Shown here one piece after another: positions 1 through 32,580 of a stretch of 32,580 bases of DNA. The notes beneath the pieces are model-generated. The model worked only from the letters and a program-made list of their open reading frames with translations. It did not search any database and was not told where the DNA came from. Positions within the stretch are counted from its first letter, which is position 1. The number at the start of each line of letters is the position of its first letter. A program made the position numbers and the translations under genes. Origin of the DNA: Flavobacteriales bacterium (GTDB taxonomy: Bacteria > Bacteroidota > Bacteroidia > Flavobacteriales_D > Sanyastnellaceae); the NCBI GenBank assembly GCA_029242765.1, contig JAQWTJ010000069.1, positions 1 through 32,580 of the forward strand, read 5' to 3'.

Positions 1-560
1 GCTCCCCCGAAGACCCCACAAACTTCATCGGTGCCGTTATTTCAGAAGCAGCTTTTGACAAGATCTCCGGCTACATCGACTGGGTCAAGTCCCAAGACGA
101 TGCGGAAATCATCGCTGGCGGTGGTTACGACAAAAGCGTTGGGTACTTCATCGAGCCCACGGTTGTGGTCACGACCAACCCCCAGTTCCGCACTCTCGAG
201 GAAGAAATTTTTGGTCCGGTGGTCACCATCTATATCTACCCCGCCGACGACTTCGACTCCGCCCTAGAACTGGTGGATTCCACCAGCGAGTACGCGCTGA
301 CCGGTGCCATCTTTGCCCGCGAGCGCTACGTCATCGATGACGCCATGCGCGCTCTGGAAAATGCAGCAGGCAACTTCTACATCAACGACAAGCCCACGGG
401 CGCAGTGGTTGGCCAGCAGCCCTTCGGTGGCGCGCGAGGCTCTGGCACAAACGACAAAGCCGGATCGTACCTCAACCTCTTGCGCTGGGTCAGCCCACGC
501 ACAATCAAGGAAAACCTCCTACCTGCGACAAACTTTGAATACCCCTTCCATCAGGCGTAG
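1..560 (+). CDS. pruA: 1-pyrroline-5-carboxylate dehydrogenase, C-terminal part (truncated by window edge)
   Basis: The open frame enters the window (frame beginning at base 3) and ends at TAG 558-560, giving about 185 C-terminal residues. Aldehyde dehydrogenase signatures are visible: the EEIFGPVV block, then NFYINDKPTGAVVGQQPFGG and a GSGTNDKAG stretch followed by LLRWVSPRTIKE. This combination is typical of P5C (L-glutamate gamma-semialdehyde) dehydrogenase, which oxidises the semialdehyde to glutamate with NAD+ in proline catabolism in the cytoplasm. The catalytic cysteine lies upstream of the window and cannot be checked. The gene is followed after about 50 bases by a strong terminator, so it is the last gene of its unit. 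Another ALDH subfamily is possible, but the C-terminal block fits PruA best. Confidence 0.9.
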   Translation, partial: SPEDPTNFIGAVISEAAFDKISGYIDWVKSQDDAEIIAGGGYDKSVGYFIEPTVVVTTNPQFRTLEEEIFGPVVTIYIYPADDFDSALELVDSTSEYALTGAIFARERYVIDDAMRALENAAGNFYINDKPTGAVVGQQPFGGARGSGTNDKAGSYLNLLRWVSPRTIKENLLPATNFEYPFHQA

Positions 561-607
561 TTGCTCGATCATCGAACCGGCTTTTGACCCTGCTCAAATA
601 CCGAACA

Positions 608-643
608 TAAAAAAGGGGCCTCGCGGCCCCTTTTGTGTTTTTC
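608..643. terminator. Bidirectional intrinsic terminator between pruA and the histone-like gene
   Basis: A perfect 10-bp stem pairs 611-620 (aaaaggggcc) with 625-634 (ggcccctttt) around a 4-base loop. On the plus strand it is followed by TTTTGTGTTTTT, ending pruA. On the minus strand the stem is followed by a run of six T, so it can also end the convergent histone-like gene, whose stop codon is about 60 bases away. Confidence 0.85.
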
Positions 644-699
644 GACTTCCGAAAAGCCTCTTATAAAGACAAGAAGAGGGGGGATTCCCCACTAAAATA

Positions 700-1647
700 C
701 TATTTCTTTTTCTTCGGTGCGGCTTTCGCCACATGGATACGCCTGCGCTTGGATGGTGCAGGCTTTGGCGCCGGAGCTGACTTCTTCTTTGCGACCTTCT
801 TGGTGGCCTTCGGGGCGACCTTCGGGGCGACCTTCTTGGCGACCTTCTTGGCAACCTTCTTGGCCTTAGGTTGAGCGGCCTTCACACGACCCGCCGGCCG
901 GCCCAGTTTCGGACGCCCGCGCTTGGGTGCAGCAGACCCTTTCTTTAATTTCTTCTTCTTGGCAATTTTCTTTTTGACCAACTCGTCCTTGAACAACGCC
1001 CCAGCCTCTTTCGCATTTTTGATGTCCAATGCAGTCAATGACATGCGACCCAAAATGCGCTTGGTGTCACCCGCACCCGACATCCGAGTCGGTGCTCCCC
1101 CTCGATCACTTACCGACATACGGCCCAGTGATTCAAGCTTCTCCTGATACTCAGGAATGAGCTTCTCGTTCGAATCCAGCCAGGATGTCAAGACCAAGAA
1201 TCGTTCCTTGCGCCCAGTCAAACCCCGGGTGTCAATTTTCCCCTGAACCGCTCGCAATCGGAAAGCTGCGTTCAAAATGGAAGAGCGAACCTTTGACTTG
1301 TGGGAGGCTGGCAAGTTGTGCATGAGCATCGCGTCACGGATCAATTCGGTGTAGCTCACCGGGCGATTGCATTGGCGGATACGACGAAGGATGAAGTTGC
1401 CCCAAACGCTCTTAGGACCACGCTTTTTTAGGCGGCCGCGCTTATAGCCCACAGGCTCCACCTTTTTTGAAACGCGCGACTTTGAAGGAGACGGCAAGGG
1501 GCGCTTGCCGCTGCCCGGTTCCAAAGTGCTCAGCACTTGGTCGATGTATTGAAGTTTCACAAAGAGGTCGTTCCTCTCTTTCTGGTAGTATGCGCGGACC
1601 GCTTCGAGGTCGGCTCCAGAGAGCGTAACTGCTTTATTTGAAGGCAT
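700..1647 (-). CDS. Linker-histone-like DNA-binding protein: coiled coil, winged-helix-like core, AT-hook, Lys/Ala/Pro-rich tail
   Basis: 315 residues from the ATG at 1645-1647. The open frame extends 23 codons further up, but that part runs through the likely promoter, so I use the internal ATG. Visible regions: a predicted coiled coil (about 11-42); a basic KRGRLKKRG stretch (69-77); a compact region (about 80-157) with the helix-helix-helix-strand pattern of a winged helix or HARE-HTH domain; a classical AT-hook, KRGRPKLGRPAGR (242-254); and a tail (260-315) of repeated KKVA/PKVA units ending in KKKK. The tail resembles histone H1, AlgP and other bacterial H1-like proteins, so the product probably binds DNA in the nucleoid. 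It is convergent with pruA and lies just downstream of the end of rnpB. The winged-helix call is by eye and is the weakest part. No specific cellular role can be assigned. Confidence 0.75.
   Translation of the reverse strand: MPSNKAVTLSGADLEAVRAYYQKERNDLFVKLQYIDQVLSTLEPGSGKRPLPSPSKSRVSKKVEPVGYKRGRLKKRGPKSVWGNFILRRIRQCNRPVSYTELIRDAMLMHNLPASHKSKVRSSILNAAFRLRAVQGKIDTRGLTGRKERFLVLTSWLDSNEKLIPEYQEKLESLGRMSVSDRGGAPTRMSGAGDTKRILGRMSLTALDIKNAKEAGALFKDELVKKKIAKKKKLKKGSAAPKRGRPKLGRPAGRVKAAQPKAKKVAKKVAKKVAPKVAPKATKKVAKKKSAPAPKPAPSKRRRIHVAKAAPKKKK
784..864 (-). repeat. In-frame ~12-bp tandem repeats encoding the KKVA/PKVA tail
   Basis: On the plus strand units such as gcgaccttcttg, gcaaccttcttg and gcgaccttcggg recur every 12 bases; they encode KKVA, PKVA and TKKVA units of the basic tail (residues about 262-288). 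The period is a multiple of three, so unit gain or loss would keep the frame. Confidence 0.8.
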
Positions 1648-1705
1648 GTAATTGGACGTTTTCGTTCGTCTAGTGAGGCTGTGAAATATTACTTTATCAC
1701 TGCGG

Positions 1706-1735
1706 CAAATATGCAATCAAATACTATGGAAACAA
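1706..1735 (-). promoter_or_regulatory. Candidate Bacteroidota sigma-A promoter of the histone-like gene
   Basis: Read on the minus strand there is a TTG (1733-1735), a 19-bp spacer and CATATTTG (1706-1713), a 7/8 match to the Bacteroidota -7 consensus TAnnTTTG. Transcription would start about 50 bases before the ATG at 1647. Confidence 0.4.
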
Positions 1736-1751
1736 TGAATACAATTTCATA

Positions 1752-1780
1752 AATAAAAATCCCCGGGGTTGCCCCCGGGG
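1752..1780 (-). terminator. rnpB intrinsic terminator
   Basis: On the minus strand CCCCGGGG (1773-1780) and CCCCGGGG (1761-1768) flank a 4-base loop, followed by ATTTTTATTT. The hairpin lies immediately after the 3' strand of the RNase P RNA P1 helix. Confidence 0.85.
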
Positions 1781-1781
1781 A

Positions 1782-2132
1782 TCGCAAGGTTATAAGCCGG
1801 ATTCTGTACTTCTTGCGAAGCTTCCACCATTGATCTATGCAACCTACCCTCTAGCTGGAGCGGGTCGCCCTCATAACGCTAGTGTACTTGGTCTTGCAGC
1901 CCGAAAGGTTTTCCAAAGCTCTGCAGTCACCTGCAAACTGGTGGGCTCTTACCCCACCTTTTCACCCTTACCTGTGCCTGCCGAAGCAGGCCATCGGCGG
2001 TATAAATCTCTGTGGCACTTTCTGTCACACCTCACGGCGCGCCTCCCCTTTCACGGAGTACGGCACCCTTCGCTGTCCGGACTTTCCTCCCCGATACAAA
2101 CGAGTTGCGTCGGGGCGGTGGAACGCCTTGCT
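1782..2132 (-). ncRNA. rnpB: RNase P RNA, bacterial class A
   Basis: This is the catalytic RNA that matures tRNA 5' ends together with RnpA. Read on the minus strand, the universally conserved blocks appear in order: GAGGAAAGTCCGGAC (about 2076-2090), GGTAAGAGCCCACC (about 1940-1953), GGGTAGGTTGC (about 1838-1849) and ACAGAATCCGGCTTATA (about 1791-1807). The ends are set by a P1 pairing of GCAAGG (2126-2131) with CCTTGC (1784-1789), giving about 350 nt. Protein frames drawn through this region on the plus strand are artefacts. The exact termini are uncertain by a few bases. Confidence 0.95.
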
Positions 2133-2136
2133 TTTG

Positions 2137-2144
2137 CAAATATA
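2137..2144 (-). promoter_or_regulatory. rnpB promoter -7 element
   Basis: The minus strand reads TATATTTG, a full match to TAnnTTTG, 5-6 bases before the P1 5' strand. This places the start of transcription at about 2131-2132. A TTG lies 16 bp upstream. The element sits in the 37-base gap after the M28 peptidase stop codon. Confidence 0.6.
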
Positions 2145-2169
2145 CGCTTTGCTTGAAGGCCAATTGGCC

Positions 2170-3513
2170 TCAATCCCACGTCACATCCAAAGTGAGCAGT
2201 TCTCCCCCGCGAAGCACCTGAACCTTTGTAGATTGGCCCGGCTCAAATAGACTGAGCCCCTTCATATAGGACATCATATCGACGATTTCTAAATCGCCCA
2301 TCTTCACGACCACATCCCCGCGCTCCATACCTGCTCCTTTGGCCGGACGGCCGGGGTTGACTCCGTCAATGCGCATGCCCGATCCGCTGAACATGTAGTC
2401 CGGCATCACGCCGAGGGTCACCTTGAAATCAGGGTTTGGTTCGGCTGTTGTGTCCACTGTAGCCGTGAATGGCACCTCGACCAAATTGTCAAGCTCTGCG
2501 ACCAAGCACTGCGCCAAATCTGCAACGGCGAGCATGCCCTCTTGGTTCAACTTTTCAGCTGTATCGCTGGGTCGATGGTAATCAGGATGTTGACCCGTAA
2601 AGAAATGCAACACCGGCACATCCTCGTAGTAAAAGGAAGTGTGGTCGCTGGGGCCCACACCCGATTCGGTGACCACAAAATGCAGCCCTGCCGTGTTGCA
2701 GGAGTCGAGCATTGCAGGCCACACCGGCGAAGTACCAACGCCGTATACGGCCAAGGTGTCCCCGTGCATGCGGCCGACCATATCGAAGTTCAACATCCAA
2801 CGCACACTGTCCATAGCAAGCGTCGGCTCGTCACAGAAATGGTTCGACCCCCAAAGCCCTTTCTCTTCCCCACTAAAGCCCGCAAATAAAACCGCATGAG
2901 AGGCCAACGGCGACAATTTATTTCGACGGGCAAGCTCCAGCATGACGGCAACGCCCGATGCATTGTCGTCCGCACCAGGGTGGATCTGAAGGGAGTCCTC
3001 ATCTTGCTCTGGGCGGAACAAGCTGTTCTCATCGCCCCAGCCCAAATGGTCATAATGAGCCCCGATCACGCCCCAGCTGCCTGCACTGGCATTTGAAGCC
3101 CCCAGCACATTGAAGCCCTCAATGGGAAGCACAAGGGCCTGGCCCAGAGCTTTATCTTGCACTTGTCCATTTTCGTCAACGTTTCCGTGGACTTGAACCG
3201 CCGGATGTGGGGTGTAAACGAAATTCTGGAAGTAGCCCGAATCGCCCGCAGCCGACAGGCTGGACTGGATCATGCGTCCGGAAAGCCATTGGCCCGCCAT
3301 GTCCGCACCTCTGGTTCCGGTTTCGCGGCCTTCCATCGCTGGCTGAGTCAAAGTGCCCACGTCCCCCCGCATAGTCAACAGTGCAATTTGTTCTTGCTCG
3401 GAGTGAGGCATCGAGGGGTCCTCAGACCAATTGGCGTTCTCTGAACTGCATGCCGTGAAGGCCGAGACTGCCACCAGCAGTAATGCCACCGTCCAAATGT
3501 GTGAAGTCCTCAT
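2170..3513 (-). CDS. Lipoprotein M28-family zinc metallopeptidase with C-terminal PDZ domain
   Basis: 447 residues. The N-terminus is a lipoprotein signal peptide with the cleavage cysteine at 22 (FTAC), so the enzyme is probably membrane-anchored and extracytoplasmic. The M28 (aminopeptidase Y/S-like) di-zinc site is complete by eye: H153 (GAHYDH), bridging D182 (GADDNASG), catalytic E216 and ligand E217 (SGEE), D244 (NFDMVGR) and H313 (DYHRPSD). Residues about 365-445 look like a PDZ domain (GVNPGRPAKGAGMERGD, then VVVKMG), which may bind substrate termini. It likely removes N-terminal residues from peptides taken up as nutrients or arising in envelope turnover. It is divergent from the TolB-like lipoprotein gene across an 83-base gap and lies just upstream of rnpB. 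The substrate cannot be read from sequence. Confidence 0.9.
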   Translation of the reverse strand: MRTSHIWTVALLLVAVSAFTACSSENANWSEDPSMPHSEQEQIALLTMRGDVGTLTQPAMEGRETGTRGADMAGQWLSGRMIQSSLSAAGDSGYFQNFVYTPHPAVQVHGNVDENGQVQDKALGQALVLPIEGFNVLGASNASAGSWGVIGAHYDHLGWGDENSLFRPEQDEDSLQIHPGADDNASGVAVMLELARRNKLSPLASHAVLFAGFSGEEKGLWGSNHFCDEPTLAMDSVRWMLNFDMVGRMHGDTLAVYGVGTSPVWPAMLDSCNTAGLHFVVTESGVGPSDHTSFYYEDVPVLHFFTGQHPDYHRPSDTAEKLNQEGMLAVADLAQCLVAELDNLVEVPFTATVDTTAEPNPDFKVTLGVMPDYMFSGSGMRIDGVNPGRPAKGAGMERGDVVVKMGDLEIVDMMSYMKGLSLFEPGQSTKVQVLRGGELLTLDVTWD

Positions 3514-3556
3514 AAATCCTTTTCTAAATCAATGGTTTAGGTCAATGCCTATGCGG

Positions 3557-3578
3557 CTGCGAAGTTCTAAATTCGCAG
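3557..3578. repeat. Inverted repeat in divergent intergenic region
   Basis: CTGCGAA (3557-3563) and TTCGCAG (3572-3578) form a perfect 7-bp inverted repeat with an 8-base spacer, centred between the two divergent lipoprotein genes. It could be an operator controlling both or a 5' UTR hairpin. With only one copy it may be chance. Confidence 0.35.
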
Positions 3579-3596
3579 GCAACATTTAACGTCGAA

Positions 3597-4775
3597 ATGA
3601 AAAGATCATCTCTCTTCAATTTTTTAAGCCTCTCAGCGCTTCTCTTTTCTGCATCTTTTGCGCTTTCGGGTTGTGTTGGTCACAGTGATTCAGAGGAAGG
3701 TTCATGCCCATTTCATGCGGAAGACGAGGCGGCAGCAGAGACCGTTGTTGCCGATGAAAACTCAGACGGAATGGAAGGGGACGCGCTGATTTACGAACAG
3801 GAGAAGCACTTCAAAAACATGCGCCAATTGACTTTTGGAGGGGACAATGCCGAGGCGTATTGGTCTTTTGACAGTGAGAGTTTGGTGTTTCAAGCGACCA
3901 ATCCACAATGGAATTTGAGCTGCGATCAAATTTTCGTTATGGAGCTCGGAAAGGACAAGCCCTCACGCAAGCCGCCCACAATGGTCAGCACAGGCTACGG
4001 CCGTACGACCTGTGCGTACTTCCTGCCCGGTGACCAGGATATTGTGTACGCCTCGACCCATTTGGCCGATAGCGCATGCCCCGAAACGCCGCACCGCGGG
4101 CCCGGCGATAAATATGTTTGGCCGGTTTACGAGGGCTATGACATTTTCCTGGTGAATCGTCAAGGTGAGAACCTGCGCCAACTGACTTTCGAGGCGGGCT
4201 ACGATGCCGAGGCGACGGTCAGCCCGAAAGGCGACCGGATGGTGTTCACCAGCACACGGGACGGTGATTTGGACCTGTACACGATGGCGCTCGACGGTTC
4301 GGATGTGAGGCGCGTAACCCACGAGCTGGGCTACGACGGCGGCGCGTTCTTCTCGCCCGACGGCGAATGGCTGATTTGGAGGGCCAATCGCCCCACCGGA
4401 GAAGAGGCTGAAGTGTACAAGTCACTCCTAGCGCAAGGGCTGGTGCAGCCCACGCAAATGGAGCTGTTCATCGGTCGCGCAGACGGCACTGAGCAGCGCC
4501 AACTGACAAATTTAGGGGGGGCCAATTGGGCGCCATACTTTCATCCCAGCGGAGAAAAAGTACTCTTTTGCTCCAACCACGAGAGTGGGAAATTCCCCTT
4601 CAATCTGTTCATGATCGACATCGACGGAACGAATTTGGAGAAGGTCACGTTTGACAGCGATTTCGACTCCTTTCCGATGTTCTCACCCGACGGGAAACGC
4701 GTTGCATTTTCTTCCAACCGGAACAACGGCCGAACGCGCCACACGAACATGTTTGTGGCCGACTGGGTGGATTGA
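3597..4775 (+). CDS. TolB-like beta-propeller (WD40/PD40 repeat) lipoprotein
   Basis: 392 residues. The signal peptide ends in a lipobox, LSGC, with cysteine at 26, so the protein should be lipid-anchored in the envelope. The rest is a set of PD40-type propeller repeats: blades recur as RQLTF...AEAYWSFDSESLVF, RQLTF...AEATVSPKGDRMVF, RRVTH...GAFFSPDGEWLIW, RQLTN...WAPYFHPSGEKVLF and KVTFD...FPMFSPDGKRVAF. These blades resemble TolB and the propeller of prolyl oligopeptidases, but there is no catalytic peptidase domain, so a binding or scaffold role is more likely than an enzyme. It is divergent from the M28 peptidase gene and its stop codon abuts the stop of the convergent reductase gene with no gap. 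It is not genuine TolB by context, because no tol/pal genes are nearby. Confidence 0.85.
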   Translation: MKRSSLFNFLSLSALLFSASFALSGCVGHSDSEEGSCPFHAEDEAAAETVVADENSDGMEGDALIYEQEKHFKNMRQLTFGGDNAEAYWSFDSESLVFQATNPQWNLSCDQIFVMELGKDKPSRKPPTMVSTGYGRTTCAYFLPGDQDIVYASTHLADSACPETPHRGPGDKYVWPVYEGYDIFLVNRQGENLRQLTFEAGYDAEATVSPKGDRMVFTSTRDGDLDLYTMALDGSDVRRVTHELGYDGGAFFSPDGEWLIWRANRPTGEEAEVYKSLLAQGLVQPTQMELFIGRADGTEQRQLTNLGGANWAPYFHPSGEKVLFCSNHESGKFPFNLFMIDIDGTNLEKVTFDSDFDSFPMFSPDGKRVAFSSNRNNGRTRHTNMFVADWVD

Positions 4776-6836
4776 TTAGAACGAGCGGGCGAGTAGATAG
4801 CCCTCTTCAATGGCGCGTTCTGCGTCCAAATCGCGCGCAGCCTTTGCGCCACCGATAATGTGCACGTCCTGGTTTTTCGATTGCAATTCCTGCGCGAGGT
4901 CGAGCACTGAGACTTGCCCTGCACACAACACCACGTGATCCACTTTCAACAAGTGGGCCTCACCGCCCAGCTCGTAATGCAATCCGGCGTCGTCGAGCTT
5001 GACGTATGTAACACCCGTGACGGCTGTGACCCCTCGTTTTTTAACTGTGGCCCGATGAATCCAGCCTGTGGACTTGCCCAAATTGGCGCCCGGCTTGGTG
5101 GACTTGCGCTGGAACATCCATAGCTCACGCGGCGGGGGCAATCTCTCCGGCTTGATCAGTCCGCCTGGCGTGTCAACCGTTGGGTCAACGCCCCAGTCTT
5201 TTTGAAACTGAACCGCCGGGTCGGCGGTCGAAGACGGGTGACTCAAGAAATCAGCCACATCAAAACCGATACCGCCCGAACCAATGATTGCAGCCCGGGA
5301 GCCAATTTCAACTTCTCCACGCAGCACTTGGTCGTACGTCACAATGTCGGAGCGACTGAGGTCCGCCCAAGCAGGGACGCGAGGCTTCACGCCCGTGGAA
5401 AGAATGACAACATCAAAGTCTTTGGCATCCTCGGCATTGAATCTGCGATTTACGTGGACCTTAGCCCCATGGCGCTTGAGCAAGCCGGAATAGTAGCGCA
5501 AGGTGTGCGCGAATTCCTCCTTGCCGGGCACTTGTTGTGCCAGACGAAATTGACCTCCGATTGAAGGGGATGCCTCAAAGAGGTGAACGTCTGCGCCGCG
5601 ACGGGCCAGTTCCGAAGCACAACTCAAGCCCGCCGGGCCGGCACCGATGACGGCAAAACGGCGGGCGCTCTTTCCGTTTACATCGACAGGAGCAGGCACA
5701 GCGGGGAGTTCGAGTTCCCTCGCTGCACGTGGGTTGACCAGACATCCGGCCACTTGCCCCGTGAAGATGCGGTCCAGGCAGGCCTGATTGCAAGCGATGC
5801 AGGTGTTGATTTCGTCCGAGCGTCCGCCAAAAGACTTGACCATAATCTCAGGGTCGGCCAAGAACGGGCGAGCCATGGAGACCAAGTCGGCGCAGCCATC
5901 GGAAAGGACTTGTTCCACCACGGCGGGGTCGTTGATGCGATTGGTCGTAACCAAAGGGATGGCGACGGTGCCCATGAGCCGGCGCGTGACCCATGCAAAG
6001 CCGGCACGGGGGACCATGGTTGCAATTGTGGGAATACGCGCTTCATGCCAACCAATGCCTGTGTTGATGATCGAGGCGCCGGCATTTTCAATCGCTCGGG
6101 CTTGAGTCACAACCTCGTCCCAGCAAGCACCCTCGTCCACCAAGTCAAGCATACTCAGACGGTAAATAATGGCAAAGTCCGGGCCGCACTGCTCTCTAAT
6201 GCGTGAGACAATTTCCACGGGAAAGCGCAGGCGATTGTCCAAAGGACCGCCCCAAGCGTCGGAGCGATGGTTCGTCCGCGTTGCCAAAAACTGATTGATA
6301 AGGTAGCCCTCCGAGCCCATGACTTCCACACCGTCATACCCGGCTTCTCGAGCGAGCCGAGCAGCGCGAACAAAGTGGGCGATTGTGCGCTCTACGCCAC
6401 GGGCCGAGAGCGCACGGGGCTTGAACCGTCCGATGGGCGCCTGGATGGGCGAGGATGAAACCGAGAACGGGTGATGAGCATAACGCCCCGCATGCAAGAT
6501 CTGCATCGCTATTAGACCGCCCTCATTGTGAACGGCATCGGTGACTTTCCTGTGTTTAGGAATTTGTCCGCTGCGCCACAAAGTTGTGGAATGCGGCCCA
6601 AGACGGCCCCGAAAATTTGGGCTAATCCCTCCCGTAACGATGAGTCCAGCGCCAGAGCTGCCCGGCACATCGCCACCAGAAGCTCGCTCGGCATAGAAGG
6701 CTGCTAGCTTGTCGAATCCACCCTTGGACTCTTCTAACCCCGTGTGCATGGACCCCATAATTACGCGATTGCGCATCGTCAATCCGGCCACATCGAGCGG
6801 GGTGAATGTCAATGGAAATTGTGGATGAATAGGCAT
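4776..6836 (-). CDS. fadH: FadH-like 2,4-dienoyl-CoA reductase (NADH:flavin oxidoreductase, FMN/FAD/4Fe-4S)
   Basis: 686 residues from the ATG at 6834-6836; an in-frame TTG two codons up (6840-6842) is less likely. The size matches E. coli FadH (about 670). The N-terminal TIM barrel carries the Old Yellow Enzyme-type FMN site with putative catalytic Y178 (GSEGYLINQF) and H264 (GIGWHEARIP). Cysteines 346, 349, 353 and 365 (CIACNQAC...GC) form the 4Fe-4S ligand set. A FAD-binding GxGxxG (VIGAGPAG, about 397-404) and a second nucleotide-binding motif (IIGSGGIG, about 517-524) follow. The enzyme reduces 2,4-dienoyl-CoA esters with NADPH during breakdown of polyunsaturated fatty acids. It starts 9 bases after the upstream giant gene and is probably co-transcribed with it. 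A related enoate reductase cannot be excluded. Confidence 0.85.
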   Translation of the reverse strand: MPIHPQFPLTFTPLDVAGLTMRNRVIMGSMHTGLEESKGGFDKLAAFYAERASGGDVPGSSGAGLIVTGGISPNFRGRLGPHSTTLWRSGQIPKHRKVTDAVHNEGGLIAMQILHAGRYAHHPFSVSSSPIQAPIGRFKPRALSARGVERTIAHFVRAARLAREAGYDGVEVMGSEGYLINQFLATRTNHRSDAWGGPLDNRLRFPVEIVSRIREQCGPDFAIIYRLSMLDLVDEGACWDEVVTQARAIENAGASIINTGIGWHEARIPTIATMVPRAGFAWVTRRLMGTVAIPLVTTNRINDPAVVEQVLSDGCADLVSMARPFLADPEIMVKSFGGRSDEINTCIACNQACLDRIFTGQVAGCLVNPRAARELELPAVPAPVDVNGKSARRFAVIGAGPAGLSCASELARRGADVHLFEASPSIGGQFRLAQQVPGKEEFAHTLRYYSGLLKRHGAKVHVNRRFNAEDAKDFDVVILSTGVKPRVPAWADLSRSDIVTYDQVLRGEVEIGSRAAIIGSGGIGFDVADFLSHPSSTADPAVQFQKDWGVDPTVDTPGGLIKPERLPPPRELWMFQRKSTKPGANLGKSTGWIHRATVKKRGVTAVTGVTYVKLDDAGLHYELGGEAHLLKVDHVVLCAGQVSVLDLAQELQSKNQDVHIIGGAKAARDLDAERAIEEGYLLARSF

Positions 6837-6845
6837 ATTCAAAAT

Positions 6846-9800
6846 TCAGTCAAACTCTTCAAAGCGGTCGATAAATTCATTTCGACGCGAATGCGTGGGG
6901 AGAACCTGGTATGAGAAGCGGCCAGCGTCAGATTTAAATTTACGCTTATCGGACTTGATGGCCACGATGGCGTCGATAAAGAGTTGGTCGGTCGTGGAAA
7001 TGTTCATAATACCGTTTCGATAGTCAAAGAAATACCAATTGTCCTCGTCCATGTGCAAGTAGAGTCGCACGCGATCGCCTCCACGCCCCGTCGACATTTC
7101 CAGTTTGCCTTTCAATTCACGAAACACCGGCGTTTTCCCCATGCTCACAAGGCCCAGCGACCCCTTCGAAATAAACGCATCTTCTCCAGCGTCCCATTCC
7201 AGCTCCACTCCCGTTAGAAGCAAGCGATGGTCGATGGACTCAGGAGTCTTTTTGAAACTCCCCATCATCGTCATCGAAGCCCACACCTTGTCTGCACCCT
7301 CAAGCCCCAGCCAATGGCGCAAATCGGCCTCCCAGGTGGTGGACGTCACATCAAGCGGGTCAGCTGTGGGCCAGCCGCTAATCAACTCAGCCAAGGCCTT
7401 CCACACCCCGTCATCGAAGGGAAAATCCCACGCCATGGAAAGGTCCGACTGCAAGCCGCTCGCTGTAGTGAAGCCTTGAAGTTCGCCGGCCGCCTTGAGC
7501 GACATCATTCCATACTTGAAGGGGAAATCCACCCCACCATAGCCTGCAACAGCACAGCCGCCTTGCTTGAGCTCGATGAGGTTCCCTGGGAGGTCAAAGC
7601 GCTGCATTTTATCACGCGGACCGATGAGGTAGGATCCTTTGCGCTTGTCAAAGTGCAAATCGCCTGTGGCCGACAACAGCCGTTCGTCCTCTCGCCCACG
7701 CAAGCGATCGCCGAATGTCGCATAAGGACCGCCGCCAGGATCGTAGGGGTCGCGAAAAAAGAAACCCGCACCCAAATGGCTTTGCAGCACATCCCTGAGC
7801 GTGGTGTCTATGGGGATGTAGATGTCCTTGGGGTCAATTTCAGCATCGAATGCCAATTTCATGCGATCCATCTCAGGGCAACCGGCAAGCAATGCAGCCC
7901 CACCGATGAAACGCAAATGTTCCTGTCCTGCGGCCAAGAGGACCTCTCCGGAAAAGCCGAAAAACGGACTCAATGAAAAGTCCTCGCGGGCGTGCACGAG
8001 GCCTGAAGCGACTGTTTGACGGCTCGTGTCCACCTCGACCTCAGCGAAATGAATGATCTGCCCCAGCTCATTTTCGTCTTTGTACTCATAGTCTGCACTC
8101 GCACGGTATTTGTAACGGCCCGTGACCTCGACGCGGGCATCGAACAAGCGGTGGTAGCGCGTCGCTTCATTGGCCAAAATTCCGGCGCGCTTGAGGACAT
8201 CCATGACCGCTCTTTTCCGGATCACCACCAGGCCAGAGTCGGGCAACACCAAGGCGTCAGCAACGCGGATATACGGCACCTTTGTGCACGACAACACCTG
8301 ATTTTCTACATCATACAATGCTCGCGGAGCTGAAAACTGAAGGGAGTCCTGCTCCGGACGCAAGGAAACGAAATTGGCCACCGCTTCGCGCCCTTCCGTG
8401 TTGATCACGAAGTCATCATCAATTTCGCGATCGCTGAACAATTCAAGTTGATCCTTATCGATGAACCACTTGAAACGGTCCATGTAGCACGCGTATTGAT
8501 TTGCGGGAAGCTCGATGCGCGACTCGCCGTCATTGGCGACAAAGTCGCCCACCCGGGCGTCGAAGTTGATCTCGGCGTGCACGTTGTCCGTCTGGAAAGC
8601 GAGCGCCAATTCATCGCCGCCGAGCATTTCAAAAGCTGCCGTGTCACTGACCATGCTGCGCGCCAAATAATTGAACAGCTCCGACCTCAATTCCGCACCT
8701 TCAAAGGCCATTGTACCCGCCCCATGCATGCCCGCGTCAGCCAAGGTGAGACGTCCGGTCAGCCCGGATTCAGCACCGAAAAACTGCAATGGGACCCCAC
8801 GGCTACGAGCTGTGAGTTTGCGGTCGTTCGGATGAAACGCCACATAAGCGCCCTCGCCCGTAACCACAGGGACTTCAGGCGGCCCCATCGATATAGAGTT
8901 GACGAAGTTATCGGCCACGCCAACCGTGGAATCCGGTAGCAGCGTAAAACGGTCGCTCTGTGCCGATGACGTCAAAAATTCAATCTTCCCGCCACCTTGC
9001 AAGCCCTTTCCGTCGAGTTTCACACCGCGATTGTAATTCGCCGCTCCGCCATACAAAGGCCATCCACCCGGGTCAGTGACCGTCTCAAATCCCAGATACA
9101 AGTCATCCATCACCGCCAATTCGTGGACGATTTCCGGCAAAATCCCGCCCGAGTTCAGCACGCCTTGAAATCGCAACTCATTGCGTCCCAAATCATCCAA
9201 ACTGTCCAAACGGAAGGGCTCGGTTGTAAAATAGAACCGATCACGCGTATAGGCACCGGCCTGAACCGAAGGGGCATCCCAAAAAACGTACGACGGACCG
9301 TCCGTGTTCAGCACGGGGTATTCCGGGTAATAATGGGCCCTCCAACCCGAGCGATTTGAAGGAGCGTCAATGCGCAAAGTGCCGCTCACCTCAGACAAAT
9401 TGTTCCGTATTTGTTTCTTGCGAGGCCGGCCGTACGGGTCGATGTCCTCCGGATCTGTCATGCGCAACTTGCACGTTTCAACCTTGTTCAACTCCACAGT
9501 AAACGTTTCGTAGTCAAAATGGTAATCCGAGCCTTCAAACTGCAGGTTGCCCGCATGAAGCGTACCCCCGAAATCAAAATCACGGTCCTTCTCAATCACC
9601 ACTTGACCCGCCAGTGGCCGGATCAACACATTGCGCCGTTGACTCACCAAAATCCGGTCCACCCCCTCGAGCAGCATTCGGTGGTTGAGCAGCGAGATGA
9701 ATCCGTTGCGACCCTTGCTTGTCGAATTAAAATGCAAGACATCATAATCACGCCGCCCCGCATAATTTTTTAAGTGGTCAAAAAGTTGCGGCTTGACCCG

Positions 9801-11387
9801 CAAAACGCGCGTTTCCACATCCATATCGACATAGCCGTCTTGGGCTAACAGCATCAGCATGATGTGCGCCTGGTCCTCAGAAATTCGGAGAAATCGCCCC
9901 ACGTCACGGCTGGTCAGCAGCGAGTCATTGTAATGCCGCACCGCATTGCGCACCTCCACCAACGGGTGCAGATCGGCCATCCCCTGCATGGCCTCATACC
10001 GCTCCTTTTGGAAGCAATTGAGAGAGGCCAATTCAGCATCGCTCTTCGCAGATCCTGGCGGCCCCTGCATCAACAGTCGCGGATCCCCATGCTGCCAAAC
10101 GAGCTGTGTCACATCGACCGTCAAGGCGTGGTAGGAATCGATGAACGGCTTGGGGCCCAAGCCTTCATCGTCTCTCAGTAAACTCAACCTGCGATCGACC
10201 AAGTGATAACGCACATCCAGCTCAGGGTGATACAAGCTGTCCAAGCCAGCGTCTGGGCCTTGGTCGAAATACACCACCGCCCGGGCATCGGTTGCGCGAA
10301 TGACGTCACTCTTAAGAATGATTAGCGGGGCGGTGCAACGCACCAGTGGTTTGTTCTCTCTGAGGAAGACCAATTCAGCCGGCACCTCACCTGAGCCCTT
10401 GCCCTCGAGGGCCGAACCGCGGATGGTCAATCCGCCTGAAAAATTAACGCCCGGCGCTATTTCGTTAATTTCCAAGCGGTTCAAGTACGAGTCAAATCTC
10501 GGGTAAGTCGCTTTAGAGCCTCGGCCCATAGCGCTGGCCTTGTCAGTAATTCGGCCCAAGAGCGGTTCCGGAAATGCATCCGTTCTGAAGAGCGCGCTGT
10601 CCAACGTCAAACTGCTGCCCTTTAAGCGCAAATCAAAGGCGCCAAATGTTGCATAGTTCAGCGTCGGATCCAGGGCTGCTCGACGCCAATCGATACGCCC
10701 TGACTCACCTTTGAGTCGCCCGGTCTTAAAATTCACGAGGCCGTGCAAAGCGGTAACACGCACGGTGTCTCCCTTCGCAAGGCCTAACAATTCGCCTCCG
10801 TTGAACAAAAGTTGTGGCTTGCCTCCGCCCTCAAGTCGCCACGGACCTTCATAACGCCACGTCACAGCATCGCTCTTAAAGAACACGCCCTGGGTGAGCA
10901 GTGGTTTGCCCAGCGGCAAAACCGTGGCCAAAGCGCGGGCATTGCCTGCGTCGGCCAAACCAGCTTGGACAAAGGCATCCCACTCGCGCCAACGGTCTGG
11001 CGTCGTCAAGCCGGCAAGCAAAGCCTGCACGCTACGAACGTACTCAAATTGACCCGGATGCACACCGACCTTGCGCACTGTAAAGAGTTCCATACGTGCC
11101 AGAAAATCCTTGTTGAACTCAAGGCCCAGGGCGGGGTCGAGAATTAGCGGACCAAAGGTCTTCCGGACCCACAAGGCGGCCTCCCGATCATACGGTTGGA
11201 TGGCTTTTTCAAAGGCAAGAAGCCATTGCTGCAGGGCGGCGTCCGTGGCCGCAATCTCAACATCCAACAGGTCGAAATCAGTCGAGTCTGAAGCGGCCTG
11301 AAAAGCCGACACTTGCAACGAGTCGACTTGTGCAGCGAGCGTGGAAATCGGAACGAGAAATGCAAAGAATATCCAGCTGCGGAACAT
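6846..11387 (-). CDS. Very large (1513 aa) exported beta-rich protein of unknown function
   Basis: The chosen start at 11385-11387 begins a signal peptide (MFRSWIFFAFLVPISTLAAQ); the open frame extends 34 codons higher, but that stretch is not protein-like and overlaps the divergent gene's upstream region. I do not recognise a named domain. What is visible: a helical N-terminal part (about 20-160); then long beta-rich sequence with recurring 'layer' phrases such as GRLKGESGRIDWRRA, FSGGLTIRGSALEGKG, FGGTLHAGNLQFEG and GLTGRLTLADAGMHGAG; and a segment at about 480-545 whose helix pattern and following strand look like a winged helix, odd in an exported protein. Repeated G-x-L-x-G strands suggest a long beta-sheet or solenoid fold as in AsmA/TamB or OstA-like envelope proteins, but this is only analogy. 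It is followed within 9 bases by the FadH-like gene. No C-terminal T9SS signal is seen. Confidence 0.75.
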   Translation of the reverse strand: MFRSWIFFAFLVPISTLAAQVDSLQVSAFQAASDSTDFDLLDVEIAATDAALQQWLLAFEKAIQPYDREAALWVRKTFGPLILDPALGLEFNKDFLARMELFTVRKVGVHPGQFEYVRSVQALLAGLTTPDRWREWDAFVQAGLADAGNARALATVLPLGKPLLTQGVFFKSDAVTWRYEGPWRLEGGGKPQLLFNGGELLGLAKGDTVRVTALHGLVNFKTGRLKGESGRIDWRRAALDPTLNYATFGAFDLRLKGSSLTLDSALFRTDAFPEPLLGRITDKASAMGRGSKATYPRFDSYLNRLEINEIAPGVNFSGGLTIRGSALEGKGSGEVPAELVFLRENKPLVRCTAPLIILKSDVIRATDARAVVYFDQGPDAGLDSLYHPELDVRYHLVDRRLSLLRDDEGLGPKPFIDSYHALTVDVTQLVWQHGDPRLLMQGPPGSAKSDAELASLNCFQKERYEAMQGMADLHPLVEVRNAVRHYNDSLLTSRDVGRFLRISEDQAHIMLMLLAQDGYVDMDVETRVLRVKPQLFDHLKNYAGRRDYDVLHFNSTSKGRNGFISLLNHRMLLEGVDRILVSQRRNVLIRPLAGQVVIEKDRDFDFGGTLHAGNLQFEGSDYHFDYETFTVELNKVETCKLRMTDPEDIDPYGRPRKKQIRNNLSEVSGTLRIDAPSNRSGWRAHYYPEYPVLNTDGPSYVFWDAPSVQAGAYTRDRFYFTTEPFRLDSLDDLGRNELRFQGVLNSGGILPEIVHELAVMDDLYLGFETVTDPGGWPLYGGAANYNRGVKLDGKGLQGGGKIEFLTSSAQSDRFTLLPDSTVGVADNFVNSISMGPPEVPVVTGEGAYVAFHPNDRKLTARSRGVPLQFFGAESGLTGRLTLADAGMHGAGTMAFEGAELRSELFNYLARSMVSDTAAFEMLGGDELALAFQTDNVHAEINFDARVGDFVANDGESRIELPANQYACYMDRFKWFIDKDQLELFSDREIDDDFVINTEGREAVANFVSLRPEQDSLQFSAPRALYDVENQVLSCTKVPYIRVADALVLPDSGLVVIRKRAVMDVLKRAGILANEATRYHRLFDARVEVTGRYKYRASADYEYKDENELGQIIHFAEVEVDTSRQTVASGLVHAREDFSLSPFFGFSGEVLLAAGQEHLRFIGGAALLAGCPEMDRMKLAFDAEIDPKDIYIPIDTTLRDVLQSHLGAGFFFRDPYDPGGGPYATFGDRLRGREDERLLSATGDLHFDKRKGSYLIGPRDKMQRFDLPGNLIELKQGGCAVAGYGGVDFPFKYGMMSLKAAGELQGFTTASGLQSDLSMAWDFPFDDGVWKALAELISGWPTADPLDVTSTTWEADLRHWLGLEGADKVWASMTMMGSFKKTPESIDHRLLLTGVELEWDAGEDAFISKGSLGLVSMGKTPVFRELKGKLEMSTGRGGDRVRLYLHMDEDNWYFFDYRNGIMNISTTDQLFIDAIVAIKSDKRKFKSDAGRFSYQVLPTHSRRNEFIDRFEEFD

Positions 11388-11415
11388 GGGGGAAATATGG
11401 GGACGAATCGGCGGC

Positions 11416-11443
11416 TTGCTACATTTTCTGGGCGCTATCTTCG
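11416..11443 (+). promoter_or_regulatory. Candidate promoter of the CapD-like gene
   Basis: TTG (11416-11418), a 17-bp spacer and TATCTTCG (11436-11443; 7/8 match to TAnnTTTG) lie in the 63-base gap between divergent genes. The -7 element ends only 7 bases before the ATG at 11451, implying a very short leader. Confidence 0.35.
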
Positions 11444-11450
11444 CCCAAGT

Positions 11451-13349
11451 ATGAACGCTTTGCGACGCCTTTTCAACGAGAAGCCTCAAATTTTACCGCG
11501 TTGGGTCATTTTAGGAATTGACGCGTGCTTGGCACTGATCGCGCTAGCCTTTGCCTACCAAGTGCGTTTCGAATTCGAGCCGCCGGCCGATGAAATGGTG
11601 CTGGCTCGCAGTTTCTTACCCGTGTTCATCGGAGTGCGTGTGATCGCGTTCTTATGGGCCAAAAGCCACGCGGGTATCATCAGGTTTTCGGGCACCGCTG
11701 ATGCGAGGCGGGTGCTCATCGCATTAGCGTCTGGCACAGGTGTGTTGGCTGCTTTAAACGTTGGTGCGGGATTGGCCCAGCGCCCCTACCCTGCGCCATT
11801 TTCCGTGCTCGCCATCGAATTGATTGCTTCGTTATTGCTATTGATAGGCTTTCGCGTGGTGACACGGTCGGTCTACCAGCGGTTTCAAACTCGTCGGGCC
11901 ACAGACGTCATCATTTTTGGAGCTGGTGAAGCAGGACTGATTACACGGCAAGCCATTGAACGGCCGTCGGAAGACGCCATGCGCGTTGTCGCCTTTTTAG
12001 ATGACGACCCTTCAAAAGTTGGAAAGTGGATTGAAGGCGTCCCGGTGTACAGTGCGGACCGCTTGACCGAAGTGCTGGGCTGGGTAAGTGCTGAACGGAT
12101 GATTGTGGCCATCGAGCATGTGGAACTCGAACGCAAGTCGCGCCTGATCGACGAAGCCCTTGCATGCGGCTTGCGCGTAATGGACGTCCCGCCTGCCCAA
12201 CGTTGGATTCAGGGTGCCTTGAGCAGCCGACAAATTCGTGACGTGCGCATCGAAGACTTGCTGGGGCGCCCCACCATAGAGCTGGACGACAACCATGTGC
12301 GCGAATGTCTAGACGGAACCTGCATCCTGGTTACTGGTGGGGCCGGCTCAATCGGCTCTGAATTGGTTCGCCAAGCTCTGCGCTCTGGAGCTGGTGCGGT
12401 GTGGGCCGTGGACACGGCGGAGACCCCTTTGCATGACCTCACGCTTTCCGTGCGGGCCGAATTCGGTTTGGACACCGAACGCTTTCGGGCCGTAATCGCC
12501 GACGTGAAGGACCCACGAGCCATGCAAGACGTGATGGCTCAATCCAAGCCCGACCTGGTGTATCATGCCGCAGCCTACAAGCACGTGCCCGTTATGGAAA
12601 TGCAGGCCGCTGAAGCGTGGCGAACCAACGTCTTAGGCACAGCCACAGTGGCTGAAGCTGCATTGTCCTCGGGCGTGAGAACATTTGTACTCATCTCGAC
12701 CGACAAGGCCGTCAACCCCTCAAGCGTGATGGGCGCATCGAAACGAGCCGCTGAATTGGTCGTGCGTGCCCTGTGCGAGAACTCCCCCATGCGCAGGGTG
12801 ATCACCCGTTTTGGAAATGTGCTGGGCAGCAATGGAAGCGTCATTCCCTTGTTCAAGCGGCAGATCGAGCAAGGCGGTCCGGTGACGATCACTCATGAAG
12901 ATGTCACGCGCTTCTTTATGACCATTCCCGAGGCTGTTCGGCTGGTCCTAGAAGCGTCAGCCACGTCGGATGGCGATGACATCTTCGTATTCGACATGGG
13001 AGAGCGTATTCGAATCATCGACTTGGCTCGGCGCATGATTCGACTGGCGGGAAGAGTTGAAGGTCAGGATATTGAGCTGAAGGTTATCGGCATGCGGCCC
13101 GGTGAAAAACTGCATGAAGAATTGATACATGAAGCCGAGGGCCTACTGCCCACGCGTCACCCTAAAATTCTCCGAGCACGACCTAGCAAGATTGACCCTT
13201 CAGAAATTCTCAAGACCGTAAATGAGGATCGTCAGGGCTACATCTCCGACGGCAAGGCCATCGAACGGATGCATGATCTCGTCCCAGAATATCACGGCGA
13301 AAATTTGCGAACTTTGCATCCCTTGAAAAGCGAAAGCACGAATACATGA
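11451..13349 (+). CDS. Membrane nucleotide-sugar 4,6-dehydratase (CapD/WbpM/PglF family)
   Basis: 632 residues from the ATG at 11451; the frame is open 46 codons further up, but that part overlaps the divergent gene. The N-terminus has about four membrane spans (about 17-38, 52-70, 86-106, 117-136). A CoA-binding/Rossmann-like region follows (IIFGAGEAG, 154-162; VAFLDDDPSKVG). The C-terminal SDR domain has GGAGSIG (296-302), the STDKA block (416-420) and M427xxxK431, where Met replaces the usual SDR tyrosine, a hallmark of long WbpM/PglF-type enzymes. These convert UDP-GlcNAc (or similar) to the 4-keto-6-deoxy sugar, the first step to diacetamido sugars or QuiNAc/FucNAc in surface glycans or glycoproteins. 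It overlaps the next gene by four bases (ATGA). Confidence 0.9.
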   Translation: MNALRRLFNEKPQILPRWVILGIDACLALIALAFAYQVRFEFEPPADEMVLARSFLPVFIGVRVIAFLWAKSHAGIIRFSGTADARRVLIALASGTGVLAALNVGAGLAQRPYPAPFSVLAIELIASLLLLIGFRVVTRSVYQRFQTRRATDVIIFGAGEAGLITRQAIERPSEDAMRVVAFLDDDPSKVGKWIEGVPVYSADRLTEVLGWVSAERMIVAIEHVELERKSRLIDEALACGLRVMDVPPAQRWIQGALSSRQIRDVRIEDLLGRPTIELDDNHVRECLDGTCILVTGGAGSIGSELVRQALRSGAGAVWAVDTAETPLHDLTLSVRAEFGLDTERFRAVIADVKDPRAMQDVMAQSKPDLVYHAAAYKHVPVMEMQAAEAWRTNVLGTATVAEAALSSGVRTFVLISTDKAVNPSSVMGASKRAAELVVRALCENSPMRRVITRFGNVLGSNGSVIPLFKRQIEQGGPVTITHEDVTRFFMTIPEAVRLVLEASATSDGDDIFVFDMGERIRIIDLARRMIRLAGRVEGQDIELKVIGMRPGEKLHEELIHEAEGLLPTRHPKILRARPSKIDPSEILKTVNEDRQGYISDGKAIERMHDLVPEYHGENLRTLHPLKSESTNT

Positions 13350-13756
13350 ACGACGCCGAGCCCACAGAACAGCTAGAGATCATACGCATTGAAGAGTCGG
13401 TGCGTGGCTACTTTGACTATGTCGACCACGCATTGGTTTTTGAATTGCACTGCGAGGAAAAAGTGTGTGAACTCGCATTATTCACGGAAAACCCGAGGCA
13501 CAACCAGCGTTTTCTTTTTCACAAATCTCGCGGAACAAGCGCCGTGCAAGCCTACCGCGAGATGCTCGATTACATCCGAGATCATCGCCATGCCGAGCAG
13601 TCCTTCACGATTCAATGGCGCGCAAGCGGCGAAACTGAGTTGCATACAAGCTATTTCTCAGCCCATCATGTGGTGCACGCCCTGGACAAGTTCTTCGAAG
13701 GGCGCGACCTGCACACGATTACCGTGTATTCGGTGACGCTCAACCCACTTTCGTGA
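13346..13756 (+). CDS. Conserved-looking hypothetical protein, 136 aa
   Basis: I do not recognise this protein. It is acidic and rich in His and aromatic residues (YFDYVDHALVFELHCEE, HVVHALDKFFEGRDLHT), with no signal peptide or membrane segment, so probably cytoplasmic. It is supported as a real gene by its position. Its ATG overlaps the CapD-like stop (ATGA at 13346-13349) and its stop overlaps the GTG of the YigZ-like gene (GTGA at 13753-13756), which suggests translational coupling of all three. An out-of-frame 115-codon frame over the same bases looks like a shadow. Confidence 0.75.
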   Translation: MNDAEPTEQLEIIRIEESVRGYFDYVDHALVFELHCEEKVCELALFTENPRHNQRFLFHKSRGTSAVQAYREMLDYIRDHRHAEQSFTIQWRASGETELHTSYFSAHHVVHALDKFFEGRDLHTITVYSVTLNPLS

Positions 13757-14424
13757 GTGAAGACCGTCGCTCTGACGGTGCCTCTGGGAGGCCTGAGGAC
13801 CTGCCCGTGCGTGACACCTTTCCCGTTTTACGCGGCGAAGGGACAGGTGTATTCAAGGCGAAGGGCAGCAAATTTATCGGCTATGCCACTCCGCTAGTTT
13901 TCGGAGAAAAGGGGCCCTCAGAAAAGCTCGCCGCGGAATTCCTAGAACGTGTGCGCAAGGCACATCACAACGCACGACACGTCGTGTTCGCGTGGCAACT
14001 CGGGGAGGGCGATTACCGGGCCAGCGATGACGGCGAGCCTGCAGGAAGTGCAGGGCCTCCCGTTCACGGGGTCTTGCGTTCACGTGATTTGCACTATTCC
14101 ATGGTGGCTGTGGTTCGCTATTTCGGGGGTGTGAAGCTTGGTGTCGGAGGGCTGATCGAGGCCTACCGCGAAGCGGCAGCCGAGGCTTGCCAGGATGCGG
14201 GCGAGGCGCCCCGCACATTGGAAGTGGAGCTAACGGTGCGCTTTGACCCGTCACTTACGGGCCATGTCATGCGCACGGGCAAGCAACACAAAGCACGGAT
14301 CATCTCGGAGCGTTTTGAGAAAAAGTGCGTTCTGGAGTGGTCTGTGGCTGCTGCCACCCGGCCGGCGCTGCTGGAGGCCTTTGAAGGCATCCATGGGGTC
14401 GAAGTCGTGAAGTCGAAGTCGTGA
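13753..14424 (+). CDS. yigZ: YigZ/IMPACT family (UPF0029) protein
   Basis: 223 residues from a GTG start that overlaps the preceding stop. A GTG at 13807 is an alternative start that would drop the poorly conserved first 18 residues. The family signatures are clear: GVFKAKGSKFIGYATPL near the N-terminus, a region with HHNARHVVFAW, DDGEPAGSAGPPV (92-104) and VVRYFGGVKLGVGGLIEAY (120-138). The C-terminal region (about 150-223) matches the small ferredoxin-like domain of YigZ. Bacterial YigZ is of uncertain function; the eukaryotic homologue IMPACT affects Gcn2 signalling and ribosome-linked stress responses. It is the last gene of the three-gene run and is convergent with the methyltransferase after a 13-base gap. 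Confidence 0.9.
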   Translation: MSEDRRSDGASGRPEDLPVRDTFPVLRGEGTGVFKAKGSKFIGYATPLVFGEKGPSEKLAAEFLERVRKAHHNARHVVFAWQLGEGDYRASDDGEPAGSAGPPVHGVLRSRDLHYSMVAVVRYFGGVKLGVGGLIEAYREAAAEACQDAGEAPRTLEVELTVRFDPSLTGHVMRTGKQHKARIISERFEKKCVLEWSVAAATRPALLEAFEGIHGVEVVKSKS

Positions 14425-14437
14425 GCCGCCTCAACGC

Positions 14438-15211
14438 TTAGTTCAACGGCTTCCGCACCACGTGCAAATAGCGCTCCTCGCCTAAGGCATACTTGCGGTA
14501 TCGCTCCTCGCCAAGCAAACTGAGCATGTCGACTTCCTCAGCCTCAAAGCCAGCAGCAGTCATGCGGTCCACATAATCCAATCCATACAACCGCACATGA
14601 TCGCGTTGCCAATACAAGCGTTCACGCTCCGCAGGGTCAGTCACCGTAGGGTCTTCTTCAGTGTGCGGGTTGGACCGGTCCATGGGGACCTGAAAAATTC
14701 CCCACCCACCCGGCTTCATCACGCGGTAAAACTCCCTAAAAACGGAGGCATCATCGGCGACGTGCTCCATCAAGTGATTCGCCATCAACACGTCGAAATG
14801 ACCGTCTTCAAAGGGAATATCATGCACATCGAAATGGATGTCTGCCCAAGGGCTGTTCAAGTCGCCCCGCACCACCTTCATCCCTTGAGCACTGGAAAGG
14901 CGCTTCAAAAAACAGTACTCCGGGGCCATGTGGAGCATGGTGCCCGGTGAAGTGAACAGGTTCGAATGCTCCTTCAAGTACACCCACACGGCGCGATGTC
15001 GTTCCAGCGACATGCTCCAGGGCGCCAGTGCATTTTCGCGGGTGCGAACGCGGCCGTACGGAAGAAGTTTACGGTAGTTCCTTCCGTCAATTGGGTCGGT
15101 GAAGCGGTCCCCGCGGTACGCAAACGCTATAGCCTGCATTCCCAAATGGGCGAAGCGCTGCAAACGGTGCCGGGGCACGAAACGGGAAACGACAGAAATC
15201 AATGCGCGCAT
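14438..15211 (-). CDS. Class I SAM-dependent methyltransferase (Methyltransf_11-like)
   Basis: 257 residues. Motif I is atypical: the usual GxGxG is replaced by TMLHMAPEYCF (91-101), a variant seen in a subgroup with 'LHxAPE'. The later motifs are standard: an acidic strand, DIHFDVHDIPFEDGHFDVLM (124-143), then NHLMEHVADDASVFREFYRV and KPGGWGIFQVP (166-176). No membrane segment is evident. The substrate is unknown; the sequence looks like small-molecule or lipid/sugar methyltransferases more than rRNA enzymes. It starts 10 bases after the DUF721 gene stop, so it is probably the third gene of the recF unit and is convergent with yigZ. Confidence 0.8.
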   Translation of the reverse strand: MRALISVVSRFVPRHRLQRFAHLGMQAIAFAYRGDRFTDPIDGRNYRKLLPYGRVRTRENALAPWSMSLERHRAVWVYLKEHSNLFTSPGTMLHMAPEYCFLKRLSSAQGMKVVRGDLNSPWADIHFDVHDIPFEDGHFDVLMANHLMEHVADDASVFREFYRVMKPGGWGIFQVPMDRSNPHTEEDPTVTDPAERERLYWQRDHVRLYGLDYVDRMTAAGFEAEEVDMLSLLGEERYRKYALGEERYLHVVRKPLN

Positions 15212-15221
15212 GGCGGCGAAA

Positions 15222-15539
15222 CTAACGAATGATCACGCGTGAAATCAGGTTTTTGCCAAGATGCTCATTCATCATATCGGCAATCCGCCCCTTGCTCATG
15301 GCGAATTCCTCTTTCAGTGGAGCCGAGTCCAATTCAACCATCATTGCCCCTTGTGAAACCGTGATTTTCCGCGTCTTCGCCACAATGACCTTCGGCATAA
15401 CATCGGCCCAAGCCTTCCGGACTTTTGCCTCGTCAAGTTTTGAGCCCAGTCCGTGAAGCTTCACCCATTCCTGGATGACATCACCTAGGGCGACCGCATT
15501 GTCAAACCTTCGTGACTTGTTAAACCGGTTGCGCTTCAT
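15222..15539 (-). CDS. DUF721 (DciA-like) protein
   Basis: 105 residues from the ATG at 15537-15539 (MKRNRFNKSRRFDN), which lies inside the 3' end of recF (18-20 base overlap). An ATG 12 codons up is possible. The pattern LGDVIQEWVKLHGLGSKLDE, KVRKAWADVMP, then alternating strands (KITVSQGAMMVELDSAPLKEEF) and a C-terminal helix (IADMMNEHLGKNLI) is that of DUF721. In other bacteria this domain is part of DciA, which helps load the replicative helicase DnaB. Pairing with recF is typical in Bacteroidota and supports a role in replication or repair. A DciA function is inferred from the family only. Confidence 0.85.
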   Translation of the reverse strand: MKRNRFNKSRRFDNAVALGDVIQEWVKLHGLGSKLDEAKVRKAWADVMPKVIVAKTRKITVSQGAMMVELDSAPLKEEFAMSKGRIADMMNEHLGKNLISRVIIR

Positions 15540-16671
15540 GCTGTACGATGCCTTCTGGGGTGATTTCAAATACACGCGGGACGATTCCGGCCTCGCTCAA
15601 AAGAGCGGGAATGCGTCCGAGTGCCGTGTCCGTAAGGATGACTTGGCTGAATGCACTGTTGGAGACGTGGGCCATGAGGGCGCCGGCGCGATGCTGGTCG
15701 ATCTTATCGAAGATGTCGTCTAGCAGCAGGATCGGTGGACGTCCAACCGCGCGTTCGAGATAGGCCACTTGGGCCAATCTAAGCGCTAGAAGAAAGGTCT
15801 TCTGCTGCCCTTGAGAGCCGAAACGCTTGATGGGGCGTCCGCTTAGTGTGCAGCTCAATTCGTCCTTGTGAATGCCGACCGTGGTCCGACGCAAGTGTCG
15901 ATCTTTGGATGTCGCCGCTTCAAGTTGACCGGCGAAGTCGCCGTCAAATAGGCTGGAACTGTATTCGAGGGCGACTTGCTCACGGCCGCCACATAGTTCC
16001 CGATGAAGGCCATCGAATGTTTTAACAAAATCCGACACAAAGTCCTTTCGCGCTTGATGAATATGTTGGGCCAGGGGCACCATACGATCATTCCAAGGCG
16101 CAATTTGTGCGGCATCCCATTTGCGGTTTTCAGCGAAGTACCGCAGCAGATTGTTGCGCTGCAAAAGCAAGCGATTGTAGTCCATCAAGCGGTCGAGGTA
16201 CAGGCGATCGAACGTCGAAATAATCTGATCCATCAAGCGGCGGCGCACCTCACTTCCCCCTTGAATCAACTCGGCATCTGAAGGAGCAATCATCACCACG
16301 GGATACCTGCCGATGTGATCGGCGAGTTTCGCGTACTGCTTTTCATTGCGCTTGAACGATTTTTTCTGGCCCCGCTTTACCGCACACACCACGCGGTCCA
16401 AGACATCATCATCAGCACCACCCCCTTCCAAAGCCGCGTCGGGCAACGAAAACGTTCCGTCGATCACCATAAATTCTGCCCCGTGTCGAATGTTCTGCGA
16501 ATCAATGGGATTGAAGAAACTCTTGCAATTGCCCAAGTAGTGGATCGCGTCTAAAATGTTCGTTTTTCCACTCCCGTTGTCACCCAAGAAACAATTCACG
16601 CCTGAAGAAAACTCCAGACAAGCCTCGCCATGGCTCTTGAAATCAATAAGTTGTAGCTTTTGAAGGTGCAC
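15520..16671 (-). CDS. recF: DNA replication and repair protein RecF
   Basis: 383 residues, close to the usual 360-380. RecF is an SMC-like ABC ATPase that helps RecO/RecR load RecA at gapped DNA. The Walker A GDNGSGKTN (30-38), an SMC/ABC-type signature FGSQGQQKT (284-292) and Walker B ILLLDDIFDKID (314-325) are all present. The N-terminal LQLIDFKSHGEACLEF is the typical RecF/SMC start, and SFFNP (51-55) matches the conserved region after Walker A. The start ATG is 96 bases from the start of the divergent TPR gene. It overlaps the DUF721 gene downstream. In many bacteria recF lies in the dnaA/dnaN cluster; here it is in the Bacteroidota-type recF-DUF721 arrangement instead. Confidence 0.95.
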   Translation of the reverse strand: MHLQKLQLIDFKSHGEACLEFSSGVNCFLGDNGSGKTNILDAIHYLGNCKSFFNPIDSQNIRHGAEFMVIDGTFSLPDAALEGGGADDDVLDRVVCAVKRGQKKSFKRNEKQYAKLADHIGRYPVVMIAPSDAELIQGGSEVRRRLMDQIISTFDRLYLDRLMDYNRLLLQRNNLLRYFAENRKWDAAQIAPWNDRMVPLAQHIHQARKDFVSDFVKTFDGLHRELCGGREQVALEYSSSLFDGDFAGQLEAATSKDRHLRRTTVGIHKDELSCTLSGRPIKRFGSQGQQKTFLLALRLAQVAYLERAVGRPPILLLDDIFDKIDQHRAGALMAHVSNSAFSQVILTDTALGRIPALLSEAGIVPRVFEITPEGIVQHEAQPV

Positions 16672-16741
16672 TGCTCAGTTTGGAGTTGAATTGAAGACGA
16701 AGATGTGCAAAATACGGCGGCATTGCTATAGCTGCTTGGGC

Positions 16742-16749
16742 TATTTTTG
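16742..16749 (+). promoter_or_regulatory. -7 promoter element for the TPR-ribH operon
   Basis: TATTTTTG is a full TAnnTTTG match, with a TTG at 16723-16725 (16-bp spacer). Transcription would start at about 16754, leaving a leader of about 14 bases before ATG 16768. A TTG start codon at 16747 would lie inside this element and is rejected. Confidence 0.55.
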
Positions 16750-16767
16750 CGCACCCATCGGAAGATT

Positions 16768-17451
16768 ATGGCAGATCAGAACCCTACCCCCGAAAATGCG
16801 AACGTCGTTTACGGTTCGCGCACCGAAGAATTCATCAACGAGAACCGTAAGCGTTTTGTTTACGTAATCGGCGCTGTAATCGCTTTGATTGTCTTATCCA
16901 TCGGATACGACGAATTCATTGTCAAGCCCGCTGAGGCTGAAGCCAATGCTGATATGTGGCGCGCTGAACAGTACTTCATGAGTGACTCAACGGATTGGGC
17001 TATGAACGGAGACGGACTCGCCCCCAGCCTGCAAGACATTATGGACGAGCACGCCGGCACTTCAGCCGCCGCTCGCGCTGCATACGAAACGGGCTTGATT
17101 CTTCGCTCTCAGGGGGACTTTACCGCCGCGTTGGATGCTTTTAACAGCGCCGAGATGGACAGCGAGCTCTTTTCTGTGATTGTCGACCTCAACCGCGGAG
17201 ACTGCATGGTGGAACTCGGCGACCACTCCGGTGCCTTGAGTGTTTTCAGTGCCGCCGCCCGTTCGGCCAGTGGCACAACTGGCGCGGACTACCTTGCCCC
17301 CATGGCCTTGTGGAAAGCAGCAACTGTCGCCATCGAACTTGGCGATATAGATGCTGCTGCTTCGAGCCTGAACAGCATCTTAGAAGACTACCCAACTTCG
17401 CCACAAAATGGGGCCGCTACAGGCCTCGCCGCTTCTTTGGGCAACAGCTAA
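16768..17451 (+). CDS. Single-span membrane TPR protein (YfgM-like)
   Basis: 227 residues from the ATG at 16768. A short cytoplasmic N-terminus (1-29) leads into one membrane helix (about 30-47, FVYVIGAVIALIVLSIGY). TPR-like helical pairs follow: AYETGLILRSQGDFTAALDAFNSAE, LNRGDCMVELGDHSGALSVFSAA and MALWKAATVAIELGDIDAAASSLNSILEDYPTS. The layout matches the YfgM-type proteins that in proteobacteria sit at the Sec translocon with PpiD. A similar protein beside ribH and recF is a recurring arrangement in flavobacteria. A role in envelope protein handling is plausible but not shown. Its stop overlaps the ribH start as TAATG (17449-17453). It is divergent from recF. Confidence 0.8.
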   Translation: MADQNPTPENANVVYGSRTEEFINENRKRFVYVIGAVIALIVLSIGYDEFIVKPAEAEANADMWRAEQYFMSDSTDWAMNGDGLAPSLQDIMDEHAGTSAAARAAYETGLILRSQGDFTAALDAFNSAEMDSELFSVIVDLNRGDCMVELGDHSGALSVFSAAARSASGTTGADYLAPMALWKAATVAIELGDIDAAASSLNSILEDYPTSPQNGAATGLAASLGNS

Positions 17452-17954
17452 TGGCCACTGGAGGCCGTCCTGCATTTGACCGCGCTGCTGTCCCCTCGGG
17501 GATGGAGCAAAAGCGCATCGGGCTGGCTGTCGCCGACTGGAACCCTGAAATTACGCACGCCCTGCGCGATGGCGCCTTGGAAGTTTTGAGCGCCGCTGGC
17601 GTCGAGAACCTTGAGGTGCACCCGGTGCCCGGCGCCTTCGAATTGCCGCTGGCCGCATCGTGGCTTCTATCCCATGGCTTATGCGATGGGGTGATCGCTA
17701 TTGGAAGCGTCATCCGAGGCGAAACTGCACATTTTGACTTCGTGTGTTCTGGGGCTTCGTCAGGCCTGATGCAAGTCGGGCTCGAGCACGAGAAGCCGGC
17801 CATCTTTTGCGTCTTGACCGACGACAACATCGAGCAGGCTCGTGCCCGTGCCGGTGGCGCATTGGGCAACAAGGGCGAAGAGGCCGCACTCGCCTGCCTC
17901 GAGATGCTTCAACTCGAAGATTGCTTGCGGAATTCGCACAACGAGGCGAGTTGA
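17451..17954 (+). CDS. ribH: 6,7-dimethyl-8-ribityllumazine synthase
   Basis: 167 residues from the ATG at 17451, which overlaps the TPR gene stop (TAATG). The enzyme condenses 5-amino-6-ribitylaminouracil with 3,4-dihydroxy-2-butanone 4-phosphate, the penultimate step of riboflavin synthesis. Family marks: W30 in the substrate pocket (VADWNPEIT), VPGAFELP (59-66), GSVIRGETAHFD (85-96) with catalytic His94, LTDDNIEQARARAG (122-135) and NKGEEAA (140-146). The other rib genes are not in the window. The N-terminal 20 residues before GMEQKRIGLAV are variable, and an alternative start at M18 is possible but would lose the coupling. Confidence 0.95.
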   Translation: MATGGRPAFDRAAVPSGMEQKRIGLAVADWNPEITHALRDGALEVLSAAGVENLEVHPVPGAFELPLAASWLLSHGLCDGVIAIGSVIRGETAHFDFVCSGASSGLMQVGLEHEKPAIFCVLTDDNIEQARARAGGALGNKGEEAALACLEMLQLEDCLRNSHNEAS

Positions 17955-17957
17955 AAG

Positions 17958-19682
17958 ATGCCCCGACTGGCATCGATCCATAAAATTTTATTGGCTGCAC
18001 TGGCTTTGCGCTTGGTGGCCGCATTGTTCAGTACAGGCTACTTGATGCACGACGACCACTTTTCGGTCATCGAAACGGCGGCAAGTTGGGCCGATGGCGA
18101 GGACTACAACCGCTGGCTGCCTTGGAATCAAGAAGGTGAACCGCGCGTTTACCCCGCCAATTTTACCTACGTCGGATCCCAATTTCTACTGTTCTCAGCC
18201 CTCAAGTGGACCGGCGTGATCGCCCCGCAAAGCCAGATGCTCATCGTACGCATTTTGCACGCGCTCTACTCCCTTTTGATTGTTGTCTTTGGCTACCAAT
18301 TAACTCTCAGGTTGACACGCGGACTGCGTGGTCAATCCACACTTGAGGACCAAAACGACAGACACGGCGTAAAAAGCGTGGCCTTGAGCGTGGCTTGGAT
18401 CTTGGCGCTCGGCGGCCTCTTTCCAAACCTCTCAGTTCGCAACCTCGCTGAAATGGTGTGCATTCCTCCGCTGCTTTGGGGGTTATCAGCCGCCGTCAAC
18501 CAGCAAAAACTCGACGTAAAGTCCATCGTGATCACGGGACTGGGGCTGGGGTTGGCTACGGGATTGCGATACCAATGCGGCCTCTTCGGAGTGGGCCTGG
18601 CCGCTGTATTGTTCGGGCAGAAGCAATTTGGAACCGCCTTGAAAATTGGGGCCTTAGCACTGGTCACGTTTGCCCTGACACAGCTGCCCGATCTTTTCGT
18701 CTGGGGCGAACCCTTCGTTCAACTGCGCGCTTACTTAGCCTACAACGGAAGCCACGCGGGGGACTACCCCACCGGCCCTTGGTACACCTATCTACTGACC
18801 CTACTTGGCCTGCTCATTCCTCCTGTCAGCTTGCTCATCACCTTCGGACTTTTCTACGGACTGTACGCCTATTTCACTTCGCGTTCACCTGCAGACACAA
18901 GACCTGAAACAGACGCAGCCGACAGCTCAAACACAGAGATCAACCGGGACACCTTGGCGTTGTGGCTAAGAATTGCAGTTCCTGCGTTGTTGTTTCTTGT
19001 CGTGCACAGCATCTACGCAAACAAGCAGGAACGATTCATCTTGTCGGTTGTTCCGCTCGTAATTAGCGCAGGTCTGGTGGGCTGGCAGATGTGGAAGAGC
19101 CGCTCAGCGTGGTGGAATGGGAAGCTTGGATTGCATCTTGAACGCTGGTGTTGGCGTGTATTCTGGGGGTTGAATGCCTTAGCTCTTGTGGTCTTCACTC
19201 CCCTCAAAGGGAAATCCGCCCGTGTGGAGGCCATGGACTTTATGTACGCTCAGCAAGCTCAGAATTTTCTCGTGGTTCAGGTGGATGCTGCGCCCATGAT
19301 GCCGAAATTCTATGCCGGCAGTTGGGCGGACTACTATTGGAGCGACCGCAGAGAAAATCCCAGCGGCAAGTCCGGAAAAAAGACTGACATTGATATCCAA
19401 CGACGCGTCATATGCCGAGGAGAAGGGCGACCTTGGCCCGAGTTCTTTCTTTTCGTTGGGGACGAGCGGTTGGCTGAAGAAGTCGCCATCCACAATGAAG
19501 TCTACCCTGGACTGGTCTATGAAACGACCATTCGACCCAGCCTGTATCATCGGACGCTGCACCGACTCAACCCCATCAACGGTGCGGAACGCATCATGAT
19601 TTATCGCACAGACCGCAGTAAAATTTGCCCAGCAAACCTGCAGGCTCCTGTGAAGACAGAAACCCTAGACCAAAACCCATGA
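17958..19682 (+). CDS. GT22-type (PIG-B/Alg9-like) membrane mannosyltransferase
   Basis: 574 residues with roughly 8-10 membrane segments up to about residue 430 and a soluble C-terminal region. GT-C features: the first extracytoplasmic loop carries the acidic pair HDDH (31-34), the usual site binding the lipid-phosphosugar donor or metal, and HSIYANKQERF (350-360) matches the GT22 'HKExRF' motif of eukaryotic GPI and N-glycan mannosyltransferases (PIG-B, ALG9/12). It would transfer a sugar from a polyprenyl-phosphate donor to an acceptor on the outer face of the inner membrane. The acceptor is unknown. It starts 3 bases after ribH and overlaps the M1 peptidase start (ATGA at 19679-19682). 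Other GT-C families are possible, but the two motifs favour GT22. Confidence 0.75.
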   Translation: MPRLASIHKILLAALALRLVAALFSTGYLMHDDHFSVIETAASWADGEDYNRWLPWNQEGEPRVYPANFTYVGSQFLLFSALKWTGVIAPQSQMLIVRILHALYSLLIVVFGYQLTLRLTRGLRGQSTLEDQNDRHGVKSVALSVAWILALGGLFPNLSVRNLAEMVCIPPLLWGLSAAVNQQKLDVKSIVITGLGLGLATGLRYQCGLFGVGLAAVLFGQKQFGTALKIGALALVTFALTQLPDLFVWGEPFVQLRAYLAYNGSHAGDYPTGPWYTYLLTLLGLLIPPVSLLITFGLFYGLYAYFTSRSPADTRPETDAADSSNTEINRDTLALWLRIAVPALLFLVVHSIYANKQERFILSVVPLVISAGLVGWQMWKSRSAWWNGKLGLHLERWCWRVFWGLNALALVVFTPLKGKSARVEAMDFMYAQQAQNFLVVQVDAAPMMPKFYAGSWADYYWSDRRENPSGKSGKKTDIDIQRRVICRGEGRPWPEFFLFVGDERLAEEVAIHNEVYPGLVYETTIRPSLYHRTLHRLNPINGAERIMIYRTDRSKICPANLQAPVKTETLDQNP

Positions 19683-21535
19683 AATTTCAATCTCTTTTTC
19701 TGGCAGGAATTGGCCTCATTATCACCCTGCAAGCGCAAGCGCAATTCCCGGGTTGGCAGCAAGCTGTTGCTTACACGATGGACATCGACGTGGACGCCGC
19801 ATCACACAGCTACGACGGGGAGATGTCGGTGATGTACACAAACAACAGCCCCGATGCCCTGGATCGGATTCCGTTCCATTTGTTCTTCAACGCCTTTCAG
19901 CCCGGCAGCATGATGGACACGCGAAGCCGCAGCATTGCGGACCCCGATCCGAGGGTGGGCTCCCGCATTGCGGCGCTGGCCCCTGACGAGCAAGGATGGA
20001 TTCACGTGCAGAGCGTTAAGGTGTGGGGCCAGGAAGCGGTTTGGGACCAAGGCGAGGACGAGACCATTGGCTGGGTCAGCCTACCTAAAACGCTAAAGCC
20101 CGGCAAGAAAGTAAAAATTGAAATGCAGTGGAATGCCCAAGTGCCGCTGCAAGTGAGACGTTCCGGATGGATGAACGCCCAAGGTGTGGAATTAAGCATG
20201 ACCCAATGGTATCCAAAGGTGTGCGAATACGACCACCACGGTTGGCATTCAAACCCATACATAGGGCGTGAATTCCACGGCGTGTGGGGCGACTTTGACG
20301 TGACAATCCACCTCGACTCAGCCTACACGGTAGGCGGCACAGGCCTCTTGAAGAACCCCAATGCATGCGGGCACGGCTATGAAGCGGAGGGTGAAACTGG
20401 GGAATACGGTGCGGTGATTCATTGGCATTTTATCGCAAAAGACGTTCACGATTTTGCATGGGCCGCGGACCCGGATTTCCTACACCGCACCCGGACGATG
20501 GACAACGGCACCGATTTACACTTCATCTATCAGAACGACACGTCGTACGGCGCTTGGGAAGAATTGCCCGCGATTTGCGAGCGCATTTTCACGTATTACA
20601 ACGCGCACGTCGGCGAGTACCCCTATGCGCAATACACTGTAATTGAAGGCGGTGACGGAGGAATGGAGTACCCCATGTGCACGCTGGTTCGCGGAAATAG
20701 AAGTTTGATGAGCCTGGTCGGCGTCACGGCCCACGAGGCAGCACACGCATGGTTTCAAGGGGTCCTCGCCACCAATGAGAGCCTCCACGAATGGATGGAC
20801 GAGGGCTTCACCTCGTGGATTGAGTCCGAGTTTATGGCCGAAGAGTATCCCAATCCAGAGATGCCCGACCACGGGTGGGCGTACTTGGGCTATTTGAGTG
20901 TGGCGGGCACGGGCAAGGAGCAAGCCCTTTCTACGCACGCCGACCATTACACCACCAACCGCAATTACGGCCTTGCCGCCTACAGCAAGGGGGAGGTTTT
21001 CCTAGAAATGCTCGGCGCTGTGGTCGGTGATGACGTGCGTGATGCAGCGGTGAAGGCCTACTTTAAGGAATGGGGCTTCCGCCACCCTGGGCCGACGGAC
21101 TTCAAGCATGTGGTGGAGGGCTTGAGCGGACTGGAGCTGGATTGGTATTTTCAATACATGGTGCATTCAACAGCCTATATTGATTTCGCAATCGACGAGG
21201 TGCGCGTGACTACAGACTCGACGTTTATCACCTTGTCACGCCCAGGCTCCATGCCCATGCCGCTGGAATTGCGCATCACTTCGGCCAGCGGTGTGTCACA
21301 AGATTACTTAATCCCTATGCGCTTGATGCAGGGGCATCGGGCCTTGGGCGAGGGCGAAATCCTATTGGAGGACTGGCCCTGGACGGAGCCAACGTATCAT
21401 TTAGCCCTGCCGGTGTCCATGCCGGGATTGACCGTGGAGTTGGACCCTGAGCGCAAGTTTGCTGAAACCGAGGGTGGTGATAACACGGTGGCCCTTCCAG
21501 TGGAAGTGTTGCAGTCGTGGAAGGCCAAAAATTAA
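19679..21535 (+). CDS. Secreted M1-family zinc metallopeptidase
   Basis: 618 residues from the ATG at 19679, which overlaps the glycosyltransferase stop (ATGA). An N-terminal signal peptide (MKFQSLFLAGIGLIITLQAQAQ) directs export. The M1 catalytic site is intact: HEAAH (352-356), with the third zinc ligand E375 exactly 18 residues after the second His (in DEGFTSW). The GAMEN-like exopeptidase motif is altered to GGMEYP (327-332, preceded by GGDG), so specificity may differ from classical aminopeptidases. The N-terminal half is a beta-rich M1 domain. It probably trims peptides outside the inner membrane. No sorting signal is seen at the C-terminus. It lies in the same run as bioY and a second M1 enzyme. 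Confidence 0.9.
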   Translation: MKFQSLFLAGIGLIITLQAQAQFPGWQQAVAYTMDIDVDAASHSYDGEMSVMYTNNSPDALDRIPFHLFFNAFQPGSMMDTRSRSIADPDPRVGSRIAALAPDEQGWIHVQSVKVWGQEAVWDQGEDETIGWVSLPKTLKPGKKVKIEMQWNAQVPLQVRRSGWMNAQGVELSMTQWYPKVCEYDHHGWHSNPYIGREFHGVWGDFDVTIHLDSAYTVGGTGLLKNPNACGHGYEAEGETGEYGAVIHWHFIAKDVHDFAWAADPDFLHRTRTMDNGTDLHFIYQNDTSYGAWEELPAICERIFTYYNAHVGEYPYAQYTVIEGGDGGMEYPMCTLVRGNRSLMSLVGVTAHEAAHAWFQGVLATNESLHEWMDEGFTSWIESEFMAEEYPNPEMPDHGWAYLGYLSVAGTGKEQALSTHADHYTTNRNYGLAAYSKGEVFLEMLGAVVGDDVRDAAVKAYFKEWGFRHPGPTDFKHVVEGLSGLELDWYFQYMVHSTAYIDFAIDEVRVTTDSTFITLSRPGSMPMPLELRITSASGVSQDYLIPMRLMQGHRALGEGEILLEDWPWTEPTYHLALPVSMPGLTVELDPERKFAETEGGDNTVALPVEVLQSWKAKN

Positions 21536-21545
21536 GGACAGCACG

Positions 21546-22097
21546 ATGTTCAGAGTCGAACTTCAAAGGGGATTGGGGCGCTGGAGCGACTTGGCCGGGG
21601 CGTTGTTTACGGCCTTGACCTTGGCACTGCTTGCGCCCATCACACTCGACTTTCGGGCGGACCTCCCCATCACGCTGCAGTCGTTGCTGGTGCTTTGGCT
21701 GCCGTGGGTGATGGGCTGGCGCGCAGGGGCGGCGGGCGTAATTGGCTATCTGGTTTTGGGGGCCGCCGGAGTCCCTGTGTTTTCAGGTGGCGCCGCAGGG
21801 CTTGCGCCATTGACCGGGGTGACCGGTGGGTATTTGCTAATGTTTCCATTGGCCGCCACCGCCGTGGGCTTGTGGGGCGAACATGTGCGGAGCCTAAAAT
21901 TCTTGCACACGGCTGCAGCCATGATTGCAGGTCACGCCTTGATTCTTGCCGGAGGCCTATTCTGGCAGTACCAAATTGCACCTCCCCAACACAGCCCTTT
22001 CGAGCTCATTCAAATGCTCACCCCTGCCATTGCCGTCAAATCATCCCTTGGCCTTCTGCTCACCGTACTGGTATCGCGGGTCATTTCTCATACCTAA
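21546..22097 (+). CDS. bioY: BioY biotin transporter, ECF-type S component
   Basis: 183 residues from the ATG at 21546, 10 bases after the preceding stop. About six hydrophobic segments cover the whole protein. BioY hallmarks: LPITLQSLLVLW (40-51), GAAGVIGYLVLGAAGVPVFSGG (61-82) and GLAPLTGVTGGYLLMFPLAA (85-104). BioY binds biotin and imports it, alone or with the ECF ATPase/T subunits, in the inner membrane. No ecfA/ecfT or bioMN gene is in this window, so it is either a solitary BioY or shares a remote energising module. It lies between two M1 peptidase genes. No biotin-responsive site is evident, because transcription seems to start far upstream. Confidence 0.9.
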   Translation: MFRVELQRGLGRWSDLAGALFTALTLALLAPITLDFRADLPITLQSLLVLWLPWVMGWRAGAAGVIGYLVLGAAGVPVFSGGAAGLAPLTGVTGGYLLMFPLAATAVGLWGEHVRSLKFLHTAAAMIAGHALILAGGLFWQYQIAPPQHSPFELIQMLTPAIAVKSSLGLLLTVLVSRVISHT

Positions 22098-22107
22098 ATT
22101 GCCCCAC

Positions 22108-24006
22108 ATGTTTCGCATCTTTCAACTCGGCCTGTGTGTTTTGGGCCTGATCGGATTGGCCTTTTCGCAAACCGGTTGCAGCAGCTCTTCGACCCAAGAA
22201 TCAACTGAGCAAATTGTTCCACACGCCATCATCATCAACCAAGTCATGGACCATCACAGTTACAGCCGTCCCGAAGAGGCGCGCGTCACCCACCTCGAAT
22301 GGGACGCTCATGTGGATTTCGACAGCCGCACCATCACGGCCACGGCCACTTACACGGTTGAAGCGGCCGAAGATGCCGAGCGCATACTGTTCGACACCCA
22401 CGACTTAACCGTTGCATCGGTCACCGTCGACGGGAAAGACGCAACGTTCAACTTGGGCGCTGCGCGCGAATTTTTAGGCCAGCCCTTGAGCATTGATTTG
22501 ACGGGAACTGCAAAGGAAGTGGCCATCACCTACACGTGCAGCCCTGGAGCCGACGCCTTGCTTTGGGTGGAAGGCGACGAGGAGCACCAGCCCTTCCTCT
22601 TCACGCAGAGCCAAGCAATTCTAGCGCGCACCTGGCTGCCATGCCAAGACAGCCCCGGCATCCGCTACACGTACAACGCACAAGTGCAAGTGCCCTCTGG
22701 GCTCATGGCGCTGATGAGCGCGGAAAACCCAACTGAAAAGTCAGCCGACGGCCGCTACAGCTTCTCCATGAAGCAGGCCATCCCATCCTATCTCATGGCC
22801 TTGGCTGTTGGTGATGTGGAGTTCCGCGGTGTGGGAGAGCACACTGGCGTATACGCGATTTCCGATTTGATTGAAGCTTCGGCCTACGAATTTTCAGAGC
22901 TCGACGCCTTGCTTCACGCCGCTGAGAACCTTTATGGACCGTACGCTTGGGAGCGCTACGACCTGCTGGTTCTTCCCCCTGCTTTCCCATTCGGCGGAAT
23001 GGAAAATCCGCGTTTAACATTCGTCACACCCACCATCATTGCTGGGGACCGATCGCTCGTATCACTAGTAGCCCACGAACTCGCCCACAGCTGGTCGGGA
23101 AATCTGGTGACCAACTCCACGTGGGATGACTTTTGGCTCAACGAAGGATTTACCGTGTACTTCGAGCAGCGCATCATGGAAGATGTCTACGGCCGGGACA
23201 TCTCAGAGATGTTGGTCACGCTCAGCTACCAAGGCCTCGTGGACGAAGTCGATGCCATCATGGATGTCAACCCAGATGACACGCATTTGAAACTGCACTT
23301 GCAGGGCAGAAACCCCGACGATGGCATGACGGCCATCGCCTACGACAAGGGCTACTTCTTCCTGCGCCTGCTGGAGGAAACTGTGGGCCGCAACACCTTT
23401 GACGCCTTCCTGCGCGGCTATTTTGAAGCCCACGCCTTCAAGGTCATGGACACGGACGGTTTCATCGAATACCTGAACGCGCACCTGCTCACCGACGAGC
23501 GGCAGCGGACGGCCGTGAATCTAGACGCTTGGATTTTCGGGGCGGGGCTACCTGCCAACTGCCCCGAAGTGAAGAGCCGCCGCATCGAAGGTGTGGACGC
23601 CGTACTGATTGGATGGTCTCAAGGCCTGATGCCAACCGAGCAATTGCCTTGGGAGAGCTGGCTCTACCAAGAGCGCTACCGATTTTTGTCCAACCTCCCC
23701 GACGATACATCGGCCGACCGTATGGCTGAACTCGACATCAAATGGGGGATTGGCTCAACTGGAAACAACGAAGTCCTTTTTGCTTGGCTGGAGCAGTCCA
23801 TTCGATCTCAATACCAGCCGGCTTACCCGCGCATGCGACAATTCCTTATCGAAGTGGGCCGCCGTAAATTCCTTACGCCGCTATACAAAGCCCTGAAAGA
23901 AACGGGTCAACTGGACCTTGCTCGCGAAATCTACGCAGCAGCTCGCCCGGGGTACCACGCCGTGGCCACAGGCACTATGGACGACCTCCTCGGCCCACCC
24001 GAGTAA
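22108..24006 (+). CDS. LTA4H-like M1-family zinc metallopeptidase, lipoprotein
   Basis: 632 residues from the ATG at 22108, 10 bases after bioY. The N-terminus (MFRIFQLGLC...SQTGCSSSS) is a lipoprotein signal with the cysteine at 24, unlike the preceding M1 enzyme. The exopeptidase motif is the canonical GGMENP (296-301), the zinc site is HELAH (323-327), and E346 is the third ligand (WLNEGFTVYFEQ). Sequence around TLVSYQ-like and YDKGYFFLRLLEE, plus the C-terminal helical domain (about 480-632), fit leukotriene-A4-hydrolase/aminopeptidase B relatives. It likely hydrolyses short peptides at the cell envelope. This is the last gene of the six-gene run; no clear terminator was found before the convergent T9SS gene. 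Confidence 0.9.
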   Translation: MFRIFQLGLCVLGLIGLAFSQTGCSSSSTQESTEQIVPHAIIINQVMDHHSYSRPEEARVTHLEWDAHVDFDSRTITATATYTVEAAEDAERILFDTHDLTVASVTVDGKDATFNLGAAREFLGQPLSIDLTGTAKEVAITYTCSPGADALLWVEGDEEHQPFLFTQSQAILARTWLPCQDSPGIRYTYNAQVQVPSGLMALMSAENPTEKSADGRYSFSMKQAIPSYLMALAVGDVEFRGVGEHTGVYAISDLIEASAYEFSELDALLHAAENLYGPYAWERYDLLVLPPAFPFGGMENPRLTFVTPTIIAGDRSLVSLVAHELAHSWSGNLVTNSTWDDFWLNEGFTVYFEQRIMEDVYGRDISEMLVTLSYQGLVDEVDAIMDVNPDDTHLKLHLQGRNPDDGMTAIAYDKGYFFLRLLEETVGRNTFDAFLRGYFEAHAFKVMDTDGFIEYLNAHLLTDERQRTAVNLDAWIFGAGLPANCPEVKSRRIEGVDAVLIGWSQGLMPTEQLPWESWLYQERYRFLSNLPDDTSADRMAELDIKWGIGSTGNNEVLFAWLEQSIRSQYQPAYPRMRQFLIEVGRRKFLTPLYKALKETGQLDLAREIYAAARPGYHAVATGTMDDLLGPPE

Positions 24007-24100
24007 CGCCCATAATTCGCACAAGGCGCGGTCCATTGCTAAGGCCCAGCTCCGTTGTTTTCTCAATGTAGATTTTGCCGCGAATCTGCAGCCCTGCGCT

Positions 24101-27100
24101 TTAGCGCGTCAATGTCAAGCCGCCGCGGAACTCCTTCTTCTCGTGCTGCGTCTTTGAATAGATCACCACGCGGTATGTGTACATCGCATCTTGTGCGTAA
24201 TACTGCTCTTCGGCCGGAGCTTCTTGCTCAGCTTGCCCAATCCAGCCGTTGTTCAACTCCGTGGTTTCAAAAATCAATTCACCCCAACGATTGAACACCT
24301 GCATGAGAAAGCGATCCGGGTCAATGTCCGTGCCGTACACCTTGAAGATGTCATTGAACCCGTCATTGTTTGGAGTAAACGCATTGGGGATGTAGACATT
24401 GAAGAAGTCGTAAATCTCAATGTAGCGTGTGATTTGGTTGCTGCATCCATTGGTGTCCACAACAGCCAAGGTCACGGGGTACAAACCGCCACGATCGAAA
24501 GGAAAGCGGAAGGAAGGGTCCGGCAAATCCGAGTATCCCAGAGCCAGTGTTGAATCAAAGGTCCACCACCATTCCACCACATTTGATGACACCGAGGATT
24601 CAAATTCGATGTACGTGTCAGGTGCAGTGGTCGGCTGAGGCGTGGCGTTGTATCCAACGTTGGGTACGTCGAACAAAGCAATGTAGTCGTTTTCAAAAGC
24701 TGTATACACGCAACCCGTGGTGGACGTCACCGTCAAAGCCACATCATAGATGCCCGGGTTGTCATAGGTGTGGATTGGAGCTTGGCTAATCGAATTACCA
24801 CCGTCGCCGAAGTCCCATGTCAAAGCCGTCAGCGAAGTGGTCGGCATGTTGTGAGCAAACACAAAAGCCTGTGGCGCACAGCCACGCGTTGTGTCCACTG
24901 AGAGTTGCACATCAAAAGGCACTTCCACCTCCACTTCCATGCAGGCCGTTACTTCAGGCGAAGTACAGTTGTCTGAGAAAGTCACGCAGAACTCGCCGGT
25001 AACTGGGGGCTGATTATAGGCCACCTCGCCGGTCGAAACCGCTGCCGACTCCCAGGTCCAAACCCAGTTGTAGCCCGAACCGGACCCGCCAGAAGAAGCA
25101 ATGGCCGTCAATTCCACGCTGTCGCCCAAACAAATCAAATCATCAGCCGCAATGTTCACCACCAGTGGGTCGTACACACCGATGGTCACGCTGCCTGGCA
25201 AAGTGATGCAGCCCGCCGCATCGACCCCTTCAACGTCATAGGTTGTCGTGCCCGTTGGTGAAACCAAGATCGTCGACCCCACCGCCACGGCTTGTCCCCC
25301 GGAAGTCCATGTGTAGATCCAAGGCCCTCCCGATTCAGCTTCCACTGAAATTGTGGCTGTTCCATTGATGCAAACCACATCGTCATCAGAAACTGTCAAG
25401 GAAGGCGGCGAAGGATCAGCCAGGTCAAATTCAATCACGTACTCGCAGCCCAATGCATCGCTCACCGTCAAAGTGTAGTCCCCAGACTCCAAGTCGGCAA
25501 AAGTGTGCGTGCCGCCCGCAAAGTTGAGCGACTCAATAGAGCCGAGCACGTTGGACAAGTCCACTTGCCAAGGGCCATCACTGGCCGGCTCATTAATCAC
25601 CAACTCGATCCAACCGTCCGTAATCAAGCACGTGGGATCAGCAAAGTCCGAAGTGAACTCAAAACCCGGCAACACAAGCACCGTGTCCGTGGTGGCGCAA
25701 TTGTCCAAACCAATAGGCTCCACGAAGGCAACATATTCAGTGGGGCTGCCATCGAAGGTGTTCACCGTCGGCGAGGCGGTATTCGCACCGTCCAAATCGT
25801 CGGCAGGCTCCCAAGACCAAAGGAAGCCACAAGCATCTCCCCCGCCGCAACCAATGCACCAAGTGATTGGGTCAAAGGCTCCAGAACCACAGCTCACGCT
25901 GGCATCCGATGTAATCAGGACCGTCAAACAACCGTCGGGGTTGGTGGCCACAACAGACGTCTCATTGAACAAGCCCTGGATTTGGGTGATTTGTGGCGCG
26001 AACACATTGTCTCCGTCGTAGAATGTGATGGCATCAAAGAAATTCTCAACCTGACCCGCGCTCAAGGTGATGCTCATCATCGTACCATCGCCAGGGACGT
26101 CAGGGCAGTACGTGTAAATGTCATTTGCACTGTTGTCGTAGCACACCACCTCGGTGCCTTCTGATCCGCTACAGGCCGAAGGGCCGCCCCCGATAAACGC
26201 ACCTTGCAATTGAACTGCATCGCCGCAAAAAATAACATCCGGTCCAGCAGTGATGCTGTTCTCTGGCCCTTCCACCACCTCGACGGTGAGCGTGGTATCG
26301 AAGGTGCAGCTGAAGTTGTTCGTCACCGTGAAGGTGTAATCATAAAAGCCCGGGTTGTCCAGCAAAATATCTGCATAGTTCAAGTCCAAATCTTGGTCCA
26401 CGATGCCAGGGCCCGTCCAATACGACGAGTCCATGCCCAATCCAATCACCGGAGTAAATGTGGTGACCCCAGGAATCAAGGTGGGGTCGAAATTCAAACC
26501 CCACTCGAAGATGTAGCCGTTGTCAATAGCCAAATTGTCCAGCACAGAAAAGGTCCATGTGCCGTTGAGGGGACAGCCGACCAAGTCGCAGAGATTGTTT
26601 TCAGAAGTGTAAATGCCAGGATTAACAATGTTGTTGTTCTCCGCGTTGCCCGCATTGTCGGTGTACGCCGTCATCGTCCAATTGGCATTGTCGTTGATGT
26701 TCGTCGCGAAGTCCGGGTTGGGCGACCAACCGTAATCGTAGCCCGTGCCAGGCAAATTAGAGCCGTCATCCACGGCTTCTCCCAAGTAGCACCCGCCTCC
26801 CCCGTTGGGAAAGGTCATGATGTCTACAAGCGTGCCGTTGGGGCATTGAATGCTCAAGGCCAAATCACCGAGGTAACTGTGCTCTAGGTTCACCGTGATG
26901 GAGAGCAAATCGTCACAATCATCTAGCGTTGCACCGTCGTCGAAAAAGTCAAAATTCAAATCGGATGAATACGAGAACCCTGCGCCGTCGGCCAAGTAGG
27001 TTTCACCGGCCACCACTTGGGGCGGGAGGGCCGTCCACGTGATCGATTGGACGGGGTTGCCATCCACAAAACCAGGACTTCCTGCACAGATGGGGGTGCT

Positions 27101-27889
27101 GGAAATCGAATTGAACTCCGGGATGGTGCTGACCAGCACCTGTAGAGGCTGTACGTTCAGCGACACACAACCGTTGTTGTCCACCACCGCCAGCTGGACC
27201 ACGTATTCGCCAGGCTCGTCAAAGGCATAGAACACACTTCCTGCAACGCCTAACGAGTCCACATTTCCGTCATCGAAGTTCCAAATCCAGTTGTCCAGGG
27301 TGAATCCCGGCGCAGAGGCCGAACCCATGTCAGAGAACTCCAAAGTCTGGCCCATGCACACGCCCACGCTTTGCAAACCCGGATCCAGTGGCAAAGGATC
27401 GACAATGGCCGAGGCGGCCGTGGGCGGGTCGCATGGCGTGGTGCAGGTCACTATGGCCTCCCAACCTGGACATCCTACCCCTCCCCCACATCCAGTGTTC
27501 GCCCCGATGCTCTGGAACACAAAAGTCAAGCAGCCCGAAGGGTTATTTACAGTCGCCGTCACGGGCAGGCCTTGAAGCGTCGTTCCGGTGTAGCTTCCCA
27601 ATGTGGGCGAACCCGCATCTGGCCCGTCGTAAATGTAGAGCTGGTCGCTGTTGTTTGGGTTTGGATTGGTCTCCAAGTTGAAAGCCACGAACATCGCTGA
27701 AACCACGTCGTCCGGGGAGTCTGGACAAATCGTGAAGGTGTAATCTGTTTCAGAGTAGGCCGCACCGTCGCCATCGTCAACAAAAACACCGTCACACATA
27801 TCGACAGTTCCGTCAAAAATCAAGGTGTTTTGAGCGGCAATTGGCATGGTCAATGCCATAAGAATTACCATACAGAAACGTCCGGTCAT
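24101..27889 (-). CDS. Large T9SS type B cargo protein with CUB, P-domain, PKD and SprB-like repeats
   Basis: 1262 residues. Signal peptide (1-20, ...LTMPIAAQ), CUB-like domain (about 25-150), PKD (about 180-255, NWIWNFDDG), a proprotein-convertase P-domain (about 300-468: LEHSYLGDLALSIQCPNG, NGTWTFSVLDN), a second CUB-like domain (about 580-680), an SprB-repeat-like stretch (about 743-826), Ig-like domains (about 830-990), two PKD-like domains (about 993-1158, TWDFGDG) and a type B C-terminal sorting domain (about 1163-1262: IPNAFTPNNDGFNDIF, FNRWGELIFE, ending FRGGLTLTR). This is a cell-surface or secreted protein exported by T9SS. Many paired cysteines suggest disulfides. No catalytic domain was seen, so adhesion or matrix binding is likely. 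It lies 89 bases after a sigma-factor / membrane PKD gene pair. Confidence 0.9.
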   Translation of the reverse strand: MTGRFCMVILMALTMPIAAQNTLIFDGTVDMCDGVFVDDGDGAAYSETDYTFTICPDSPDDVVSAMFVAFNLETNPNPNNSDQLYIYDGPDAGSPTLGSYTGTTLQGLPVTATVNNPSGCLTFVFQSIGANTGCGGGVGCPGWEAIVTCTTPCDPPTAASAIVDPLPLDPGLQSVGVCMGQTLEFSDMGSASAPGFTLDNWIWNFDDGNVDSLGVAGSVFYAFDEPGEYVVQLAVVDNNGCVSLNVQPLQVLVSTIPEFNSISSTPICAGSPGFVDGNPVQSITWTALPPQVVAGETYLADGAGFSYSSDLNFDFFDDGATLDDCDDLLSITVNLEHSYLGDLALSIQCPNGTLVDIMTFPNGGGGCYLGEAVDDGSNLPGTGYDYGWSPNPDFATNINDNANWTMTAYTDNAGNAENNNIVNPGIYTSENNLCDLVGCPLNGTWTFSVLDNLAIDNGYIFEWGLNFDPTLIPGVTTFTPVIGLGMDSSYWTGPGIVDQDLDLNYADILLDNPGFYDYTFTVTNNFSCTFDTTLTVEVVEGPENSITAGPDVIFCGDAVQLQGAFIGGGPSACSGSEGTEVVCYDNSANDIYTYCPDVPGDGTMMSITLSAGQVENFFDAITFYDGDNVFAPQITQIQGLFNETSVVATNPDGCLTVLITSDASVSCGSGAFDPITWCIGCGGGDACGFLWSWEPADDLDGANTASPTVNTFDGSPTEYVAFVEPIGLDNCATTDTVLVLPGFEFTSDFADPTCLITDGWIELVINEPASDGPWQVDLSNVLGSIESLNFAGGTHTFADLESGDYTLTVSDALGCEYVIEFDLADPSPPSLTVSDDDVVCINGTATISVEAESGGPWIYTWTSGGQAVAVGSTILVSPTGTTTYDVEGVDAAGCITLPGSVTIGVYDPLVVNIAADDLICLGDSVELTAIASSGGSGSGYNWVWTWESAAVSTGEVAYNQPPVTGEFCVTFSDNCTSPEVTACMEVEVEVPFDVQLSVDTTRGCAPQAFVFAHNMPTTSLTALTWDFGDGGNSISQAPIHTYDNPGIYDVALTVTSTTGCVYTAFENDYIALFDVPNVGYNATPQPTTAPDTYIEFESSVSSNVVEWWWTFDSTLALGYSDLPDPSFRFPFDRGGLYPVTLAVVDTNGCSNQITRYIEIYDFFNVYIPNAFTPNNDGFNDIFKVYGTDIDPDRFLMQVFNRWGELIFETTELNNGWIGQAEQEAPAEEQYYAQDAMYTYRVVIYSKTQHEKKEFRGGLTLTR

Positions 27890-27978
27890 AGGTTAGTCAG
27901 GTTCTGGCTTGCAAGCACAAAGGAAGAACCAAAAGCGCCTCAAAAGGGTTGCCTTCGATTCAAACTTTCAGTGATTTA

Positions 27979-29310
27979 TCATTCAACTTCGATGACATCT
28001 GAAAAATAAGCTGTCTTCCCATCAGAAAAATGCTGGATAACAGACCAATGATAACGCCCGCCACTTTGCGCCCACTTTCCACTGGGCAGCTGACCGTCCC
28101 ACGGCTTGCGGACCGAAGAGGTCAAGAAGATGGTCTCACCATCCCAACCGGTGATATGCAATTCAAAGGTGCCATCTGAGCGTTGTAGTCCTTTAGGCAT
28201 GAAGGTGTCGTACAGGCCGTCATCGTTCGGACTGAATCTCGCCGGGGCTTGCAATCCAAAACGATTACCCACCTCAACGTGCTCGCTCACAGTGGCCTGG
28301 CAACCCAGTCCGTTGCTGACAATAAGTTGAACCGTATGCTCCCCTACGCGGTCCATCTCGACGGCCGGCTCCAGTTCGTCCACCACCAAGTCACCGTCGA
28401 ACACCCACATGCTCGACGCCGCGTCAGTGCTTTGATTGTGAAAAGCAACCAAGGGGCGTTCTTGGGCCCTAGAAGGAAATTTCCAAGTAAAATTCGCAAT
28501 GGGTTTCGGGTGGATGGTCACCATGTTTTCTATGGTACGCGTTCGGATCATGCCGTCCTTATTGCGCGTCAAACTGAGCGTCACGTCATACACCCCGGCC
28601 TCTCTAAACACGTGCGAAGGCGTATACTCCGCTGAAAAACGACCGTCGCCAAAGTTCCAAAGCACACGCGTCCCTACAAGTTGGTGTGTCGTGGAAAAGG
28701 CCACCTCGGACCCAACGCAAGCCTCGTCCAAAGTTGATCCAAATGCTGTGCGCTCCTCTGGCGGCACCTCATCCCATGAACGTCGCGTCGGCACGGACGC
28801 CTCAGATTCCTCGGCCTCTACCGGCTCGGCCTCAACAAGTGTTGAAATGGCGGCAGGCGCAGCTTCGCGCTGAGGCGCAGGCTCCTCTATTGTCAGGTCT
28901 TCAACAACTTCAGGCTCCTCCGTCGCTTCTTCAAGGTCGTACACTGCAACCGACAAATCATCCCCCTCAGAACCGAAAGAGCTCTCCTCTTCAAGCACTT
29001 GGACAACAATCTGTTCTTGCTTGTCAGAATCATCGTCACCTAACCACACGTAACCGCCCCACATCACCAAGGCACCGCCTACAGCAGCAGCTCCCAGTTT
29101 TGCTTGGATAAGCCAGCGCGCACCTTGCGCAGCACCCGCCGCAACGGCACCGCCCTGAATAGCACCCTCCATCCACGACCAAGCTGGAGCTGCCAATCCA
29201 GGCGCACGATCCAAAGCCTTACGCATGCCCGTTTCAAGAGGCACACCTGAGGCCTTGCGGTCCTCTGAGTTCTCCTGATTACCCTTGCTTGACGATCCTT
29301 CTTTAGTCAT
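27979..29310 (-). CDS. Membrane protein with PKD domains and sorting-type C-terminal domain; probable anti-sigma/sensor
   Basis: 443 residues from the ATG at 29308-29310; a GTG five codons up is an alternative. There is no signal peptide. Regions: a cytoplasmic N-terminus (1-70) with METGMRKALDRAPGLAAPAWSWMEGAI-like pattern (about 26-52) that resembles the short sigma-binding helices (F/L..ALE...PPxxxWexI) of Bacteroidota anti-sigma proteins; one membrane helix (about 72-90); an acidic Glu/Pro/Ala linker (about 100-190); two PKD-like domains (about 195-346, LWNFGDGRFS); and a CHU_C/type B sorting-like domain (350-443: ARFSPNDDGLYDTFMP) ending ...SDVIEVE rather than in a basic tail. It overlaps the sigma gene stop by 8 bases. 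By context it probably senses the envelope and controls the sigma factor; that role is inference. Confidence 0.75.
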   Translation of the reverse strand: MTKEGSSSKGNQENSEDRKASGVPLETGMRKALDRAPGLAAPAWSWMEGAIQGGAVAAGAAQGARWLIQAKLGAAAVGGALVMWGGYVWLGDDDSDKQEQIVVQVLEEESSFGSEGDDLSVAVYDLEEATEEPEVVEDLTIEEPAPQREAAPAAISTLVEAEPVEAEESEASVPTRRSWDEVPPEERTAFGSTLDEACVGSEVAFSTTHQLVGTRVLWNFGDGRFSAEYTPSHVFREAGVYDVTLSLTRNKDGMIRTRTIENMVTIHPKPIANFTWKFPSRAQERPLVAFHNQSTDAASSMWVFDGDLVVDELEPAVEMDRVGEHTVQLIVSNGLGCQATVSEHVEVGNRFGLQAPARFSPNDDGLYDTFMPKGLQRSDGTFELHITGWDGETIFLTSSVRKPWDGQLPSGKWAQSGGRYHWSVIQHFSDGKTAYFSDVIEVE

Positions 29311-29932
29311 TTCTCTTCTTATCACTCTGTCGTCCGCTTCCCTTGGCTATGCGCTCCATCAAGATCACCTTGAGGTTGCGCCTCGCTTTGGCGTAATTGG
29401 ACTTTGATGTACCGACACTGATGCCCAGTTTCAATGCAATATCCTTGTGACCAAACTGCTCGATAGCAAACAGGTTGAACACGGCCCTGTACATCGGCGT
29501 GAGTTGATCCATGGCCTCGATGATGTCATCTTGGCCTAGAGTTGCCCACACCGGCTCTTCTTCCTCACTCAACGCATCGTCCACGATGTTGTCGAGCATC
29601 TCCTCATTATCTCCCACCAGCCACACCGACTTTCTGGACCGAAGTGCGTCAATGGCGGTGTTCACCATAATTCGCCGCATCCATCCTTCAAACGAGCCTC
29701 TAAATGTGTAGCCTTCGATATTTGCGAAGACTTTCAGGAACCCGTCCTGCAACACATCTAATGCGTCAGCCTCGGACTTGATATAACGGCGAATTGCCAA
29801 TATCATCACCGGTGCAAACCGCTCGTAAATAAGTCGATAACCTTCGGACTCCTTCGCTTGAGAACGCTCAATCCAGCGCCGCAAAACAACGGGGTCCACA
29901 GGGGTAGACGAAGGATTGACGAATGGCTTCAT
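29303..29932 (-). CDS. ECF-like RNA polymerase sigma-70 factor
   Basis: 209 residues from the ATG at 29930-29932; the frame is open 89 codons higher but that part runs antisense into mnmA. Region 2 is at about 33-100 (YERFAPVMILAIRRYIKSEADALDVLQDGFLKVFANI, with FEGWMRRIMVNTAIDALRSRK) and region 4 at about 140-190 (LTPMYRAVFNLFAIEQFGHKDIALKLGISVGTSKSNYAKARRNLK). There is no region 3, so this is an ECF (group 4) type. An acidic linker (DNEEMLDNIVDDALSEEEE) joins the two regions. It redirects RNA polymerase to a specific promoter set, probably autoregulated. The overlapping downstream gene is the likely anti-sigma partner. It is divergent from mnmA across 61 bases. Confidence 0.92.
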   Translation of the reverse strand: MKPFVNPSSTPVDPVVLRRWIERSQAKESEGYRLIYERFAPVMILAIRRYIKSEADALDVLQDGFLKVFANIEGYTFRGSFEGWMRRIMVNTAIDALRSRKSVWLVGDNEEMLDNIVDDALSEEEEPVWATLGQDDIIEAMDQLTPMYRAVFNLFAIEQFGHKDIALKLGISVGTSKSNYAKARRNLKVILMERIAKGSGRQSDKKRND

Positions 29933-29981
29933 AAAAGGTTGCCCGGGGCGCAGCAATATGCACACGCTTTGCCGAATATCG

Positions 29982-29989
29982 TAGTTTTG
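29982..29989 (+). promoter_or_regulatory. -7 promoter element of mnmA, possibly leaderless transcript
   Basis: TAGTTTTG is a full TAnnTTTG match and ends only 4 bases before the mnmA ATG at 29994. With usual spacing the transcript would begin at or within a base or two of the start codon. No -33 TTG at a good distance is seen. Confidence 0.45.
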
Positions 29990-29993
29990 CCTT

Positions 29994-31145
29994 ATGCGCG
30001 TTGTAGTAGGACTGTCCGGCGGTGTCGATTCGAGTGTAGCGGCCCATCTTTTGCTCGAACAGGGGCACGAAGTAATCGGCCTGTACATGCGCAATTGGGT
30101 GGATGAATCGGTGACGATCAACAACGCCTGTCCTTGGGTTGATGATGCCAATGACGCCATGCTTGTCGCAGCCCACTTGGGCATTCCATTCCAAGTCATC
30201 GACCTGAGTGAGGCCTACCGGGAGCGGATTGTCGAATACATGTTCGCGGAGTACAAGGCCGGACGGACACCCAACCCTGACATCCTTTGCAACCGAGAAA
30301 TCAAATTCGACCTCTTCAGGGAGGCAGCCATGCAACTGGACGCAGACGTTGTGGCGACGGGGCATTATTGCCGCAAGATGACCGACGAAGCGGGGGTGCA
30401 TCATTTGATGGCGGGGCGCGACAACAACAAGGATCAGAGCTATTTCTTATGCCAAGTGCAACAGGAACAGCTGGCGGATGTGATTTTCCCGCTTGGCGAA
30501 CTTGAAAAACCGAACGTGCGGAAAATCGCGTTGGCAGCTGGCCTGCCCAACGCCACCAAAAAAGACAGCCAGGGTTTGTGCTTTGTAGGAAAGGTGAAGC
30601 TGCCCACATTTCTGCAGCAGCGCTTGGAAGTAGAAAAGGGGGCGATTGTGGAAATCCCCGCAGCTGCAGTGCACTACGATGCTGATGAGATCTTGGAGCC
30701 GCACATATTGCATGCAGCGGATGGGGCCGTTGTGGGCGAGCACCCCGGCGCACACTTCTTTACAATAGGTCAACGTCGCGGGCTGCACGTTGGCGGCAAA
30801 GCCGAGCCGCTTTTCGTCATCGGCAAAGACATGGCGAGCAACACCTTGTTTGTGGGCGAGGGCGATCAGCATCCCGGTCTTTGGAGAACAGGGCTGGCTA
30901 TTGCCTCAAATGAAATGCACTGGATTAAGCCTGACGCAGCACCGGAGATGGGTGCCCCTTTGAAGGTCCTAACGCGCATTCGATACCGGCAGCCGCTGTT
31001 CGGCGCAACATTAACCCAGCATCCTTCGCATTGGTCACTCGCTTTTGACGCTCCTCAATCAGGCGTCGCAGCAGGTCAATTTGCAGCCATCTACGACGCC
31101 CAAACGGGCGAAGAAGTGCTGGGCAGTGGGGTGATCAACGCCTAA
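29994..31145 (+). CDS. mnmA: tRNA-specific 2-thiouridylase MnmA
   Basis: 383 residues. MnmA makes the 2-thio group of s2U34 in tRNA-Lys, -Glu and -Gln, using ATP and a persulfide relay, in the cytoplasm. Motifs: the PP-loop SGGVDSS (8-14), GLYMRNW (29-35), NPDILCN with nucleophilic Cys99 (94-100), DNNKDQSYFL (143-152), and GLCFVG with Cys196, the second catalytic cysteine. The C-terminal FFTIGQRRGLHVGG region and beta-barrel are complete. The start ATG opens MRVVVGLSGG directly, so there is no alternative. It is divergent from the sigma factor and convergent with the GT2 gene after a 49-base gap; no clear terminator is visible there. Confidence 0.95.
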   Translation: MRVVVGLSGGVDSSVAAHLLLEQGHEVIGLYMRNWVDESVTINNACPWVDDANDAMLVAAHLGIPFQVIDLSEAYRERIVEYMFAEYKAGRTPNPDILCNREIKFDLFREAAMQLDADVVATGHYCRKMTDEAGVHHLMAGRDNNKDQSYFLCQVQQEQLADVIFPLGELEKPNVRKIALAAGLPNATKKDSQGLCFVGKVKLPTFLQQRLEVEKGAIVEIPAAAVHYDADEILEPHILHAADGAVVGEHPGAHFFTIGQRRGLHVGGKAEPLFVIGKDMASNTLFVGEGDQHPGLWRTGLAIASNEMHWIKPDAAPEMGAPLKVLTRIRYRQPLFGATLTQHPSHWSLAFDAPQSGVAAGQFAAIYDAQTGEEVLGSGVINA

Positions 31146-31194
31146 GCTTCCGTGCCCTCATCCTGTTGGCGTGCCCCACCAAACAAGAGTTGCT

Positions 31195-32151
31195 TTAAAT
31201 CTCGGACTTGATGGTGTATTCGTTGCGGCCAGGCTTGTTGCGGATCACAAGCTCGGCGATGAAACCGGCCAAGAAGAGTTGCAGCCCCATCAACATGGAG
31301 GCCAGGGCGATGTGAAAAGCCGACATTTCTGCGAGCTTTGTGGAGGCCACATCCAGATAAATGGCCCAGAGCTTAACCCCGGCGATGTACGCAAAGAGCA
31401 GCATACCCGCGGCGAACATCATCGTACCTAAAACGCCGAACAAGTGCATCGGTTTGTTTGCAAAGCGACCGAGAAAGGCGATGGTGAGCAAATCGAGAAA
31501 ACCGTTGACAAAGCGCTCGAGTCCAAATTTTGTCGTTCCGTATTTGCGCGCTTGATGTTGCACGACTTGTTCGCCAATGCGGGAAAAGCCAGCTTGTTTG
31601 GCCAGTACAGGGATGTAACGATGCATTTCTCCACTGACCTCCACGGCCTTGACCACTTCAAGGCGGTAAGCCTTCAGGCCGCAATTGAAGTCGTGCAAGG
31701 GGATGCCGCTTACGATGCGCGTGGCTCGGTTGAAGAGTTTGGTGGGAATCGTTTTTGTGATCGGGTCGTAGCGCTTCTTTTTCCAACCGCTGACCAGGTC
31801 GAGTCCGTCATCCAAAATGCGGCGCTCTAGGCCTGGTATCTCATCGGGGCTGTCCTGCAGATCAGCGTCCATGGTCACCACCACACGGCCCGTAACTTTT
31901 TGAAAGCCAGCGTGCAACGCGGCAGACTTGCCTTGGTTTCGCGCAAATGACAGCCCTAGGACGCGACCGGGGTACGAGGCCTTTAAGCTCACAATTTGAG
32001 CCCATGACCCGTCCGTGCTACCGTCATCTACGAAGACCACCTCATAGTTCCGCCCTTCCAACACGCGATCAATCCACGCCATCAATTCGGGCAAGCTCTC
32101 CTCCTCGTTAAAAAGAGGCACCACAACGCTCAAGTCACTCGGAAAGCTCAT
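31195..32151 (-). CDS. Family 2 membrane glycosyltransferase (GtrB/DPM1-like)
   Basis: 318 residues. A GT-A domain (about 6-230) has VVVPLFNEEESLPEL (9-23), VFVDDGSTDGSW (39-50), FARNQGKSAALHAGF (69-83) and the metal-binding DAD (95-97, MDADLQDSPDEI), plus the family block PLHDFNCGLKAYR (151-163). Two membrane helices follow (about 236-260 and 280-304). This layout matches polyprenyl-phosphate glucose/mannose synthases (GtrB, DPM1) that load a sugar from UDP/GDP onto undecaprenyl phosphate on the inner membrane's cytoplasmic face. Its start overlaps the upstream DUF4199-type gene by 17 bases, so the pair is probably co-transcribed. Such an enzyme could supply donors to a GT-C enzyme such as the GT22 protein elsewhere in this window, but that link is only a hypothesis. 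Confidence 0.9.
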   Translation of the reverse strand: MSFPSDLSVVVPLFNEEESLPELMAWIDRVLEGRNYEVVFVDDGSTDGSWAQIVSLKASYPGRVLGLSFARNQGKSAALHAGFQKVTGRVVVTMDADLQDSPDEIPGLERRILDDGLDLVSGWKKKRYDPITKTIPTKLFNRATRIVSGIPLHDFNCGLKAYRLEVVKAVEVSGEMHRYIPVLAKQAGFSRIGEQVVQHQARKYGTTKFGLERFVNGFLDLLTIAFLGRFANKPMHLFGVLGTMMFAAGMLLFAYIAGVKLWAIYLDVASTKLAEMSAFHIALASMLMGLQLFLAGFIAELVIRNKPGRNEYTIKSEI

Positions 32152-32580
32152 GGCGTGTCTTCAAAAAAGCAGCAACAATCAAAGCGAGAATAGCAATTAC
32201 AATGACGGAAAAAAACCAATCCTTGAACTGCCCCCAAGGTGTCAGTGAATTCATGACCTGTAAATGGATATCATCAAGATTCACCCCCATCGCCTCCATC
32301 GACTTAAGGTCCACACCAAAACCCGCCATCGACTCCTCGGTCTTCTCTATCATGGAATCGGCATAGGACTTCTTTAGTCCGGGCTTCAAGATACTGAATA
32401 GCAAGATATTGAATACGTTATAGCCCGCACGGGCCAGCCAACCGCCAAGTAGCGCCAAACCGAAGCCTCTCTTGAAGGACAAAGAGCCCTCATCAACGCG
32501 CACAACTCGCAAGCCCTTGACCATCACCACCACCACGGTGGCCAATACGAAAAGTGAAGACCAGCCGCTGATCATCATGT
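32135..32580 (-). CDS. DUF4199-like membrane protein, C-terminal part (cut by window edge)
   Basis: About 148 residues of the C-terminal part are visible; the frame is open to the window end, so the true start is probably outside it. Hydrophobic segments at about 5-20, 36-63 and 124-142 and the central soluble helix region (KSYADSMIEKTEESMAGFGVD) resemble DUF4199 proteins, which in Bacteroidota are often next to a DPM1/GtrB-like glycosyltransferase. Function is unknown; an accessory role for the glycosyltransferase is suggested by the 17-base overlap. An ATG at 32576-32578 exists but would omit the first membrane span typical of the family. Confidence 0.75.
   Translation of the reverse strand, partial: MMISGWSSLFVLATVVVVMVKGLRVVRVDEGSLSFKRGFGLALLGGWLARAGYNVFNILLFSILKPGLKKSYADSMIEKTEESMAGFGVDLKSMEAMGVNLDDIHLQVMNSLTPWGQFKDWFFSVIVIAILALIVAAFLKTRHELSE

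Follow-up and report, generated by a model that had tools for sequence, protein, structure and literature searches.

Gene content of the locus

The window analysed here is the whole 32,580-nt stretch of contig JAQWTJ010000069.1 (GCA_029242765.1, Flavobacteriales bacterium), and it contains all three of the successive minus-strand genes named in the preliminary description, for a sigma factor, a membrane protein (hereafter the partner) and a T9SS cargo (Table 1). The first gene was rightly called ECF-like: the product of about 200 aa matched regions 2 and 4 above the curated cut-offs (Sigma70_r2 51.3 bits, cut-off 24; Sigma70_r4_2 48.7, cut-off 25.7) and scored 81.2 with TIGR02937. Its start had been placed at ATG 29932; this codon falls inside the conserved promoter at 29943-29918, with the -35 element on one side and the -10 element on the other, so that translation likely begins at GTG 29899. 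The overlap of the membrane gene with the sigma gene was found as described (8 bp, ATGACTAA, with the sigma stop), the membrane gene probably starting at ATG 29310. The cargo of 1262 residues does end in a true type B sorting domain (CHU_C 59.4 bits, TIGR04131 44.4); by eye, its N-terminal stretch resembles a signal peptide.

Table 1. Features of the sigma factor, partner and cargo locus (positions in the window).
Feature	Position	Strand	Basis
Predicted ECF promoter GGCAACC-N15-CGTC before sigma gene	29918..29943	-	Pattern; predicted autoregulation
ECF sigma factor, 198 aa, likely start GTG 29899	29303..29899	-	Pfam r2 and r4_2, TIGR02937
Membrane-anchored putative anti-sigma factor P0001, 443 aa	27979..29310	-	Probable start ATG 29310
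Two-helix cytoplasmic motif, residues 25-57, putative sigma-binding region	29140..29238	-	AF2 and alignment
Predicted transmembrane helix, residues 66-85	29056..29115	-	AF2 (low pLDDT) and hydropathy maximum
Predicted disordered tether, residues 88-178	28777..29049	-	pLDDT mostly <50
Two PKD domains, residues 190-348	28267..28743	-	Pfam and AF2
Divergent T9SS type B CTD, partner residues 350-443	27982..28263	-	Sub-cut-off CHU_C, AF2, alignment
Intergenic stretch of 89 bp separating the membrane gene from the cargo gene	27890..27978	-	GGCAACC without CGTC; TTCCTTTG resembling housekeeping -7 box
T9SS cargo, 1262 aa: P-domain, PKD, Ig_7, type B CTD	24101..27889	-	Profile matches
Canonical type B CTD of cargo, residues 1167-1252	24134..24391	-	CHU_C 59.4 bits; genome-wide search

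Conservation of gene order

A search for this gene order across Bacteroidota genomes had been named beforehand as a check, and the order was found in other members of the phylum. At loci with an N-terminally complete membrane protein, none of them picked via its sigma gene, an ECF sigma gene lay directly upstream in 116/116 (98 distinct proteins, 18 loci being set aside as duplicates), and for 61 of the 98 the two genes shared 4, 8 or 11 bp. A type B CTD cargo was the next gene downstream in 65/73 loci with enough sequence and was absent from this position at the other 8. Judged by sequence comparison, the order of sigma factor and partner is conserved far beyond chance.

Proteins of a class-wide set that carry the two-helix N motif had a sigma gene upstream in 11/11 cases; among short CTD ORFs without the motif (five in all) this was so in 0 of the 2 that could be judged (L289, L291). 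When the full profile was run across the phylum, only two genomes yielded full-length matches; as five candidates were scored per genome, this search proves no absence elsewhere. Alignment A1 omits L042 (cut) and L054 (a near-copy of L046), L078 and L157 were omitted for having no anchor motif, and alignment A4 comprises 27 sigma-only rows out of 88, together with their 27 motif counterparts.

Sigma factor and partner N motif

In the N-terminal region of the partner, AF2 placed helices at residues 25-35 and 43-57 (pLDDT 52-70), and the tryptophan of this motif was kept in 94/98 orthologues in the motif alignment. When a sigma factor was modelled by AF2 as a fusion to the motif, a pTM of 0.81 and block-mean pLDDT values of 84-96 for the motif helices were obtained; the joint in this model is artificial, and the model came without PAE or a second motif as control. 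The sigma factor of this model adopted a compact arrangement resembling SigW-RsiW (Z 13.8, rmsd 5.6 over 158) and CnrH in complex (Z 11.3, rmsd 6.3 over 151); SigG1, for which no anti-sigma factor is listed in its entry, also fits the compact arrangement (rmsd 4.8 over 153). The N motif is predicted, by modelling, to dock on the sigma factor. The suggested pairing of the two proteins thus has in silico support from synteny, overlapping genes, a shared N motif and the docking model, and a sigma/anti-sigma pair is very probable. In the available text of PMC7406223, a class I anti-sigma domain is given as lying near only 6% of Bacteroidetes ECF genes; the two-helix motif could be among the missing anti-sigma kinds and may help to fill this gap. 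By eye, the motif appears doubled in L093 and L095.

Outer part of the partner

From its N-terminus, the partner consists of a cytoplasmic motif of two helices, a single membrane helix, a disordered tether, a pair of PKD domains and a divergent CTD; of these, the membrane helix and the tether are predicted from the model. The PKD match was clear (PKD_4 53.2 bits, cut-off 27), and the PKD-PKD-CTD part was modelled with a pLDDT of ~97. The sorting-like domain that had been proposed for the partner was recovered as a divergent CHU_C-type match; as a type B CTD it stayed below the curated cut-offs (CHU_C 22.6 vs 27, TIGR04131 18.1 vs 35). Relatives with one PKD domain or none retained the CTD. It exceeded the CHU_C cut-off in the three class II partners of ECF sigma factors that were tested (L233, L234, L246), as well as in L439 and L445, which have no PKD domain; all five carry the N motif or a variant of it.

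Partner and cargo CTDs were compared with the reservation that the cargo set (113 of 147 long downstream ORFs) was chosen by CTD profile and is therefore biased toward canonical CTDs. The cargo-type loop was kept in 65/98 partner CTDs vs 111/113 cargo CTDs, and a C-terminal R/K in 37/98 vs 111/113. These relaxed features, together with the internal membrane anchor (by hydropathy and AF2, ~65 residues precede the first hydrophobic helix), lend in silico support to the earlier idea of a 'decoy' sorting domain. Weak or loop-less CTDs in some lineages mean that T9SS reading cannot apply to all members. By eye, the CTD is hardly recognisable in L087, L092, L129-L132, L134 and L136.

Promoter and predicted regulon

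The promoter GGCAAC-N-CGTC was present upstream of the sigma gene in at least 73/98 loci (a lower bound, the window being missed in the count with its ORF start over-extended) and in 0 on the reverse strand. The same promoter preceded the gene of a DUF5684 membrane protein in 28 of the 30 best loci (reverse strand 0, shuffle mean 0.04), counted by profile for all 30, with a plain ORF found in 18/30. It also preceded a putative small RNA, with no Rfam counterpart, in 22/25 loci, or in 14/17 when loci whose search match covered the -35 box from the outset are set aside. The sigma gene, the DUF5684 gene and the small RNA all occur in the genome of the window. On this evidence, autoregulation of the sigma operon is highly likely, and DUF5684 and the small RNA are likely targets of the sigma factor.

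Sigma matches in five genomes numbered 109, and 30 of these loci were retrieved; among the 30, the promoter was found only at the class I sigma genes L235 and L237 and at the small-RNA locus L238, and its strict form was absent at the class I sigma gene L240 and at 2/5 class I loci outside the gene order. Promoter sites in eight genomes numbered 65, and 30 of these were inspected. Exact matches were not in excess of a reversed-pattern control (window genome 10 vs 11, G005 13 vs 17, G056 7 vs 28), so the regulon looks small.

For the small RNA, RNAalifold gave no supported consensus on the alignment (7 pairs, none changed on both sides). A stem with five or more Watson-Crick pairs preceded the invariant stretch in 22/26 sequences (mean 6.2 vs 3.4 in mononucleotide shuffles), a per-sequence count that is weaker evidence than a covariation test. 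The 12-base complement of the invariant stretch was tried as a target finder and rejected: of 21 matches in 10 genomes (control 2), 9 were the RNA locus itself, and as the other 12 shared no gene, no small-RNA target is claimed. The predicted promoter, the small RNA and the DUF5684 target are ready-made reporters.

Control of the cargo gene

That the cargo gene is generally driven by this sigma factor found no support. The strict promoter was found in 1/70 cargo upstreams. In the 63 gaps that were counted (7 of the 70 upstreams, shorter than 60 bases, being left out), a terminator-like hairpin occurred in 27 (shuffle mean 0.56, max 3) and a housekeeping -7 box in 24 (shuffle mean 6.3, max 13), while a sigma-type promoter reached p<=0.01 in 8, with ~0.6 expected; the best scores were those of L164, L130, L146 and L076. 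Often, then, the cargo appears to have its own housekeeping-type promoter behind a terminator, and the cargo was dropped as a general sigma target, the promoter being mostly missing and terminators standing in its place. Given the excess of 8/63 over expectation, a few lineages may place the cargo under this sigma factor. In the mechanism proposed below, the neighbouring cargo would more likely be a reference cargo, i.e. an input, than a target.

Proposed mechanism and alternatives

Sequence comparison shows the gene pair with its overlap, the two-helix N motif, an outer part in which a CTD is accompanied by 0-2 PKD domains, and a single promoter type shared by the sigma gene, the DUF5684 gene and the small-RNA-like element. 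In the mechanism that we favour, an autoregulated ECF sigma factor would be held at the inner membrane by the partner encoded directly behind it. The CTD-like domain may reach across the periplasm on the tether and could dock to whichever component usually reads type B CTDs, either the SprA translocon or a shuttle of the PorP/SprF kind, or compete with cargo for it; altered contact, for example when cargo backs up or receptors empty, would release the sigma factor, whose targets (the sigma operon, DUF5684 and the small RNA) would then be expressed more strongly. PorP/SprF barrels bind type B CTDs (available text of PMC9143113 and PMC12618676); no PorP/SprF or translocon gene was found among the 13 window proteins scanned. 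We consider the overall explanation, a membrane-held autoregulated ECF sigma factor with a T9SS-reading CTD partner, moderately likely, and the chances that the partner CTD serves as a T9SS sensor about even.

The locus might instead hold an ECF sigma/anti-sigma pair of the usual sort, in which the PKD-CTD part would recognise an outside ligand (for example a glycan or peptidoglycan) and the CTD would be retained only for its Ig-like fold, after the manner of RsgI-type or Dma-type sensors. The PKD domains, the eroded CTD loop in 33/98 partners, best PDB fold matches to fragments of the adhesin GhpA, and the hypothesis that Dma2 is a glycan sensor (excerpt of PMC13088901) agree with this; nevertheless we regard it as rather unlikely, given that the PKD domains are dispensable while the CTD stays (L439, L445), that the class II partners tested keep above-cut-off CTDs and that a CTD cargo adjoins at most loci.

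The CTD could also be a working signal, in line with the above-cut-off CTDs of class II and PKD-less members: the T9SS would export the PKD-CTD end to the surface, with the N-terminus left in the cytoplasm, and the protein, lying across both membranes, would report surface attachment. The plan matches that of Dma (PMC13088901, excerpt), and a tether of ~90 predicted disordered residues could span the periplasm; yet features found in secreted CTDs are gone from many CTDs of class I, each of five CTD motifs was required for export of the SprB CTD (PMC12618676, as far as available), and an anchored substrate might jam the channel, which makes this reading improbable. Conserved adjacency and the sigma-type promoters before some cargo genes would also fit simple co-inheritance of the genes, with the downstream cargo as the main target of the sigma factor and the sorting-like domain a relic of an ancestral cargo; the hairpins, the housekeeping -7 boxes and the near-absence of the strict promoter before the cargo speak against this, and it is very improbable.

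The proposed secretion-stress response is likened to what sigma-E, together with its small RNAs, does for the outer membrane in enterobacteria. The pair and its predicted target genes occur in many related bacteria and may thus be their way of watching their own secretion machine. It is put forward tentatively, at somewhat less than an even chance, that Bacteroidota have a family of anti-sigma factors with a T9SS sorting domain as sensor (a built-in decoy, or a surface-delivered substrate with its N end cytoplasmic), wired to a small RNA and DUF5684 as a secretion-stress response.

Relation to known systems

Cell-surface signalling by FecI/FecR/FecA, in which an inner-membrane anti-sigma factor reads an outer-membrane machine, is alike in this respect and differs in that the partner has no FecR domain (Pfam, E <= 1) and that no TonB-dependent transducer was found among the 13 window proteins scanned. 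The Bacteroides Dma anti-sigma factors (PMC13088901, excerpt) share the gene pair, the N-terminal sigma-binding region, one transmembrane helix, a long disordered tether and a large outer domain; compared by description and not by sequence, the Dma outer domain is a beta-barrel, whereas the partner carries PKD domains and a T9SS type B CTD, and because its outer part is PKD-PKD-CTD it was not filed as Dma. With CnrH-CnrY (CnrY having two helices; PMC7406223, excerpt) and other two-helix class II anti-sigma factors the partner has in common the two helices of its N motif, a structural likeness with no sequence link shown, while the sensor part is unrelated.

In Porphyromonas gingivalis, a CTD protein, PorA, feeds into the T9SS ECF sigma factor through PorXY-SigP, acting on the SigP pathway by a route described as unknown in the available text (PMC7712824); PorA sits at the surface and acts through a two-component pathway, whereas here the CTD is fused to a putative anti-sigma factor. 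A literature search gave no report of a CTD-bearing anti-sigma factor among the matches listed. A sigma partner that carries a sorting tag would offer a direct, testable link for the sensing of T9SS status in Bacteroidota. In Flavobacterium psychrophilum, T9SS genes lie under an ECF-type promoter whose sigma factor is not settled in the part of PMC9723704 available; the promoters of this SM6 regulon resemble the present one in being of ECF type with a CGT box, and they precede a sigma/anti-sigma pair (THC0290_1774/1773), T9SS genes and the small RNA Rfp11 (same excerpt).

Conservation of gene order

One hundred related genomes were searched with the membrane protein (the putative anti-sigma factor encoded directly behind the ECF sigma gene), and the loci were extracted with at most 20 kb each; named relatives were chiefly Flavobacteriales, including Cryomorpha ignava (L174) and a Vicingaceae genome (L189). 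From 187 loci scanned, the 116 with a profile match from the protein's N-terminal end were counted, N-terminally cut loci being excluded; 98 were distinct. The three-gene order, which the preliminary description had proposed seeking in other genomes, was recovered there: a same-strand sigma gene lay upstream of the membrane protein gene in 116/116 loci, and, among the 73 loci offering 4.5 kb or more of downstream sequence, 65 had a T9SS cargo of at least 500 aa with a type B sorting domain (CTD) starting no more than 1.2 kb downstream. Sigma and membrane protein genes overlapped by 4, 8 or 11 bp at 61/98 loci. The downstream cargo followed a median gap of 107 bp, with a median length of 1265 aa (maximum 4638), and some genomes carried three consecutive long cargo-like ORFs (e.g. 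L046). In the window, Pfam and NCBIfam placed PKD domains in both membrane protein and cargo. The cargo also matched their type B CTD models; in the membrane protein the CTD match fell under the cut-offs. At E ≤ 0.001 the window's genome (2.22 Mb, 110 contigs) had 27 matches to CHU_C, of which 25 exceeded the cut-off.

Features of the window and of its genome (G000; C, contig; L, fetched locus)
Feature	Location	Strand	Remarks
ECF sigma gene	window	minus	first of three genes; regions 2 and 4 by Pfam, NCBIfam
Membrane protein gene	window	minus	443 aa; 8-bp overlap with sigma gene
T9SS cargo gene	window	minus	1262 aa; 89 bp past membrane protein gene
Bacterial class A RNase P RNA	window:1777-2134	minus	RF00010, 196.9 bits
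1547-aa ORF	window:6846-11489	minus	no Pfam match at E ≤ 0.001
Two M1 family peptidases either side of BioY gene	window:19625-24006	plus	convergent to cargo gene
DUF5684 locus	G000:C44:17631-17991 (L300, L415)		promoter 17631-17656
Candidate small RNA	G000:C29:14840-14929 (L298)		outside window; just below promoter
Candidate small RNA loci	L367-L393		

Membrane protein and sigma contact model

AF2 modelling of the window's membrane protein with a 65-row alignment placed helices at residues 25-35, 43-57 and 66-85, the last of them read as the membrane span. A disordered tether follows, and the PKD-PKD-CTD part beyond it has pLDDT ~97. The consensus of the two-helix cytoplasmic region (N motif) over 98 proteins was F[ED]xx[LI][KR]x[AS][LFY]xxxExP[YF]xxxxWxx[LM]xxx[LM], with W conserved in 94/98; L093 and L095 appear to have it duplicated. 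Judged by sequence, the membrane-protein CTD differs from a cargo CTD: the signature loop was found in 111/113 cargo CTDs versus 65/98 membrane proteins, and R/K as final residue in 111/113 versus 37/98, the cargo set having been chosen with a CTD profile (113/147 ORFs) and so being biased toward canonical CTDs. Export of the F. johnsoniae SprB CTD required all five conserved motifs (PMC12618676); we read the signature loop as one of these five. The membrane protein is not classed as a T9SS substrate.

At eight loci a continuous sigma and N motif resulted when stops were read through, and the L159 fusion was folded with an alignment (A4) of 8 continuous rows plus 27 each for sigma and motif. 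The fusion reached pTM 0.81, with motif helices at block-mean pLDDT 84, 94 and 96; modelled alone, the N region of the window's membrane protein gave 52-70, a comparison across different proteins and alignments that serves as a hint only. The modelled sigma was compact, resembling SigW-RsiW (Z 13.8, rmsd 5.6 over 158) and CnrH-CnrY (Z 11.3, rmsd 6.3 over 151); SigG1, in whose entry an anti-sigma factor is not named, also fitted (rmsd 4.8 over 153), and polymerase-bound ECF sigmas aligning across both domains gave rmsd 21-28.

Sigma partners in related genomes

Five genomes held 109 sigma-region-4 matches, and 30 of these loci were fetched. Among them L233, L246 and L234 had partners whose N-termini resembled the motif (profile scores 27.8, 21.4 and 4.2) and were followed by a membrane helix, a single PKD and a CTD above the CHU_C cut-off; these constitute class II, pairs of the window's kind being class I. 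When 60 genomes of the class were searched and 16 short candidates inspected, the N motif was present in 11 (six class II, five class I), all 11 with sigma upstream; the motif-less candidates had an upstream sigma in 0/5, judgeable only at L289 and L291 since the other three run off the fetched stretch. Partners adjoining f8- and f9-family class I sigmas (L439-L445) all had the CTD and the N motif, the latter weakly in L444. Because L439 and L445 lack PKDs and still have the CTD, the constant element of the outer part is the CTD rather than the PKDs. Partners of the second class, with a type B CTD, one or no PKD and their own sigma, were seen at L233, L234, L246, L278-L283, L448, L450-L452 and L458. 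A sigma partner in G074 (L245:779-1474) has apparently three tandem two-helix motifs ahead of the membrane helix.

Six partners (L449, L455, L459, L460, L465, L467) combined a membrane helix and long tether with a probable C-terminal beta-barrel (Pfam barrel matches in 4/6, all sub-cut-off). Their N-motif scores were 15, 11, 23, none, 2 and -0.1, respectively, so their tie to the plan of Dma, the Bacteroides anti-sigma factors with tether and outer beta-barrel, rests on layout more than motif. The L218 partner, with no Pfam match, had a Dma-like layout by eye.

We read the module as a putative Dma- or Fec-type transmembrane sigma switch that may use a retired sorting domain as sensor. A transmembrane sigma switch is shared with Dma, but the window's module lacks the barrel and is hence not filed as Dma. 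Since PorP/SprF barrels bind type B CTDs (PMC9143113), the simplest idea is that the domain would sense those receptors or the translocon.

Predicted promoter, cargo control and targets

The pattern GGCAAC-N14..18-CGTC lay upstream of the sigma gene at 73/98 loci (reverse strand 0); the window's own site (29943-29918) is uncounted here because the ORF start was over-extended. A matrix of 72 sites scored 84/98 sigma upstreams at p ≤ 0.01, a partly circular figure. Among the 30 fetched sigma loci the pattern occurred only at two of class I (L235, L237) and at L238, which adjoins the candidate small RNA described below, and was absent from L240 (class I). The promoter was found at 3/5 class I loci outside the gene order, 5/8 class I loci in f8 and f9, and 0/9 class II loci (L278-L283, L294-L296).

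The 63 gaps ahead of cargo genes held a terminator-like hairpin in 27 (shuffle mean 0.56, maximum 3; at least that at L033 looks false), the housekeeping box TAnnTTTG in 24 (shuffle mean 6.3, maximum 13) and a likely sigma-type promoter in 8 (p ≤ 0.01), which speaks against the cargo being a general target of the sigma factor. We infer that its constant neighbourhood agrees better with an input role.

Genome-wide promoter sites exceeded control in six of eight genomes (not in G005, G056), and the recurrent predicted targets were a small membrane protein with DUF5684 (PF18936), the first such target, and a small transcript-like element. A DUF5684 search in 60 genomes placed the promoter (N14..17) upstream in 28/30 best loci (reverse 0, shuffle mean 0.04) and in 12/20 further loci, including paralogues; L337-L366 are DUF5684 loci besides that of the window's genome. 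The candidate sigma-driven small RNA comprises promoter, variable hairpin, a near-invariant 26-base stretch GGTTTCAAAATTTTCCTTGCAGGTTT and terminator. The promoter preceded 22/25 loci with the core stretch and 14/17 whose match omitted the -35 box (the query included the promoter); element matches occurred in 31/70 relatives, weak ones counted. For L316, L323 and L298, Rfam 15 gave no hit at the gathering threshold. At L316, L318 and L323 the promoter occurs twice, 77-80 bp apart, the first copy within the end of an upstream ORF resembling, by eye, a response regulator gene. Single genomes add secreted proteins as predicted promoter targets, including a CTD protein of 348 aa from two near relatives (L324, L326).
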